A stretch of 64,000 bases of DNA, taken from assembly GCF_004335085.1 (NCBI RefSeq), contig NZ_RQRS01000002.1, positions 124,001 through 188,000 on the forward strand, in the 5' to 3' direction. Below, in pieces: positions 1 to 64,000 of the stretch; the stretch's first letter is position 1; every line of letters begins with the position of its first letter. The position numbers were made by a program, and so were the translations under genes. The notes beneath the pieces are model-generated. The model saw only the letters and a list, made by a program, of their open reading frames with translations. It searched no databases and had not been told where the DNA came from. The stretch comes from Pedobacter nototheniae. GTDB lineage: Bacteria > Bacteroidota > Bacteroidia > Sphingobacteriales > Sphingobacteriaceae.

Positions 1-107
1 TAATGTGTGTAAAGTGTTTTATTAACTAAGCAACCTTGGGTTTGAGAAAACAGAGAATTGTTTAATACGAAAACAAATAATATCAATAGTGGGAAAATCT
101 TTTTCAT
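1..107 (-). CDS. Secreted protein, N-terminal fragment cut by window edge
   Basis: Reading the minus strand from an ATG at 107 gives an open frame that runs off the window after 35 residues without a stop. The start is a textbook signal peptide: two lysines, a hydrophobic run (roughly residues 4-15), then a polar segment ending in SLFSQ, after which the mature chain would begin near QTQGCLVNK. The gene is divergent from the polysaccharide export operon and about 310 bp from it. The product cannot be identified from 35 residues. A secreted protein beside an exosortase/export locus could be a substrate of that system, but this is only inference because the C-terminus is outside the window. Confidence 0.6.
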   Translation of the reverse strand, partial: MKKIFPLLILFVFVLNNSLFSQTQGCLVNKTLYTH

Positions 108-418
108 TTGAATAATTGGGATGTTTGGATGGGGATTAGCCCACAAGCCAGTAAAGACAAATTATAGACCAATGCCTACCAAAAACACAAAACCGACCAA
201 ACACCTCATTTTAAGCGCATTTGGATAAAAAATACTCTTTTTATAACTGTAGAAGAGAATATTTTTAGGGGAGTTTTTTACCCAAAAAGCCTCACGCACT
301 CATCAGCTTTATACCCATTTTTAAAAGAATAAATTGGCGTTTTTTGATGTAATCCTTTTTTTAAACATCTTTAAACGTTATTTTTGTTAACGCCCCTATT
401 AATATCCCATATCACAAC
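108..418. other. Divergent intergenic region ahead of the polysaccharide locus
   Basis: About 310 bp without a credible gene separates the divergent secreted-protein start (107, minus) from the OPX lipoprotein start (419, plus). The stretch is AT-rich. It holds an imperfect inverted repeat around 227-275 (AAAAATACTCTT facing AAGAGAATATTTTT) and a good Bacteroidota-type -7 element near the operon start. It must carry promoters for both directions. I see no riboswitch or small-RNA signature I could name. Confidence 0.6.
379..386 (+). promoter_or_regulatory. Candidate Bacteroidota -7 promoter element (TATTTTTG)
   Basis: The octamer TATTTTTG matches the Bacteroidota consensus TAnnTTTG exactly and lies 32 bp upstream of the OPX start codon, which would give a short leader. 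I do not see a well-spaced TTG at the -33 position; the nearest upstream TTTG (343-346) is too far. The call therefore rests on the -7 element and its position only. Confidence 0.4.
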
Positions 419-1240
419 ATGCAACAACCCTATTATTTTAAATCCGTTTTATTGCCTTTATTCTTTTTATTGGTATTAACATCTTGCTCGGTGCGCAAAC
501 AACACAGTTTGTTTAATGCTCCAAGTGATATTGTAACCGACACAATTAAACAGGTTTACGTTGTAAATGACCAAGGGATAAGTGATGCATATTATAAAAT
601 AAAGCCGAATGACCAACTGGCGATTAGAAATGTTCAAAACCCAGAATTTGGGGCTACAGCTGCTATTCAGGGCCAGGTTAACAGCCAAAATAGCAATCAA
701 AATTCGGGCAACATATCAACCGTACTTTCTTATCCTGTGGAAGCTGATGGTTTGGTTAATTTACCAGCAATCGGTAAAGTTGAGGTTGTAGGCTTAACCA
801 GGAGAGAAGCAGCTCTTAAAATTCAAGATTTATATAAAAACAAACTACTAAAAGATCCTATAATAGAGTTAAGCGTAGTAAACTTAAAAGTAACGTTACT
901 AGGCGAATTTGGTAAGCAGGGCAACTTCTTGTTGGAAAGGGATAATACTAATTTAATCGAAATTATTGGTGAAGCTGGCGGAATAACAAAAAATGCTGAT
1001 CCTAAAACTTTAAAAATTATTCGTGGCGATCGAAGTCATCCAGAAATTATTTATGTAAACCTGAATGATATTAATAGTTTGGCTAGCAAAAAACTTATTC
1101 TTCAAAACAATGATATTATTGTTTTACAGCAAACCAAGAGTGTAGCTATGACGGAAAAACTGCAAAGTTTTAATAATATTATACAGCCGCTTCTTGTGGT
1201 AGTCAATCTTGCTGTTTTAATCTTTACAGTTACTCGTTAA
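419..1240 (+). CDS. Polysaccharide export outer-membrane lipoprotein (OPX/Wza family)
   Basis: Outer-membrane polysaccharide export (OPX) proteins form or gate the channel through which capsule or exopolysaccharide leaves the cell. The N-terminus is a lipoprotein signal with lipobox LTSC (Cys23). A polysaccharide biosynthesis/export domain follows (about residues 58-160; YKIKPNDQLAIRN and later the VNLPAIGKVEVVGLTR strand pattern), then a SLBB-like segment (about 160-240: VTLLGEFGKQGNF, NDIIVL). The last 20 residues are hydrophobic and may be a terminal membrane helix, as in Wza-type proteins. At 273 residues it is short compared with E. coli Wza, which is usual for Bacteroidota. Its stop overlaps the ATG of the next gene by one base (TAATG), indicating translational coupling with the Wzc-type kinase. 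Confidence 0.9.
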   Translation: MQQPYYFKSVLLPLFFLLVLTSCSVRKQHSLFNAPSDIVTDTIKQVYVVNDQGISDAYYKIKPNDQLAIRNVQNPEFGATAAIQGQVNSQNSNQNSGNISTVLSYPVEADGLVNLPAIGKVEVVGLTRREAALKIQDLYKNKLLKDPIIELSVVNLKVTLLGEFGKQGNFLLERDNTNLIEIIGEAGGITKNADPKTLKIIRGDRSHPEIIYVNLNDINSLASKKLILQNNDIIVLQQTKSVAMTEKLQSFNNIIQPLLVVVNLAVLIFTVTR

Positions 1241-3639
1241 TGGAAACTACGGAAAATTTAGAAGCAAAGGCTGTTAGCCAGCAGATTGATTTTTATAAAA
1301 TCTTTAGGGTTTTTTTAAGCCGTTGGTATTGGGTTGCTGCCTTAGTGGGTATTGCGTTAATTGGGGCAAAAATTAAACTTTTATATACCCCCCCTATTTA
1401 TCAAACAGGCGCATCATTAAAATTGCAGGATAGCAACCCAAGTATAACAACAAATAACCAGATGCCAACTCAGGTATATAATTATACCGATAAAATACTG
1501 GCAGAAAGCTTTGTAATTAAAAGTAACGACGTTATTCTCAATGCAATATCAAACCTTAATTATAAAATTTCATATTATTTAAAAGGTAGAATCCGTACAA
1601 CTGAACTTTATCCTGATATCCCATTTCAAATCGAGATTATTGAACAAGACTCTGTAAATTTTAGTCGTGGTATTTACAATGTGGAGCCAGTGGATAATAA
1701 AACATTTAGCATCGGTGATCCTAATAATCCAAAGGCAAAAGCAACTCTTCATAAGTATGGTGAGGTATTAAATATGGGGAATATGAAATTCCGTATTAAT
1801 TCTGCCATTCCAATAGGTAATTACAGCTTTAAGTTTAATACTAAAGAAGATTTTGTTGGAAGGGCCATGGGTGTAAATGTATCAGAAGCAGCACGTTTTA
1901 CCAATGTTATGAGCCTAAGCTTATCAGATGGTAATGCAGTTTTTGCTGCCGATATGCTTAATTCAATAATGAAGGAATATATCAAATACGATTTGATTCA
2001 AAGGCAAAGATCGGCTAAGCAAACCGTACAATTTATTGATACGCAACTTGGTTTTATTAACACCGAAGCAGGAAAATCTGGCAATACTTTAGCAAATTAT
2101 AAAACGCAAAATAAAATTCTGGATTTAGGTTCATCCACTTCTATGACGGTAGGCAAGCTTGCTGACTTTGAAAAGCAGATGACTGAGCTTAGAATTAAAC
2201 AATTAGGTATTAAGCAATTAGAAGATCAGGTTAACAATAACAAATCAAAAATTGAGATAGGATTAGATTTAGAAGGCGAACTGAGCAGTAGCATGGGTAC
2301 TTTGGTTGCTCAACTTAATGCCCTTTTGATTAATAGAGATTTAAAGCTCAATCAGTTTAATGCAGATTCTCAACCGGTAAAGCAAATCGATCAGCAAATA
2401 TCAAACATAAAGGCTAACATAAGAAGTAGTATCCGTGGAATGCGTCAACAAAATGACCAAACCATTAATTACATCAACAGCCAAATTTCGAGTGTAAATA
2501 AAAACATTAGTACCATCCCTACAAAGGAGCAAAATTTTGTAAAACTACAAACCAATTTCGAAGTTAATAATAAAGTACGCTCTTACCTTTCTGAAAAGAA
2601 ATTAGAAGCCGAAATGAATGCTGCTGCCACGGTTTCTGGAGCTGCAATTGTAAATATTGCTTACCCATCATACTTTGAAATCTCAGCAGATTCAAAGAAA
2701 ATATATACCTACGCAATTCTTTTAGGTTTAGGAGCTGGTTTTGGCTTAATTCTTTTGGTTCGTTTTTTAAATCCTTATATCTATGATAAAGAAACGGTTG
2801 AAGGCTTAACGCATACGCCAATTATTGGTGTAATCCGTAAGTTTCCAGATTATATAGATCAAGATAGTAGACAGGCCTTATCCTTATCAAAACCTAAATC
2901 CGTTTTTGCAGAATCTGTACGCTCTGTACGTACAAATTTAAGCTTTTTGGCTAGTCATAAACAAAGTAAAACAATCTGTATCACTTCAGAAATTTCTGGA
3001 GAGGGTAAATCTTTTGTAACCGTTAATTTGGCTAGCACGTTAGCTTTAATTGAGAAAAGAGTTATTCTTATTGCGGCAGATTTAAGGAAATCGAAATTAC
3101 ATAAAGCCTTTGGCAGCGATAATAAAAAGGGTTTAAGCACACTTCTATCTGGGCAACACAAGCTTGAAGATGTTTTGGTACATGATGAAATGCATCATAT
3201 TGATTTTATTCCATCGGGCCCGGTACCACCAAATCCTTCAGAATTGCTTCATACATCAGCAATGAAAGAATTATTAGATAGGCTAAGCCCTATTTACGAT
3301 TATATTTTAGTGGATACAGCGCCAGTAGGATTAGTATCTGATGCCATTCCACTTATCCGTAAATCAGATGTAAATCTCTTTGTTATCCGCTCAGGCGTAT
3401 CACAACAGAGGGCAGCCGCTATACCTGAACGTTTATCAAGAGAATATGGCTTAAGCAATTTGGCTATTATTTTAAATGCTTTTGGCGATGATGCACTATA
3501 TTCTAACTACTATACAACAGATTATAGCCGTGGCGGTGGCAATAGCACTTACTATTATTCTGATTATTCAGGCTATTCAGGATCTGGCTACTATGAAGAT
3601 GAGAATCGGAAGTGGTGGATGTTTTGGAAGAAAAAATAA
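1240..3639 (+). CDS. Wzc-type polysaccharide co-polymerase / tyrosine autokinase
   Basis: This inner-membrane protein controls chain length and couples polymerisation to export. The N-terminal Wzz domain has a membrane helix near residues 28-46 and a long coiled-coil periplasmic section (about 250-440). A second helix lies at about 485-507. The cytoplasmic BY-kinase domain carries Walker A (SGEGKS, ending near residue 591), Walker A' (VILIAADLRKS, about 610-620) and Walker B (ILVDTAPVG, about 689-697). The C-terminus is a tyrosine cluster (YSNYYTTDY, TYYYSDYSGY, GSGYYEDE), the usual autophosphorylation tail, followed by the basic/aromatic end RKWWMFWKKK. Length 799 fits a single-chain PCP-2a kinase. 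It begins one base inside the OPX stop codon. Confidence 0.93.
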   Translation: METTENLEAKAVSQQIDFYKIFRVFLSRWYWVAALVGIALIGAKIKLLYTPPIYQTGASLKLQDSNPSITTNNQMPTQVYNYTDKILAESFVIKSNDVILNAISNLNYKISYYLKGRIRTTELYPDIPFQIEIIEQDSVNFSRGIYNVEPVDNKTFSIGDPNNPKAKATLHKYGEVLNMGNMKFRINSAIPIGNYSFKFNTKEDFVGRAMGVNVSEAARFTNVMSLSLSDGNAVFAADMLNSIMKEYIKYDLIQRQRSAKQTVQFIDTQLGFINTEAGKSGNTLANYKTQNKILDLGSSTSMTVGKLADFEKQMTELRIKQLGIKQLEDQVNNNKSKIEIGLDLEGELSSSMGTLVAQLNALLINRDLKLNQFNADSQPVKQIDQQISNIKANIRSSIRGMRQQNDQTINYINSQISSVNKNISTIPTKEQNFVKLQTNFEVNNKVRSYLSEKKLEAEMNAAATVSGAAIVNIAYPSYFEISADSKKIYTYAILLGLGAGFGLILLVRFLNPYIYDKETVEGLTHTPIIGVIRKFPDYIDQDSRQALSLSKPKSVFAESVRSVRTNLSFLASHKQSKTICITSEISGEGKSFVTVNLASTLALIEKRVILIAADLRKSKLHKAFGSDNKKGLSTLLSGQHKLEDVLVHDEMHHIDFIPSGPVPPNPSELLHTSAMKELLDRLSPIYDYILVDTAPVGLVSDAIPLIRKSDVNLFVIRSGVSQQRAAAIPERLSREYGLSNLAIILNAFGDDALYSNYYTTDYSRGGGNSTYYYSDYSGYSGSGYYEDENRKWWMFWKKK

Positions 3640-3710
3640 AGCCTAAAATGAAGAGTTTAAATAATAGAATTATAAATCAGATCTAAAACATAAGTACAAA
3701 TTCCTGGTCA

Positions 3711-4214
3711 ATGATTGATAATAGTTATAAATGGTATCCGGTTTACACGAGATCAAGAGCAGAAAAAAAAGCTTATGATGCCCTTACCAAAAAAAATATA
3801 ACGACCTATTTGCCTCTTCGAAAAACATTAAAACAATGGAGTGATAGAAAAAAAATTGTAGAAGAACCGCTCATTAAATCCTATCTCTTCGTATATATTT
3901 CAGCTAAAGAATATACTGAAGTTTTGATGACTAACGGCATTGCCAGGTTTCTTTATTTCTCTGGAAATATTGCTTCTATTCCAGAACAACAAATTCAGGA
4001 TTTAAAATTATTATTGGCTACAGATACGGAACTGGAGATTTTTGAATATGAAATTAAAGCAGGCGAAAAAGTATTAATTAAAGCAGGGCCGTTTAAAGGT
4101 ATCGTTGCAGAACTTGTTTCAGTACAAAATAAACAACGTATTATTTTACGTTTACAAAATATGGGGTACTCCATCAATATTAATACTTCAATGGCTTTTG
4201 TAGAGCCCTTTTAG
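3711..4214 (+). CDS. NusG-like specialised transcription antiterminator (UpxY/RfaH type)
   Basis: A NusG N-terminal domain (WYPVYTRSRAEKKAYDAL at about 5-22; then SYLFVYISAKEY) is followed by a KOW-like segment (about 115-150: IKAGEKVLIKAGPFKGIVAELV). At 167 residues it has the size of the locus-specific NusG paralogues that Bacteroidota place in polysaccharide loci (UpxY family), which help RNA polymerase read long operons. The nearly 28-kb gene array downstream is a natural target. It sits after the OPX and kinase genes instead of being first, with 71 bp upstream and 175 bp downstream. The general NusG of secE-nusG-rplK operons is unlikely because no ribosomal neighbours are present. Confidence 0.85.
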   Translation: MIDNSYKWYPVYTRSRAEKKAYDALTKKNITTYLPLRKTLKQWSDRKKIVEEPLIKSYLFVYISAKEYTEVLMTNGIARFLYFSGNIASIPEQQIQDLKLLLATDTELEIFEYEIKAGEKVLIKAGPFKGIVAELVSVQNKQRIILRLQNMGYSININTSMAFVEPF

Positions 4215-4389
4215 AAGTATACAAATAGTGGGCACTTAAATAAAATATAACAACCATTAAGGATACACTCTTAATGAGATTAAACTAATACAACAATTGA
4301 AAAGTTGCATTTTTTAAAAAAAACATGTGACTGAAAGGGCGAAGCTGTGTCCATATTAACTCAAAAATACAAGTATACCCAGCTACTAA
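4215..4389 (+). other. Intergenic leader with small hairpins between antiterminator and asnB
   Basis: This is the largest gap inside the polysaccharide array (175 bp). It holds a perfect 7-bp hairpin (CATTAAG at 4255-4261 with CTTAATG at 4270-4276) and a weak CAAC/GTTG hairpin at 4291-4307 followed by CATTTTTT. It is the obvious place for an internal promoter, an attenuator or a site used by the NusG-like protein. No motif proves any of these. Confidence 0.35.
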
Positions 4390-6198
4390 ATGTGTAGAAT
4401 AGCCGGACTTATAAATAAAAATCTTCCCGTTGAAGAACTTGAGGCAACTATTAAATTAATGTGCAATAGTATGGCTCATGGTGGACCTGATGGTGAAGGT
4501 TTTTTTGTGAATAGTACAAATGGCATTGCATTTGGGCATAGGCGGCTTGCAATTATTGATTTAAGCACTACCGGAAAGCAACCCATGTTTTATAACCAAA
4601 ATGAACTGGTTATAACTTACAATGGTGAAATTTTTAATTACTTGGATTTAAAGGCAGAACTAATAAAATTGGGTTTTGAATTTAAGAGCAGTTGCGATAC
4701 CGAAGTTATACTTGCCGCTTACGCCGCTTGGGGTACTAAAAGCTTTGAAAGGCTCAAAGGAATGTTTGCCTTCGCGTTGTACGACACAAAGAATAACCAA
4801 ACATTTTTAGCTCGAGATTCATCAGGTATTAAACCTCTTTATTATTCTGTTTTAAACAATCAATTGGTTTTCGCTTCAGAAATCAGAGCATTCAAAAATA
4901 TTAAACCTGCATACAAGGAAAACCCTGATTGGAAGATTTATTTTTTAGCTTTTGGGCATATTCCAGAACCTTATACAACCCTAACGGATGTGGAAATGTT
5001 AACTAAAGGCCAGTATTTAACCTATTATCATGAAACAAACAAATTTGATATAAATTCTTTCTTACCGCAGCAAAGTAGTATTAAAATTGACGATAAACAG
5101 GAAGCAGAAGAAATTGTACATACTAGATTAAAAGAATCCGTTAAAAGGCATTTACTAGCTGATGCCCCTATTGGCGTATTTTTAAGCGGCGGCATTGATA
5201 GCAGTCTAATTACTTTGCTTGCAAATGAGCAACTTCCTTTAGAAAAAGATAATCTTTTAAATACCATATCCATAAACTTTGAAGAAACCGCTTTTTCAGA
5301 AAAACCTTATCAGGATATTATTAGCGCACAAATAAACGCGAAACATAGCGAATATACCATTACCAAAGCTATTTTTGATTCACTGTTTCCTTCTGCAATA
5401 AATGCAATGGATCAACCCACTACTGATGGAATAAATTCCTGGTTTATTAATTATTTTGCAAATAAAAATGGTCTAAAAGCAGTTTTATCAGGCATTGGTG
5501 CCGATGAACAATTTGGCGGATACCCATCTTTCAAAAGGATGAAACTGATCGACCTTTTAAGTAAGCTTCCAACTTTCATTCTAAAATCAACCATTAATTT
5601 TAGTAAACCTTCACTAAAGAGAGCTTATTACCTAAGCTATAAAAATACTGTTGGCAAATATCTTTTTTTAAGAGGCATATTCGATCCCAAACAAATTGCC
5701 GACATTTTAAATCGCACATTATCAGAGGTTAACGAGGTACTAAAAGACATGAAATTGGCAGAACTTCCGACAGCCTTAAAACCCGAAGAACAGGCAAGTT
5801 GGCTTGAAACTAATATGTACATGCAAAATCAGTTGCTTAAAGATACCGATTCAATGAGTATGCAACATGGTGTGGAAGTAAGAGTACCCTTTTTGGATCA
5901 GGATTTACTAACGGCTTTAAAACTTATAAATAACGAACTGAAATTTAAAGGTGATAAGCCAAAACCTTTATTGGTTGATGCTTTTATTAAACTTTTACCT
6001 AACCAAATTTGGAACAGGTCAAAAATGGGTTTTACTTTTCCATTTCAAAATTGGTTAAAGGAAAATCCACAGTTTTTAAAACCAATGTTATCGTCTGATA
6101 ATAAAAACATCACTCAATTAGCTAATAATTTTAAACTTGGCAAACTGCATTGGTCTAAGGCAATTGCATTACACGTAATTGAAACATTTGGAGCCTAA
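4390..6198 (+). CDS. asnB: Asparagine synthase (glutamine-hydrolysing)
   Basis: A class II glutamine amidotransferase joined to an AMP-forming synthetase converts aspartate and glutamine to asparagine, or in sugar loci amidates other carboxylates. The start is fixed by MCRIAG, where Cys2 becomes the N-terminal nucleophile. Further glutaminase signatures are HGGPDGEGF, GHRRLAIIDLS and YNGEIFN. The synthetase pyrophosphate loop SGGIDS is at 266-271, and GIGADEQFGGY follows near 370. The length of 602 residues is normal. Placement inside a polysaccharide locus suggests a role in amidating a sugar acid or supplying amide nitrogen, as many such loci carry an asnB copy. The stop lies inside the next gene (20-nt overlap). 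Confidence 0.93.
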   Translation: MCRIAGLINKNLPVEELEATIKLMCNSMAHGGPDGEGFFVNSTNGIAFGHRRLAIIDLSTTGKQPMFYNQNELVITYNGEIFNYLDLKAELIKLGFEFKSSCDTEVILAAYAAWGTKSFERLKGMFAFALYDTKNNQTFLARDSSGIKPLYYSVLNNQLVFASEIRAFKNIKPAYKENPDWKIYFLAFGHIPEPYTTLTDVEMLTKGQYLTYYHETNKFDINSFLPQQSSIKIDDKQEAEEIVHTRLKESVKRHLLADAPIGVFLSGGIDSSLITLLANEQLPLEKDNLLNTISINFEETAFSEKPYQDIISAQINAKHSEYTITKAIFDSLFPSAINAMDQPTTDGINSWFINYFANKNGLKAVLSGIGADEQFGGYPSFKRMKLIDLLSKLPTFILKSTINFSKPSLKRAYYLSYKNTVGKYLFLRGIFDPKQIADILNRTLSEVNEVLKDMKLAELPTALKPEEQASWLETNMYMQNQLLKDTDSMSMQHGVEVRVPFLDQDLLTALKLINNELKFKGDKPKPLLVDAFIKLLPNQIWNRSKMGFTFPFQNWLKENPQFLKPMLSSDNKNITQLANNFKLGKLHWSKAIALHVIETFGA

Positions 6199-7303
6199 AA
6201 TTCTTTTTTTAACGTTAAATACCTTTAGCCTAACTGGTGGGATTGAGCAGGTGTGCAAAACATTTGCTAAAACACTATCAGATATTAAAGCTGAAGAAAA
6301 GATTAAGTCTTTTTCCATCCTCTCTATGTACGACGATGAAGCAGACTTAAAATATATAGAAGCGAACTCATTTAAAGGTTACAAGGGTAAACAAATAAGT
6401 TTTGGTTTGGCAGCAGTAAAGCAGGGTTTAAATGCAAATACACTAATATTAAGCCACATTCACTTACTTGTTTTTGCTAGAATCCTTAAAAAATTAAACC
6501 CTAAAATCCGCATTATCCTCTTAGCCCACGGTATAGAAATATGGAATAACCTATCAACCTGGAAAAAGGACTTATTAAATAAGATAGAAATATGGTCGGT
6601 TAGTAATTATACAGCAAACCAACTGATTAATAAAATTAATATCTCACCAAAAAACATTCATGTCTTAAATAATAGTCTTGATCCATTTTTTGATCAACCC
6701 AAAGAAAAGGTAAAACCACAATTACTTTTAAAAAAATATAATATAAACGAAACACAAAAAGTGATTTTAACCGTATGTAGATTATCTTTTTCGGAGCAAT
6801 ATAAAGGTTATGACCTTGTGATTCAGAGCCTCAAAGATCTAATAAAAGCTTATCCCAATTTACTTTACATAATGGTTGGCAAAGCTGATATTGCCGAACA
6901 GGACCGCATCGATTCGTTAATTAAGCTGTGTAAACTCGAAAAAAATGTTATTTGCACAGGCTTTATATCAGATGATGACCTTATTTCACATTATCAATTG
7001 GCCGATATATTTATTATGCCTAGTAAAAGTGAAGGATTTGGGCTTGTTTATTTAGAAGCTGCAGCTTATGGCTGTTCAGTAATTGCAGGCAATAAAGATG
7101 GAAGTACTGATGCATTATTAAATGGTAAAATTGGGCAAATGGTAGATCCAGAAAATACCGACGCAATTTATCAGGCTATGCTCTACAGCCTAAGTAATCC
7201 CTTAACATTGCAACAGATAAAAGCGCAGCAGTTGCTTACTCAGCAGCATTTTTCTTACCAGAAGTACAAAAAAAATATTGTTAAATTATTGCAACATAAT
7301 TAA
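6179..7303 (+). CDS. Glycosyltransferase family 4
   Basis: GT-B fold retaining glycosyltransferase that adds one sugar to the growing glycan at the cytoplasmic membrane face. The N-terminal half starts with PKILFLTLNTFSLTGGIEQV, the donor-side glycine loop. The C-terminal half carries VGKADIAEQ, CTGFISDDDLISHY and the EX7E motif region PSKSEGFGLVYLEA. The only start that keeps the first strand is TTG at 6179 (or TTG at 6188), overlapping asnB by up to 20 nt, so the two genes are probably translationally coupled. Sugar specificity cannot be read from the sequence. Confidence 0.87.
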   Translation: MKHLEPKILFLTLNTFSLTGGIEQVCKTFAKTLSDIKAEEKIKSFSILSMYDDEADLKYIEANSFKGYKGKQISFGLAAVKQGLNANTLILSHIHLLVFARILKKLNPKIRIILLAHGIEIWNNLSTWKKDLLNKIEIWSVSNYTANQLINKINISPKNIHVLNNSLDPFFDQPKEKVKPQLLLKKYNINETQKVILTVCRLSFSEQYKGYDLVIQSLKDLIKAYPNLLYIMVGKADIAEQDRIDSLIKLCKLEKNVICTGFISDDDLISHYQLADIFIMPSKSEGFGLVYLEAAAYGCSVIAGNKDGSTDALLNGKIGQMVDPENTDAIYQAMLYSLSNPLTLQQIKAQQLLTQQHFSYQKYKKNIVKLLQHN

Positions 7304-7315
7304 TAAATAAAGAAT

Positions 7316-8191
7316 TTGGATGTAAATACAGCCCATCAAAATCCACATAATCACGATTGGATTATTGAATCTAAAAGTTCTCTTTTTGATCTTAAACTTA
7401 GCGAAGTTTGGGCATACCGGGATTTGCTTTTGCTTTTGGTTCGTCGTGATTTTGTTTCCTTTTATAAGCAAACAATATTGGGCCCCTTGTGGTTTTTTAT
7501 TCAGCCCTTATTTACCACCATTATTTTCACGTTTATATTTGGAAATCTTGCTGGAATTTCAACAGATGGATTGCCAAAACCATTATTTTATATGGCGGGC
7601 ATTACCGCATGGAACTATTTTGCAGATTGCCTTACCAAAACATCAACCGTTTTTAGAGACAATGCTTCAATTTTTGGAAAAGTTTATTTTCCCCGATTAA
7701 TAATGCCCTTAAGCATTGTAGTGAGCAATCTGGTTCGCTTTGCTGTTCAAATGATATTGTTCCTTATTTTAATGGCTTATTATTATTTTTCTGGAAGCGA
7801 TTTTCAACCGTCTTGGGCTATTTTATTGTTTCCAGTTGTAGTTATATTAATGGCTCTATTGGGGCTTGGCCTTGGCATGATTATATCCGCCATGACAACA
7901 AAATACCGTGACTTAGCTTTCCTTATTACTTTTGGCGTTCAGCTGCTTATGTATGCTACAACGGTAATTTACCCGCTCTCTACCGCTCTAGCAAAATACC
8001 CAGCTTATAGTTGGATTATTGAATATAACCCAATGACGCCAATTATTGAAACGTTTAGGTATGGCTTTTTAGGCCAAGGGAGTTTTAGCTGGAGTAGTTT
8101 CGGTTATGCCACCTTAATAACAATGTTGATGCTCGTGTTTGGCATTGTCATTTTTAATAAGGTAGAAAGGAATTTCGTTGATACAGTTTAA
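7316..8191 (+). CDS. ABC-2 polysaccharide exporter permease (Wzm-like)
   Basis: This is the membrane subunit of a polysaccharide or O-antigen ABC exporter. Six hydrophobic segments can be followed (about 65-90, 92-110, 135-160, 166-192, 198-220, 257-280). The typical ABC-2 start is present: a soluble amphipathic N-terminus, then RDLLLLLVRRDFVSFYKQTILGPLWFFIQPL. The motif EYNPMTPIIETFRYGFLG near residues 235-255 is characteristic of Wzm/TagG-type permeases. TTG at 7316 is the best start. The ATPase subunit follows 17 bp later, giving a complete exporter pair. Confidence 0.92.
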   Translation: MDVNTAHQNPHNHDWIIESKSSLFDLKLSEVWAYRDLLLLLVRRDFVSFYKQTILGPLWFFIQPLFTTIIFTFIFGNLAGISTDGLPKPLFYMAGITAWNYFADCLTKTSTVFRDNASIFGKVYFPRLIMPLSIVVSNLVRFAVQMILFLILMAYYYFSGSDFQPSWAILLFPVVVILMALLGLGLGMIISAMTTKYRDLAFLITFGVQLLMYATTVIYPLSTALAKYPAYSWIIEYNPMTPIIETFRYGFLGQGSFSWSSFGYATLITMLMLVFGIVIFNKVERNFVDTV

Positions 8192-8208
8192 AATTTAATT
8201 ATTCCGAA

Positions 8209-9504
8209 ATGTCGAATATAGCCATCAAAGCAGAAAACCTTGGTAAAGCTTATCAACTTGGTCAAATTGGCACAGGCACGATAAGTCGCGATTTAGAGCG
8301 ATGGTATGCACGAATTCGTGGAAAAGAAGATCCGTTTTTAAGAATTGGCGAAGGCAATAACCAAAACACTAAAAGTCAAAGTGATGTAGTTTGGAGTCTT
8401 AAAGATATAAATTTCGAGATAGAGCAGGGCGATGCCGTTGGGATTATAGGGCGTAATGGCGCTGGAAAAAGCACGCTTCTTAAAATATTAAGTAAAGTAA
8501 CTGCCCCCACTACTGGAAAAATAACCGGGAAAGGCCGTATTGCTAGTCTATTAGAAGTAGGCACAGGCTTTCATCCAGAATTAAGTGGACGGGAAAACAT
8601 CTTTTTAAATGGTGCAATTTTAGGCATGCGTAAAAAAGAAATACAACGAAAACTTGATGAAATTGTAGATTTTGCTGGTATAGAACGTTATTTGGATACG
8701 CCTGTTAAAAGATATTCGTCAGGCATGTATGTACGTTTAGCTTTTGCCGTTGCTGCACATTTGGAATCTGAAATTTTAATTGTTGATGAAGTATTGGCTG
8801 TAGGCGATGCAGAGTTTCAAAAGAAATGTTTGGGTAAAATGAGCGAAGTAAGTAAGGGCGAAGGTAGAACAGTATTGTTTGTTAGTCATAATATGGCAAG
8901 CATTGCATCCCTTTGTAAGAACTCAATTTTATTGAATAATGGCAAAATACAGGATCAAGGTATCTCCAATGAAGTAATTGCTAAGTATGAAAATAATAAC
9001 TTTGATCTTAGTTGTGAAAAAAAATGGTCTATAAATAATGCACCGGGTAATCAAGCAGTTAAATTGATATCAGTAAGAGCAATAAATGAAGGGTTGATTT
9101 CTAAAGAAAAGTTTGATGTTACTGAACGATTTGGTATTGAATTAGAATATGAAGTATTGGAACCAAATCATATTTTATGGCACGGTTTAAATTTTTATAA
9201 TGAAGTTGATCAAAATCTTTTCGATTCGCATAGTATAACTTCTAAATGGTACAATGAGCCCCATCCTATTGGAAGATATAAAACCATAGCATGGGTTCCT
9301 GAGAATTTTCTAAACGAAAGTAAAATTATAGTTAGTGCCGCTATATTTAACCATCAAAAAGGGCAAATATACTTACATGTTAAAGATGCGATAGCATTTG
9401 AAATAATAGATTTATTAAGAAAAGATTTTGTTTCTGCCAGAGGCCAATCCATTGGGAAATTTCCTGGATTAATAAGACCGCTTTTAAAATGGACCAACGA
9501 ATAA
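8209..9504 (+). CDS. ABC exporter ATPase with C-terminal glycan-binding domain (Wzt-like)
   Basis: The nucleotide-binding domain has Walker A GRNGAGKSTLL (about 82-92), signature YSSGMYVRLAFAVAA and Walker B SEILIVDEVLAVGD (about 184-197). Like Wzt/TagH proteins it carries an insertion before Walker A (GTGTISRDLERWYARIRGKEDP). After residue 270 a separate beta-rich domain of about 160 residues (WSINNAPGNQAVKLISVRA to the end) fits the Wzt C-terminal domain, which in O9a/O8-type systems reads the capped non-reducing end of the glycan. Its presence suggests that the exported chain has a terminal modification. It partners the permease just upstream. Confidence 0.93.
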   Translation: MSNIAIKAENLGKAYQLGQIGTGTISRDLERWYARIRGKEDPFLRIGEGNNQNTKSQSDVVWSLKDINFEIEQGDAVGIIGRNGAGKSTLLKILSKVTAPTTGKITGKGRIASLLEVGTGFHPELSGRENIFLNGAILGMRKKEIQRKLDEIVDFAGIERYLDTPVKRYSSGMYVRLAFAVAAHLESEILIVDEVLAVGDAEFQKKCLGKMSEVSKGEGRTVLFVSHNMASIASLCKNSILLNNGKIQDQGISNEVIAKYENNNFDLSCEKKWSINNAPGNQAVKLISVRAINEGLISKEKFDVTERFGIELEYEVLEPNHILWHGLNFYNEVDQNLFDSHSITSKWYNEPHPIGRYKTIAWVPENFLNESKIIVSAAIFNHQKGQIYLHVKDAIAFEIIDLLRKDFVSARGQSIGKFPGLIRPLLKWTNE

Positions 9505-9517
9505 ACTAAATGCGAAC

Positions 9518-10213
9518 ATGAGATTTTTAAAAAGAGTAATTAAAAAAATAATTAAAATATTATTTCCAACGAAAAAATTTGATGATCGTGGAGAGCGTGT
9601 TGACATTTATTATAAAGATAAAATTGGATTTGATAAATTTGATATTTACCAAAAAAGCCACTACAGAAGATATGAATTTGCCGCACAGATAATTTCCGCA
9701 AATAATTACGTAGGTGATTTTGCTTGTGGAACAGGCTATGGGAGCATTTTATTATCCAAGCAATCCAAAAAAGTTTTAGGAGTAGATATTAGTCATAAGG
9801 TTATTGCTGAAATACAAAAAAGGTATAAGAATTTTAATACGGTAAGTTTCCACCAACAAAACCTTCTTCATTTAGATTATAATTCAGAGTTTGATACTAT
9901 TGTTTCATTTGAAACAATAGAGCACTTTAAAGAAGAAGATATTGAAAGATTATTCGGTGTTTTTAATAAAGCGTTAAAAACCAATGGAAAACTAATTTTC
10001 TCTACTCCTTATCTTCAAGAAAAAAGTGAGGTAGCAATAAGTCTTGGGCATCACCTTACTTTTTACATTGATGAGCAAAAATTGGAAGCCTGGCTTCGTG
10101 GCGCTGGATTTTTGGTAGAATACTATAGATACCAAAACTATCAAACGCACGAAATAAAGGATCATCAAGAAACAAAGGATTTTATTATCTGTGTTGCAAG
10201 TAAAATAGCCTAA
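9518..10213 (+). CDS. Class I SAM-dependent methyltransferase
   Basis: Rossmann-fold methyltransferase with motif I VGDFACGTGYGSILLS (about 66-81), an acidic residue after strand 2 (KVLGVDIS) and a post-motif FDTIVSFETIEHF. The length is 231 residues. It lies directly after the Wzt-type ATPase. In Wzt-coupled O-antigen loci, a methyltransferase often caps the chain end that the Wzt C-terminal domain recognises, so this is a reasonable candidate for a terminator/capping enzyme (inference). The start ATG is preceded by a short 13-bp gap; the next gene begins 2 bp after the stop. Confidence 0.85.
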   Translation: MRFLKRVIKKIIKILFPTKKFDDRGERVDIYYKDKIGFDKFDIYQKSHYRRYEFAAQIISANNYVGDFACGTGYGSILLSKQSKKVLGVDISHKVIAEIQKRYKNFNTVSFHQQNLLHLDYNSEFDTIVSFETIEHFKEEDIERLFGVFNKALKTNGKLIFSTPYLQEKSEVAISLGHHLTFYIDEQKLEAWLRGAGFLVEYYRYQNYQTHEIKDHQETKDFIICVASKIA

Positions 10214-10215
10214 AT

Positions 10216-11118
10216 ATGATCAAAGTTTCAATATGCATACCAACATATAAGCAACTTAATTTTTTAGCTAAAACCTTGGATTCTATCACAATACAGAACT
10301 ATAAAGATTATGAGATAATTATTACTGATGACACTCCAGATAATTCCGTTCTTGAACTTTTAAACACTTATGACTTTGAGGATAGGCTTAAATATCATAA
10401 AAACGAAATCACCCTAGGATCTCCAAAAAACTGGAATAAAGCAGTATCACTTGCTGAGGGGCAATACATAAAGATAATGCATCACGATGATTATTTTTCT
10501 TATGCCTACAGTTTAAGAAAATTTGTTGAAATGCTTGATAATAATCCCCAAAGTGATTTCGGATTTAGTGCATCAATTACAGTAGACATATCAAAAAACG
10601 ATACTTGGGTGCAGCAGCCCAGTAAAAAACAATTAGAATACTTATCCTCCGATCCTTTAGCTCCATTTTTTGGAAATTTTATTGGCCCGCCAAGTTCAAC
10701 GATATACAGAAATAAAAAACAATTTTGTTATGACGAAAATTTAACTTGGCTGGTGGATTTGGATTTTTACATTAAAAATTTACAAGCAAATAAACATTAT
10801 CAATATACAAGTGCCACTTTAATTACTGGTATAACTGGCACAGAGCATAATGTAACTACAGAATGCATAAATAATAAAGAAGTAGAAATTAGAGAATATC
10901 TTTATTTATATAAGAAAATCTATACTCCAAAAATCTTTTTTCGAACGAAGTTTCTGATGTTTTTTATCAGATTATTTAATAGGTATAAAATAAGTTCGGC
11001 AGAAGAACTTAGAGAAATCGGAACTCAAGTAAAACTACCACAACTAATTAAATTAGCCCTTATTTGCAAATCGTTAATACGTACTTTTAAAGGAGAAAAA
11101 TCATTTAAGCTTTTCTAA
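10216..11118 (+). CDS. Glycosyltransferase family 2
   Basis: GT-A fold inverting glycosyltransferase. The nucleotide-sugar-binding first strand is VSICIPTYKQLNFL (about 4-17), followed by an acidic pair in EIIITDDTPDNS and the metal-binding HHDDYF (about 92-97), in place of the commoner DxD. An FIGPPSSTIYRN segment and a basic, hydrophobic C-terminus that could lie on the membrane complete it. At 300 residues it is a single-domain enzyme. Acceptor and donor are not predictable. It is followed by 95 bp of non-coding sequence before the acyltransferase. Confidence 0.85.
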   Translation: MIKVSICIPTYKQLNFLAKTLDSITIQNYKDYEIIITDDTPDNSVLELLNTYDFEDRLKYHKNEITLGSPKNWNKAVSLAEGQYIKIMHHDDYFSYAYSLRKFVEMLDNNPQSDFGFSASITVDISKNDTWVQQPSKKQLEYLSSDPLAPFFGNFIGPPSSTIYRNKKQFCYDENLTWLVDLDFYIKNLQANKHYQYTSATLITGITGTEHNVTTECINNKEVEIREYLYLYKKIYTPKIFFRTKFLMFFIRLFNRYKISSAEELREIGTQVKLPQLIKLALICKSLIRTFKGEKSFKLF

Positions 11119-11213
11119 ATGAACTACGAAAGACTTTCAGTATAAAATTAGACTTACACTTGAGCTCGAAAATTAAATCCTTTTTCTACTGAAATACATT
11201 AATTTTCTGCGTT

Positions 11214-11882
11214 ATGATTAAAAAAACTATAAAGTCTATTTTATCGAAATTTAATATATCTATATCCAGAATTTCCAATCTAGAAATTAAGGGTACTTTA
11301 AGAATACATGAGAATGTAATTATTGATAACTGTGAATTTGGTGATAACATTTCCTTAGGTAGAAACTCATACCTATTTAATACATGTATTGGAAACTTCT
11401 CCTATATATCACAAAACGTTAGTATGATGAATACCAAGGCAGGAAAATTTGTATCAATAGCACAAAATGTACTTATTGGCGGGGGTATGCATCCATCGAA
11501 AAAATTTGTTTCCACAAGCCCAGTATTCTATTCCTTAAATAAACAATGTGGAACTACGTTTTCAGACGATAACTACTTTAGAGAAATGGGTAATACTTTG
11601 ATAGGTAATGATGTATGGATTGGTGCTAATGCAGTTATTATGGACGACTTAATTATAGGTGATGGGGCAATTATTGGTGCCGGTGCTATCGTTACAAAAA
11701 ATGTTGAACCGTATTCTATAGTTGCTGGCGTACCTGCAAAGCACATAAATTATCGATTTGACGAAGTTGAAGTTAACTTTCTTTTAAATTTTAAATGGTG
11801 GGATAAAAGTGAGGAATGGTTAAAAGAAAACTATAAAAATTTACACGACATTAAGGAATTTATTAAAAAGCAATCTAATTGA
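11214..11882 (+). CDS. Hexapeptide-repeat (LbH) acyltransferase
   Basis: Left-handed beta-helix transferase that probably acetylates a sugar hydroxyl or amine. Hexapeptide turns are clear: VIIDNCEFGDNISLG, then NDVWIGANAVIMDD, LIIGDGAIIGAGAIVT. The family ending SIVAGVPAKHINYRF is followed by a short helical tail. His93 in GGGMHPS is the expected catalytic base of the CatB/VatD-like branch. The length of 222 residues is typical. Its TGA overlaps the TTG start of the fucosyltransferase gene (4 nt). Confidence 0.88.
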   Translation: MIKKTIKSILSKFNISISRISNLEIKGTLRIHENVIIDNCEFGDNISLGRNSYLFNTCIGNFSYISQNVSMMNTKAGKFVSIAQNVLIGGGMHPSKKFVSTSPVFYSLNKQCGTTFSDDNYFREMGNTLIGNDVWIGANAVIMDDLIIGDGAIIGAGAIVTKNVEPYSIVAGVPAKHINYRFDEVEVNFLLNFKWWDKSEEWLKENYKNLHDIKEFIKKQSN

Positions 11883-12739
11883 TTATAGTAAAATTAATGG
11901 GCGGATTAGGTAATCAAATGTTTCAGTATGCTGCTGCTCGATCATTTGCTAAAAATAAATTTGTTTACCTAGATTTATCGTTTCTGAATAAAAAAGATAA
12001 CACCGACAAAAATTTCACTAAGAGAGATTTTGAACTCCCCATCTTTAATCAGTTAAAAGGCAAAAAAATAAATCAATTTTTTCTTCGATTAATATGCTCT
12101 AAAAACAAAAAAATAACTTTTCTTAGAAACCTATTTCCTAACTTTTTAAAGGATTTAACGTATGTTTCTGATGAAAATTTCCCGAAGATAAAGGAGTTAG
12201 GGAAGAGTTATATTTTAAATGGATATTTTCAAAATCCAGAATACTTCAATAAAATACGTAACGAATTACTGGAGGAGTTTACATTTAGCGAAATCCCTGC
12301 AAATCTTTTAGATATAGAAAATTTAATAAAATCATTAGAAAATCCGGTAAGCTTACATGTGCGCCGTGGTGATTACCTCTTGCCACAAAATCAAAGCATT
12401 CATGGCACCCTTCCAATTGAATATTATCAATCGGCGTGTGAGTGCATTAACAAAAAAGTTGAAAATCCATCATATTTAATTTTTTCTGATGACCATGAGT
12501 GGTGTGAAAATAACTTAACATTCATTAAAAACAAAAAGATTATCTCTGGTCAATATCAACCCTGGATAGACATGTATTTAATGTCAATTTCAAAGCACCA
12601 TATTATTGCAAATAGTAGCTTTAGCTGGTGGGGAGCATGGTTATGTAAACATGAAAAACAAATAGTAATTGCACCAAAAAATTGGTTTAGCAACAATAAA
12701 ACAACAGATATTTTACCAAAAAATTGGGTATCCATTTAG
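11879..12739 (+). CDS. Alpha-1,2-fucosyltransferase-like, GT11 family
   Basis: GT11 enzymes move fucose (or a related sugar) from GDP-fucose to position 2 of an acceptor sugar. The diagnostic N-terminus IIVKLMGGLGNQMFQYAAAR (first residues) is present, as are the donor-binding motif HVRRGDY (160-166) and the late motif SSFSWWGAWL. At 286 residues it is full length. The TTG at 11879 is forced by the conserved first strand. GDP-fucose synthesis genes are not in this window, so the donor would be made elsewhere. The end overlaps the next gene by 16 nt. Confidence 0.92.
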   Translation: MIIVKLMGGLGNQMFQYAAARSFAKNKFVYLDLSFLNKKDNTDKNFTKRDFELPIFNQLKGKKINQFFLRLICSKNKKITFLRNLFPNFLKDLTYVSDENFPKIKELGKSYILNGYFQNPEYFNKIRNELLEEFTFSEIPANLLDIENLIKSLENPVSLHVRRGDYLLPQNQSIHGTLPIEYYQSACECINKKVENPSYLIFSDDHEWCENNLTFIKNKKIISGQYQPWIDMYLMSISKHHIIANSSFSWWGAWLCKHEKQIVIAPKNWFSNNKTTDILPKNWVSI

Positions 12740-13749
12740 TTTCAGTTCTTCTCCCCGCTTACAATGCTGAAGCCTATATAGCAGAGAGCATACAAAGTAT
12801 TTTAAATCAAACTTATAACAATTTAGAACTTATTGTTATCAACGATGGATCAACGGATGGGACAGAAAAGATAATAGCTTCTTTTAAAGATAGCCGTATA
12901 GTACTAATTAATAACAAAGAAAATGAAGGTTTAGTTGCGGTATTAAACAAAGGAATAGCCCATTGCAAAGGTGAGTTTATCGCTAGAATGGATGCAGATG
13001 ATTGGGCCTATCCTACCCGTATTAGTAAGCAGTTATCATATTTATTAAAAAACAAGCTTGTTGGTATTTGTGGATGCAACATCGAATTGTGGGATGGAAA
13101 TCAAATTTTGGATAGATGGCTATTCCCAACAATGGACGAGGAAATAAAAGCTTCCTTATTATTTAAATGCAGTTTTGCGCATCCTACAGTTATGTACCGT
13201 AAATCTCTCTTCAGCGATTATAATGAGGTTTATGAAAAAGATTTTTTCCCTGCCGAGGATTATAAATTATGGGTAAGATTATCTAAAAAGACAGAATTTC
13301 ATAATATTAACCAAATTCTACTTAGATATAGAATAACTCCGAATCAGATTAGTAGCTCTAATCAGGTAGCGCAACAAGCAAAAGCAATAGAAATATCTTG
13401 GAATCAAGTTTTAAAGATGTTCAAGGATAAAGAACCTTCTCAAAAACAATATGAAGTACATAAACTGTTAATTCAAGATAATTGGCCAAAAAATAAACAT
13501 GATTTAATCGAACTTTCCAGTTGGATTAATCTGCTACATAGAACTAATAAATTATCTAAAGATTATAATGAGAAAATACTAGGAAATATTCTAGCAAAAA
13601 AACTTTGGGATATTTGCTATTTCTTAATTGCTGAAAATATTGAGAGTTTTTTAATTTATAAAAAATCACTAGTCAAAGATTTTTATAATCCTCCTTATAA
13701 TAAACTTATTAAAGCTCATTTGAAAACTTTCTATTACAAATACATATAG
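12724..13749 (+). CDS. Glycosyltransferase family 2
   Basis: GT-A glycosyltransferase of 341 residues. The first strand VSVLLPAYNAEAYI (about 6-19), VINDGSTDGT and the DxD motif ARMDADDW (about 88-95) are all intact. A later histidine/acidic segment CSFAHPTVMYRK and EDYKLWVRL fits the catalytic half. The C-terminal 100 residues are lysine-rich and helical. TTG at 12724 is the only start that keeps the beta strand, and it places the gene 16 nt into the fucosyltransferase frame, so coupling is likely. Confidence 0.87.
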   Translation: MGIHLVSVLLPAYNAEAYIAESIQSILNQTYNNLELIVINDGSTDGTEKIIASFKDSRIVLINNKENEGLVAVLNKGIAHCKGEFIARMDADDWAYPTRISKQLSYLLKNKLVGICGCNIELWDGNQILDRWLFPTMDEEIKASLLFKCSFAHPTVMYRKSLFSDYNEVYEKDFFPAEDYKLWVRLSKKTEFHNINQILLRYRITPNQISSSNQVAQQAKAIEISWNQVLKMFKDKEPSQKQYEVHKLLIQDNWPKNKHDLIELSSWINLLHRTNKLSKDYNEKILGNILAKKLWDICYFLIAENIESFLIYKKSLVKDFYNPPYNKLIKAHLKTFYYKYI

Positions 13750-13783
13750 CTAACCCTGTCAATAAAATGCTTCTTATTTTATA

Positions 13784-14707
13784 ATGAAACATCCTCAACC
13801 TATAGTATCTGTAATAATTCCAACATACAACAATGCGAATTTAATTTTAGCATCAATTAATTCGGTTCTGCAACAAGACTATGAATTTACAGAATGTGTT
13901 GTTATTGATGATGGATCAACTGATAATACTTACAATATCTTAACTCCATTATTAGAAAGTCTAAGTATAAAATATTTCAAGACAGAAAATAAGGGTGTTT
14001 CAGCCGCCAGAAATTATGGAATCCGGGTATCTGGTGGTGAATATGTTATTTTTTTAGATGCAGACGATATACTTCTTAATGATGCTATAAAAAATATGGT
14101 TAATAGCATAGCAGATAGTGATGCAGACATGTGCGTAGCACTGGAAAAAGGCAAATCATTATCCAAAGCATTTCCATATCAAAATAGTGATTTGGCTAAT
14201 CTTATAGCAAGTTGGTGGCCAGTATCATCCGTTCTATCAAAAAAAAATGATTTACAATGGAATGAAGAAAGAAAAACTTGGGAGGTAATTGAATATTTTG
14301 CGAGTCTTTTAATGAACGATTTTAAATGTGTAGTATGTCCAAAAGAAGTAACCGCAATAAATCATGTATTTAGAAAAGACAGAACCACTGTACTATACGA
14401 CCACTATAATCCTGAAACAACTTTTAGCTTTTTCAATGAATTAAAAACGACGATTATCATAAAAAACAAAGCTAATCACCAAGTTTTAGAATCAATAGAT
14501 ATGCAACTATTAAATAATTTATACCAGGTGTATATTACTAAAAAAAGCTTTCCCCCTAATTTAAACAACGATACTATTAATTCTAAAAAAATATCCTCTT
14601 ATAATTGGTTTAAGCCTTTTGGAATTAGTGGATTCTGTTGGTTGTTTGGAATAAAAAATGGGATCAAACTATTTTATAAAATCAACTATTATCTAAAAAG
14701 AACTTAG
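13784..14707 (+). CDS. Glycosyltransferase family 2
   Basis: GT-A glycosyltransferase of 307 residues with VSVIIPTYNNANLI (about 9-22), VIDDGSTDNTY and the metal-binding FLDADD (about 89-94). After the catalytic domain the sequence diverges from the neighbouring GT2s (SWWPVSSVLSKK, and a lysine-rich end), so it is not a simple duplicate of them. It sits 34 bp after the previous stop and 3 bp before the fusion enzyme start. Sugar specificity is unknown. Confidence 0.85.
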   Translation: MKHPQPIVSVIIPTYNNANLILASINSVLQQDYEFTECVVIDDGSTDNTYNILTPLLESLSIKYFKTENKGVSAARNYGIRVSGGEYVIFLDADDILLNDAIKNMVNSIADSDADMCVALEKGKSLSKAFPYQNSDLANLIASWWPVSSVLSKKNDLQWNEERKTWEVIEYFASLLMNDFKCVVCPKEVTAINHVFRKDRTTVLYDHYNPETTFSFFNELKTTIIIKNKANHQVLESIDMQLLNNLYQVYITKKSFPPNLNNDTINSKKISSYNWFKPFGISGFCWLFGIKNGIKLFYKINYYLKRT

Positions 14708-14710
14708 AGA

Positions 14711-16825
14711 TTGGAAATACTTATCATTGGAGGTGGTGCAGTAGTTAAAGAATATTATTTACCAGCTATTAATTACTTAAATATTAATAGCCAGATAACT
14801 ATAACGGAACCAAATTTAGCTGTTGTAAATTATTATAAAGAACTTGGATTTAACACTTATAGCCTCGATTTTGAATCTTTTTTTAAGCAAAATAAAACAA
14901 AATTCGACTTCGCAATTATAACGGTGCCTAACCACTTGCATGAAGCGGCTATAAAATGTTGTTTAAAGAATAACATCAAAGTATTATGCGAAAAACCTAT
15001 TAGTTTATCAACTGAATCTTGCGATAGAATAGAAAAACAACAAATAATTTCAAATTCTGTTGTTTATGCAGCAATGGTTAGGAGGTATATGCCATCTTTC
15101 CAAGCCATGGAAAAAAGCTTGCATTTATTAGGTGCTATTCAAAATGTAGAAATAGAAGACGGGAACCCATTTGCATGGAAAGCAGACAGCTATGCTTTTT
15201 TTGATCCTAAAAATGGAGGAGTCTTAGCAGATATGGGCGTGCATTATCTCGATCTTGTTTATAAGTTATTTGGCGAGTTAACTCCAGTAAAATATAATGA
15301 TGATTATGAGGGCGGAGTTGAAGCTAATAGTTCTTATCAGCTTAAATCAAAGAAAGATTTTAAAATCAGTATCAATCTTTCGAGAACGCAGACTTTAAAA
15401 AATCATTTTAAAATAATCGGAAGTAGCGGCTCAATTTGGATTAACAAAGATGAATTTGATGCTTGTTACTTTTCTGATAATAGTGGGCTTACCCATAAAA
15501 TAGAAATAAATAATGCTTTTAAAGACTCTGCACTTGCTTATACATTTGAAAGCTGCTTTGTTGAGCAAATTACCTGCCTGTTGAGTAGCGATTCAAACCT
15601 CGTTGATATTACACAAGCTAAACACGTAACCTTTTTAATAGAGTGGGCATATAAAAACAGAGTACAAAATATACCAGTAAAAAATGATAACCCTTATTTT
15701 ATTACAGGTGCCACCGGATTTATCGGCACTGCTTTAATAGAGAGGTTATGGTTTACAGGCAATCAAAATATAACTGCTCCAGTACGTAATTATAAAACCT
15801 GCGCACCTATTGCACGCTTTGATATTAAATTACCTCGCTTAGATTTATTGAATTATCAAGCTGTTACACAAAGTTTAAAAGGTCAAAAATTTGTTGTGCA
15901 CATGGCTTATGCAACGGATGGGAAAGATGCTTTTTCGATAAATGTAGAAGCAACAAAAAATGTTGTTAAAGCAGCTTGTGAGCAAGGTGCAGAAGCAATA
16001 GTAGTAATGAGCACGATGAATGTTTACGGTTTTCCTGATGGAGAGGTAACCGAGAATGCAAAGTACAAACCTGCTGGAGGTAGTTATGGCGAAACTAAAA
16101 AAAATATGCAGCAATGGTGTTTAGACTTTGCCAAAACACAAACTAAAACACGCATTATTGTTTTAAATCCAACTTGTGTATATGGTCCTAATGGGAAAAC
16201 GTATACTACTCTTCCGGCTATACTTTTAAAATCAAATCGTTTCTGTTGGATTGATGAAGGTGCAGGAATGGCTAATTTGGTTTTTATAGATAACCTAATT
16301 GATGCCATAGAAATGGCACTACAGGTTAAAGAAGCACATGCACAAAATTTTATTATCACAGATGGTGCCGTTACCTGGAAATACTTTCTTAGTAAATTAT
16401 TAAGTCCATATGATAGTACAATAAAAAACCTAAGCACAGCAGAAATTTCAAAAGGCTCATTTGAATCAAAATCAGATTTAAAAAGTATTTTCAGATACTT
16501 ACTTACTAATTACGAGTTGGTTTCATTAATCAATAACCATCCTATTTTAGGGAAAATCAAAAAATTTCTTTTTTCAAAAGCGCCAGGTTTTAGAAACAAG
16601 CTGGACGATCAGAGAGAAATTGAGTGGAATTCTAGTTCCTGGATTAACTTGACAAAAGTTAAACCCGAAAAGTTTAATCCTCCTGTATGGCTAAAAGATC
16701 TGTTTGGTTTTAATAAAAGTCATTTTTTGTCCAATAAAGCGAAGAAAACACTAAACTGGAATTCAAAAATCGATATTGAAACAGGCATTAAAAAAACTAA
16801 AGAATGGCTAGATAGCCAATACTAA
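14711..16825 (+). CDS. Two-domain fusion: Gfo/Idh/MocA oxidoreductase + SDR epimerase/dehydratase
   Basis: Two complete NAD(P)-binding enzymes lie in one 704-residue chain. Residues 1 to about 325 are Gfo/Idh/MocA-like: the Rossmann start EILIIGGGAVVKEYYLPA, the conserved EKPIS with its catalytic lysine, and GGVLADMGVHYLDLVYKLFG. From about 330 an extended short-chain dehydrogenase begins: FITGATGFIGTALIERL (GxxGxxG at 333-339), MSTMNVYG and the catalytic YGETK (Tyr459, Lys463). The two activities probably act in sequence on one nucleotide sugar, for instance oxidation and epimerisation/reduction, but the substrate is not known. The start is TTG, 3 bp after the upstream stop; the next gene starts 1 bp after this stop. 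Confidence 0.85.
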   Translation: MEILIIGGGAVVKEYYLPAINYLNINSQITITEPNLAVVNYYKELGFNTYSLDFESFFKQNKTKFDFAIITVPNHLHEAAIKCCLKNNIKVLCEKPISLSTESCDRIEKQQIISNSVVYAAMVRRYMPSFQAMEKSLHLLGAIQNVEIEDGNPFAWKADSYAFFDPKNGGVLADMGVHYLDLVYKLFGELTPVKYNDDYEGGVEANSSYQLKSKKDFKISINLSRTQTLKNHFKIIGSSGSIWINKDEFDACYFSDNSGLTHKIEINNAFKDSALAYTFESCFVEQITCLLSSDSNLVDITQAKHVTFLIEWAYKNRVQNIPVKNDNPYFITGATGFIGTALIERLWFTGNQNITAPVRNYKTCAPIARFDIKLPRLDLLNYQAVTQSLKGQKFVVHMAYATDGKDAFSINVEATKNVVKAACEQGAEAIVVMSTMNVYGFPDGEVTENAKYKPAGGSYGETKKNMQQWCLDFAKTQTKTRIIVLNPTCVYGPNGKTYTTLPAILLKSNRFCWIDEGAGMANLVFIDNLIDAIEMALQVKEAHAQNFIITDGAVTWKYFLSKLLSPYDSTIKNLSTAEISKGSFESKSDLKSIFRYLLTNYELVSLINNHPILGKIKKFLFSKAPGFRNKLDDQREIEWNSSSWINLTKVKPEKFNPPVWLKDLFGFNKSHFLSNKAKKTLNWNSKIDIETGIKKTKEWLDSQY

Positions 16826-16826
16826 T

Positions 16827-17750
16827 TTGGTATCAATTATAATTCCGGCTTATAATGCCGCATCTACTATATTACAAACCTTAAACTCGGTATACCAACA
16901 AAGCTACCAAGATTTTGAAGTTATTGTTATCAATGATGGATCTACAGACAATACTCTGCAGCTCCTTGAAGCATTTGAAGCTAAAATTAAAATTATTTCT
17001 ACTCCAAATAAGGGTGTAAGTTATGCACGAAACTTAGGTTTAAGTTATGCTTTGGGCGATTACATACAATATTTGGATGCCGATGATTTATTAACGTCAA
17101 ATAAAATAGAACTGCAGATTAACGCACTATCGCAAAACAATGCTGACGTAGCTTATGGTGATTGGCAACAATTTACTGAAGTAGAAAATGTAATTAAGGT
17201 TACTAAAACTATAAAAAGGGAAATTGAGGGTAATATTGAAATAGCACTTTTCACCGATTTTTGGTGCCCGCCTGCAGCAATTTTATATAGTAGAAATATT
17301 ACCTCAAAAATCTATTGGAACCAAAATCTTCCAGTAATACAAGATGCAAGGTATTTTCTTGATGCTGCAATAAATGGTGGCAAATTTATTTATACCTCTG
17401 GGGTTATGGCTCAATACCGTACGGCACAGAAAAACTCCTTATCTCAACGAAACGAATTGGCTTTTGTAGCTGATTGTTTAAAAAATGCTGAAGAGATTTA
17501 TAAAATTTGGAGCTCAACATCTATTCTCCCCAACGAAAAAAAAATAGCTTTAATCACTGTGCTTCGCCATTGCATTAATAGGTTAAGTATATTAAATTCT
17601 GACTTAAATAACCATGCAATTTCACTTCTTTTAGAGATTGAGCCCAACTATATTCCCGAACAAAAAGGAATGCTCAAGATACTCTCAAAAGTTTTTGGTT
17701 ATAGAAAGGCTGAATATATTGCTGGAATAAAACGGAGGCTAAAAAAATGA
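16827..17750 (+). CDS. Glycosyltransferase family 2
   Basis: GT-A glycosyltransferase of 307 residues: VSIIIPAYNAASTI at the very N-terminus, VINDGSTDNTLQLL, and QYLDADD for metal and donor binding near 85-91. The catalytic-side segment VIQDARYFLDAAINGG and AQYRTAQKNSLS are also present. Its stop is shared in an ATGA overlap with the next gene. The TTG start is forced because the first codons encode the conserved beta strand. Confidence 0.86.
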   Translation: MVSIIIPAYNAASTILQTLNSVYQQSYQDFEVIVINDGSTDNTLQLLEAFEAKIKIISTPNKGVSYARNLGLSYALGDYIQYLDADDLLTSNKIELQINALSQNNADVAYGDWQQFTEVENVIKVTKTIKREIEGNIEIALFTDFWCPPAAILYSRNITSKIYWNQNLPVIQDARYFLDAAINGGKFIYTSGVMAQYRTAQKNSLSQRNELAFVADCLKNAEEIYKIWSSTSILPNEKKIALITVLRHCINRLSILNSDLNNHAISLLLEIEPNYIPEQKGMLKILSKVFGYRKAEYIAGIKRRLKK

Positions 17751-18904
17751 AAATTGCCTTAGTAACAGAATACTTCTATCCGAATAGTAAGGGTGGTACA
17801 GAAAAATATGTTTACCACCAAGCAAAAAAATTAATTGAGGCAGGCAATGTTGTAGTTGTAATTACAATTTCAGAAAATGGTGTTACATCCTTCAAATATG
17901 ATGAAATAGAGGTGCATACTATAAATCATGAAAACAGTGGAGAGAAACAAATTATTAGCGGCCAAAAACCATCAAAAAACATTATTGAATTCGAAAGTTT
18001 ACTCAAAAAATTATCACCTGATACAGTACATTTCCATACATTAACCCCAAGCTTTGGCATTTTCCACATTGAAATTGCAAAGCAACTTAACTGCAAAATT
18101 TTATTTACGGCACATACGCCTAGCATTACTTGTATAAGAGGCGACTTAATGCAATATGGAGCGTATGCATGCGATGGTAAAATTGAAAAACAAAAATGTT
18201 TAAGCTGCTTTTGCAACAAAAAGGGTGTACCTAAATTTTTTAGTCCGGCAACGGCAAAAATTTTGTTAAGCTTTCGTTATCCCAACCATATAGCTAAAGT
18301 AGTTGATTATAAATGCAATACCTTAAACAAACTTAATTCCTTGTGTGATGCACTTTATGTATTTACAAAATGGCAAGAAAAAGTTTTTATAGAAAATGGC
18401 TTTGATCCTTCAAAATTAATAGTAACAACCCAAATGCAAGTACCTCTCAAAACCAAAACTAAAGTAAAGGTTAATGAAGGAAAACTTAAAATTGGTTTTA
18501 TAGGGCGCATAGCCAAAGAAAAGGGACTTCATGTGTTGGTAAAAGCACTAAAAAACATTAATAATTCAAATATAGAACTACATATAGCCGGTATACCACC
18601 TTCAGCAAGAGATAAATATTTTATGCAACTTAAAGGTATAACGGAAAATGTTAAAAATATTTTCTGGCAGTATAATCTTAATGAGGATGAGCTAAAAGAT
18701 TTCTACAAAAAAATTGATCTTCTTTGCATTCCTTCTATATGGTATGAAACTGGTCCTTTTGTTTTATATGAGGCTTTACAGAATAATATTCCAATAATTG
18801 CTAATGATCTTGGTGATATGCGTGAGTGGAAAATTAAAGGTTTTGATGTAAATCTTTATCACGATTTAAATGGTTTAGAACAGCTAATTAAATCAACATT
18901 ATGA
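17747..18904 (+). CDS. Glycosyltransferase family 4
   Basis: GT-B glycosyltransferase of 385 residues. The N-terminal domain starts KIALVTEYFYPNSKGGTEKYV, with the glycine-rich acceptor loop. The C-terminal donor domain begins LKIGFIGRIAKEKGLHVLV and carries the EX7E-like region WYETGPFVLYEAL. A cysteine-rich stretch (CDGKIEKQKCLSCFCNKKG, about 145-163) interrupts the N-terminal domain; clustered cysteines of this kind occur in some GT4 proteins and may bind a metal. It overlaps both neighbours by 4 nt (ATGA). Confidence 0.87.
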   Translation: MKIALVTEYFYPNSKGGTEKYVYHQAKKLIEAGNVVVVITISENGVTSFKYDEIEVHTINHENSGEKQIISGQKPSKNIIEFESLLKKLSPDTVHFHTLTPSFGIFHIEIAKQLNCKILFTAHTPSITCIRGDLMQYGAYACDGKIEKQKCLSCFCNKKGVPKFFSPATAKILLSFRYPNHIAKVVDYKCNTLNKLNSLCDALYVFTKWQEKVFIENGFDPSKLIVTTQMQVPLKTKTKVKVNEGKLKIGFIGRIAKEKGLHVLVKALKNINNSNIELHIAGIPPSARDKYFMQLKGITENVKNIFWQYNLNEDELKDFYKKIDLLCIPSIWYETGPFVLYEALQNNIPIIANDLGDMREWKIKGFDVNLYHDLNGLEQLIKSTL

Positions 18905-19848
18905 TAGAAATAGAGAAAAGAGCCATATTAATAATTCCGTATTTTGGAAAATGGCCTCCTTATTTTCATCTTTTCTTAAAAGGTTGTACAAATAATAAAT
19001 GGTTGCAAATATTATTTATCACTGATTGCGAAATTATTGATCCAAAAATTTCAAATGTAAAATTTATTCCCTTTTCAAGTAAAGAACTCGATGAGTTGAT
19101 TGCGGATAAATTATCAATTGAAAATTACAAATTAAGATTCCCTTATAAATTATGTGATTTAAAGCCCGCATATGGGCATATTTTTGCACACTACATTAAA
19201 GATTTTGAATATTGGGCTTACGGAGATATTGATTTAATTTATGGAAATCTTGGCAAGTATGTTTTACCAAAAATGGACGCTGGATATGATATAATCTCAG
19301 CCAGAGAAGAAATTGTATCTGGATCTTTCACCCTTGTTAAAAACACTAATTATAATAATACACTTTATAATAAGCTCGAAAATTTCACTAGTCTTATAAA
19401 CACTTTACGTTGTGAAGGGATTGACGAAACTAGTCACAATGAAACTATATGGGAAGGATTAAACAAATTACACCTCCCTAAATCATCATTTACCTATTTA
19501 GTTGCTAAAGAGTGTAATGAAAATAAAATTAAAGCATCTTTCGAAACCTTTATTTGTGAAAATTTAAGTGGTAAAGACAAGATTGAATACAACCTTGAAA
19601 GTTTGACAGTTAACAGTACTGAAATAGGATATTTTCACTATGTAATGAATAAAAGAAAACCGTATTTCACCTATCCAAAGTGGGAAAAAATACCTAGCAA
19701 CTTTTTTATTACTGATACTGGTTTTTATAAAAACAGAATAGAAGTTTTACTATTTAACAAACCGAAACTATTGGCTTTATCCTTTTTATATTATACCCGT
19801 AAATTACCTAAGTATATAGCGAGAAAGTTAAAGATACAATATACCTAA
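18901..19848 (+). CDS. DUF6625-like putative glycosyltransferase
   Basis: A 315-residue soluble protein. The start AILIIPYFGKWPPYFHLFLK, the ILFITDCEI strand and the acidic motif YWAYGDIDLIYGNL (about 108-121, with DID as a DxD-like site) resemble the DUF6625 group found in bacterial polysaccharide loci, which has a GT-A-like layout. Support for the family name is recall of these motifs, not a search. Gene order (between two GT4 genes, 4-nt overlap upstream, 4-bp gap downstream) supports a transferase role. A sugar-modifying enzyme of another type remains possible. Confidence 0.6.
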   Translation: MIEIEKRAILIIPYFGKWPPYFHLFLKGCTNNKWLQILFITDCEIIDPKISNVKFIPFSSKELDELIADKLSIENYKLRFPYKLCDLKPAYGHIFAHYIKDFEYWAYGDIDLIYGNLGKYVLPKMDAGYDIISAREEIVSGSFTLVKNTNYNNTLYNKLENFTSLINTLRCEGIDETSHNETIWEGLNKLHLPKSSFTYLVAKECNENKIKASFETFICENLSGKDKIEYNLESLTVNSTEIGYFHYVMNKRKPYFTYPKWEKIPSNFFITDTGFYKNRIEVLLFNKPKLLALSFLYYTRKLPKYIARKLKIQYT

Positions 19849-19852
19849 ATAC

Positions 19853-21094
19853 ATGAATAACGAAGTGATTTTAGGTACTAAAAATATTGTTCTACTAAGT
19901 GGAAGCCATCTTTCATCTAACCCTCGATTGGTAAAAGAAGCACTAGCGCTTATAACTGCAGGATATAGTGTAGATATTGTATGCACTCAAAATTTAAAAT
20001 ATCTGAAGGATTTTGACCTGAAAATTATTGAGTCGTTAAAAGGTGCAAAAATTCATATTGTAGATTATTCAAACCATAAAATAAGTGGTATATACTTAAG
20101 AATAATGTCTGCTTTAAGGGTTAAAGTTAAAAAAGCATTGGGTAAGTTTATGCCTATCATTAACGATTGGGAATGGCTGGAAATAAATCGGATTTTCCCT
20201 GAGATGAAATCAATCCTAAAAAATATTAAAGCCGATTTATATATTGCCCATACCCCTGCAGCACTTCCACTTGCCGCATGGGCTGCAGAATTTCACTCCA
20301 GTAAATTTGCCTTTGATGCAGAAGATTATCACCGGGCAGAAACAGATAATCCTAAACAAGTTATTTTATTTAAAAAACTAGAAGATAAATTTCTTAATCA
20401 AGCAGTTTATATTAGTACTGCAAGTCCATTTATTACAAAGGAATATTCTAAACTATATCCTCAAAAAGAATTGATTACAATCAATAATGTATTTCCTTAC
20501 CAGGCTCAGATATTAAATAAAAATAAACTACCACAACCATTAAAGCTAGTTTGGTTTTCGCAAACAATTGGATTAAACAGAGGAATTCAGGAATTAATTT
20601 ATGAATTAAACAGATTGAATTCAGATAATTTTGAACTTCACTTAAGAGGTACCTGTGATGAAAATACTAAAACCACTCTGTTTAATTCTGCAAATAAAAA
20701 CTGGCAAAATAATATATTTTTTTATCCTCAATGCTCACCTACAAATTTGCAAAAATGGCTTTGTGAGTTCGATATTGGATTATCTTTAGAACATAAAACC
20801 CCATACAATAGGGATATTTGTATTACCAATAAAATTTTTCAATACATTACAGCAGGCTTGGCAATTATTGCAACAAATACCAAAGGCCAAGAATGGGTAA
20901 TAAATCAAGCTCCCGAAATTGGTTTTATTATGGAGCATGATAATATTAACCGAACCTTAAACATATTGAATAATTGGATTGATAAACCAGCAGATTTAAT
21001 TTCGGCGAAGCAAGCATCAAACAATGCAGCTAAAAACCTATTTAACTGGGATATAGAAAAAAACAAATTTCTAAGTATAGTATCATCTACCTAA
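19853..21094 (+). CDS. GT-B fold glycosyltransferase (GT4-like, divergent)
   Basis: The 413-residue protein has an N-terminal Rossmann half (NIVLLSGSHLSSNPRLVKEALALITAGYSV) and a donor half (LKLVWFSQTIGLNRGIQELI, then FYPQCSPTNLQKWLCEFDIGLSLE). It lacks a clean EX7E motif; the equivalent place reads NRDICITNKIFQYITAGLAIIAT, where NKIFQY is common in family members recognised as glycosyltransferases despite weak similarity. It starts 4 bp after the preceding stop. Confidence 0.75.
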   Translation: MNNEVILGTKNIVLLSGSHLSSNPRLVKEALALITAGYSVDIVCTQNLKYLKDFDLKIIESLKGAKIHIVDYSNHKISGIYLRIMSALRVKVKKALGKFMPIINDWEWLEINRIFPEMKSILKNIKADLYIAHTPAALPLAAWAAEFHSSKFAFDAEDYHRAETDNPKQVILFKKLEDKFLNQAVYISTASPFITKEYSKLYPQKELITINNVFPYQAQILNKNKLPQPLKLVWFSQTIGLNRGIQELIYELNRLNSDNFELHLRGTCDENTKTTLFNSANKNWQNNIFFYPQCSPTNLQKWLCEFDIGLSLEHKTPYNRDICITNKIFQYITAGLAIIATNTKGQEWVINQAPEIGFIMEHDNINRTLNILNNWIDKPADLISAKQASNNAAKNLFNWDIEKNKFLSIVSST

Positions 21095-21105
21095 ACAATA
21101 AAAAC

Positions 21106-22377
21106 TTGCAAAACGCTCAAAAAAAAATCAATTTAAAAGCAGGTGTTGTCCACACCTTCCCAGGAATTGGCATGTTTGCAACCGAAACCATAAAAGCTTA
21201 TTATGAGGCCGGTTGGTTACTAAATATGTACACCACAGTTGTAGTACATTCAGGTAAAAAATGGGTTAAAGTTTTAAAATGGATATCGCCTTCATTAGTT
21301 AAAAAATTTAAGCATCGGTACTTTGGTATTTTACCTTGCCAAATGATTAAACTTTACCCATTTAAGGAGATGCTCCGGCTATTTTCCGTTCGTTATTTTT
21401 CCTTAATAACAACAGATAAAATTTGGGAATGGGCAGAAATTAGTTACGATAAATGGGCCGCACGACAATTAAATTCTTCTGTAAAATTGGTTCATGCTTA
21501 TGAGCATGCCGCTTTAGAAACATTTAAAAAGGCTGGAGATCTTGGAATTGTTAAAATTTTGGAGCAAACCAGTCAACATTACCAATTTTACACACAAATT
21601 TTAAATGATCAAGTTGAGAAATATCCTGAATTAAAATCTGATTACAATGAGCAGGTATCAGGTGAACTTTTTGATAAAAGAAATCAACGGAAAGCACTGG
21701 AACTGCAACTGGCCGACTTTATTATCTGTAATTCGTCATTTACGAGAGATACATTAACCCAGGCAAATATTGATTTCAAGAAGATTATTTTAATTCCTTT
21801 GGCCTATCCAAAACCCATTCAATATCTTCCAAAACAGAATACGTTAGAAAAAGTTAACTTTCTTTATGCAGGCAGTTTAAGTCTAAGAAAAGGCACTCAC
21901 ATTCTTATAAATGTTTGGCGAAATCGGTTTGCATCCACCCCAAACGCATCTTTAATATTAGTAGGTAAAAACTTATTACCAGATTCATTTATAAACAATT
22001 TGCCTGATAATATAAAAATATTAGACTTTGTAGATCAAAATACACTCACCACATTATACGATAATGCCGATGTATTTGTTTTCCCAACGCTTGCTGATGG
22101 CTTTGGGATGGTTATAACGGAGGCCATGGCAAGAGGATTACCCGTATTAACAACAAGGAACTCTGCCGGACCCGACTTAATTGAGGATGGTTATGATGGT
22201 TTATTAATAAATGCGGGCAATGCTGATGAATTAGCCGATAAAATGCAGTGGTGCTTATATAATACAAAAGCGTTGGAAAGCATGAGAGAAAGGGCAATAA
22301 AAAAGGCTGAACAATGGCAGTGGGCAGACTATAGAAAAGAACTTATTAAGCAAATTTCGGCCAAAATTAGTGAATAA
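21106..22377 (+). CDS. Glycosyltransferase family 4
   Basis: GT-B glycosyltransferase of 423 residues. The N-terminal domain includes VVHTFPGIGMFATETIKAYY. The donor domain starts NFLYAGSLSLRKGTHILI, with LVGKNLLPDS, ILDFVDQNTLTTLYDNADVF and the EX7E region PTLADGFGMVITEAMARG. TTG at 21106 is the likely start; the next in-frame ATG would remove the first strand. The end overlaps the following GTG start by 8 nt. Confidence 0.86.
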   Translation: MQNAQKKINLKAGVVHTFPGIGMFATETIKAYYEAGWLLNMYTTVVVHSGKKWVKVLKWISPSLVKKFKHRYFGILPCQMIKLYPFKEMLRLFSVRYFSLITTDKIWEWAEISYDKWAARQLNSSVKLVHAYEHAALETFKKAGDLGIVKILEQTSQHYQFYTQILNDQVEKYPELKSDYNEQVSGELFDKRNQRKALELQLADFIICNSSFTRDTLTQANIDFKKIILIPLAYPKPIQYLPKQNTLEKVNFLYAGSLSLRKGTHILINVWRNRFASTPNASLILVGKNLLPDSFINNLPDNIKILDFVDQNTLTTLYDNADVFVFPTLADGFGMVITEAMARGLPVLTTRNSAGPDLIEDGYDGLLINAGNADELADKMQWCLYNTKALESMRERAIKKAEQWQWADYRKELIKQISAKISE

Positions 22378-23647
22378 AGTCCTCATCATTTCTCCTTACT
22401 TCGCCCCATTAAACACAGCAGATTCTCACCGAGTAAGAATGAGTTTGCCTTATTTTGAAAAGTTTGGGTGGCAAGCCGAAGTTGTAAAAGTGAATGATAT
22501 TTATACCGACGTGCCTGTTGATATACTTCTTAATAGAACCATACCAACTGATATTAAAATCCATGAGGTAGGGGCATTTTCAAAAAAATGGACATCAAAA
22601 TTTGGTCTTGGTAGTATTGCTTTACGTTCACTTTGGTTTTATTTTAGGTATGTAAATAAATTGCTTCGTAAAGAGAAATTTGACCTCATCTATTTCTCTA
22701 CCACACAGTTTCCTGTTTGTATTTTAGGTAATTACTGGAAGAAAAAATTCAATATTCCTTATGTTATAGATGTTCAAGATCCATGGCATACCGAATATTA
22801 TAAAAGCAAGCCAAAATCAGAGCGTCCTCCAAAGTATTGGTTTTCATATCACCTTAATAAATGGTTGGAACCACTTGCAATGAGAAATGTAAATGGATTA
22901 ATTAGTGTTTCAGAAAATTATATTTCTGAATTAAAGTTCCGTTATTCTCAACTTCAAAATATTCCTGCTAAGGTAATCACTTTTGGATATGCTCAAATAG
23001 ATTTCGACGTAGCAACTTCGGTAAAATCTACATCCATAAACTTATCCTCTACTTACAAAAATGTAGTTTATATAGGCGCTGTGGGGCATATCATGAAAAA
23101 AAGTTTAATGATCCTTTTCGCAAGTTTAAAAACTATAAAATCAAATTATCCCGAAATTTACAATAAACTAAAATTCAATTTTATAGGAACTAGTTACGCC
23201 CCAAAAGATAAAGGTTACCCAACTGTAATTCCAATAGCAATAAATTACGGTGTTACCGATTGTGTAACTGAACAAACAAATAGAATTGGATACTTTGAGG
23301 CTCTTTCTCTTTTAAGAAATGCTGATGGACTGCTTGTTCTAGGCTCTGACGATGAAAATTATTCGGCCTCAAAAATTTATCCATACCTCAGTGTAAATAA
23401 GCCACTAATGGCAATTTATAATTCAAATTGTGAAGTATTTAAAATGCTTAAAAAGTTTAATGCAAGTACATTAATACCAACTAATGCGGAAGAAAATCAG
23501 CATTTAAATGTTTTAAACTTTATAAATCAAATTCTAAACGATACAAAAGAAGTCGTACTAACTAATCAGAAAGAATTTCAAAAATATAGTGCTGAACAAT
23601 TATCTAAAGAACAAACTGATTTGTTTAATCAGGCTATAAAATCCTAA
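22370..23647 (+). CDS. GT-B fold glycosyltransferase (GT4-like)
   Basis: The 425-residue protein opens with VLIISPYFAPLNTADSHRVR, typical of the first strand and loop of GT4-like enzymes. It continues with IYFSTTQFPVCILG and IPYVIDVQDPWHTEYY, and a donor half with NVVYIGAVGHIMKKSLMILF. The usual EX7E is replaced by GSDDENYSASKIYPYLSVNKPLMAI, as in divergent GT4-like proteins. The start is GTG, 8 nt inside the previous frame. Confidence 0.75.
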   Translation: MNKVLIISPYFAPLNTADSHRVRMSLPYFEKFGWQAEVVKVNDIYTDVPVDILLNRTIPTDIKIHEVGAFSKKWTSKFGLGSIALRSLWFYFRYVNKLLRKEKFDLIYFSTTQFPVCILGNYWKKKFNIPYVIDVQDPWHTEYYKSKPKSERPPKYWFSYHLNKWLEPLAMRNVNGLISVSENYISELKFRYSQLQNIPAKVITFGYAQIDFDVATSVKSTSINLSSTYKNVVYIGAVGHIMKKSLMILFASLKTIKSNYPEIYNKLKFNFIGTSYAPKDKGYPTVIPIAINYGVTDCVTEQTNRIGYFEALSLLRNADGLLVLGSDDENYSASKIYPYLSVNKPLMAIYNSNCEVFKMLKKFNASTLIPTNAEENQHLNVLNFINQILNDTKEVVLTNQKEFQKYSAEQLSKEQTDLFNQAIKS

Positions 23648-23659
23648 TTAAAGGAATAA

Positions 23660-24820
23660 ATGAATGCTCTCCAAAGTCAACAACTCATTAAAAAAGAAAC
23701 GTATTATCCATATATAGATTCCCTTAGGGCTATATCATGCTTTTTTGTAATTATATTTCATTCTTATACGATAGCGCACATAAGAGATGTTGAAAAATCA
23801 ACTTTATTTCAAGGTGGTTATATCGGTGTAGACTTATTCTTCGTTTTGTCTGGCTTTTTAATCACAAAAAATTCGATAAACCAATATATAAGCAAGGGTA
23901 CGTTTAAAATTGGCACCTTTTATTTGAAAAGAATTTTAAGACTTTATCCTCCCCTTTTAATTGCTACTCTAATCTTTTTGGTTCCATTACTATTCTACAA
24001 CTCTAGCTTTGCACTATCAAATGCGTTCTTTTTGCTCACCTATACAGGTGATTGTGTGCTGCTTTTTCAAAAAATATGGTCATCTCTACAATATCCTTCT
24101 ATGTTTTCTCATTGTTGGTCATTAGCTGTAGAAGAGCAATATTACCTTATATTTCCTCTACTATTTATTTACATCACCAAAAAATTTTGGCTTAAAAGAA
24201 ATATTACAACAACATTCCCGCTATTTAATATCGTATTTCTGGCGTTAGTAATTTTGTTGGCTCTTTATATGGATGGACATTTTTATAAATTCTTTTTATG
24301 GCGATTTTTTCAGATATTTTTTGGCGGATACATTGCATTCTTTTTTTCTAAAAACTATTTAAAGACAGCCAAAGAAACTAAATTCTCAAAAGCAATTGTA
24401 CGCTTTATTTCAGCCGCGTATAAAAGCCATATTATCGCAGTTGCAGCATTATTTATATTCTTTATCATATTTATATTTAGCATAAGCTTTGATATTGGCA
24501 AAATCCAGTTACATTATTTCATATTAACCCTAATAAGTTCTATAATTATTTTTAATGCTTACAGCGGAGAGAATTGGTTCTATAAAAAACTCCTCAACAA
24601 TAAAGCTTTAATGTATTTAGGCAAAATATCTTATGGATTATATTTGTTTCATTCTCCAGTATTTTACTTCAAAACATTTAACATATTTAAAATACCAACA
24701 ACGTTACAAGGCTCAATATTTATAGATATTGTTTCAATAATTACTACAATTATACTAGCAGTAATAAGTTACGAAGTAGTAGAAAAAAGGACTTTATCTT
24801 ACAAGAATACCCTTGCATAA
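23660..24820 (+). CDS. Membrane acyltransferase 3 (OafA/YrhL type)
   Basis: An integral membrane O-acyltransferase of 386 residues that adds acetyl or similar groups to surface glycans. Family landmarks are YIDSLRAISCFFVIIFHS (conserved Arg and His in the first helix), GGYIGVDLFFVLSGFLIT, and CWSLAVEEQYYLIFPLL. About ten hydrophobic helices follow, ending in SYEVVEKRTLSYKN. It has no SGNH periplasmic domain. It is one of two such genes in the locus (the other at 28358). Confidence 0.93.
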   Translation: MNALQSQQLIKKETYYPYIDSLRAISCFFVIIFHSYTIAHIRDVEKSTLFQGGYIGVDLFFVLSGFLITKNSINQYISKGTFKIGTFYLKRILRLYPPLLIATLIFLVPLLFYNSSFALSNAFFLLTYTGDCVLLFQKIWSSLQYPSMFSHCWSLAVEEQYYLIFPLLFIYITKKFWLKRNITTTFPLFNIVFLALVILLALYMDGHFYKFFLWRFFQIFFGGYIAFFFSKNYLKTAKETKFSKAIVRFISAAYKSHIIAVAALFIFFIIFIFSISFDIGKIQLHYFILTLISSIIIFNAYSGENWFYKKLLNNKALMYLGKISYGLYLFHSPVFYFKTFNIFKIPTTLQGSIFIDIVSIITTIILAVISYEVVEKRTLSYKNTLA

Positions 24821-24829
24821 TTAATCCAT

Positions 24830-25999
24830 TTGAAAAAGTTAGCCATCATCATAAGTCACCCAATTCAATACTATGCCCCCACTTTCCAAATGTTGGCTAA
24901 GCATTGCGATTTAAAGGTATTTTATACTATTGGAAATACTAATTCAGCTTTATATGATGCAGGATTTAAACGCACAATACAATGGGATATTCCTCTATTA
25001 GAAGGATATAAATATGAATTTGTAGAAAATACAGCAAAAAAACCTAACTCAAATCATTTTAATGGCATTAATAACCCTAAGCTAATTAATAGGGTAAGCG
25101 CTTTCAATCCTGATAAAATATTGGTTTACGGTTGGGCGCACAAAAGCCATTTTCAACTGATGCGGTATTTTAAAGGTAAAATTGAAATTTGGTTCAGGGG
25201 CGATTCTACCTTGTTAGACGAAGGAGCTGGCTTGAAGAATATAATGAGAAAAATTTTCTTAACATATTTATATAAGCACATTGATTATGCTTTTTACACC
25301 GGAATAGCCAATAAAGCTTATTTTAAAAAATTTGGCATCAAAGAAAAACAGCTTGTTTTTTTGCCTCACGCGATAGATAATCAACGTTTTGCAGAAAATA
25401 GAAGCATTGAATCCTCTGTATTAAGAAATCAATTAAATATTAAGCCAAATGAAATTCTAATCTTATTTGCGGGAAAATTAGAAGAGAAAAAAGATCCCAA
25501 ATTACTGCTGGAAGCTTTCTTAAAATTAGACAATAAAAACACACATTTGCTTTTTGTAGGTAACGGTGAATTAGAAAGTGACTTGAAATTTATGGTTGCA
25601 AGTGCTAAAACTGAAACAGATCAAAATACAGCGGCCTCAAGAATCCAGTTTATGAATTTTCAAAATCAATCCCAAATGCCTGTAATTTATCAAGCTTGTG
25701 ATTTATTCTGTTTACCATCACAAGGCCCTAACGAAACCTGGGGGCTTGCTGTAAATGAAGCTATGGCAGCAGGAAAAGCAACTCTCGTGTCAGATAAAGT
25801 AGGTTGTGCAGCCAATTTGGTTAAAGAAAATACTAATGGATATATTTTTGAAAATCGCAATATCAAATCATTGATTGCAAATTTAGCATCTGCGACAGCC
25901 AGTAAACAAAACTTAAAAGAAATGGGCGTAAACTCTTCAAACGTAATAAATGGTTACTCATTTCAGCAACAAGTATATACAATTATTAAGCGTTTATAA
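24830..25999 (+). CDS. Glycosyltransferase family 4
   Basis: GT-B glycosyltransferase of 389 residues: KLAIIISHPIQYYAPTFQML at the start, then a donor domain ILILFAGKLEEKKDPKLLLE, LLFVGNGELESDLK and the EX7E motif region SQGPNETWGLAVNEAMAAGK. The IISHPIQYYAP opening is a recurrent variant in polysaccharide loci. TTG at 24830 is 9 bp after the acyltransferase stop and is forced by the conserved first strand. Confidence 0.88.
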   Translation: MKKLAIIISHPIQYYAPTFQMLAKHCDLKVFYTIGNTNSALYDAGFKRTIQWDIPLLEGYKYEFVENTAKKPNSNHFNGINNPKLINRVSAFNPDKILVYGWAHKSHFQLMRYFKGKIEIWFRGDSTLLDEGAGLKNIMRKIFLTYLYKHIDYAFYTGIANKAYFKKFGIKEKQLVFLPHAIDNQRFAENRSIESSVLRNQLNIKPNEILILFAGKLEEKKDPKLLLEAFLKLDNKNTHLLFVGNGELESDLKFMVASAKTETDQNTAASRIQFMNFQNQSQMPVIYQACDLFCLPSQGPNETWGLAVNEAMAAGKATLVSDKVGCAANLVKENTNGYIFENRNIKSLIANLASATASKQNLKEMGVNSSNVINGYSFQQQVYTIIKRL

Positions 26000-26002
26000 G
26001 TT

Positions 26003-26971
26003 TTGAGAAACATAACAATTATACTTCCAGTAAAAAATGGTGCTGATTTCATAGCTCAGTCTATTCAATCCGTTTTAAACCAAACTTATAAAGATTTTAA
26101 TTTTCTAATTAGCGATGATGCTTCTACAGATGATACTTACGCAATAATATCTTCTTTTAATGATGCGCGCATAAGTTTATTTAAACAAAGCAAATCATTA
26201 GGGCAATTTGGTAGTTTTAATTATTTACTAAGGCAATGCAAAACACCTTTAATTCATTTTTGGTCGCATGATGACGTAATGGCGCCCGATTGCATAGAAA
26301 AGATCATTAATTTCCACCGGGAAAATACTGAAATAGCCCTTAGTTATTGTGGAAGTAACTCAATAGATGAAAAAGGAAATATAATCATTCCATGGAGTTT
26401 CGATGCGACACCTAAAATTTTAGATAGAACGCTATACGCCAAATTCTCCTTAGCTTATGGATGTTTAGCAGGAAGTATTTCTCAGGTTACAATAGATTAT
26501 TCTAAAATTGAACAAAAAATTGCATTCAATGATAATTTTCATGTGTCAGGCGACTTTGAATTTTGGACAAATGTGGCAGAAAATTATAAGATTGGCTTTA
26601 TAAACGGCCAGATGATGAGTATAAGAAATCACAAAAATCAGGTAACGAAAAATATTAAAAACAATTATTATGCTATCACCGAAGGTTTACCAATTATTAA
26701 TAGATTAGCCGGCTGGACAAATATTAAAGAATCAGATATAAAAACAATTAAACGCGAATTGATTTTTGTTTATTACTTCAACCAAATATTATTTCTTTTT
26801 ATTAAAGGGAAATTTAAAATGGCTTTTGAATGTTTAAAATTACTTTCTCACCAAGATAATATAATCATTATTGCATATTCCTGGTTAAAAATGCGTTTCT
26901 TCTATCGCGGAAAATACGAAAACAAAAAAATGATTAATAAGTTACTTTTAACAACAAATGGGGCAGTTTAA
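26003..26971 (+). CDS. Glycosyltransferase family 2
   Basis: GT-A glycosyltransferase of 322 residues with ITIILPVKNGADFI, SDDASTDDTYAII and a SHDDVM motif (about 90-95) where other GT2s have DxD. The segment VSGDFEFWTNVAENYK fits the catalytic ED/GD region. A hydrophobic stretch near 254-270 (LIFVYYFNQILFLFIKG) may attach the enzyme to the membrane. It overlaps the Wzy-like gene by 14 nt. Confidence 0.85.
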   Translation: MRNITIILPVKNGADFIAQSIQSVLNQTYKDFNFLISDDASTDDTYAIISSFNDARISLFKQSKSLGQFGSFNYLLRQCKTPLIHFWSHDDVMAPDCIEKIINFHRENTEIALSYCGSNSIDEKGNIIIPWSFDATPKILDRTLYAKFSLAYGCLAGSISQVTIDYSKIEQKIAFNDNFHVSGDFEFWTNVAENYKIGFINGQMMSIRNHKNQVTKNIKNNYYAITEGLPIINRLAGWTNIKESDIKTIKRELIFVYYFNQILFLFIKGKFKMAFECLKLLSHQDNIIIIAYSWLKMRFFYRGKYENKKMINKLLLTTNGAV

Positions 26972-28355
26972 AAACTTTGGCGCTCCAGAAAAGATTCTGC
27001 TTTTTTTGGGAATTATTTACGCAATAACATCTAAAAACCCAGGTGTTACCCTAGCCGCAGTAATTACGCCATTTATTTTAATGGTTTTATTGTGGAAAAA
27101 AGAAGAATCGCCTTTGCTTTTTATGGCTTTCTTACTCCAATGGCTTTCTATTAGTATAAAGGTATTTTACTCAAACTTTGAGCAACTTAATTTTGATGAA
27201 ACTTTTGAACATTACAAACTCATAACTAACGCTTTTTATTGCAGTATTGCTGGTTTAATTAGCGTAGCTATTGGTATTCATGTAATTATAAGAAGATATA
27301 AACTTAAACAGCAAGATTATGCTAGGTTAGCTCTTAACTACGATTCCAGAAAATTGGTTCCACTTTACATCATTGTTTGCATTCTTTACCCTATTGTTTA
27401 CAACTATTCTTACGTAATGGGTGGCTTGCAACAGCCAATTTCAAAGCTGGCAGATTTTAAATGGATGGTGTTTTTCATTTTTATGCTTAGTTGTTTATAC
27501 ACTAAACAATGGAAATTATTTTCGCTAATTGCCCTGATGGAAATTGTTCTCAGTCTTACAGGATTTTTCTCAAACTTTAAGGATTATTTTCTGGTAATAT
27601 TTGCTGGTTTATCAATCATTTTTGGCAAAAATTTAAAGCTAAAACAAGTATTACCACTAGTTGGTATTACGGCAGTTTGTTTGTATATGATTATTATTTG
27701 GCAATATGTTAAACCCGAATATAGAAACTATTTATCAGGCGGACAATTAAACCAATCAGTAGTAAGAACCACTGGAGAATCTTTAAATAAACTAAGTGAA
27801 CTGGTTCAAAATGTGGATCAAATCGCCATAAATCAAGGCTTTAAAGCTACGGTAGATCGTATATCCTATATTGATTTTTTTTCAGCAACGATGGAGTTCG
27901 TTCCTGCAAGTATTCCTCATACCCATGGCCGATTATGGGGAGATGCAATAGGCCGTGTTCTACAACCAAGGCTCTTTTTCCCAGAAAAAACATCTATTGA
28001 TGATTCTGAAATAACCAATAAATATGCTGGCGTTCAGGTATCTGGCAGAGAGTCGGCTACATCGATAAGTTTAGGTTATATGACCGAAAATTACATAGAT
28101 TTTGGCATTCCCGGAATGTTTATTAGCTTATTTTGTTATGGCTTAATTATTGGCTTTATTTACAAGTACGCCATGACGAGTAGCCCGAATAAAATTATAG
28201 GCACCGCAATGATTATCCCATTTTTCATTTTAATTTACCAATTCGAATCCGCATTGAATAAGTTAATTGGTGGCATGTTTATGTATTTGATTATCTATGA
28301 ATTAATCAGAAGGTTTGTGTTAGATAAGTTTCTTAATCAGATTAAAGCAAAATAA
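26958..28355 (+). CDS. Wzy-like polysaccharide polymerase, exosortase-associated type
   Basis: A polytopic membrane protein of 465 residues with about 11 predicted hydrophobic segments and a large periplasmic loop (about 258-370), the general plan of Wzy/O-antigen ligase-type polymerases. I recall a family described as an exosortase Y-associated Wzy-like protein from Sphingobacteriaceae with this appearance, and the exosortase gene 3.1 kb downstream fits that association. Conserved-looking loop residues include TYPHTHGRLWGD-like PHTHGRLWGDAIG and RESATSISLGYMTENYIDFG. Its substrate would be the oligosaccharide built by the surrounding transferases. Confidence 0.75.
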   Translation: MGQFKNFGAPEKILLFLGIIYAITSKNPGVTLAAVITPFILMVLLWKKEESPLLFMAFLLQWLSISIKVFYSNFEQLNFDETFEHYKLITNAFYCSIAGLISVAIGIHVIIRRYKLKQQDYARLALNYDSRKLVPLYIIVCILYPIVYNYSYVMGGLQQPISKLADFKWMVFFIFMLSCLYTKQWKLFSLIALMEIVLSLTGFFSNFKDYFLVIFAGLSIIFGKNLKLKQVLPLVGITAVCLYMIIIWQYVKPEYRNYLSGGQLNQSVVRTTGESLNKLSELVQNVDQIAINQGFKATVDRISYIDFFSATMEFVPASIPHTHGRLWGDAIGRVLQPRLFFPEKTSIDDSEITNKYAGVQVSGRESATSISLGYMTENYIDFGIPGMFISLFCYGLIIGFIYKYAMTSSPNKIIGTAMIIPFFILIYQFESALNKLIGGMFMYLIIYELIRRFVLDKFLNQIKAK

Positions 28356-28357
28356 TT

Positions 28358-29440
28358 GTGACAAAAAGATCTGACATACTTGATTTTATTCGTTGGGTGG
28401 CAGCTTTTATGGTCGTAAGCGGTCATATTAGATCCATACTTTTTAATGATTACAGCGCTTCAATTCATAACCCAATATATAAAGCTTTGTATTTTGTTAC
28501 TGGTTTTGGTCATCAAGCTGTAATTGTATTTTTTGTTTTAAGTGGTTATTTAATCGGCAGATCGGTTGTTGCTCAACTTAAAAACGGCAAGTTTAACTTA
28601 TCAAATTATTTAATATCACGATTTTCAAGAATATATATTGTTTTACTCCCTGCACTAATTTTAACGTGGCTGGTAGATAAAACAGGTACATTTATAGATC
28701 AAAAGGGCATTTACACGAGTTGCGATTACATTACTTCTCTTCAAAAGGACCCTGCGGGTAGATTAACAATTCTGCATTTTTTATCATCGCTTACTATGCT
28801 GCAGAATATTTGGTTACCGGTTTTAGGTAGCAATGGTCCATTATGGAGTTTATCACCAGAGTTTTGGTATTATATGATTTTCCCAGCTTTAGCAGGAATA
28901 TTTTTTTACCGTTTTAATTATAAACGCTTCTTAATTTCTATCCTAATAATTTTCATATTTCTTTACTTTTCTCCACTATCTGTAATCAGTTATTTTTTAA
29001 TTTGGCTATGTGGATTATTAGCATACTTTATTAAGCCACAAAACTTGATTATAAGATATTTATCTCTGGCTGCATTTGGCATTACACTTTGTTACAGCAG
29101 AATTTATGATTTAAACTTTACTTGTGAATTAGCTATTGCAGTTACATTAGCGCTGGCGCTAACAACGTTTGACGATCATGAAAAAATACTAAAAGCTAAG
29201 TGGTTTAATCAAAAAATGGCCTCTTTTTCCTATTCACTATATTTAATACATTATCCTGTTGGCTTATTTATATTAATTGCAATCGATCGTTTTATTACCC
29301 CAATAGTTAAAATAGAAATGAATTTTTATTCTTTATTTCTTTATTTACTTACACTTATAATCATCTATTTCATAAGCTACTTTTTCGCAAAAGCAACGGA
29401 ATATAAAACCAGTGATCTAAAGAAAATACTCATCCGTTGA
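28358..29440 (+). CDS. Membrane acyltransferase 3 (OafA/YrhL type)
   Basis: A second integral membrane acyltransferase, 360 residues. Hallmarks are ILDFIRWVAAFMVVSGHI (Arg and His of the family), AVIVFFVLSGYLIGRS, and GPLWSLSPEFWYYMIFPAL. About ten membrane helices end in a short basic tail. The start is GTG, 2 bp after the Wzy-like stop, and the stop overlaps the next TTG (4 nt). Two different AT3 enzymes imply at least two acylation sites on the glycan or its precursors (inference). Confidence 0.92.
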   Translation: MTKRSDILDFIRWVAAFMVVSGHIRSILFNDYSASIHNPIYKALYFVTGFGHQAVIVFFVLSGYLIGRSVVAQLKNGKFNLSNYLISRFSRIYIVLLPALILTWLVDKTGTFIDQKGIYTSCDYITSLQKDPAGRLTILHFLSSLTMLQNIWLPVLGSNGPLWSLSPEFWYYMIFPALAGIFFYRFNYKRFLISILIIFIFLYFSPLSVISYFLIWLCGLLAYFIKPQNLIIRYLSLAAFGITLCYSRIYDLNFTCELAIAVTLALALTTFDDHEKILKAKWFNQKMASFSYSLYLIHYPVGLFILIAIDRFITPIVKIEMNFYSLFLYLLTLIIIYFISYFFAKATEYKTSDLKKILIR

Positions 29441-30597
29441 AAGTTATTCAAATTTCTGCATCTTACAAACCTGCTTACATTTACGGCGGTCCAATTATGT
29501 CTGTTGCTAAACTGTGCGAGGAACTTGCAAAAGATTCGGATATTGAGTTGGAAGTTTTTACAACTACAGCAAATGGCAAAAATGAATTATCGGTTGCTCC
29601 AAATAATCCTGTAATTGTAGATGGAGTTAAAGTAAAATACTTTAAAAGAATAACAAAAGATCATACCCATTTCTCGCCTACCCTGCTAAAAGCTTTAAGA
29701 AAGGAAATTTTAGATTGTAGAGCAATTAATAAACAAGTAATTATCCACATCCATGCCTGGTGGAATCTGGTTTCAATTTTGAGTTGCTGGCTTGCACAAT
29801 GGTATAATGTGCCTGTTGTACTATCTCCTAGAGGCATGCTTACCAATTATTCCTTAAATAACAGAAATAACTTACCTAAAAGGTTAATTCATAATTTAAA
29901 AGGAAAAAGCCTGCTTAAATATTGCTACATGCATGCCACAAGCAAAAAAGAAAAAGAGGATATTATTGGTTTCATTCGGCCAATAGGAATTGAAGTAATT
30001 TACAACCTAATTAGTATGCCAGAAAGCGCTCTTGCGGATGTAGAAACCAATTCCACTCCTATTTTCAAACTCATATTTTTATCCAGGATAGAGGAGAAAA
30101 AAGGATTGGAGCTAATATTTAAGGCGCTTTCTAACCTAACAACTAATTGGGTGCTTACAATTGCTGGTGCAGGTGAAACTGAATATATTGAACATTTAAA
30201 GACCTATGCAACAAGTTTAAATATTGAAAAGAAGTTAAACTGGGTTGGGCAAATTAGTAATGAAGATAAATTCAATTTGTTTAAATCAAATGATTTAATG
30301 GTACTCACTTCCTACAATGAAAATTTTGCCAATGTTGTAATTGAAAGTTTAAGTGTTGGTACCGCAGTATTAATTTCTGAAGAGGTTGGACTTGCAGATT
30401 ATGTTAAAAGTAATGAACTGGGTTGGGTTGCAAGCTTAAATGTTGAGGCTATTAAATCAGAAATTATTGAAGCGTTTAATATGCATCAAAAAAGATTGGA
30501 AATTAGAGAAAAGGCTCCCGAGAAGATCAAACGCGATTTTAATTCGACTCTACTAGCTAAAAAATACATTAATCTATATCTTAAACTTATAAGTTGA
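29437..30597 (+). CDS. Glycosyltransferase family 4 (possibly exosortase-associated)
   Basis: GT-B glycosyltransferase of 386 residues. The N-terminus is KVIQISASYKPAYIYGGPIM, with a GGP acceptor loop, then LSPRGMLTNYSL. The donor half has IFLSRIEEKKGLELIFKAL, LTIAGAGETEYIEHL and an EX7E-like TSYNENFANVVIESLSVG. It lies between the Wzy-like gene group and the exosortase. A glycosyltransferase is known to accompany this exosortase type, and this gene or the next is a candidate, but I cannot assign it with certainty. Confidence 0.86.
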   Translation: MKVIQISASYKPAYIYGGPIMSVAKLCEELAKDSDIELEVFTTTANGKNELSVAPNNPVIVDGVKVKYFKRITKDHTHFSPTLLKALRKEILDCRAINKQVIIHIHAWWNLVSILSCWLAQWYNVPVVLSPRGMLTNYSLNNRNNLPKRLIHNLKGKSLLKYCYMHATSKKEKEDIIGFIRPIGIEVIYNLISMPESALADVETNSTPIFKLIFLSRIEEKKGLELIFKALSNLTTNWVLTIAGAGETEYIEHLKTYATSLNIEKKLNWVGQISNEDKFNLFKSNDLMVLTSYNENFANVVIESLSVGTAVLISEEVGLADYVKSNELGWVASLNVEAIKSEIIEAFNMHQKRLEIREKAPEKIKRDFNSTLLAKKYINLYLKLIS

Positions 30598-30600
30598 GGC

Positions 30601-31473
30601 ATGCAAAAAGATTTTAGCTTTATCATTCTCACTTACAATGAAGAAATTCATTTACCAAGATTATTAAATTCCATCAAAGGTTTAAATGCGCCAATATTTA
30701 TTCTGGATAGTGGTAGCACAGATCGAACTTTAAAAATTGCCAAAGAATTTAACGCTGTTGTAAAAAGTAATTCTTTCGAAAACCATCCCAAGCAATGGGA
30801 TTTTGCCTTAAAAAACTTTGAGATTAATACGCCCTGGATTATTGGCTTAGATGCAGACCAAATTGTATCGAAAGAGCTTTTTCAATTGCTAGAGAAGTTT
30901 AAGGATGAAGACCATAAAGGAATAAACGGAATTTATTTTAACCGGAAAAATTACTTTCAGGGCAAATGGATTAAATATGGTGGCTATTATCCTTTCTATT
31001 TACTGAAAATGTTTAGAGCTGAAGTTGGTTATTCAGATTTAAATGAAAATATGGATCACCGATTTATCGTTCCAGGTAAAACTATTATATGGAAAAATGG
31101 ATTTTTAGAGGAAGATAATCTGAAAGAAAACGATTTGCAATTCTGGAAATCTAAGCACCAAAAATATAGTGATCTTATTGCTCAGGAAGAATTAGACAGG
31201 CAAAATAAAATTAGAACACAAACCCTAAAACCTAATTTATCTGGAAGCCCTGATGAGCGTAGAGCTTGGTTTAAGCAAATTTGGTGGACTTTGCCTTTAG
31301 GTATTAGGCCATATTTGTATTTTAGCTACCGCATGTTATTCAAACTTGGTATATTAGATGGCACAAAAGGCATTTACTTTCATTATTTGCAAGGTTTATG
31401 GTTTCGGCTTTTAGTAGATCGAAAGATAAAAGAACTCAAACTAAAAAATAATAATACTCCCACCAGCATATGA
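30601..31473 (+). CDS. Glycosyltransferase family 2 (WaaE/KdtX-like)
   Basis: GT-A glycosyltransferase of 290 residues with SFIILTYNEEIHLPRLLNSI, LDSGSTDRTLKIAKEF, and LDADQIVSKEL. The sequence pattern (TYNEE, DSGSTDRT, then KQWDFAL, HYLQGLWFR) matches the WaaE/KdtX-like branch, which in Proteobacteria adds glucose to lipopolysaccharide core. In this locus the target is unknown. It overlaps the exosortase gene by 4 nt (ATGA), so the two are closely linked. Confidence 0.86.
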   Translation: MQKDFSFIILTYNEEIHLPRLLNSIKGLNAPIFILDSGSTDRTLKIAKEFNAVVKSNSFENHPKQWDFALKNFEINTPWIIGLDADQIVSKELFQLLEKFKDEDHKGINGIYFNRKNYFQGKWIKYGGYYPFYLLKMFRAEVGYSDLNENMDHRFIVPGKTIIWKNGFLEEDNLKENDLQFWKSKHQKYSDLIAQEELDRQNKIRTQTLKPNLSGSPDERRAWFKQIWWTLPLGIRPYLYFSYRMLFKLGILDGTKGIYFHYLQGLWFRLLVDRKIKELKLKNNNTPTSI

Positions 31474-32064
31474 CCGAAATATCCACCGATCAACTGAAAA
31501 AGAATGCCAATAAACAGGCTATAAAATTTATATTATGTTTATTTGTTTTGTACATCATTTTTAGCCAGGGCAATATATTTATGAACAGTGTAATGAGCCC
31601 TGATGGTAAATACTACAATGCGTACATTTCCAATCACCTTAACTACATACAAGGTTTAAAAAGTGCCCTAATTGCACCTGCCGTGTGGATTATTAAGCTG
31701 TTTGGCTTTTATGCCATCCACAATGAAATGGATGTAATGGTGGTAAATGGTCCTTATTTAAGGAATTAACTATTCTTGTTTGGGCTTAGGCGTTATGAGT
31801 TTTTTAGCAGCCTTTGTACTTTCTTTTCCAACCTCGTGGAAAGCGACCTTTAAAATGTTGGTTATCGGCTTAATTACCATTTATGTTTTAAACGTTTTAC
31901 GTATAGCTGGCCTAGGTTTATTGTTTGCTACCTTTCATTCTCAACGCAATTATTTTGAGTACCACCACGAAATTTTTAATGTATTAGTTTACATCATAAT
32001 TTTTATAATGCTTTACGTTTGGATTAAGAAAAACACAAAAAATACTAAACCTAAATCATTATAA
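31470..32064 (+). pseudogene. Exosortase family transpeptidase, interrupted by a +1 frameshift
   Basis: Two adjoining frames make one exosortase-like membrane protein of about 197 residues. Frame 1 (31470-31769) has an N-terminal helix and ends NGPYLRN-stop. Removing one base from 31762-31766 joins it to the second frame as LRINYSCLGLGVMSF, giving the exosortase catalytic cysteine (codon 31777-31779), then NVLRIAG with the conserved arginine and FEYHHEIFN with the histidine. Exosortases cut and anchor C-terminal sorting signals. The Wzy-like and glycosyltransferase neighbours fit the exosortase Y type. The second frame alone could start at TTG 31780, but this would miss the cysteine. It could be a true mutation, a sequencing error or a programmed shift; the sequence alone does not decide. 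Confidence 0.82.
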
Positions 32065-32071
32065 GTTCTCC

Positions 32072-32093
32072 AAAATAGATTGCTCTATTTTTT
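32072..32093 (+). terminator. Rho-independent-like terminator after the exosortase
   Basis: A perfect 8-bp stem (AAAATAGA at 32072-32079 with TCTATTTT at 32084-32091), loop TTGC, continues into a T-rich run. It lies 8 bp past the exosortase stop and is the first clear terminator-like hairpin I found after the export genes. It therefore probably marks the 3' end of the large transcript. The stem is AT-rich and therefore weak. Confidence 0.6.
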
Positions 32094-32123
32094 CTTAAGT
32101 TTTATTATCCCTAATTTATTATC

Positions 32124-33851
32124 ATGTATATCCTTGGTGTAAATGCCTACCATGGCGATTCTTCTGCCTGCATTTTTAAAAATGACATTTTAATCGCTGC
32201 ATCCGAAGAAGAACGTTTTAGAAGGATAAAGCATTGGGCAGGCTTCCCATCAAAGGCTATACAATTTTGTTTGGATGAAGCGAAAATTGATATTAAGGAT
32301 TTAGATTATATTGCTATCTCCCGCGATCCCAAAGCAAATTTTAAACAAAAAGTTTTTACTGCATTAAAAAATAGATTAAGCATTAAAAACATCGTCGATC
32401 GATTAAAAAACCTTAAAAAAGCTTCATCTATTGAAAATGATTTTATTGAGCATTTTAAAGTAGATGCCCAAGATTTAATCGGTAAAATAATTAATGTAGA
32501 ACACCATAGAAGTCATTTAGCGAGTGCTTTTTTTGCCTCCCCTTATCAAGAATCTGCCTTACTTTCTATAGATGGTTTTGGCGATTTTAGTAGCACCATG
32601 ACTGCAGTTGGAAAAGGTTTAAATATTGAAGTTTTAAATACTGTTTCCTACCCCCATTCTTTAGGATTATTTTATACCCTTTTTACCCAATACCTAGGTT
32701 TTTTGCACTACGGCGATGAATATAAGGTAATGGGCTTGGCGCCATATGGTACACCTAAATACACCAACCAAGTAAAAAATGTAATTAGAATAAAAGACAA
32801 TGGTCTTTTTGAGCTAAATCTGGAATATTTTAATCATCCAAAAAAGGGGGTACAAATGGTTTGGGAAAATGGTATTCCAGCAATGGAATCTTTATTTACC
32901 TCTAAACTAATAAACGATTTTGGCCCTCAACGTGCTTATAATGAAGATTTATCTCAATACCACAAAGATTTAGCTGCATCAGTACAAAAAGTTACAGAAG
33001 AAATTATAATTCATATCCTTAACCATTTACATAAGCAAACTGGGTTAAATTCTATATGTATTGCAGGTGGTGTGGCACAAAACTCAGTAGCAAACGGTAA
33101 AATTTTAAGTTCAACACCTTTTACATCCATTTACATTCCACCTGCAGGGCATGATGCAGGAACCGCAATTGGCGCAGCTTTATGGCAGTATAATCAAGTT
33201 TTAAAGCAACCTAGAATTAGCCCAATGTTACATGGTTTTTTCGGAAGTAAATTTGATGATGATTACATTGAAAAACTATTAAAAACTAAAAATATTACCT
33301 ACCAAAAGTTAGATTGGGATGTGTTATATAATGAGGTTACCAACTGTTTAATTGATAGTGGTGTGGTGGGCTGGTTTCAGGGGCGTGCAGAATTTGGTCC
33401 TCGTGCTTTAGGCAATCGCTCTATCCTGGCTGATCCTCGAAGAAATGATGCAAAAGAACTTATCAATTCTAAAATAAAAAGAAGAGAATCTTTCCGCCCA
33501 TTTGCCCCTTCTATATTAAAAGAATATAGTAAAGATTATTTTGAACATGATGATATTGTACCTTTTATGGAAAAAGTGTACACCATTACACCAGATAAAA
33601 GAAGCGAGATACCAGCGGTATGCCATGTTGATGGTACCGGTCGATTACAAACTGTAGATGGAGCTATTAACCCACGTTATTACCAGCTAATTGAGGCATT
33701 TTACAAGAAAACCAATGTACCAATTTTGTTAAACACTTCTTTTAACGAGAATGAACCTATAGTAAATACACCTGACGAGGCATTAAACTGCTTTTTAAGA
33801 ACAAATATGGATATGCTGGTTATCGAACGTTTTCTGATTATTAAAGCATAG
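32124..33851 (+). CDS. Carbamoyltransferase (NodU/TobZ-like)
   Basis: Adds a carbamoyl group from carbamoyl phosphate and ATP to a sugar or similar hydroxyl. The N-terminal Kae1-like domain begins YILGVNAYHGDSSACIF and SEEERFRRIKHWAGFP, with metal-binding histidines in VEHHRSHLASAF (His127, His128, His131) and LLSIDGFGDFS. The C-terminal YrdC-like part carries WFQGRAEFGPRALGNRSILA and RESFRPFAPSIL, the carbamoylation signature. The length of 575 residues is normal. It follows the glycan operon terminator by about 30 bp on the same strand, so it may decorate that glycan from a separate transcript. Confidence 0.93.
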   Translation: MYILGVNAYHGDSSACIFKNDILIAASEEERFRRIKHWAGFPSKAIQFCLDEAKIDIKDLDYIAISRDPKANFKQKVFTALKNRLSIKNIVDRLKNLKKASSIENDFIEHFKVDAQDLIGKIINVEHHRSHLASAFFASPYQESALLSIDGFGDFSSTMTAVGKGLNIEVLNTVSYPHSLGLFYTLFTQYLGFLHYGDEYKVMGLAPYGTPKYTNQVKNVIRIKDNGLFELNLEYFNHPKKGVQMVWENGIPAMESLFTSKLINDFGPQRAYNEDLSQYHKDLAASVQKVTEEIIIHILNHLHKQTGLNSICIAGGVAQNSVANGKILSSTPFTSIYIPPAGHDAGTAIGAALWQYNQVLKQPRISPMLHGFFGSKFDDDYIEKLLKTKNITYQKLDWDVLYNEVTNCLIDSGVVGWFQGRAEFGPRALGNRSILADPRRNDAKELINSKIKRRESFRPFAPSILKEYSKDYFEHDDIVPFMEKVYTITPDKRSEIPAVCHVDGTGRLQTVDGAINPRYYQLIEAFYKKTNVPILLNTSFNENEPIVNTPDEALNCFLRTNMDMLVIERFLIIKA

Positions 33852-33890
33852 ATATTTATATATTTATACGCTGTTTATCCTTATTACTTA

Positions 33891-34703
33891 ATGAATATAC
33901 CAATTGCAATGTTGCATCACATCAGTGATGCCCCACATTCCAGTTTAAAGCCCTGGAATATCGTTCATCAACAGTTTATTGATTTGTTGGATTGCATTTT
34001 AGAAAAGGGCTTAACTACAGTAACTTTTGCGGATTTAGAAAAAGGCGAAAACGCTAAGAAAAAGGTCATCATTACCTTTGATGATTGTCCGGCATCATTA
34101 TTTGATTTTGCGATTCCCGAACTGATTAAAAGAAATATGAAAGCGGTTTTTTATATTCCAACTTCTCATATTGGTGGCTATAATGTATGGGATACCGAAG
34201 AGTTAAACTTAGTTGAAGTAAAATTAATGACTGCTGCCCAATTAACCGAGCTAAAAAAGATGGGGATGGAAATTGGCAGTCATGGAGAGGAGCATCAAAG
34301 ATTAAATACTTTAGATGCGGAAGATGCTTTTAAAGAAATTATACGTTCTAAAAACATTTTAGAAGAGTTATTAAATGAGCCTGTTTATTCTTTTGCACAT
34401 CCATATGCAGAAATTCCTAAAGGATATAAGCAAATGCTTAGGAGAGCGGGCTATATTGCGGCGGTTTCAATTTACCAATCTATACAAAATCAATATGCCT
34501 TACGCCGGTTTGGCATTCACGAATCTGATAACAAAAAGTCTATCTCTTTTAAGCTAACGCCATTGTATTTGCGTATGAGGCAGCTTTACGATCCTTTTCT
34601 TCAAGTTCAGAAGGCAGTAAAAAAACAGATTAACCATTTAAGGTTTAAGCAAGGCAACCTTCCATTCTTGTTCTTTTTCGTTTACAACATCGCGGGTTTC
34701 TAA
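33891..34703 (+). CDS. Polysaccharide deacetylase family protein (NodB-like)
   Basis: Metal-dependent deacetylase of 270 residues. Motif 1 is ITFDDCPASL (Asp64, Asp65; the usual TFDDG is TFDDC here). Motif 2 is GSHGEEH (His131, His135). A motif-3-like segment SFAHPYAE follows. No signal peptide is visible, so the enzyme would act in the cytoplasm. It lies 39 bp after the carbamoyltransferase and probably shares its transcript. The last 22 residues (hydrophobic, ending in FFFVYNIAGF) are read antisense across the end of the convergent methyltransferase and look like a read-through tail. Confidence 0.87.
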   Translation: MNIPIAMLHHISDAPHSSLKPWNIVHQQFIDLLDCILEKGLTTVTFADLEKGENAKKKVIITFDDCPASLFDFAIPELIKRNMKAVFYIPTSHIGGYNVWDTEELNLVEVKLMTAAQLTELKKMGMEIGSHGEEHQRLNTLDAEDAFKEIIRSKNILEELLNEPVYSFAHPYAEIPKGYKQMLRRAGYIAAVSIYQSIQNQYALRRFGIHESDNKKSISFKLTPLYLRMRQLYDPFLQVQKAVKKQINHLRFKQGNLPFLFFFVYNIAGF

Positions 34704-35264
34704 AAACTGATAATTCTTTTTCAGTTTCTCCCAAATCACATCATTTCCAAGGTAATTGCACATTGAAATGATAATCAATCCTTCCTTGTTCAAATAATTT
34801 TGCACGCACTCTTTAATCTTGCTTAAAGGCCGATTAAAGTAATAAAGGCTTTCATTAAAGATAATAACATCAAACTTTTCATTTAAAACTTCATTTTCAA
34901 AATCCAGATTTTTAAATTTAATATTCTCGTATCTTCTGGAAGCTTTTTTAATGGCATTTTCAGAAATATCTATCCCCTGGTAAATAAACTTATCAGGGTT
35001 TGCTTTTTTTAAATAGCCATATAAAACGCCCTGTCCGCAGCCTACATCCAACACGGCTTTACCCCTTGCATAATTATTGTAAAACTGAACAATAACTTCA
35101 TAATGTTTGGCTTCGCTTTCCGATGCCAGTACATCCCAATCTCCATTTGCAAATTGTTTTTCCCAGGTACTTTTTGCCACCCTGTTGCCAAAACCATACT
35201 TCCATAAAAGGTTTTTATGCAGCAAGCGTCTGATTTTATTCTCTAACCTATCGTATATCATCAT
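34638..35264 (-). CDS. Class I SAM-dependent methyltransferase
   Basis: Rossmann methyltransferase of 208 residues with motif I VLDVGCGQGVLYGYL (about 72-86), acidic motif II YQGIDISENAI, and motif IV FDVIIFNESLYYF. It is convergent with the deacetylase gene and their 3' ends overlap by 66 bp. The N-terminus (YDRLENKIRRLLHK) is basic and helical. The substrate is unknown; a small-molecule or sugar target is plausible given its neighbours. Confidence 0.87.
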   Translation of the reverse strand: MMIYDRLENKIRRLLHKNLLWKYGFGNRVAKSTWEKQFANGDWDVLASESEAKHYEVIVQFYNNYARGKAVLDVGCGQGVLYGYLKKANPDKFIYQGIDISENAIKKASRRYENIKFKNLDFENEVLNEKFDVIIFNESLYYFNRPLSKIKECVQNYLNKEGLIIISMCNYLGNDVIWEKLKKNYQFLETRDVVNEKEQEWKVALLKP

Positions 35265-35345
35265 AATCTAAAAGTAAAGGTGGCTATATAATATTGTTAT
35301 CCTTAAATAATTTCCGTAAATTGATATAACCAAAATATAGAAATT

Positions 35346-35783
35346 ATGAACATGCTCAAAAAAATCCAAAACTGGGGGGATCATCATCACCCTAAATGGC
35401 TCGACTTTTTTAGAATGGCTTTAGGAGTTGTATTGGTTTGGAAAGGGATAGCTTTTGCCTTGAATTTAGATGCTTTTAACGGGCTAATGCGAGGTGCCAT
35501 GCTCGGTACAGCAATTTCTATTAGTCTTTTAGCACATTTAATTATTGTATTACACATTATTGGCGGCTTAGCAATTGCTTTGGGTACACAAACCAGGCTT
35601 TTTAGCTTGCTTAATTTGCCAATATTAATTGGTGCCGTATTTTTTGTCAACTTATCAGAAAATATTTTCAGACCTTATTCTGAATTTTGGTTTTCTGTGG
35701 CGGTACTAATCGGTCTTGCTTGTTTCTTAATTGAAGGTAATGGAATATTATCAATTGAAAATCAAAGAAAATTAAGCGCTTAA
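35346..35783 (+). CDS. DoxX family membrane protein
   Basis: A 145-residue protein with four hydrophobic helices (about 20-40, 53-80, 85-107, 112-132), the usual DoxX/DoxD-like topology. Conserved features are the FRMALGVVLVWKGIAFAL first helix and LHIIGGLAIALGTQTRL in the middle. DoxX-like proteins are linked to thiol/oxidative stress or quinone chemistry in several bacteria, but the role of this copy is not evident. It is a monocistronic gene ended by a strong hairpin terminator. Confidence 0.87.
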   Translation: MNMLKKIQNWGDHHHPKWLDFFRMALGVVLVWKGIAFALNLDAFNGLMRGAMLGTAISISLLAHLIIVLHIIGGLAIALGTQTRLFSLLNLPILIGAVFFVNLSENIFRPYSEFWFSVAVLIGLACFLIEGNGILSIENQRKLSA

Positions 35784-35817
35784 TTCTATTAATATTAACT
35801 TTTACATTTTAATATAC

Positions 35818-35850
35818 AATGCCGGATGCTTCCCATCCGGCATTTTTTTT
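35818..35850 (+). terminator. Strong Rho-independent terminator after the DoxX gene
   Basis: A GC-rich perfect stem (ATGCCGGATG at 35819-35828 with CATCCGGCAT at 35834-35843, extended by one A-T pair) with a five-base CTTCC loop is followed directly by a run of seven or more T. This is the clearest intrinsic terminator in the window. Confidence 0.92.
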
Positions 35851-36139
35851 GCCATTACTTTTTTAGATAATTGTAAAAATGATTGTATTAAACTAGCTGT
35901 TCGTGATGTTCCTCAAGGCATCTCGAACTAACGATAAAAAGGGTTCTCTGAACCCGTAAATAATTAAAGGCTTAAATAGATTTCTGAATTCAGAAATCCA
36001 GCTTTATTAATAGTACGAGATGTGCTGAAAAAGCAAACATCTCGAACAGCTGACATCCTACAGAATATTTCGGAATGATTACGTAATATAAATAAAGGGT
36101 GCAAGACAAATAAAAAACCATTATCCCTATATTTACTAC
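35851..36139. repeat. Gene-free stretch with several palindromic elements
   Basis: No gene is visible between the DoxX terminator and the next start. The stretch contains three inverted repeats: GTTCGTGATG (35899-35908) facing CATCTCGAAC (35919-35928), a perfect 20-bp palindrome at 35979-35998 (centre GAATTC), and CGAGATGT (36016-36023) facing ACATCTCG (36037-36044). The decamer CATCTCGAAC occurs twice, at 35919 and 36038. This resembles remnants of a short palindromic intergenic repeat family, but only this one locus is visible. Confidence 0.55.
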
Positions 36140-36322
36140 ATGATAAGATTATTTAATGAAATGCCTACTGAAATTTTGCAGGATGTAAAGGTTGGCGATA
36201 TGGTTACCGATACTTTTAGCAAAACTGGTTTGGTAGAAAACATTGAGATTAGTGATGATGGTTTGTATCGCATTTATGAGTTTACACTTGTTACTGGTAG
36301 AAGCATAGTTGTTAAAAAATAA
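36140..36322 (+). CDS. Small hypothetical protein (60 aa)
   Basis: A 60-residue acidic protein with no signal peptide or membrane segment. The pattern VGDMVTDTFSKTGLVENIEIS followed by LYRIYEFTLVTGRSIVVK alternates hydrophobic residues as in a small beta-barrel or SH3-like fold. I do not recognise a family. It sits 35 bp ahead of the GntP-type permease gene on the same strand and may be co-transcribed. Coding status is supported by regular amino-acid usage and an ATG start, but the gene is short. Confidence 0.55.
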   Translation: MIRLFNEMPTEILQDVKVGDMVTDTFSKTGLVENIEISDDGLYRIYEFTLVTGRSIVVKK

Positions 36323-36357
36323 TTTCAGCCTTGCTTATCATCACCTAACCTACTATT

Positions 36358-37647
36358 ATGCAGTTATTTATTGTCCTTTTTGGGATTCTCCTCCTCTTTG
36401 TACTGATTTTAAAGAAACTAAACCCGATGATTGCGCTCTTAGCCGTAGCCATTGTAACTGGTTTACTATTGGGTATGCCTGCAACTAAGGTTATGGTTTC
36501 TATTAGCAATGGCATTGGCAGCACATTGGGCAGTATGGTTATGGTGCTTGCTTTGGGGGCTATGATGGGGAAATTGATTGAAGATAGCGGCTCGGCAAAA
36601 AAGATTGTATTTATTTTAATGCGTGCCTTTGGACAAAAAAATATTCAGTGGGCAGTTTTGTTAACAGGCATCTTGGTTGGTATTCCGCTTTTTTATAATG
36701 CTGGTTTTGTGGTTTTAATTCCGCTAGTATTTGCCATTGCATCAGCAACAGGTTTATCAAAACTTTATATCGGTATACCAATGGCAGCAGCATTATCGGT
36801 AACTCATGGTTTTTTACCACCACACCCTGGGCCCGTTGCCTTGGCAGGAATATTCCACGCAGATATTGGTAAAACATTAATTTACGGGTTAATTTTGAGT
36901 ATCCCTATTGCAATTATTGCAGGCGTATATTTTCCGAGATTAATTGTAAAAAGAACTGTTACTACAAATAATTACAGTATCGATCAGGAACATAATCTGC
37001 CTTCGGGGTTTAAAAGTTTTATTATGGCATTGCTTCCTGTATTTTTAATTATTGCGGGCACAATAGGCAACGGAATTAAGATTGATTACTTTATAAAACC
37101 TCTTTTTACTTTTCTTGCAGATCCAACTTCGGCCTTATTAATTTCCGTTTTACTTACCTTATTTATTCAAGGAAGAAGCGTAGCTAAAGCAATGGAATCT
37201 TGTACAGAAGGCGTTAAAAGTATTGCAATGATTGTATTAATTATTGCTGCAGGTGGTGCTTTTAAACAAATATTGGTGGATAGCGGCGTTGGCGAAACGG
37301 TTAAGGTACTTACTGCTGATTTAAATCTTTCGCCACTTTTATTGGCATGGCTTATTACGGCATCTTTAAGGGTAACATTAGGATCGGCAACTGTGGCTGC
37401 ATTAACCGCATCAGGGATGGTATTACCCCTTATTGGGCCAACGGCATCACCAGAGTTAATGGTGTTATCCGTTGGTGCTGGTAGCCTAATGTTTTCTCAT
37501 GTTAATGATACGGGTTTCTGGATGTTTAAAGAATATTTTAACTTGAGTTTAAAACAAACTTTTGCCACATGGACCATCATGGAAAGTATTGTTTCTATTT
37601 TAGGATTATTAGGTGTATTATTATTAAATCAGTTTAACTTTTTGTAA
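36358..37647 (+). CDS. GntP-family organic acid permease (gluconate:H+ symporter-like)
   Basis: Twelve or more hydrophobic helices fill 429 residues. GntP family signatures include GIGSTLGSMVMVLALGAMMG, LVGIPLFYNAGFVVLIPL and the HGFLPPHPGPVALA loop (about 157-170), which is highly conserved in gluconate and related permeases. The late motif FSHVNDTGFWMFKEYFNLS is also diagnostic. It imports gluconate or a similar sugar acid/hydroxy acid with protons. No gluconate kinase or dehydratase gene is adjacent, so the substrate is open. It is convergent with the aldehyde dehydrogenase gene, with only 9 bp between them. Confidence 0.93.
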   Translation: MQLFIVLFGILLLFVLILKKLNPMIALLAVAIVTGLLLGMPATKVMVSISNGIGSTLGSMVMVLALGAMMGKLIEDSGSAKKIVFILMRAFGQKNIQWAVLLTGILVGIPLFYNAGFVVLIPLVFAIASATGLSKLYIGIPMAAALSVTHGFLPPHPGPVALAGIFHADIGKTLIYGLILSIPIAIIAGVYFPRLIVKRTVTTNNYSIDQEHNLPSGFKSFIMALLPVFLIIAGTIGNGIKIDYFIKPLFTFLADPTSALLISVLLTLFIQGRSVAKAMESCTEGVKSIAMIVLIIAAGGAFKQILVDSGVGETVKVLTADLNLSPLLLAWLITASLRVTLGSATVAALTASGMVLPLIGPTASPELMVLSVGAGSLMFSHVNDTGFWMFKEYFNLSLKQTFATWTIMESIVSILGLLGVLLLNQFNFL

Positions 37648-37656
37648 TTATCTGCA

Positions 37657-39030
37657 CTATTTTATGTAAACGGTTTTAATATTTACAAATTCGTGGATAC
37701 CAAACATGCCTAATTCTCGTCCATAACCAGATTGGTTAATGCCACCAAAAGGCAATGCAGGATCGGATTTTACACCTTCATTTACAAAACAAGAACCTGC
37801 TGCCAGTTTGTTTTTGGCAATATCTTCGGCTAAAGTTGCATTTTTTGTAAATACGGCAGCACCCAGGCCAAAGGGAGTATCGTTTGCAATAAATATGGCT
37901 TCGTCAATATCTTTAGCTGAAATAATTGCCGCAACAGGACCAAAAATTTCTTCATCATAAGCCAATATTCCTTTTTTTACTCCCGTTAAAATTGTTGGTG
38001 GATAAAAAGCGTGCTCGCCATGCATATCAGGGATTTCTCCTCCTAAAATACATTTAGCACCTAGTTTAATACATTTTAAAACTTGTTCATGCAACTCGTC
38101 GCGAAGTTCAACTCTAGACATTGGTCCTAAATCTGTATCCTCCTTCAAAGGATCTCCCATTTTTTTTGAAGCCATATGTACTTTAAATAGCCTCGTAAAT
38201 TCCTCTTCAACTTCTTTAACAACAATAAATCTTTTGGCTGCAATACAACTTTGTCCGTTATTAATTAAACGAGCTTCGGCACACACTTTGGCGGCTAATA
38301 TTAAATCCGCATCGCCAAGTATAATGTAAGGATCGCTGCCGCCTAATTCTAATACCGTTTTCTTTAAAAACTCACCTGCATGTTTGGCAACTTTTTTACC
38401 TGCATCGGTACTTCCAGTAAGGGTTACAGCTTTAATAAGAGGGTGTTCTATTACTTTATCAATGGCTTTGCTTCCTGTAATTAAAACATCAAATATATGC
38501 TGCTCAAAACCAGCCTCAACCATTACATCCTTAATTGCAACTGCACACCCCATAACGCCCGATGCATGTTTAAGTATGCCACCATTACCAGCCATTAAAG
38601 CTGGCGCCAAAAACCGAAAAACCTGCCAAAAGGGGAAATTCCATGGCATAATAGCCAGTACCACACCAATGGGTTGAAAGCTTACATAACTGTTTGTAGC
38701 AGCTGTATTAATGGATTGATCGGCCAAAAATTTTTCGCCATTTTCTGCATAGTACTTACAAACTGCAGCACATTTTAATACCTCTGCAACTCCAGCTTTA
38801 AGGGGTTTACCCATTTCAAGTGCCATTAACCTGGCAAGTTTATCTTTTCTTTTACTTAATATTTCAGCAACTTTTAATAATTGCTTTGCACGGTATTGGT
38901 GTGATGTATCTTTATATTTAAGCCAGCCTTGATGTACCTTTTCAATTTTCGCAACAATTTGTTGGTCTGTATCTGCGGTATAAGCTTTTACTTTAGCTCC
39001 GTTTAAAGGATTGATCGATTCTATGGTCAT
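37657..39030 (-). CDS. NAD(P)-dependent aldehyde dehydrogenase (succinate-semialdehyde type)
   Basis: Oxidises an aldehyde to an acid; closest in look to succinate-semialdehyde dehydrogenases. IMPWNFPFWQ (about 127-136) binds the cofactor, LTGSTDAGKKV is the nucleotide loop, Glu228 in LELGGSDP is the general base and Cys262 in NNGQSC the nucleophile. The ending GGINQSGYGRELG is also typical. The length of 457 residues is slightly short, matching the GabD/Sad subgroup. No GABA transaminase is adjacent. Confidence 0.9.
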   Translation of the reverse strand: MTIESINPLNGAKVKAYTADTDQQIVAKIEKVHQGWLKYKDTSHQYRAKQLLKVAEILSKRKDKLARLMALEMGKPLKAGVAEVLKCAAVCKYYAENGEKFLADQSINTAATNSYVSFQPIGVVLAIMPWNFPFWQVFRFLAPALMAGNGGILKHASGVMGCAVAIKDVMVEAGFEQHIFDVLITGSKAIDKVIEHPLIKAVTLTGSTDAGKKVAKHAGEFLKKTVLELGGSDPYIILGDADLILAAKVCAEARLINNGQSCIAAKRFIVVKEVEEEFTRLFKVHMASKKMGDPLKEDTDLGPMSRVELRDELHEQVLKCIKLGAKCILGGEIPDMHGEHAFYPPTILTGVKKGILAYDEEIFGPVAAIISAKDIDEAIFIANDTPFGLGAAVFTKNATLAEDIAKNKLAAGSCFVNEGVKSDPALPFGGINQSGYGRELGMFGIHEFVNIKTVYIK

Positions 39031-39081
39031 AACTATTATGCTTAAAGATTAAATATTGGCGTTAAAAAGATGAGAGTAGCG

Positions 39082-39777
39082 CTATGGCTTCAATAAATCT
39101 TTCAGGACAACCCAAACATTTTCTGCCAAAATTTTATCTCCTTCTGCTGTCGGATGGATGCCATCTGCCTGGTTAAGTTTAGGAATACCGCCAACTTTAT
39201 CTAATAAGAAGGGAATTAATGCCATATTGTTTTTCTTGGCGAGATCAGGAAATATGTTTTTAAACTCAGAAGTATATTTGGCACCCATACTCGGTGGCAT
39301 TTGCATACCTGCAATAACCAATTTAGCATTTGGGTATTTTGCTTTAACACGATCTATAATATCCTGCAAATTTTTAATGGTTTGATTAACAGGCAACCCT
39401 CTTAAACCATCGTTTGAGCCTAACTCTAACACAAAAATATCAACTGGTTGCTTCAATAACCAATCTATTCTACCTTTACCTCCAGCAGATGTTTCGCCAC
39501 TTAAACCTCCATTTATTACTTTATAAGGAAGCTTTAACGAATCTATTCTGTTTTGAATTAAAGCTGGATAAGCTTCAGAAGGATCAAGACCATAGCCTGC
39601 CGTAAGGCTTGTACCAAAAAAGAGGATATTTTTCGTTTTCACATCAGACTTTGCCCCTGATCGGTCAGCCGAATCTAAAGTTTTATCATTATTGGTTTTA
39701 TTCTGCTGATTTCCGCAAGAAGCGAAGAAAACAGTCAAAACAATTAATCCCATCAGGCGTTTTCGTAACATATACAA
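39082..39777 (-). CDS. tesA: GDSL/SGNH lipoprotein esterase (TesA-like arylesterase)
   Basis: An SGNH hydrolase of 231 residues. The lipobox FFASC (Cys21) indicates a lipid-anchored protein. Block I is ILFFGTSLTAGYGL (Ser57 nucleophile; the GDSL motif reads GTSL). LSGETSAGG follows in block II, LELGSNDGLRG gives the block III Asn, and DGIHPTAEG carries the catalytic Asp/His pair. These match E. coli TesA (lysophospholipase/thioesterase I). It is divergently transcribed from the YbbA/YbbP-like ABC genes, exactly as tesA is in E. coli. ATG at 39771 is an alternative start. Confidence 0.9.
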   Translation of the reverse strand: MYMLRKRLMGLIVLTVFFASCGNQQNKTNNDKTLDSADRSGAKSDVKTKNILFFGTSLTAGYGLDPSEAYPALIQNRIDSLKLPYKVINGGLSGETSAGGKGRIDWLLKQPVDIFVLELGSNDGLRGLPVNQTIKNLQDIIDRVKAKYPNAKLVIAGMQMPPSMGAKYTSEFKNIFPDLAKKNNMALIPFLLDKVGGIPKLNQADGIHPTAEGDKILAENVWVVLKDLLKP

Positions 39778-39870
39778 GTATTTCTATCTAATAATAAATT
39801 AGTAATTTAACAGGGAACATCCATATTATGTTTGTCGCCCAATCATCATTTAAAATTAAAACCTCATCCA

Positions 39871-40560
39871 TTGGAAAGTATCCTAAATATTCGAAATGTA
39901 AGTAAAATTTATCAAAGTGCAGGACGGGAATTAACCGTTCTGGATCAAATTAACTTTTCAATTACAGCAGGCTCTACGGTAGCCATTACAGGACCATCGG
40001 GTAGTGGAAAAACCACTTTACTGGGTTTATGCGCAGGTTTAGATCAATCTAGTAGCGGTAGTGTAGAGCTTAATCAAATTGCTTTGGAGAGATTAAATGA
40101 GGATGCACGTGCAGCTGTTCGGAATAAATACGTTGGTTTTATCTTTCAAAATTTCCAGCTCCTTCCTACGCTAACGGCTTTAGAAAACGTGATGGTTCCA
40201 CTTGAATTACGTGGTGCAAAAAATATTAAAGCACAGGCGCTTGAGCTTTTGGATAAAGTTGGTTTGGTTGATCGTTCTCATCATTATCCGGTACAATTAT
40301 CTGGTGGAGAGCAGCAACGAGTTTCTTTAGCGAGAGCTTTTTCTAACCAACCGGCTATTCTTTTTGCAGATGAACCAACGGGAAATCTTGATGCCGAAAC
40401 AAGCGAAAAAATCATTAAGCTTTTATTCGATTTAAACAAAGATGCAGGTACAACTTTGGTTATTGTTACCCACGATTTGGAACTTGCTGCCCGTACCGGT
40501 CGAATTATTAAAATAAAAGGGGGCTTAATTCAGTCAGACGAAAGCCAGAGCCATGCCTAA
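39871..40560 (+). CDS. ABC transporter ATPase (YbbA/LolD type)
   Basis: The ATPase has Walker A GPSGSGKTT, a Q-loop segment VGFIFQNFQLLPTLTALENV, signature LSGGEQQRVSLARA and Walker B ILFADEPTGNLDAE, all typical of the MacB/LolD/YbbA group that powers mechanotransmission with FtsX-like permeases. The frame is open from TTG at 39832, but TTG at 39871 (MESILNIRNVSKIY) gives the usual family length of about 229 residues and leaves room for divergent promoters. The permease starts 8 nt before this stop. Confidence 0.9.
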   Translation: MESILNIRNVSKIYQSAGRELTVLDQINFSITAGSTVAITGPSGSGKTTLLGLCAGLDQSSSGSVELNQIALERLNEDARAAVRNKYVGFIFQNFQLLPTLTALENVMVPLELRGAKNIKAQALELLDKVGLVDRSHHYPVQLSGGEQQRVSLARAFSNQPAILFADEPTGNLDAETSEKIIKLLFDLNKDAGTTLVIVTHDLELAARTGRIIKIKGGLIQSDESQSHA

Positions 40561-43093
40561 TTCATCCGTACAAACGCAAAAAATAAGCATTTCATGGCTA
40601 TTTAAAATGGCTTGGAGAGATAGTAGAAGAAACCGATCAAGGTTATTTCTTTTTATATCTTCTATTGTTTTAGGGATTGCTGCTCTTGTTGCGGTTTATT
40701 CTTTTAAAGATAATTTACAAAGGGATATAGATAAGCAAGCTAAAGAGTTAACTGGTGCTGATTTGATTATAGAAAGTCGTAAAGAAATCAGTAAAAACAC
40801 CCAAAGCATGCTGGATACGCTCGGAGATGAGCGATCTCAGGAAAAAAACTTTGGTTCAATGATTTACTTTTTAAAAGGTAATGGTAGCAGATTGGTTCAA
40901 ATTAAAGCTTTAAAGGGTAAATATCCATATTATGGAACCATAGAAACGAACCCTATTAGTGCTGCACAAAACTTTCAAAAAGGTAGAAATGCGCTTGTAG
41001 ACCAAACCTTAATGCTTCAGTTTAAAGCTAAAGTTGGTGATTCAGTAAAAATTGGAGAACTTAATTTCCTCATTTCTGGAGTTTTAAATAAAGCTCCCGG
41101 TCAAACCGGAATTGCAGCTAGTATAGCGCCAACCGTTTATATTCCGCTTCAATATTTGGATAAAACTAAGTTAATTCAATTAGGAAGCAGGGTAATTAAT
41201 CGCTTTTATTATCGATACAATAACCCTTCAAATGTTGATGCTTTTGTTAAAAAAATGCAGCCAAGGTTTGATAAGGAAGGCCTCGACGCTGAAACAGTAG
41301 AATCAAGAAAGGCACAAACAGGGCGATCGTTTAAAGATGTAAATCGGTTCCTTGCTTTATCAGGGTTTATTGCTTTATTATTAGGTTGTATTGGTGTAGG
41401 AAGTGCTATTCATGTTTATATTCAAGAAAAACTGAGCGCAATAGCTACATTAAGGTGCTTGGGCTTAAAGGCAAGAGATGCTTTTTTTATCTACCTAATT
41501 CAAATTTCCATCATAGGGTTTATAGCTGCTTTTTTAGGGGCTGTATTGGGTACAGTAATTCAGTTTTTGTTCCCACTGGTTATGAAGGATTTTATACCTG
41601 TGGAAGTGAGCATGCAGATTTCAGGGTTGGCTATTGGACAAGGAATTTTACTAGGGTTAATTATTTCAATTCTTTTTGCCTTGCCTTCACTCCTATCTGT
41701 TAGAAAAATTTCACCTTTAAATGCCATTCGTGTTTCTTTTGAAAAGGTAGCAGGCAAAAGAGATTTACTCCTTTGGTTTGTTTATTTCCTGATGGTTTTA
41801 TTTGTTTTTGGCTTTACTTACCTCCAAATGAAGGGTTGGCTACAAACATTTATGTTTACCATTGGTATTTCAGTAGCATTTTTGTTATTGGTTTTATTTT
41901 CAAAAGTATTGATGTTTCTGGTCAAAAAACTCTTACCAGATTCTTTAAGTTATTTATGGCGACAGGGTTTTGCTAATTTATATCGTCCAAATAACCAAAC
42001 TTTAATGCTTACGGTTTCCATTGGTTTATCTACAGCATTTATTTGTACGTTATACTTTGTACAGGTTATTTTGATAAATAGGGTTACATTTTCTTCCGGA
42101 AAAAATCAGCCGAATATGGTTTTATTTGATATTCAGAGTACTCAAAAAGAACCTCTAAATAAATTAACTGCTTCTTACCATCTTCCGTTAATGAACCAGG
42201 TTCCAGTAATTACAATGCGGATTGAGGAAATTAATGGTAAGAAAGCTAGTGCTGATAGCAGCAATCGCTCGGCGTTTAAGAATGAGATTAGAACAACTTA
42301 TCAGGATACTTTAACAGCAGCAGAAAAAATAACCGCTGGTAGCTGGATTGGAAAAGCAGAAACAGGCAAAACCATTTATATTTCCTTGGATCAGATTTTT
42401 GCTGATAGAATCCATGTGAAATTGAAGGATACCATCTTATTTAATGTGCAGGGCATGATGATTCCTACCGTTGTAGGGAGTTTGAGGGAAGTAAACTGGA
42501 GTAGATTGCAAACCAATTTTCGTGTTGTGTTTCCTACAGGTGTGCTTGAGGATGCGCCGCAATTTTATGTACTTATGACTAGAATCCCATCAGCAGAGGT
42601 TTCAGCACAGTTTCAAGCTGCTGTTGTTCAGGATTTTCCCAATGTTTCTGTTATTGATCTCGATCTTATTTTAAAATTGCTTGATGAATTGCTTGGTAAA
42701 ATTGGTTTCGTAATTAGGTTTATGGCGGGCTTTAGTATGGCTACAGGGTGGATTGTTTTAATTTCGGCTGTATTAACCAGTAAAAACCAACGTACTAAAG
42801 AAAGTATTTTACTGAGAACAATGGGTGCAAGCAGGAAGCAAATTTTAACCATTACCGCAATAGAATATTTCTTTTTAGGCTTTTTTGCATCAGCCGCAGG
42901 CTTAATTTTAGCATTGGGCAGCAGCTGGGTTTTGGCTAAGTTTCTTTTTGATGTAGTTTTTATTCCACCTTTTATTCCAACATTAATTCTTTTTGGATCA
43001 GTTATTTTATTGGTATTAATTACTGGTGTTTTAAGTAGTAGGAATGTATTGAACCAACCGCCACTTAAAATTTTAAGAAACGAAGGGAATTAA
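40553..43093 (+). CDS. FtsX-like ABC permease (YbbP type)
   Basis: A large permease of 846 residues. A first membrane helix (about 25-45) is followed by a periplasmic MacB-like domain (about 46-260), then helices near 265-290, 310-345 and 355-385. A second membrane block at about 405-445, a second periplasmic domain (about 510-720) and a final three-helix FtsX block (about 725-840) complete it. This double FtsX layout is that of YbbP, not of LolC/E or MacB. With the ATPase it forms a two-gene system next to the TesA-like esterase. Confidence 0.9.
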   Translation: MPNSSVQTQKISISWLFKMAWRDSRRNRSRLFLFISSIVLGIAALVAVYSFKDNLQRDIDKQAKELTGADLIIESRKEISKNTQSMLDTLGDERSQEKNFGSMIYFLKGNGSRLVQIKALKGKYPYYGTIETNPISAAQNFQKGRNALVDQTLMLQFKAKVGDSVKIGELNFLISGVLNKAPGQTGIAASIAPTVYIPLQYLDKTKLIQLGSRVINRFYYRYNNPSNVDAFVKKMQPRFDKEGLDAETVESRKAQTGRSFKDVNRFLALSGFIALLLGCIGVGSAIHVYIQEKLSAIATLRCLGLKARDAFFIYLIQISIIGFIAAFLGAVLGTVIQFLFPLVMKDFIPVEVSMQISGLAIGQGILLGLIISILFALPSLLSVRKISPLNAIRVSFEKVAGKRDLLLWFVYFLMVLFVFGFTYLQMKGWLQTFMFTIGISVAFLLLVLFSKVLMFLVKKLLPDSLSYLWRQGFANLYRPNNQTLMLTVSIGLSTAFICTLYFVQVILINRVTFSSGKNQPNMVLFDIQSTQKEPLNKLTASYHLPLMNQVPVITMRIEEINGKKASADSSNRSAFKNEIRTTYQDTLTAAEKITAGSWIGKAETGKTIYISLDQIFADRIHVKLKDTILFNVQGMMIPTVVGSLREVNWSRLQTNFRVVFPTGVLEDAPQFYVLMTRIPSAEVSAQFQAAVVQDFPNVSVIDLDLILKLLDELLGKIGFVIRFMAGFSMATGWIVLISAVLTSKNQRTKESILLRTMGASRKQILTITAIEYFFLGFFASAAGLILALGSSWVLAKFLFDVVFIPPFIPTLILFGSVILLVLITGVLSSRNVLNQPPLKILRNEGN

Positions 43094-43315
43094 GTTATAG
43101 TTAGAATGTTTATTGTATTATTTGTATTGAGATATTTTTTGCACTTTTACAGCAAAATGAGAAGAAAATCTTCCAATATGAATAATTTGTAAAGAGTTTA
43201 AAATTACTGCATCTAAAATAATATGCGTACCGATGTAATGGAGATGTGGTAGCTAATAATTAATTAAATCCTTAATTTGATCGGAAAGTTAAGAAAGATA
43301 AGTAGTAGATAAAAA

Positions 43316-43780
43316 ATGTATAAGAATCTTTATTATGTTTTTTGTGGCTTGTTAGTTCTTGGGTTATATTTTTGGACGCTAATAAGTTCAGTATTTTCAG
43401 ATAATAAAAGCTCAAACATACTTCGTGAAAATTTGTCAGGATACTGGGTTCTAGTATCTCATAACCCATATGCCAAAACTGCTTTTATTGGCGCCGATGG
43501 AAGTGTTATCTCTTTCAGTAAATACTTTATATCTACTAAAACCAACTTTTTACCTAAGCAATACAGCTTGAGATATATTTCTTACGAAATGGACGGAAAG
43601 ACATTTAAAGATCAAGCTGTAATTATTTTATCAAAAGGTGATAAGTACAATGATTGGATGCGTGATGGATACGCTGTAACAAAAATTAGTGCTGACAGTT
43701 TAAAATTGGTTCCAACTTATATGATTCAGGGAAGCTTAAATCCCAAAGAATATACTTTTAAAAGAGTTAGAAAGGAATAA
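43316..43780 (+). CDS. Hypothetical membrane-anchored protein
   Basis: A 154-residue protein with one N-terminal hydrophobic helix (about 6-26, YYVFCGLLVLGLYFWTLISS) and a polar outer part (LSGYWVLVSHN, then alternating beta-like segments ending in EYTFKRVRKE). This looks like a small lipocalin-like or single-domain periplasmic protein anchored by an uncleaved signal. I do not recognise a family. It is alone, 222 bp from the permease gene and convergent with the outer-membrane barrel gene. Confidence 0.65.
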   Translation: MYKNLYYVFCGLLVLGLYFWTLISSVFSDNKSSNILRENLSGYWVLVSHNPYAKTAFIGADGSVISFSKYFISTKTNFLPKQYSLRYISYEMDGKTFKDQAVIILSKGDKYNDWMRDGYAVTKISADSLKLVPTYMIQGSLNPKEYTFKRVRKE

Positions 43781-43916
43781 TCTCATATTAGCATAAATAT
43801 TTTGTTCTAAAAAATATTCTTTCAGAGAGTTTATAAAAATGAAGCTAAATAAAAAAATACTGCTGCTTTTACTTTTTATAGATTTTCAAAATATTCGTTT
43901 CGGGTATCGATTCGTC

Positions 43917-43981
43917 AATTACAGTAAAACAAAAAACAAGGAAGAGTTATTCTTATTGGTATTTTCTGTTTTACTGTAATT
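43917..43981. repeat. Long inverted repeat in a convergent intergenic region
   Basis: Arms 43917-43935 and 43963-43981 pair almost perfectly (18 of 19; ATTACAGTAAAAC facing GTTTTACTGTAAT), with a 27-nt loop. It lies 21 bp beyond the stop of the outer-membrane barrel gene and could end transcripts from both sides. There is no clean T-tract, so it may instead be a remnant of a small mobile palindromic element. Confidence 0.5.
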
Positions 43982-44002
43982 AATATAATAATTTGATAAT
44001 TT

Positions 44003-46450
44003 TTAGTTCTTAACTCTGTTTTTTTCTTCGTTAGCGCCTGATGATTCGTGTTTATTTGGTGTAGAAAAAGCCTTTCCAAAACGATAGCTATAGCTGAGTA
44101 CAACCGTTCTTGAATCTCCTCTATTAGTCCAGTTGGCTTCTGTGTTTGCTAAATTATTAATAACGCCTACAAATACCCGATCTCTAAAAATATCATTTGC
44201 TGAAAGCTTTAAAGTACTTTTAGGTGAGAGTTTTTTCTGCACTGCTGCTCCAAACTCATGTACGGCAGCAACTAAAAACTGTACGTTTGAAAGTTTACTT
44301 TGATAACTAAAGTTGGCTTCAGCATTCCATGTAGGGCTAATTTTTATCTGTAAGTTTGGTGCCGTTCTAAAATAAGTACCGTTGGTAGATAAGAAGCCGG
44401 TATAAAAATCTGTTTTCGATATAATATTACCCAACTCCAGGTATGCATTTAATTTAAGCCATTTGGAAAGATCTATTTCACCATTTACCGATATGTTTTT
44501 TACGGTTGTTTTACCCACATTGGCTGGTCTGCTGTAATAAGTTCCGTTTACAATTTCAATGGTTTCATTTACCTCATCTCGCACCCAACTGTAGCCTAAT
44601 GTGGTGGTAATTTTATTTTTAAATGTGTGCGAGAGCTCTAAACTTTGCGTAAAAGCAGGTTTTAAGAAGGGATTACCAACATAGTAGGTAAATTTATCCA
44701 GTGGAGAAAAAAATGGATTTAAATCTTGATAATAAGGACGATCAATTCTTCTGCCATAATTTAAACCAAGTTGATTGTTGCCCGCGGTATCCAATTTATA
44801 AGAAAAATAAAAAGTAGGGAATAAACTATTGTATGTTCTTCTAAAGCTCGAATCGGGTTTTACGATATTACCTAGCTGATGCCCGTTAGAAATGGTATTT
44901 TCGTACCTCAACCCTACTTGCAGAGAGAATCTTTTCCCTTCTTTACTAAAATTTAAATAGGCGGCATTAATATTTTCCTTGTAAATAAAGTGATTACTTT
45001 TTTCGTAATCGGCGCTTGTTTTGTTATTAGCCGTTATAGAATAATCAGCAATATTATCTGTTTGTGTGTAGGCAGTTTTTACGCCTGCATCCAACTTCCA
45101 GTTGTTTTTTAAAGGGTGAGAATAATCAGCTTTTGCAGTGTAAATATCAATGTTTGAAGGTAAGCTACCTGATAAAATATCTTGAGATTTTAAAGCCATA
45201 TTGGGCAGGTAACTGTAATTATAATACGTTTGATCTGTTTGATTCCGGTAAAGAAGGTAATCTGCATCGATGGTTAATTCTCTACCAGCTTTATCAAATT
45301 TGTGGCGGTAATTTAAGTTTACGCCAGCATTTTGATATAAAATATTATCAATATTTTCTGCTTTAATAATAGAGTCCAGCTGCAAACTAGCGTTAGATAA
45401 ATTACTTGTATTGTTATTTACTTGTTTGGATTTTCGGTTCATTCCCGTAAAAACTACACCCCAGGTTGTTTTATCTGATGCGTAGTAATCTAATCCTGTT
45501 TTAAGGTTTAAAGTATTTCCGTGTCTTCTGAAATAAGAATTTTGGTTGAAGTAATAATCTGGGCTGCCATCTGGCTTTTTATATTTACGGTTTAAATCTA
45601 AATCGGTAAAACTATTATTTAGGTTGTAGCTTAAATTTCCAAACACATTAATTTTATCTTTTCTATAGTTAAAATTAAAACTGTTGTTTGATCTGGTTAG
45701 CTCCCCTTGGTTTAACCCAATATTAATACCTCCATTGAAACCTGCAATCTTAGTTTTTTTAGTTTTAATATTGATAATCCCTGCATTGCCTGCTGCATCA
45801 TATTTTGCAGGTGGGTTAGTCATTAATTCAATTTGATCTAGCGATGATGAAGGCAAGGATTTCAAATAGTTTTCGAGATCATTGCCTGATAAATAGGTTG
45901 GTTTATCATCAATAAATATGGTTACACCGTTTTTTCCTTTTAAGGTAATATTGCCATTTTGATCAACATTTACGCCCGGCGATTTACTTAAAACATCAAG
46001 CGCTGTGCTACCAGCATTGGATATTAAGGCATCTACATTTACAACCGTTCTATCTATCTTACGTTCTACAAAAGCCTTTTGTGCCGTTACATTTACTTCT
46101 TTAAGATTGGTAGATGTGGCAATTATTTTAATATCTGGTAGGTTAATATCAGCATGGTTTGCATCAACAACAAGTATTGCGCTGGTGTAGATTGGTGCAC
46201 CCATAACCGAAATTTTAATTTGATACTTGCCATAAGCAAGCTTAGTAAAGCTAAAAAGACCATCAGTTTCTGTAAATGTTGTTTTAAGTAAAACTGAATC
46301 CTTTAATAACGCTACGGTTGCAAATTCTATATTTTTCTGCTCTCCATCTTTTACGTGTCCGTAAATTTTGGCTTCGGGTTGTTGAGCATGTACAAAAGTT
46401 GAGGCAATACAAAGCCATGCGACTAAAAAAGCCGTTAATTTAAATTTCAT
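44003..46450 (-). CDS. TonB-dependent-receptor-like outer-membrane beta-barrel protein
   Basis: An outer-membrane protein of 815 residues. A signal peptide ends near FVHAQ (residue 23). A carboxypeptidase-regulatory-like domain follows (about 25-105: AKIYGHVKDGEQKNIEFATV), then a plug-like domain (about 125-230: VNVDALISNAGSTALDVLSK, NITLKGKNGVTIFIDDKPTYL). A long barrel ends in VVLSYSYRFGKAF plus an unusual polar tail. The overall plan matches the outer-membrane beta-barrel 3 type common in Bacteroidota rather than SusC. It follows the M56 peptidase gene by 20 bp, so it is probably controlled by the BlaI-like repressor. Confidence 0.87.
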   Translation of the reverse strand: MKFKLTAFLVAWLCIASTFVHAQQPEAKIYGHVKDGEQKNIEFATVALLKDSVLLKTTFTETDGLFSFTKLAYGKYQIKISVMGAPIYTSAILVVDANHADINLPDIKIIATSTNLKEVNVTAQKAFVERKIDRTVVNVDALISNAGSTALDVLSKSPGVNVDQNGNITLKGKNGVTIFIDDKPTYLSGNDLENYLKSLPSSSLDQIELMTNPPAKYDAAGNAGIINIKTKKTKIAGFNGGINIGLNQGELTRSNNSFNFNYRKDKINVFGNLSYNLNNSFTDLDLNRKYKKPDGSPDYYFNQNSYFRRHGNTLNLKTGLDYYASDKTTWGVVFTGMNRKSKQVNNNTSNLSNASLQLDSIIKAENIDNILYQNAGVNLNYRHKFDKAGRELTIDADYLLYRNQTDQTYYNYSYLPNMALKSQDILSGSLPSNIDIYTAKADYSHPLKNNWKLDAGVKTAYTQTDNIADYSITANNKTSADYEKSNHFIYKENINAAYLNFSKEGKRFSLQVGLRYENTISNGHQLGNIVKPDSSFRRTYNSLFPTFYFSYKLDTAGNNQLGLNYGRRIDRPYYQDLNPFFSPLDKFTYYVGNPFLKPAFTQSLELSHTFKNKITTTLGYSWVRDEVNETIEIVNGTYYSRPANVGKTTVKNISVNGEIDLSKWLKLNAYLELGNIISKTDFYTGFLSTNGTYFRTAPNLQIKISPTWNAEANFSYQSKLSNVQFLVAAVHEFGAAVQKKLSPKSTLKLSANDIFRDRVFVGVINNLANTEANWTNRGDSRTVVLSYSYRFGKAFSTPNKHESSGANEEKNRVKN

Positions 46451-46470
46451 AATATGGTTTTATTTCAGTC

Positions 46471-48342
46471 TTAGCGCTTATTTTTAGTATCAACCTCATA
46501 GTTGTACAATAAAGAACGATTATCTTTTTTAAGGTATTTAGATTTATATTTTTTGTGTAAATCTGAGGATTGTTTTACACCATTTACGATTAAATTATCT
46601 TTATTCAACTTATAAGATAGCTTGTTGGTTTGAGTAACGATGCCATCGCTTAACAATTCGCTGTTAATTTCGTCTGTATAATCTTTTCCATCTCCATTAG
46701 TTACCGTAACTGATTTGTAGGTATGCTCGCTAGTTGAGTTTGTTTTGGCCTCACCATTTTTTAAAGTAACTGGTGGCAACGGTGGCGATGGTGGCATAAC
46801 TGCTGTTACAGGAGTTATTGGCGTTGGCGGTGTGGGTGGTGTAGTTGAGTTTCTGGGCATAGGAATGGCGATGGGTGTTGGCGGTGTTGGTGGCACAGGC
46901 AAGCTCTTTCCTTCTTTTGCATATCGCTTGGTATCTTCTACATATTGCGCTGCATCTTTAGCAAATTGCGCTGCATCTCTGGCATATTGTGCTGCATCAG
47001 CCGCGTAACGCTTTTGATCTTCTTCGTACCTTTGTTCATGTTTAGTAGCTTTTGCATCATTTATAGCACGTTGCTTATCTGCCGCTTGTAAAGCTTTATC
47101 ATTTGCCAATATTTGCTCATCCATAGCACGTACTTTATCAGAAATTGCTTTTTCAAGATCCTCTGGGGATTGATTTTTTCCGGCAATGCTTGTTTCTTTG
47201 CTTTTAACGGTTTTATTCTTTTTAGTTGTGTCTTGTACTATTGTGTTTTCAATAGTAGTAATTGCAGTAGAAATGTGTTTTGTAATGATGCTTTTTGCTT
47301 GTCCTGCGTTTTTAAATGCAGCCGTACACAGCACTACAAAAACGAGTGCTACGGTTAAAATTGTCTTTTCCATTTTATTTAGGGTTGATTTGGTATCGAA
47401 TAACATTCTGCTGGCTCTATGCAACAGATTATTTTTTTTGCCGGTAATGGCCATAGCGTAGTTGGGTACACTTTGCTTAAATTCCTGACAAAAGATTAGG
47501 GCTTTAACATAGTTTTTACGATCGTTAACACAGGCAATCGCTAAATCATCACAACAGTGTTCTCTTTCGGTTTTAATTAATTTTGAAACCCATAATACGG
47601 CTGGGTTAAAGAAAAATACGATTTCTATAAAGCTTTGTAGAAAATTTACCAGGTAATCTTTACGTTTAATATGCGCAAGTTCATGAGAGAGTATTGCTTC
47701 TACTTCGGGGCTTGATAAGCCATTTATTAATCCAAGGGGAATTAAAATTAAAGGTTTAAAATGTCCAACAGCCATAGGTACATCCGCCAAGCCTGATTGT
47801 AATAATTTAACAGTTTGATTGATGCCTAATTTCGCGGCAAGTTCTTCTAATTTTTCGTCCCATTTTCGCCCTGCAGCATAAACCTGGTTATTTCTTAAAT
47901 GATGAATGGTATTAACCCCTACCAGTAATTGAATACTTTTTACGCAGATAATTAAAAACCAAATCATTACTATTTGATAGTTATAGGCATTCCAAAGGGA
48001 GCATATTTTATCAAGGTTTATTTGTAGCTCAGCCTTTGTTCCATCAGATATATGCTGGTTTAAGGTATTTGAAACATTGATCGTATTTACATTAACCAGC
48101 GTTTGTGCTGCTACCGATGCTCCTAATTCATTATAAAATATAACGCCAATAGCAATTACAAAAAGTGCCAGGCAAGCTGTTAGTAAATTATAACGGGTTG
48201 TTGCGCTTGCCTTGCGTGTGCTAAATATAACTATACCGCTAACAAATGCCAGGATAACACCAAGCCAAAGCGAGTGAAAAAGTGTGGTACCTAAAGCGTG
48301 AAGCCAGTTTTGAGGTAAAAGATTAAATATTTTAAATTCCAT
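46471..48342 (-). CDS. M56 family (BlaR1/MecR1-like) membrane metallopeptidase
   Basis: A signal-transducing zinc protease that normally relieves repression by cutting a BlaI-type regulator. Membrane helices lie near 20-40, 53-70, 123-145 and 328-345. The zinc motif HELAH is at 220-224, and EHCCDDLA (261-268) supplies further ligands. A classical BlaR1 has a penicillin-binding sensor after the last helix. This protein instead has an alanine/tyrosine heptad-like repeat (438-478), a proline-rich segment (481-524) and a small C-terminal domain, so its signal is probably not a beta-lactam. The repressor gene lies 34 bp upstream. Confidence 0.9.
   Translation of the reverse strand: MEFKIFNLLPQNWLHALGTTLFHSLWLGVILAFVSGIVIFSTRKASATTRYNLLTACLALFVIAIGVIFYNELGASVAAQTLVNVNTINVSNTLNQHISDGTKAELQINLDKICSLWNAYNYQIVMIWFLIICVKSIQLLVGVNTIHHLRNNQVYAAGRKWDEKLEELAAKLGINQTVKLLQSGLADVPMAVGHFKPLILIPLGLINGLSSPEVEAILSHELAHIKRKDYLVNFLQSFIEIVFFFNPAVLWVSKLIKTEREHCCDDLAIACVNDRKNYVKALIFCQEFKQSVPNYAMAITGKKNNLLHRASRMLFDTKSTLNKMEKTILTVALVFVVLCTAAFKNAGQAKSIITKHISTAITTIENTIVQDTTKKNKTVKSKETSIAGKNQSPEDLEKAISDKVRAMDEQILANDKALQAADKQRAINDAKATKHEQRYEEDQKRYAADAAQYARDAAQFAKDAAQYVEDTKRYAKEGKSLPVPPTPPTPIAIPMPRNSTTPPTPPTPITPVTAVMPPSPPLPPVTLKNGEAKTNSTSEHTYKSVTVTNGDGKDYTDEINSELLSDGIVTQTNKLSYKLNKDNLIVNGVKQSSDLHKKYKSKYLKKDNRSLLYNYEVDTKNKR
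46771..47031 (-). repeat. Repetitive Ala/Tyr heptad-like and Pro-rich coding segment of the M56 gene
   Basis: Within the M56 protein, residues 438-478 repeat a seven-residue pattern (RYAADAA, QYARDAA, QFAKDAA, QYVEDTK, RYAKEGK), suggesting an alpha-helical rod. Residues 481-524 are built from PPTPPTP-type units. The DNA shows the matching short repeats. The segment is extracytoplasmic if the last helix is at 328-345. Confidence 0.75.
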
Positions 48343-48376
48343 AATGGTGGTTCTTTAGAATTTTATTTACTGTTTA

Positions 48377-48766
48377 TTAATCCATGCTATCCAATAGCCT
48401 CTTAATCTCTTCTATATCTGATTTTGATGTTTTTTCGTTCCCTAAAAGTTGCATCATTAATTTTGAAGCCGAACCTTTATAAAGGGTATTTACAAAACGA
48501 TCCAGTAATTGATCTTTCGTTTTCTCCTCTGCCTCAACCGGAATGTAGATGTGTTTCATCTGACTTTCATCGCGTTTTAAGATTCCCTTTTCTGCCAAAA
48601 TTTGCATCTGTTTAAGCGTAGAAGTATAGTTAACCTCTCGTTGCTCATTCAATTTATCATTTACAAACCTAACCGTTGAAGGGCCAAATTCCCACAATAC
48701 CTGCAATATTTCTAGCTCGGCTTTAGTAGGTTCAGGGAGGTTATTTTCAGTTTGAGTAACTTTCAT
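48377..48766 (-). CDS. BlaI/MecI/CopY family transcriptional repressor
   Basis: A winged-helix repressor of 129 residues. The N-terminal domain (PTKAELEILQVLWEFGPSTV, then VNYTSTLKQMQILAEKGIL) is followed by a C-terminal dimerisation helix (FVNTLYKGSASKLMMQLLG, IEEIKRLLDSMD). It is the first gene of an operon with the M56 protease and the outer-membrane barrel protein. A perfect dyad 10 bp upstream of its start (48776-48793) is the likely operator, so it should repress its own operon until the protease inactivates it. Confidence 0.93.
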   Translation of the reverse strand: MKVTQTENNLPEPTKAELEILQVLWEFGPSTVRFVNDKLNEQREVNYTSTLKQMQILAEKGILKRDESQMKHIYIPVEAEEKTKDQLLDRFVNTLYKGSASKLMMQLLGNEKTSKSDIEEIKRLLDSMD

Positions 48767-48775
48767 AACCTAAAG

Positions 48776-48793
48776 GTACGATAGTTTTCGTAC
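48776..48793 (-). promoter_or_regulatory. Probable BlaI-type operator dyad
   Basis: GTACGA (48776-48781) and TCGTAC (48788-48793) form a perfect inverted repeat with a 6-bp centre, 10 to 27 bp upstream of the repressor start. BlaI/MecI operators are also dyads containing TAC/GTA half-sites, so position and form both fit autoregulation. A -7-like AATATTTG lies just beyond it on the minus strand. Confidence 0.65.
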
Positions 48794-48828
48794 GATGCAA
48801 ATATTATGTTGTTTTTTTTTATTTTTTT

Positions 48829-48892
48829 TTAACCACGGATAGCCACAAATAAAATAAATTTATCTGTAGCTATCCTTGTTATTTGTGGTTAA
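48829..48892. repeat. Imperfect inverted repeat in intergenic region
   Basis: TTAACCAC (48829-48836) faces GTGGTTAA (48885-48892), and inside it GGATAGC faces GCTATCC, giving a bulged hairpin of about 64 nt. It lies between the BlaI-like gene and the downstream end of the dehydrogenase gene, and could act as terminator for the latter or be a dispersed palindromic repeat. Confidence 0.45.
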
Positions 48893-48968
48893 TAAGTTTT
48901 AGAGCAAAGAAATAACCATAAATAAATACTCTCTAAATGAATCATCTATGGTTAATATTGAGAATAAA

Positions 48969-49826
48969 TTAGTTCTTTTTTAATGCTTTAATTACAGCAA
49001 TAAGATCTTCTTCGCCATAAGTAGCCTCGGCTTGCTGAAATGTATGCAAAGCGGTTTTAGCTAAAGGGGAAGAAAGGCCTTCGTTTTTTGCTAGTTTTAA
49101 ATCTTTAACAATATGCTTTAACGCAAATGCAGCCTTATAATTATCACTTGCAATAGCATCGCCTTTAATTTTCGTAAAAATATTTCCTATGGCTGCATTG
49201 TTAATCAGGTTTAATAAATCTTCGGTTTTAATGCCTTGTTCATTTGCAAATAATACCGTTTCTGCCAAGCCTTGTGTGTAATAGGCCAGCAGTGAGTTAA
49301 TTGCCAACTTGGCGCTATTGCCTGCTCCAGTATCACCAACACGCAGTGCCATTTTTCCTAACTTTTCTAAAATAGGTTTTACTTTTTCAAAGGCTGCCTC
49401 ATTTCCACCAACCATAACCACCAGCTGCCCAGTTTCTGCTTGCTTTACACTTCCAGATACTGGTGCATCTAAATACTCATTTCCGTTTTTCTGACAAGCA
49501 TTTGCCATTTCTTTGGAAATACCTGGTGAAACGGTACTCATATTAACAATAAACTTTCCTGAAGAATTACTTTTTAGAAGTCCGTTTTCTCCGTTAAAAA
49601 TTTCCTCAATAGCGTTATCGTCAGAAACCATTACAAATACTACATCAGTTTTTTCTATTAATGTTGCTGGGGTTGAAGCAACGTTTGTGCCAATATTTTT
49701 TAATGAGGCTTCCTTTTCTTTATTGCGATTATAAACGGTTACGTCGTAATCTGCTTTTAACAATTGCTCGGCCATTGGGATTCCCATATTGCCTAAACCA
49801 ATCCAACCTATTTTAATATTGTTCAT
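48969..49826 (-). CDS. 3-hydroxyisobutyrate dehydrogenase-like / GLYR1-type NAD(P)-dependent oxidoreductase
   Basis: A beta-hydroxyacid dehydrogenase of 285 residues. The N-terminal Rossmann motif is IGWIGLGNMGIPMAEQLLKA (GxGxxG). DAPVSGSVKQAETGQLVVMV is the substrate-binding signature, and GAGNSAKLAINSLL carries the catalytic lysine. The C-terminal helical domain is complete. Such enzymes reduce succinic or glyoxylic semialdehyde or oxidise 3-hydroxyisobutyrate. The GSVKQAETG wording resembles the GLYR/GHBDH subgroup. It is monocistronic and divergent from the DNA repair gene. Confidence 0.88.
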   Translation of the reverse strand: MNNIKIGWIGLGNMGIPMAEQLLKADYDVTVYNRNKEKEASLKNIGTNVASTPATLIEKTDVVFVMVSDDNAIEEIFNGENGLLKSNSSGKFIVNMSTVSPGISKEMANACQKNGNEYLDAPVSGSVKQAETGQLVVMVGGNEAAFEKVKPILEKLGKMALRVGDTGAGNSAKLAINSLLAYYTQGLAETVLFANEQGIKTEDLLNLINNAAIGNIFTKIKGDAIASDNYKAAFALKHIVKDLKLAKNEGLSSPLAKTALHTFQQAEATYGEEDLIAVIKALKKN

Positions 49827-49954
49827 TTTTTATTTATTAGTGGTTTAACAAATTTGGCAAACAAAAAACTGAAATGTGTGGGTTAATCGTAAAAATGCTA
49901 TTGATGGAACAAAATATAATTTAAGGATTAACTTTGTTAGCAGATATTCAAAAT

Positions 49955-51058
49955 ATGAGCAGCCTTCTTAAAAATTTATATTCTCCAGCCTTTTATGAAA
50001 GGTTAAGTAGTGTTTTTGTGGTCACGATTCCTAATTTCAATAAATCCAATTTCTTGAATGCCATTTTCACTGCTGATTTTGAAATAATGGAATTAAAGGA
50101 AAGAATGAAGCATACTTCTAAAGTATTGCATCAGCTTTTACCTGGAAATTATTCGCAAAATGTTGATTTCATAAAAAAAACCATTCAACAGTTGAAAATT
50201 AAAGGTATTGGAGAGGATGGGCTTGCTTACATGTTTTTGCCAGATTATATTGAAACTTATGGCCTTGATGATTTTTCGACTTCTGTGGAAGCGCTTGAGT
50301 TTATTACACAATTTGTTAGCTGCGAATTTGCTGTTCGTCCATTTATCTTAAAGTATGGTGATAATATGATTGCTGAAATGCACAAATGGTCTCAGCATGA
50401 AAATCATAAGGTTCGGAGATTGGCTACAGAGGGCTGCCGACCAAGATTGCCTTGGGCAATGGGAATCCCGGCGTTAAAGAAAGATCCAACTTCGATTCTT
50501 CCGATTCTTGAAAACCTTAAAAATGATCCTTCTGAATGGGTTAGACGAAGTGTGGCAAATAATTTAAATGATATTGCAAAGGATCATCCGGAAAAGGTTT
50601 TGGAAATTGCTCAACGCTGGACGGGTCTTAACAAGGAAACGGATGCAATTATAAAACATGGCTGCCGCACTTTGTTAAAGCAGGGGCATCTAGAAATACT
50701 TAAACACTATGGCCTTTCTGATGAGGGAATTTTATTATCTGATTTTAAAGTATTAACTCCCGAAATTAAAATTGGGGAGAGTTTGGAATTTTCATTTGCT
50801 ATAACCAATACCAACTTAACAGCGCAAAAGGTAAGATTGGAATATGCCATTTATTATAAAAAACAAAGTGGTGAGAATACTAAGAAAGTATATAAAATAT
50901 CTGAAAGAATTTATTCTGCCAATTCTAAGATAGCAATTAACAGAAAGCAAAAATTCATTTTAATTACAACAAGAAGGTTTCATTTGGGCACACATCAAAT
51001 TTCGATGATTATAAATGGCGCAGAAAAAGAAAAGGTAAATTTTGAATTAAGTACTTAA
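49955..51058 (+). CDS. AlkD-like DNA alkylation repair protein with C-terminal beta domain
   Basis: The first 240 or so residues are a HEAT-like alpha-solenoid as in AlkD DNA glycosylases: YSPAFYERLSSVFVVTIPNF, HKVRRLATEGCRPRLPWAMG, then DPSEWVRRSVANNLNDIAKD with its conserved Trp/Arg/Asn residues, and IIKHGCRTLLKQGH. These remove alkylated bases without base flipping in known members. A further 110 residues (SDFKVLTPEIKIGESLEFSF onwards) form an apparent Ig-like beta-sandwich of unknown role. ATG 49955 is preferred; TTG at 49934, preceded by AAGGA, would add seven residues. Confidence 0.85.
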   Translation: MSSLLKNLYSPAFYERLSSVFVVTIPNFNKSNFLNAIFTADFEIMELKERMKHTSKVLHQLLPGNYSQNVDFIKKTIQQLKIKGIGEDGLAYMFLPDYIETYGLDDFSTSVEALEFITQFVSCEFAVRPFILKYGDNMIAEMHKWSQHENHKVRRLATEGCRPRLPWAMGIPALKKDPTSILPILENLKNDPSEWVRRSVANNLNDIAKDHPEKVLEIAQRWTGLNKETDAIIKHGCRTLLKQGHLEILKHYGLSDEGILLSDFKVLTPEIKIGESLEFSFAITNTNLTAQKVRLEYAIYYKKQSGENTKKVYKISERIYSANSKIAINRKQKFILITTRRFHLGTHQISMIINGAEKEKVNFELST

Positions 51059-51511
51059 TTAGATTAAGGTTAGAAGTTCATCTAAGAAAGCTATTTGTTT
51101 TTCGTTAATTAACTTCACGGCATCTTGATAAGTAAACCAACCTGCTTTATCTATTTCTGGAAAGCTTTTCATTTTACCTGAGCGTGGAGGCCATTCTATT
51201 TCAAAAGAATTACTTTTTATGCTATCAGCATCAAGGTTTTGTTCTATAGCCCAGCATAAAACCTTTTTGCCACCCTTTTGAATAATGGGTTTAAGCTCAA
51301 TAAAATCTCCTTTTATAGGGAACGTGGTTTCTTCTTCAAACTCTCTAATTGCCGCTTCCACTGGTTGTTCTCCTTCCATAATTTCGCCCTTAGCAATAGT
51401 CCACCAGCCAGCATCCTTTTTCGCGAAGAATGGTCCACCGGGATGAACCAGAAAAAACTCTATCTCCATATTTACTTTACGAAAAGGTAATAATCCGGCG
51501 CTTTGTTTCAT
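51059..51511 (-). CDS. Nudix hydrolase
   Basis: A 150-residue Nudix protein. The box GEIMEGEQPVEAAIREFEEE (about 42-61) has the catalytic G-x5-E-x7-RE-x2-EE arrangement. The segment AGLLPFRKVNMEIEFFLVHPGGPFFAKKDAGWWTIAKG is of the type seen in diadenosine-polyphosphate or (d)NTP hydrolases. The substrate is not predictable. It converges with the DNA repair gene, whose stop is immediately adjacent (51058/51059). Confidence 0.9.
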   Translation of the reverse strand: MKQSAGLLPFRKVNMEIEFFLVHPGGPFFAKKDAGWWTIAKGEIMEGEQPVEAAIREFEEETTFPIKGDFIELKPIIQKGGKKVLCWAIEQNLDADSIKSNSFEIEWPPRSGKMKSFPEIDKAGWFTYQDAVKLINEKQIAFLDELLTLI

Positions 51512-51536
51512 TGATGCAAGTTAGGTTTTTAAACAT

Positions 51537-51553
51537 AAAAAAACCATGCTGGT
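51537..51553 (-). terminator. Weak candidate terminator after the surface-protein operon
   Basis: On the minus strand a short ACCA-GCA-TGGT hairpin is followed directly by a run of seven T. It is positioned about 75 bp after the stop of the OmpA-family gene (51629), where a terminator is expected. The stem has only four pairs. Confidence 0.3.
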
Positions 51554-51628
51554 ATTGCTTTTCAGATCCTCCCAAATCCTATTCGCAATACGCTATGCAT
51601 GGCTAATGCTTTTGTATAAAACTTTTAC

Positions 51629-53596
51629 TTACTGCTTAACGATAGTAAATTCAGTTCTTCTGTTTAATTGGTGCTCTGCTGGATTGCATTTTACCCCATT
51701 TGCACATTTATTTAATAACCTGGTTTCTCCATAACCAACAGCTGTAATTCTGTTTTTACTAATTCCTCTATCAATAATGTATTGCACTGCGGCATCTGCT
51801 CTTCTTTGAGATAAGGTAAGATTGTATGCATCATTTCCTCGGCTATCTGTGTGTGATCCTAATTCTATCCATATAGTAGGATTATCCTTCATTATTTTCA
51901 CCAGTTTGTTTAACTCTACCGCTGCATCTGGGCGGATATTTGATTTATCGAAATCGTAGTAAATATTTTCCAGTTTAATGGCTTTATTAATTTCTATGGC
52001 TTCGAGGAATAAATCTTTTTTAAGAATAGTTGATGCGGTTAAACCTACTGTAGTAACTGAAGATCCATCGCTTCTGAAATTGGTTTTTTCTCCTATTAAA
52101 AGGTAATCAGCATTTTTTTCAAGGTTAAACTTAAACTTACCGCTTTCATCAGTTTCTACCTTTAATCCAGATCCATCGGTTTTATTTAAAGTTACAATGG
52201 CATTGCTTAATGGTTGATTGGTATTTTTGTTATAAACCGTTCCGGTTAACTTAAAGGCTAAAACCAGTTGCTGCGTAAAGCTGTAAATATCATCTCCTCC
52301 TAAACCATCAACACGATTTGAGGAGAAAAAACCTGTGGTTGCCGTACTTAAATTAAAGGTAAAGTCATCTTGTGGAGAGTTAATTGGGTAACCCAAATTT
52401 TGAGGTTCAGAAATTTTTCCACCTACAAGCTTTGAAGTGAAAATATCCAATCCGCCCATTCCTACTCTACCATCGCTACTGAAATAAAAGTTATTTTCGG
52501 CATCAAAAAATGGACTACGTTCATTTCCTTCGGTATTAACATCAGCTAAATTAATGGGTAAACCCCAATCTCCGGCGTCAGTTTTTTGACTTACATATAA
52601 ATCCGCCCCACCTTTTCCACCGGGCATGTTTGAGCTAAAGTATAAGCTTTGTCCGTCGGCAGTAATAAAAGGATCACCTACTGAATAATCGTTCACTTTG
52701 TTATAGGCAAAAGGTACTATGGCACCCCATTTCCCTGAAGCATCTTTTTTACTGCTGTAAACTTCAACATTAACTGTTGCTTGCTTGCCTTTAAGAATTT
52801 TTACTTTTGTGTAATCTAATTTTTCAGGAATACGGGTTAATGTAAAATACATTTCATCACCGTTTTGTGTAAAACTGGCTGGCCCAACATGATAATCCGT
52901 TCCGGCATTTATAGGAAACAATGAAATACTATCCGAACCTATCTTTTGGTAAAGTTTTAAATAGTGGTTTCCTGTCCACCCGTAAATATTTTTATTAGGT
53001 TCTTTGGCACCATCAAATTTCAAAAATGGCTTTTCTTCACTTTGATTGTCTTTGCCTTTAATAGCTCTATCTGAAGAAAACACAATCATTCCTTTTTGTT
53101 GTATTGCGCCCCAGTCTGATTGTGGGCTGTTTAATCTTTTTTCATTATTAATGACTACCAATTTTGGTTCTTTCATCCAATGGATGGCAGAATCGCAGGA
53201 ACGTAACCACATGCTTTTTAATGATGGGCTTAAGTTTTTATTTAAATCTGCGTATTTATTGTATTGTATTTTGGCTTCGCTATATTTTGAATTGGTTTGC
53301 AATGCTTTTGCATATTCCAATATATTTTCTGGCGAACTTTTTTCCATTCCTGCTGCAATGGCATACCAACTTTCTGTTTGTTTAAAATTACTTTGATATT
53401 TATAGCAAGCGCCTAAACGTTCTGCTGCATGCAGGGTAGCTTTTTTCTTATATGCTTGCTCATAAAGGTCTATGGCTTTTTGGTAATTATATTGTTCAAA
53501 CTCTTTATCGGCTTCATTTAATACATATTGCGCCTTAACTTTTGCCTGAAAGCCAAGTAAAACTAAAACGCTAATGATTAATATATTTAACTTCAT
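51629..53596 (-). CDS. TPR-PD40-CRD-OmpA outer-membrane protein (PorE-like)
   Basis: A 655-residue envelope protein. After the signal peptide (ends near VKAQ, residue 22) come TPR-like helices (about 30-125), a PD40/WD40-like beta-propeller (about 150-445; DGQSLYFSSNMPGGKGGADL, FYFSSDGRVGMGGLDIF), a carboxypeptidase-regulatory-like domain (about 450-535: AFKLTGTVYNKNTNQPL) and a C-terminal OmpA peptidoglycan-binding domain (about 545-655: ELGSHTDSRGNDAYNLTLSQ). This order is that of PorE-type proteins linked to type IX secretion. It is the last gene of a five-gene operon that includes a PorP/SprF-like partner. Confidence 0.9.
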   Translation of the reverse strand: MKLNILIISVLVLLGFQAKVKAQYVLNEADKEFEQYNYQKAIDLYEQAYKKKATLHAAERLGACYKYQSNFKQTESWYAIAAGMEKSSPENILEYAKALQTNSKYSEAKIQYNKYADLNKNLSPSLKSMWLRSCDSAIHWMKEPKLVVINNEKRLNSPQSDWGAIQQKGMIVFSSDRAIKGKDNQSEEKPFLKFDGAKEPNKNIYGWTGNHYLKLYQKIGSDSISLFPINAGTDYHVGPASFTQNGDEMYFTLTRIPEKLDYTKVKILKGKQATVNVEVYSSKKDASGKWGAIVPFAYNKVNDYSVGDPFITADGQSLYFSSNMPGGKGGADLYVSQKTDAGDWGLPINLADVNTEGNERSPFFDAENNFYFSSDGRVGMGGLDIFTSKLVGGKISEPQNLGYPINSPQDDFTFNLSTATTGFFSSNRVDGLGGDDIYSFTQQLVLAFKLTGTVYNKNTNQPLSNAIVTLNKTDGSGLKVETDESGKFKFNLEKNADYLLIGEKTNFRSDGSSVTTVGLTASTILKKDLFLEAIEINKAIKLENIYYDFDKSNIRPDAAVELNKLVKIMKDNPTIWIELGSHTDSRGNDAYNLTLSQRRADAAVQYIIDRGISKNRITAVGYGETRLLNKCANGVKCNPAEHQLNRRTEFTIVKQ

Positions 53597-53634
53597 ACTT
53601 TGTTAATTTATCTGCTATTTTTTCCAGTTATTAA

Positions 53635-54600
53635 TTAGAAATACCTCGGTGTCATTAAGCGGATATTTCTTTTATTGAAGAAATATCCGATTGAAATTTC
53701 GTGTGTACCGCCACTGTAACCTTGCAATGGGCCGATAGAAAAATCGTAAGCATAACCAATACGTAAATTGCTGCTTGCAAAAAACTGTGCAGCTACAACA
53801 CCAGAATTAAGTTTGCTTAAATCTTTTTGCAAATAGCTTTTATCATATAATTTTACGCCTGTACGGTAAGAACCTCCAAGCCATACCTTATCGGCAATAA
53901 TAAAAAAGGCATTTAAATCTAAACTGGTTGGACCTCCACGGTCATCTTTTAATAAAAATGATGGTTTTAACTGAAGATCTTCATTAATAGGAAAAAGCAT
54001 TCCGGCGGTTAAATAATAATGAGGCTTTGGCTGTGCTATAAAGGCATAACGATCAATATTAATGTATTGAGAAACCAAATTATCTGCCGAGAAACCAGCA
54101 TAAAAACGATCATTTGAAAAGTAAACTCCTGCTCTTGCATCGGGCACAATAGTACTTTGAATGCCCACTGGTTGGTTTACCTCAAAATCATTAGGGTTTA
54201 ACATAGAACCATCAATACCTAATTGTACAGCACCTACACCAACTCCAAAAGCTAATCTTGATGATCCATCATCGTTCATTGGAATGCGATATGCGTAGTT
54301 TGCATATGCCGCAAGGTTACGTTGTGCACCAATCCTATCGCTAGAAATTTGTAAGGCTAAACCAACATTACCGTTATTTGCAATTGCATCTACAGCAACA
54401 GACATGGTGGTTGGAGAACCTTGAATACCCGTCCACTGGTTACGGTAAAAAGCGTGAAGGTTTAATTGTTCTTTATAACCCGCATAGGCAGGATTAATAT
54501 AAATTCCATTAAACATGTACTGACTAAACTGTGCATCTTGTTGTGCTTTCGCCAACATGATGCTTAAGGTTAGTATTGTAAGTATGAATATCTTTTTCAT
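53635..54600 (-). CDS. PorP/SprF family type IX secretion outer-membrane protein
   Basis: A 321-residue beta-barrel protein with signal peptide (ends near LAKA, residue 19) and the family start QQDAQFSQYMFNGIYINPAY followed by GYKEQLNLHAFYRNQW. The C-terminus GTHEISIGYFFNKR is also typical. SprF/PorP proteins help deliver or attach partner proteins carrying the type B C-terminal sorting domain. Such a partner lies directly upstream (54686-55990), a conserved pairing across Bacteroidota. Confidence 0.93.
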   Translation of the reverse strand: MKKIFILTILTLSIMLAKAQQDAQFSQYMFNGIYINPAYAGYKEQLNLHAFYRNQWTGIQGSPTTMSVAVDAIANNGNVGLALQISSDRIGAQRNLAAYANYAYRIPMNDDGSSRLAFGVGVGAVQLGIDGSMLNPNDFEVNQPVGIQSTIVPDARAGVYFSNDRFYAGFSADNLVSQYINIDRYAFIAQPKPHYYLTAGMLFPINEDLQLKPSFLLKDDRGGPTSLDLNAFFIIADKVWLGGSYRTGVKLYDKSYLQKDLSKLNSGVVAAQFFASSNLRIGYAYDFSIGPLQGYSGGTHEISIGYFFNKRNIRLMTPRYF

Positions 54601-54685
54601 TTTTTATCTTAATTATTGATTTGCTCGAATGGGAGTTGGTTAAATTTTTATTGTTATTTAACCATTCAGCATCCAATCCTTAATT

Positions 54686-55990
54686 TTATTTTTTAAATGC
54701 TCTAATCAAAGTGATGTATCCTTTAAATACCTGCCACTCAGATCCTGCGGCTTCTTTTACTCTAAGTACGTAAAAATATGTCCCCTCGTTTAAGCCCTCA
54801 CCAGTCCAATTATTTTGGTAGCCCGTAGCTTTATATACTTCATTTCCCCAACGGTTAACAATAACCAAATCATTCTGTGCAAATAATTCAAGGCCTCTAA
54901 TTTCGAAGGCATCGTTGGTACCATCTCCATTTGGAGTGTATAAATTAGGAATAAACAAGGTTGAGCCTGAAATTGCAAGTTTAGTAAAGTAACCGCCATT
55001 GGCTGCCATATCAGTTGCTATTGCCACATTATTACGGGTGTGTACGCCAACTGCGGGATTAGTACCTTTCAAAATATCCCATTTATCGCCACTTATGTAG
55101 CGGGCAATTGCTGCATTTTCATCTTTAAATAAACTTCCATTGGTGTTGCTGTTGTGTTGCAAAATCATGTTTGCAGTAATGGCTGGGGAGCCATAAATAT
55201 GCCATACACGATCCATTCCCAATGCCGGATTTTTAATCGCTTTATTGGCGCCAACAAAATCCTGAACGCTTACAAACAATTTACCAGCACTACCTGGGGT
55301 TAATGTGGCAGGTGTATAATCTCCTTCTTCAATACCCACTGGAAACACAAAGCCATCGCTACCTGCATAATCCTTAATCATATGGCCAGCAATGCTGTTA
55401 CCGGTAACTACCATTCTGGCTTTACTGTAATTGGCAATTTTACCCGAGCTGTTAAATGCAAGGTTGTGCCCATTAAGGATAATATCTGCACGATCTACAG
55501 CTAAATCTAAAGTACCGCCAACATTTAACTCTGCTGATAAAGCACCTGAAGGATTTGCTGTGTTATAACCAGGATCGGCAACATCTGCCAGCAATATATT
55601 TTCTGCATTACGATGTTCTATAATCAGGTTGATAAAGTTGCCGTTGTTGCCATCAATATTTGTTGGGCCTGAGGCCATACCTGGATAGTATGGGTTTGTA
55701 CCAGGATTATAAATAATAATTTTGCCAGTGCCACTAAAGGTTGCCCCTGGAGCTATCCATACATTTTTACTGTAAATTTCTAAAGTACCATTAATCTCCC
55801 AGTTTGCCTTTGGACCAAAATATGTGCCTTCGCTAAAGCGTTGCTCCGTCGTGCCTGCTGCAACTACAACGGTAGATTCATCTACTGTCATACTGCCAGC
55901 ACCGGTTTGAGCATACGCTGTTAAACCCGCCAGAGCGAATATGGTGGATAATAATATTTTTGATATGATCGTCATGTGATATGATTTCAT
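54686..55990 (-). CDS. Secreted protein with type B (gliding motility-associated) C-terminal sorting domain
   Basis: A 434-residue secreted protein. The signal peptide ends near AYAQ (about residue 28). The mid-section is beta-rich ([36 protein letters not shown]), similar to Bacteroidota surface proteins. From about 345 the type B sorting domain starts: [20 protein letters not shown], then [19 protein letters not shown] and [11 protein letters not shown]. That domain directs export by the type IX system and surface attachment. The SprF-like gene follows by 85 bp. An initiating ATG at 55990 is used; an ATG 15 nt inward (MTIISKILL) is also possible. Confidence 0.9.
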
Positions 55991-55992
55991 AA

Positions 55993-57450
55993 TTATTTTT
56001 TCTTAGCCTTACTTGGCAACATTGGGTTTGTAATAGCCGGCCCTTGTATAAAAATTTTATGATCTTCTACTTCTCCACCCGGAGTTGCACTTGTTGGAGA
56101 TAGAAGATCGCTTTGGTTTTTTCCGTAGCGCAGGCGTACATAAGTGCTTCTAATAACGCGGCTGTAAGGAACTGTCCATACTAAGTTTACTGAAGTTTGA
56201 TTAGCAGGTGCTGCAACGGTAACTCTTTCGCTATCATCAAAAACACCGTTCTGATCAAAATCTATCCAACCAGAAATGTAAGCATCTTCTGAACCTTTAT
56301 ATGGAATGGTAGCCGTAATGATGTTGCCAGGCATATAATTAGCTTTGTAAGAAAAGCTTTTATATTTAGCAGGCCATGCATCTTCTTCATTCACACCGGC
56401 GCTTCCATTATTATTATCGCCCATTGCATCTTTACTAAATAAAGAACCTGGATCCATATCTGGTCCTACAGAACCTAAATAATCTGATGTTGGTGGAATA
56501 AGTGCACCTGGAGTATAGCTACTTGTATTTAAATTAGTTGGTGTTCCGGTAGCGATAGTCGCACTAATTCCATCACTTGATATTGCCAGGGCATCAATCA
56601 TGTGTAATGGCGAGCCGTAAGATGCTGGTGCATCGCCACCATCAACTCCTGGAGGCAATAAGCCTAAGGCAATAGCCGTTAAACCACCGCCTTTTAATGT
56701 TACACTAAAAGAAACATCGAAGGTATTGGCTGCATAAGCTGTTTGATTGAAAGTTAAAAATGAAACCGCAGCGGTATTATCATCATTACCCTTAACAAAT
56801 TCCATTCTTTGTTGTGTAGTACCTGTTACATTTACCTTTCTAACCTGATATGGATTTGTGTTTGCTAAATTTTTCTGTAACTCTACAATATTCCACTTTC
56901 CATCTGCGGTAGCATTAAAGTATTCGCTAGCAGCTAAAGATTCGGCATCACCAATTACCATACCTGCCAGTTTAACTGGGATACCATCTAAAGTAGCAGT
57001 ACAGGTTACCGTAAAGGTTGATAATCCTCCATCGGTACCATTTCTTATGCCATTAACAAGTTGATTATTGGTACCTGTGCCACCAATGTTATACATATCA
57101 TCCATTGAATCTCCTGAGTAGTTACCTGGTGCATAGCTTCTAATATCGCTGCCTACAATACCAGATATTACGGCTTTTACACAAAGGAAACGACCACCAC
57201 CTACGTCGATAGAGGCATAAGATGCAGAGTTATTTGCTAATGCCTGATTATGTCTTCCGTAAGGATAAGTTGTAACATTTGCTAATGTTGAACCCCAGGT
57301 TAGCCATAATACCTGATTTTTATTTTTGCTTGTTCCACCAGTTGCAAAGGCTGCAGTTTTTGGCTGTGTAGGAAAACATTGTGCTAATGTTGCTTCACTA
57401 AAAGCAACCAATAACAATAGGAATGATAGTTTAAATATTATTCTTTTCAT
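55993..57450 (-). CDS. Secreted GEVED-domain protein (CshA-type surface protein)
   Basis: A secreted protein of 485 residues when started at ATG 57450 ([20 protein letters not shown], a clear signal peptide); an ATG at 57471 would add seven residues ahead of it and overlap the previous stop. The N-terminal half is CshA-like non-repeat type sequence ([40 protein letters not shown]). The C-terminal half includes [19 protein letters not shown], acidic calcium-site-like loops ([14 protein letters not shown]) and a GEVED motif ([11 protein letters not shown]) near the end. It is probably an adhesin or surface-layer component secreted with the operon products. Confidence 0.82.
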
Positions 57451-57451
57451 C

Positions 57452-60400
57452 TTATTTAACTGCAAAAACAATATTCATAAATGAGCCCGCTGTAACATCT
57501 GCATTTGGTTGTACGGTATACGTTAATACACCAGCTGCTGATACGGCTACTGAAGAAAAAACTGTAGTATCATACCAGGTTACATAAAAATATAATTGGT
57601 TGGCAGCAACCACAGGTAAAGCTGGTGCGCCTGCACTACTTACCGCTGGGGTACCAAATTGTTTGTTATATCTAGCGTATAAGTTTATTGTACCAAATGA
57701 TTCGCCAGTAATACCCGATTCTGCAACAAACTGATCTGCAGCTGTTGGAACAATAATAGATGGCATATAAAAGAATTTAGGCATTGCTGCTGCAACTTGT
57801 TTTAATACGCCAGTACTTGGATCTGCTACTACAATTTTATCAGTTGTTGCACCAGGCTGTAACCCGCTAATGGCTAATGTATTTGCTGGTGTAGTTGATC
57901 CTCCTGTTGCAATTGTTGTTGCAGTTGTTAATGCGCCACCCAGTTGAATATTGTTTGCAGTAGATTTATTTAAACCATTATTAGCGGTTATTGCATTTGT
58001 TATGGTTGTAGCAGGAACTGAAAGCGATCCATCCGTTCCAACTACAACAGTTCCATCTCCTTGTTTTACAACACCTAATGCCGTACCGTTTGCGGTTGGA
58101 ACGTTTACTGTATATTGTGTATTACCAGTTGCATTTGGTGCTGCTGGTGTTACAGTAGTATTTGTTCCGGCTATAACCGTTGTTGTTTTTTGTGCATTTG
58201 TAATTACACTTGCAGGAACTGAAAGCGCTCCATCTGCGCCAACCACAACTGTTCCATCTCCTTGTTTTACAACACCTAATGCTGTTCCATTTGCTGTTGC
58301 TACATCTACCTTATAAGTACTTGTATTACCACTTACTGTTGGGGCACCTACTGTTGTGTTGGTACCATTGGCTAAAACTGTTTTTAATTGTCCTGCTTGA
58401 ATAGCGGCATCTTTTACCTCTACTTTATATTCTGTATTGTTTGCATTGCCTGCACTTGCTGCAGACGTAACCGTTGTTGTTGTACCGCTAATTACTGAAC
58501 TTGTTTTTTGTCCGGCTTGGATAGCTGGAGTTAAATCTAATGCAGTAGTTGAAGCTACACCGTTTACTGTAGTTACTAATTTATTTGCAGCGTTAAGGCT
58601 TAAATCATTAGAGTTTATAATTTTAACCGGATTAGCGGTTACTCCGTTTACTTTTGTTGTTAAATCATTTATTGTAGAAGTATTTGATACAGTTGTAGCT
58701 GGAACCAAAGTAGATTGATCTACCCATGATCCTGTGTTACCTGCTCCTACTACCATTACTTGGCCGGCTGTACCGCCTTTAATCTGACTAGCGTTTAAGT
58801 TTAATTTTGTTTCATCAACATCAACACTGAAAGCTTTTAATGCCGCACCTGTTGGCGTACCTGCTAAAATAACTTTATTGCTTGCCGCAGTTACATCTGC
58901 TCCAGTTACTGAGCTTGCTGGTAAATTACCATAACTAACACCTCCCGTTCCATTTGCAATAGCAACTTGCCCATTGGTTGCTCCTGTTGAGTTTAACATA
59001 GAAGCTGTAATGGATTTATCGTTGATGGTTGCCTTTACATTTTTTAAGGTTGCACCTGTTCCATCGTTAAAGGTAATTTGATCTGATGTTAAATTGCCTG
59101 ATCCAGTTACATTGGTTGCGCTAACTGTTGGTGTAGCACCAATCCAGCTTTTAGTTGTTGCATCATAAGTTAATACCTGGTTTGCTGTCGGTGCTGTTGC
59201 ACTTACAGCGGTACCCTGAATTTTTTCTACTTTGGTTGCATTTGCTGCGCCAGTTACATCGCCTGCTAAAGAAATATTAGCTAAATCTGCCGATACCGTA
59301 TAAGTCGTAACATCATTTGCTGTAGCTGTGGCAACTGTTGTACCTGTACCTGCTGCTACAACAGTAGTTTTTTGGGCCGATTGAATTGCTCCTTTTAAAT
59401 CTACAGCTACTCCTGTTGTACCGTTAACGGTTGTTGTTAATGATGTTCCGGTTAATGTATTGCTTACCGAAGTTGCATTTGCTTTGCTTACCCAGCTTCC
59501 TTTGCCATCTGTACCTACAACAAAAACATCACCTGCAGTACCACCAGCAACCTGGTTTGCATTTAATAAACCGCCAATGTTTTGTAAGCTTAATTTCGAT
59601 TCGTTTACATCAACACTTGCTGCTTTTAATAAAGCGCCTGTACCACCTGCAACCGTTACCTTATCAGATGCTGCACTTAAATCTTTACCATCTGTAGCGT
59701 TACTTACTGAAACAGATTTATAACTAACTGTTCCATCTGCATTTACGGTAGCAACCTGACCTGCTGTTGCACCAGTTGCATCTAATTTCGCAGCTGTAAT
59801 TGATTTATCTTTAATAGTTAAAGTTGCATCTGCTAAAACTGAGTTTGCTAAAGTTGTACCTCCATTTACCTGAATAATTCCGTCAGTTGTAATTCCTTTT
59901 CCTGAAGTAAGCGTTGCAGGATTTACAGAAATTGTTCCTGTAGCAGCATCAATTGATAATCCTGTACCTGGTTTTACTGCCCCTGTTGTTGTTGCAGTTG
60001 CATTGTTTACGCTAACATTATAATCGGTAGTGTTACCACTTACTGTTGATGCAACAGTTGTATTTGTACCGTTAGATAACGTTGTTTTTAATTGCCCTGC
60101 TTGAATGGCGGCATCTTTTACCTCTACTTTATATTCTGTATTGTTTGCATTGCCCGCACTTGCTGCAGAAGTAACCGTTGTTGTTGTACCGCTAATTACT
60201 GAACTTGTTTTTTGCCCGGCTTGGATAGCTGGAGTTAAATCTAATGCAGTAGTTGAAGCTACACCGTTTACTGTAGTTACTAATTTATTTGCAGCGTTAA
60301 GGCTTAAATCATTAGAGTTTATAATTTTAACCGGATTAGCGGTTACTCCGTTTACTTTTGTTGTTAAATCATTTATTGTAGAAGTATTAGATACAGTTGT

Positions 60401-63400
60401 AGCTGGAACCAAAGTAGATTGATCTACCCATGATCCTGTGTTGCCTGCTCCTACTACCATTACTTGGCCGGCTGTACCGCCTTTAATCTGACTAGCGTTT
60501 AAGTTTAATTTTGTTTCATCAACATCAACACTGAAAGCTTTTAATGCCGCACCTGTTGGTGTACCTGCTAAAATAACTTTATTGCTTGCCGCAGTTACAT
60601 CTGCTCCAGTTACTGAGCTTGCTGGTAAATTACCATAACTAACACCACCCGTTCCATTTGCAATAGCAACTTGTCCGTTGGTTGCTCCTGTTGAGTTTAA
60701 CATAGAAGCTGTAATGGATTTATCGTTGATGGTTGCCTTTACATTTTTTAAGGTTGCACCTGTTCCATCGTTAAAGGTAATTTGATCTGATGTTAAATTG
60801 CCTGATCCAGTTACATTGGTTGCGCTAACTGTTGGTGTAGCACCAATCCAGCTTTTAGTTGTTGCATCATAAGTTAATACCTGGTTTGCTGTCGGCGCTG
60901 TTGCACTTACAGCGGTACCCTGAATTTTTTCTACTTTGGTAGCATTTGCTGCGCCAGTTACATCGCCAGCTAAAGAAATATTAGCTAAATCTGCCGATAC
61001 CGTATAAGTGGTAACATCATTTGCTGTAGCTGTGGCAACTGTTGTGCCTGTACCTGCTGCTACAACAGTAGTTTTTTGGGCCGATTGAATTGCTCCTTTT
61101 AAATCTACAGCTACTCCAGTTGTACCGTTAACGGTTGTTGTTAATGATGTTCCGGTTAATGTATTGCTTACCGAAGTTGCATTTGCTTTGCTTACCCAGC
61201 TTCCTTTGCCATCTGTACCTACTACAAAAACATCGCCTGCAGTACCACCAGCAACCTGGTTTGCATTTAATAAACCGCCAATGTTTTGTAAGCTTAATTT
61301 CGATTCGTTTACATCAACACTTGCTGCTTTTAATAAAGCGCCTGTACCACCTGCAACCGTTACCTTATCAGATGCTGCACTTAAATCTTTACCATCTGTA
61401 GCGTTACTTACTGAAACAGCTTTATAACTAACTGTTCCGTCTGCATTTACGGTAGCAACTTTACCTTCGTCAGTAGCGGCGGCTGTTAATTTATTTGCTG
61501 TAACAGATTGATTATTTATTTTATCTGTTGTTACTGCATTATTTGCCAATTTATCTGTTGTAATTGCACCATCTTTTACTTCTACTTTATACGCAGTATT
61601 ATTACCTGCAACAGTTGAAGTGGCAGATGTTGTTGTTCCATCTACAACACTTGTAGTTAATTGATTCTTGGTAACTAAACCACCTAGATCAATTACATTA
61701 GATTGTTTATTTTCGTCAGTATAAGTAAGGGTATTTTTAGTTGCATCGTATACTAAACTTGTTAAAGTTTGTTCGGTGTTTACTAAATTTTTAATCGTTG
61801 TATAAAGATCTCCTTTATTGGTAATATTAGTAACGGCATCGCCAATTACATTAATATTTACCGCTTCATTTTTTTCGTTAGTATAAGTATAAGTTCCGTT
61901 TTTATTATCAACTAAAGTGGTAATTGTTTCGTGAGCCTTTACAAGTTGATCGATGTTAATGGTTTGAGTTTTACCAGTGTTATCTACATAAGTAAAGTTT
62001 GTACCATCATAAGATACATTGCCACCTGTGTTTTTTACAATGTTTTCAATAATCTGTTTTACAGTATTATCGTTTGCAATGGTTTGAAAATTATTGATTA
62101 CATCAGCAGGAACGTTGATTAAAGTAGTTTTTCCATCTTCTGCAGTATAAGTATAAGTCCCGTTTTTATTATCAACTAAAGTGGTAATTGTTTCGTGAGC
62201 CTTTACAAGTTGATCGATGTTAATGGTTTGAGTTTTACCCGTGTTATCTACATAAGTAAAGTTTGTACCATCATAAGATACATTGCCACCTGTGTTTTTC
62301 ACAATGTTCTCAATAATCTGTTTTACAGTATTATCGTTGGCAATTGCCTGAAAGTTATTAATTACATCAGCAGGAACGTTGATTAAAGTAGTTTTTCCAT
62401 CTTCTGCAGTGTAAGTGTAAGTTCCGTTTTTATTATCAACTAAAGTGGTAATTGTTTCGTGGGCTTTTACAAGTTGATCGATGTTGATGGTTTGAGTTTT
62501 ACCAGTGTTATCTACATAAGTAAAGTTTGCACCATCATAAGATACATTGCCACCTGTGTTTTTTACAATATTTTCAATAATCTGTTTTACAGTATTATCG
62601 TTTGCAATGGTTTGAAAATTATTGATTACATCAGCAGGAACGTTGATTAAAGTAGTTTTTCCGTTTTCTGAAGTATAAGTGTAAGTTCCGTTTTTATTAT
62701 CAACTAAAGTGGTAATTGTTTCGTGCGCCTTTACAAGTTGATCGATGTTGATGGTTTGAGTTTTACCTGTGTTATCTACATAAGTAAAGTTTGCACCATC
62801 ATAAGATACATTGCCACCTGTGTTTTTTACAATGTTTTCAATAATCTGTTTTACAGTATTATCGTTGGCAATTGTTTGAAAATTATTGATTACATCAGCA
62901 GGAACGTTGATTAAAGTAGTTTTTCCATCTTCTGCAGTATAAGTATAAGTTCCGTTTTTGTTATCAACTAAAGTGGTAATTGTTTCGTGAGCCTTTACAA
63001 GTTGATCGATGTTAATGGTTTGTGTTTTACCAGTGTTATCTACATAAGTAAAGTTTGCACCATCATAAGATACATTGCCTCCAGATGTTTTTACAATGTT
63101 CTCAATAATCTGTTTTACAGTATTATCGTTGGCAATGGTTTGAAAATTATTGATTACATCAGCAGGAACGTTAATTAAAGTAATTGTACCGTTTTCTGAA
63201 GTATATTTATAAGTTCCATTATTATTAACAAGTGTGGTTAAAGTTTCATTTTCTTTAACAACATTTTTTAAATTAATACTTACAGGATTATTGCTAGCAT
63301 CAAGATATGAAAGAATGTAAGTAGCTGGATTATATTTAATATTGGCTGCAGCGCCATCTCCAGCTCCGGCTAAAATCCATTTTGTACCATCATTATAATA

Positions 63401-63664
63401 GATACCAGGAACAACATCAGCAATGGTTTGGGTATTGTAAATCATCATACCTGCTACGTGTGCAGATAATGGAGAAGCATTTGTAGTTGATTTTAATGCT
63501 ACTCTTGAATATAATAATCCTTTACTAGAACTCTCCAGTTCCAAAATTGCATCTTTGTTCGGAAGGTTACCATTAGCAACCGTACCGTCTTTTACCTTTT
63601 GTTGTGCAGAAGCAGCAAAAGCGCTTAACATAATTGCTAAACTAAAGATAAGGTGTCTTTTCAT
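57452..63664 (-). CDS. Giant repetitive secreted surface protein (2070 aa)
   Basis: First gene of the surface-protein operon. A signal peptide (MKRHLIFSLAIMLSAFAASA, cut before QQ) precedes a non-repeated head (about 22-148) resembling the start of Bacteroidota surface proteins. Then follow five 88-residue repeats (about 149-588; each with NVPADVINNFQ and YVDNTGKTQTINIDQLVKAH), a linker, two copies of a 458-residue block (736-1194 and 1304-1762; VSNTLTGTSLTTTVNGTTG), further Thr/Asn/Ala/Val-rich repeats, and a C-terminal globular domain (about 1955-2070) ending in NIVFAVK. I see no cysteine and no type IX sorting domain. It is probably a stalk, sheath or adhesin; exact role unknown. Confidence 0.88.
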   Translation of the reverse strand: MKRHLIFSLAIMLSAFAASAQQKVKDGTVANGNLPNKDAILELESSSKGLLYSRVALKSTTNASPLSAHVAGMMIYNTQTIADVVPGIYYNDGTKWILAGAGDGAAANIKYNPATYILSYLDASNNPVSINLKNVVKENETLTTLVNNNGTYKYTSENGTITLINVPADVINNFQTIANDNTVKQIIENIVKTSGGNVSYDGANFTYVDNTGKTQTINIDQLVKAHETITTLVDNKNGTYTYTAEDGKTTLINVPADVINNFQTIANDNTVKQIIENIVKNTGGNVSYDGANFTYVDNTGKTQTINIDQLVKAHETITTLVDNKNGTYTYTSENGKTTLINVPADVINNFQTIANDNTVKQIIENIVKNTGGNVSYDGANFTYVDNTGKTQTINIDQLVKAHETITTLVDNKNGTYTYTAEDGKTTLINVPADVINNFQAIANDNTVKQIIENIVKNTGGNVSYDGTNFTYVDNTGKTQTINIDQLVKAHETITTLVDNKNGTYTYTAEDGKTTLINVPADVINNFQTIANDNTVKQIIENIVKNTGGNVSYDGTNFTYVDNTGKTQTINIDQLVKAHETITTLVDNKNGTYTYTNEKNEAVNINVIGDAVTNITNKGDLYTTIKNLVNTEQTLTSLVYDATKNTLTYTDENKQSNVIDLGGLVTKNQLTTSVVDGTTTSATSTVAGNNTAYKVEVKDGAITTDKLANNAVTTDKINNQSVTANKLTAAATDEGKVATVNADGTVSYKAVSVSNATDGKDLSAASDKVTVAGGTGALLKAASVDVNESKLSLQNIGGLLNANQVAGGTAGDVFVVGTDGKGSWVSKANATSVSNTLTGTSLTTTVNGTTGVAVDLKGAIQSAQKTTVVAAGTGTTVATATANDVTTYTVSADLANISLAGDVTGAANATKVEKIQGTAVSATAPTANQVLTYDATTKSWIGATPTVSATNVTGSGNLTSDQITFNDGTGATLKNVKATINDKSITASMLNSTGATNGQVAIANGTGGVSYGNLPASSVTGADVTAASNKVILAGTPTGAALKAFSVDVDETKLNLNASQIKGGTAGQVMVVGAGNTGSWVDQSTLVPATTVSNTSTINDLTTKVNGVTANPVKIINSNDLSLNAANKLVTTVNGVASTTALDLTPAIQAGQKTSSVISGTTTTVTSAASAGNANNTEYKVEVKDAAIQAGQLKTTLSNGTNTTVASTVSGNTTDYNVSVNNATATTTGAVKPGTGLSIDAATGTISVNPATLTSGKGITTDGIIQVNGGTTLANSVLADATLTIKDKSITAAKLDATGATAGQVATVNADGTVSYKSVSVSNATDGKDLSAASDKVTVAGGTGALLKAASVDVNESKLSLQNIGGLLNANQVAGGTAGDVFVVGTDGKGSWVSKANATSVSNTLTGTSLTTTVNGTTGVAVDLKGAIQSAQKTTVVAAGTGTTVATATANDVTTYTVSADLANISLAGDVTGAANATKVEKIQGTAVSATAPTANQVLTYDATTKSWIGATPTVSATNVTGSGNLTSDQITFNDGTGATLKNVKATINDKSITASMLNSTGATNGQVAIANGTGGVSYGNLPASSVTGADVTAASNKVILAGTPTGAALKAFSVDVDETKLNLNASQIKGGTAGQVMVVGAGNTGSWVDQSTLVPATTVSNTSTINDLTTKVNGVTANPVKIINSNDLSLNAANKLVTTVNGVASTTALDLTPAIQAGQKTSSVISGTTTTVTSAASAGNANNTEYKVEVKDAAIQAGQLKTVLANGTNTTVGAPTVSGNTSTYKVDVATANGTALGVVKQGDGTVVVGADGALSVPASVITNAQKTTTVIAGTNTTVTPAAPNATGNTQYTVNVPTANGTALGVVKQGDGTVVVGTDGSLSVPATTITNAITANNGLNKSTANNIQLGGALTTATTIATGGSTTPANTLAISGLQPGATTDKIVVADPSTGVLKQVAAAMPKFFYMPSIIVPTAADQFVAESGITGESFGTINLYARYNKQFGTPAVSSAGAPALPVVAANQLYFYVTWYDTTVFSSVAVSAAGVLTYTVQPNADVTAGSFMNIVFAVK
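58381..59755 (-). repeat. 1.4-kb internal duplication, copy B
   Basis: This 1375-bp stretch is nearly identical, base for base, to 60085-61459, exactly 1704 bp away in the same orientation. Scattered single differences are mostly silent (for example ACCTCCC versus ACCACCC near 58942/60646). It codes residues about 1304-1762 of the giant protein. The high DNA identity indicates recent duplication or gene conversion. Confidence 0.9.
60085..61459 (-). repeat. 1.4-kb internal duplication, copy A
   Basis: Partner of 58381-59755 (offset 1704 bp, same direction), coding residues about 736-1194 of the giant protein. Similarity ends sharply at the right at GTAGCAAC, and fades gradually on the left. 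Between the two copies lie about 330 bp of non-duplicated coding sequence (59756-60084). Confidence 0.9.
61901..63220 (-). repeat. Five tandem 264-bp repeats (88 aa each)
   Basis: Five in-frame units of exactly 264 bp, coding residues about 149-588, with a degenerate sixth start afterwards (NGTYTYTNEKNEAVN). All units keep NVPADVINNFQ, IIENIVK and the NIDQLVKAHETITTLVDNK end. They differ by a few bases per copy (TSGG or NTGG, YDGAN or YDGTN). Such arrays can change copy number by recombination. Confidence 0.92.
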
Positions 63665-64000
63665 AATAATTACTTAAAAATGTGAAATTATGTAGTTTTA
63701 GTTAGCCGACTACATACTTCACCCTAAAGACAAAAACCTATCCAATTGCTATTTTATCTCATTAAAACGAATAAGCGAGCATTCTGAAAAAAAACGAGAG
63801 GAAAAGTGAGGAAATTAATTCTCTATAAAATAAATAGCGATATTAATTGGGGAATTTTATACCCAATAATTTTAAATTAAAATTCAATTTCTACAATATT
63901 GACACAACTCCTGCCTTAATATAATCAGATATAGTGTTATAATGGATTATATTGAACCTTAAACATTTAGAAAAACCCTAAAAACAATATAGCCCTGTTT
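63665..64000. other. Gene-free upstream region of the giant surface-protein gene
   Basis: About 336 bp to the window edge with no plausible gene on either strand. It should hold the promoter of the minus-strand operon; TAGGTTTT at about 63737-63744 (minus strand) differs from the TAnnTTTG -7 consensus at its last base. The dyad near the start codon is listed separately. The rest is AT-rich with no structure I can name. Confidence 0.55.
63689..63716 (-). promoter_or_regulatory. 28-bp inverted repeat ahead of the giant gene
   Basis: TATGTAGT (63689-63696) and ACTACATA (63709-63716) form perfect 8-bp arms with a 12-bp centre, 25 to 52 bp upstream of the start codon. The spacing (half-sites 20 bp centre to centre, two helical turns) fits a dimeric regulator; alternatively it is a hairpin in the mRNA leader. 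Confidence 0.5.

Follow-up and report, generated by a model that had tools for sequence, protein, structure and literature searches.

A giant repetitive gene of Pedobacter nototheniae as the probable stalk gene of a three-chain fibrillar adhesin

A giant repetitive gene in Pedobacter nototheniae appears to encode the stalk of a fibrillar adhesin made of three separate chains, whose head would dock on the stalk by a short C-terminal motif; we put the probability of this reading at about 0.65. The gene lies in a 64,000-nucleotide stretch of DNA (contig NZ_RQRS01000002.1, positions 124,001 to 188,000; the window), in a tight same-strand run of stalk, CshA_NR2/GEVED head, short type B CTD protein (the anchor), PorP/SprF-family carrier and PorE-like OmpA protein (Table 1). 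The new elements are the motif at the end of the head and a conserved domain, FIB_C, at the end of the stalk.

Table 1. Features of the locus, in window coordinates.
Feature	Position	Strand	Description
Stalk gene	57452..63664	(-)	2,070 aa, ATG start; ORF list and translation
FIB_N	63350..63664	(-)	Conserved N-terminal domain of stalk, residues ~1-105
Five 264-bp (88-aa) units	61880..63231	(-)	TRF: 264 bp x 5.1 copies, 94% matches
Large repeat, copy 1	60083..61459	(-)	1,377 bp
Large repeat, copy 2	58379..59755	(-)	1,377 bp, 98.5% identical to copy 1
FIB_C	57452..57829	(-)	Conserved C-terminal domain of stalk, ~115 aa; sequence conservation
Head gene	55993..57450	(-)	485 aa; CshA_NR2 adhesive domain and GEVED; signal peptide by eye
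NPM motif	55996..56034	(-)	[IV][TS]NPM[LI]; head C-terminus, 13 residues
Anchor gene	54686..55990	(-)	310-aa N-domain and T9SS type B CTD
Type B CTD of anchor	54707..54955	(-)	CHU_C/TIGR04131 profile match
PorP/SprF-family carrier	53635..54600	(-)	TIGR03519, 261 bits (cut-off 90.55)
PorE-like protein	51629..53596	(-)	OmpA domain; profile search

The stalk begins with a signal peptide, as judged by eye. Its whole translation is free of cysteine, as the original prediction had stated, and has no match to the T9SS CTD profiles CHU_C and TIGR04131. Pfam matches on the stalk (DUF903, POLO_box, Imm33 and others) had zero passing stretches and were therefore taken as spurious. The same prediction had called the anchoring of the protein unexplained, which holds for the single ORF and not for the locus, where genes for a type B CTD protein, a PorP/SprF-family carrier and a PorE-like protein follow; the stalk's lack of a sorting domain is best explained by these neighbours. 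No CTD was found in the head. That of the anchor scores 85.7 bits with CHU_C (cut-off 27) and 48.3 with TIGR04131 (cut-off 35), and the anchor's N-domain is largely confined to the host's taxonomic family. The carrier contains no cysteine and therefore lacks an SprF-type twin-cysteine tail; among 66 PorP ORFs of the loci, none had a pair of cysteines within its final 25 residues and six had a single one. The PorE-like protein, in which the OmpA domain is recognized, matched NF052230 (E 2.4e-107) at 360 bits, under the cut-off of 600, and scored higher with NF053607 (CHU_0125; 420, cut-off 620). Elsewhere, the window's own genome contains SprA, 16 CHU_C domains and 14 PorP/SprF proteins over cut-off.

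FIB_C appears to be a so far undescribed domain, with no convincing match in Pfam, NCBIfam or PDB sequences. Its first member matched nothing in Pfam or NCBIfam; 16 FIB_C rows gave four single-row Pfam matches (best E 0.022) and none in NCBIfam, and no PDB sequence matched better than E 0.077. A low-confidence model (pLDDT 69) has four main strands plus helices; since it is weak and was built from two sequences, the lack of any match at E 0.001 in a fold search of PDB and BFVD decides nothing. The FIB_N model (pLDDT 57) was of low confidence and was set aside.

Across 75 scored anchor loci, the motif was found in 31 of 34 with FIB_C and in 0 of 41 without (Fisher p = 5e-18, a value that overstates independence because the loci are related). 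The anchor search had returned 127 places, of which the best 76 (3 of them in the own genome), minus G135:C16, were drawn on for scoring; L150 and L162 were then removed and L044 and L045 added to give the 75 rows. The 51 lower-ranked places stayed outside, one of them (G213) being read separately, as did L040 (short ORF, CTD only) and L043 (no anchor). L044 and L045 were the only loci with the anchor N-domain among 80 from a scan of named genomes, most of which were similar in the generic CTD alone. L156 is identical to part of L044, both being without FIB_C, and the distinct loci therefore number 74. The association persisted in 62 loci, after removal of the window and of L030-L042, which had been picked through FIB_C (19/21 with FIB_C vs. 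0/41 without); this subset keeps L012 and L013, found by stalk similarity, L013 via FIB_C. In 10 genomes with both kinds of locus, the motif accompanied FIB_C in 10 of 12 cases and was absent from all 11 loci without it. L150 and L162, which have no called anchor ORF, carry both FIB_C and the motif. FIB_C occurs without the motif in L013, which is cut by a contig end, in L035, which has no head gene, and in L125, where the head lacks it. Outside the host's family, L185 and L186 have FIB_C with no motif protein seen, and L184, from another taxonomic family, pairs a stalk gene with one motif-bearing head gene in a stretch free of the anchor N-domain, so that the motif follows FIB_C and not the anchor. 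Thirty-six heads were chosen by an NPx[LIM] match within their final 22 residues; their motif begins 9-15 residues before the C-terminus, and the bodies in front of it form six BLASTP groups. In the whole set, 37 of the 753 closed ORFs of at least 150 aa match the pattern. The CshA_NR2 proteins of the host-family genomes searched also support the link. All nine short ones end with the motif and lie close to a gene for a FIB_C stalk (9/9 each), while the long ones have their own CTD and no motif in 10 of 10 readable cases (of 12, the C-terminus being unreadable in L211, at a gap, and L212, at a contig end), and FIB_C was absent from all six long loci checked.

An unlikely alternative is that the NPM motif, FIB_C or both are a new kind of T9SS sorting signal and serve to export the protein on which each sits, with no joint between head and stalk. 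Each lies at the very C-terminus of proteins that start with a signal peptide, as judged by eye, and in which no known CTD is present. The swap of motif for type B CTD between short and long CshA_NR2 proteins would also be expected of a sorting signal. However, a sorting signal on the head should be independent of stalk type, yet the motif is missing from every FIB_C-negative anchor locus; the tail, at 9-15 residues, is also much too short for an Ig-like CTD as described in the literature (PMC11285876), and the FIB_C model, weak as it is, does not resemble a seven-strand sandwich. As a separate observation, L224 has a further NPx[LIM] match near the end of a frame, which is still open where its stretch stops.

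It is also quite improbable that the genes are unrelated neighbors, with a stalk that reaches and holds to the surface on its own and an operon order that is a historical accident. No recognized anchor lies near the stalk in L184 or in L043, where FIB_C is present and neither anchor nor PorP was found, and the anchor step is therefore not universal. Nevertheless, the order is conserved over the 75 scored loci, with PorP within reach downstream in 63 and OmpA in 51, although some stretches end early, and a FIB_N stalk is present in 33 of 38 untruncated anchor loci, which argues against chance neighborhood.

Static surface complexes around a type B CTD protein have been described for P. gingivalis (PG1035-PorP-PorE) and F. 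johnsoniae (Fjoh_3952-3951-3950), a PorE-like partner being their proposed mark (PMC9143113, PMC12618676, PMC12635249). As in the window, they combine a type B CTD protein, a PorP/SprF-family barrel and a PorE-like protein, from neighboring genes in F. johnsoniae; in the window, however, a short generic base carries the CTD, and stalk and head are proteins of their own with no recognized CTD. CshA-type fibrillar adhesins share with the locus an NR2 and GEVED head, a long stalk and a surface anchor. They are described as single chains (PMC10952558), whereas here three genes are involved and the 485-aa head, which carries neither stalk nor anchor on its chain, ends with the motif. Fibre-type repeats recall phage tail and collagen-like trimeric fibres: collagen shafts occur in relatives with a FIB_C end, and the collagen-like part of another stalk in the same genome (C73) matches PHROG tail-fibre families. 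Unlike phage tail fibres, the window stalk has a signal peptide and a T9SS gene context, and no FIB_C relative was confirmed in viral contigs or plasmids. Trimeric autotransporter adhesins differ in their YadA-type C-terminal membrane anchor, for which Pfam gave no match in the stalk or in the 16 FIB_C rows. That this large, repetitive surface protein is a mobile gliding adhesin like SprB, as the PorP/SprF and type B CTD genes beside it and the SprA of the genome might suggest, is most improbable: SprB carries its own CTD and moves, whereas the giant protein has no recognized CTD, its PorP lacks the C-terminal Cys-X-Cys that SprF requires for normal movement on its track, and the PorE-like gene that follows is the proposed mark of static complexes.

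The description of a giant surface protein with repeats at two scales is supported. TRF places the 264-bp array within this one gene, its five units differing pairwise by 8-28 nt, and the large copies lie there at an offset of 1,704 bp, being 1,377 bp long rather than the 1375 bp first given. Repeats of such length and identity in the stalk gene are beyond chance. The large copies agree at 1,356 of 1,377 positions, and the 21 mismatches comprise 20 synonymous third-position changes and one Ala/Ser difference (dN 0.001, dS 0.060; NG86). They had been thought almost identical including silent sites, which these differences contradict, and a very recent duplication or active gene conversion does not follow from such a silent-site pattern. 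Because 20 of the 21 differences are silent, the pair is, on its substitutions, an older duplication under purifying selection. Simple duplication during assembly is unlikely for the same reason, and both copies are likely real, since an artefactual duplicate would be identical and the third-position bias is unlike random sequencing error. A relative with a single-contig genome (L182 in G279) has a 264-bp-period array of 4,000 bp (97.3%), supporting the reality of such arrays. Among 22 genes with both FIB_N and FIB_C, lengths run from 247 to 2,475 aa, and contig ends fell within 10 kb of the anchor gene in 29 of 60 cases on the stalk side and 14 of 60 on the other. Comparison of these sequences supports a stalk length that varies between species, apparently driven by repeats.

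In the three-chain fibre that we propose, the type B CTD protein would be exported by the T9SS and held by the PorP-like barrel, with the PorE-like protein tying the complex to peptidoglycan, as has been proposed for the P. gingivalis and F. johnsoniae complexes. The stalk would be seated on the type B protein through FIB_N, the proposed base; it is probably a trimer, because collagen repeats occur in the FIB_C stalks L128 and L141, and its repeats would set fibre length. The motif of the head would dock on FIB_C, the proposed socket. Since neither stalk nor head has a recognized CTD, both would need to pass the outer membrane either in complex with the CTD-bearing anchor or by another route. 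We infer the binding of head to stalk, and the export of both CTD-less chains, from sequence. A more specific version, offered tentatively, is that the fibre is assembled from its three chains beforehand and owes both export and anchoring to the single type B CTD of a small base protein, the CTD-less stalk and heads co-travelling through the T9SS and interchangeable heads plugging into FIB_C by the NPM motif. The literature searched, whose silence is weak evidence as it covered few subscription papers, contained neither a C-terminal NPM motif nor a type B anchor that serves a stalk lacking a CTD, and no precedent for the export of two CTD-less chains.

If true, such a system would join heads to stalks in a modular way with no sortase and, by the literature searched, would be the first in which the T9SS carries passengers lacking a CTD, raising the question of whether several chains can be carried by one signal. 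A FIB_C stalk, an NPM-tailed head and a short type B anchor together would provide a rule for spotting such loci. A short peptide tag from head to stalk could explain the exchange of adhesin heads between species, and the arrangement would show how Bacteroidota make long surface fibres from proteins without a known secretion signal.

In the window, the stalk gene, with conserved terminal domains FIB_N and FIB_C, neighbors genes for a CshA_NR2/GEVED head, which carries the motif [IV][TS]NPM[LI] (NPM) near its C-terminus, and for an anchor combining an anchor N-domain with a T9SS type B C-terminal domain (CTD); PorP/SprF carrier and PorE-like OmpA genes lie downstream. In related loci (L-numbers denote stretches from relatives or the own genome), motif proteins adjoin the stalk gene, mostly between stalk and anchor. 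Their bodies are very diverse (CshA_NR2/GEVED, DUF11, PKD, a sub-threshold legume-lectin match, or no match), but the C-terminus is common to them. For 36 motif proteins selected by NPx[LIM] within the last 22 residues, the distance from NP to the end is 9-15 residues; with the last 25 residues removed, the bodies form 6 groups (BLASTP, E 1e-5, 80 columns).

Coordinates of features in the window and in retrieved stretches
Feature	Stretch	Position	Strand	Remarks
Stalk gene (P0001)	window	57452-63664	-	2,070 aa, no cysteine
264-bp array	window	61880-63231		5.1 copies, 94% matches (Tandem Repeats Finder)
Large repeat copies	window	60083-61459; 58379-59755		1,377 bp, offset 1,704
Head gene	window	55993-57450	-	485 aa
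Anchor gene	window	54686-55990	-	
BlaR1-type M56 peptidase gene	window	46471-48342	-	21-bp repeat at 46933-46998
BlaI-like gene (by eye)	window	48377-48766	-	adjoins the peptidase gene
Long same-strand gene run	window	~4390-31473	+	surface-polysaccharide-cluster-like by eye
Sibling stalk gene pieces (contigs C31, C25)	L011; L013	9763-12824; 9703-10947		probably one gene broken; two motif-tailed proteins upstream of the presumed gene
FIB_N + FIB_C gene and motif-protein gene	L184	4901-6940	reverse	minimal two-gene stalk-head pair
FIB_C variant and next gene	L095	1561-4896		
FIB_C variant and next gene	L187	8751-11159	reverse	
FIB_C-negative anchor operon	L012	9000-18335		

Searches with the anchor N-domain gave matches, some partial or weak, in 75 of 400 genomes of the order at E 1e-8, and in the own genome plus three others among 296 genomes of the phylum (162, 46, and 41 bits, vs. 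521 for the window). After retrieval of 60 more stretches, 75 anchor loci were scored; the motif was present in 31 of the 34 with FIB_C and in 0 of the 41 without. Leaving out the window and L030-L042, which had been chosen by FIB_C, gave 19/21 vs. 0/41 for the remaining 62 loci, still including L013, itself found through FIB_C. Across the 10 genomes holding both locus kinds, the counts were 10/12 and 0/11. The association has a p of 5e-18, although the loci are related and the value is therefore not literal. Three FIB_C loci are motif-free: L013 is truncated where its contig stops (two motif proteins lie on the C31 stretch, its presumed other half), L035 contains no head gene, and L125 has a head that lacks the motif. 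FIB_C and the motif also occur together in L150 and L162, which are outside the 75-locus table because no anchor ORF was called.

A search of 201 family genomes located CshA_NR2 at 21 places, spread over 18 genomes, in proteins of two sizes. The nine short proteins (483-525 aa, measured stop to stop) all terminate in the motif, counting its NPT and NPG variants, and lack the CTD pattern; the gene run of each also contains a FIB_C stalk gene (window, L030, L031, L032, L033, L037, L042, L142, and L222). Twelve are long (1,228-3,865 aa); two of these were unreadable, the other 10 each terminate in a type B CTD of their own and lack the motif, and no FIB_C, FIB_N, or anchor N-domain was found in any of six long loci checked (17-18 kb each). 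These counts point to an either/or rule, in which the CshA_NR2 head either belongs to one chain that has an export signal of its own or is a short, motif-tailed protein beside a separate stalk.

When 151 family genomes were searched with the last 125 stalk residues (P0002), 16 matching places turned up in 12 genomes, one of them the own genome. Around these matches, 12 of 14 foreign stretches hold an anchor N-domain, a type B CTD, and PorP downstream; in L040 a short ORF with the CTD alone is accompanied by PorP and OmpA, and neither anchor nor PorP was found in the stretch retrieved for L043. A search of a class-wide sample of 395 genomes placed FIB_C in the own genome and 4 others, and it also occurs in L095, from Aquimarina atlantica. 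In L184, which belongs to another family, a 203-aa protein combining FIB_N and FIB_C is directly followed by a 472-aa protein ending VISNPMLPANAQ; no anchor N-domain was found within the retrieved 17.5 kb, which ties the motif to FIB_C and not to the anchor. In L095 and L187, a FIB_C variant terminating in LINVVFVVK immediately precedes a protein with [TM]NRxxTxRVR at its end, possibly a second class of docking tail. L185 and L186 have FIB_C directly followed by CTD-like and PorP-like proteins (by eye), and no motif protein was seen there. These cases, few as they are, hint at matched FIB_C-tail pairs. In FIB_C-negative anchor operons (L012, L127, L129, L130, L133, and L134), the stalk ends look coiled-coil-like by eye (with collagen in L129), the middle protein terminates in a Cys-rich KLYNGTxWxC stretch, and a further protein of 167-190 aa terminates in VWxYWK. 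These operons would combine the same anchor with another head system.

Repeats as such are nothing unusual in stalks. Genes with FIB_N and FIB_C encode 247 to 2,475 aa (n=22), a frame in L222 reaches 2,537, and a self-repeat of at least 150 bp was found in 26 of 41 scanned stalk-type genes (22 with FIB_C, 19 without). L182, from a single-contig genome, has a homologous stalk (61% identical over P0001 residues 1-675) with a 264-bp repeat across 4,000 bp (97.3%), pointing to a constant unit length and a changing copy number. The original prediction of a 264-bp array and a large repeat pair in one cysteine-free gene was borne out, but its claim that the large copies are almost identical even at silent sites is contradicted. 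They match at 1,356 of 1,377 positions, and the 21 differences, scattered along the copy, comprise 20 synonymous third-position changes and one Ala/Ser (dN 0.001, dS 0.060, NG86); the protein thus stayed nearly constant despite silent divergence. The same divergence bears on the suspicion of an assembly error, arguing for two real copies. Contig ends within 10 kb are more frequent on the stalk side (29 of 60 loci) than on the opposite side (14 of 60), with 15/41 vs. 2/41 on contigs >100 kb, which fits repeat-rich stalks breaking assemblies.

The own genome, in which the window occupies 124001-188000 of contig C29, has SprA, 18 CHU_C matches (16 domains over cut-off), 14 PorP/SprF genes, and two further clusters with the plan of the window cluster. 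Its genus is inferred to be Pedobacter, since a stretch from a genome listed in that genus matches part of L044, Pedobacter sp. AK013, without a difference. One of the two clusters sits at the C31 and C25 contig ends and is probably a single locus split in the assembly; the other, on C73, has a different stalk.

PorP is reported to bind PorE and the type B protein PG1035, and type B proteins that have PorE-like partners were proposed to be static (PMC9143113). Fjoh_3952 forms static foci, and the same study speculates that it joins its carrier Fjoh_3951 and Fjoh_3950, which is PorE-like, in a complex (PMC12618676). SprF has a Cys-X-Cys tail described as required for normal movement (PMC12635249), whereas cysteine is absent from the window PorP, and two cysteines in the last 25 residues occur in 0 of 66 PorP ORFs of the loci. 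CshA_NR2 of CshA reportedly binds fibronectin, with GEVED as a reported partner, and CshA_NR2 adhesins are described as single chains including stalk and anchor, the latter being CHU_C in Bacteroidetes (PMC10952558). In contrast, and drawing on these comparisons, we propose that head, stalk, and anchor of the window system would be three separate chains. FIB_C would bind the NPM motif of the head and FIB_N would sit on the anchor N-domain; FIB_N is present in 33 of 38 untruncated anchor loci, both with and without FIB_C. The stalk may be trimeric, as collagen repeats occur in the FIB_C stalks L128 and L141. Stalk and head would be exported together with the anchor, the weakest step of the proposal because T9SS cargo is described as requiring a CTD (PMC12618676). 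Gene order, domains, the motif-FIB_C association, and the either/or pattern are directly supported. The listings from the literature searches made here contained no mention of the split architecture or the FIB_C-NPM pair, and it is these, not the repeats, that make the system of interest.
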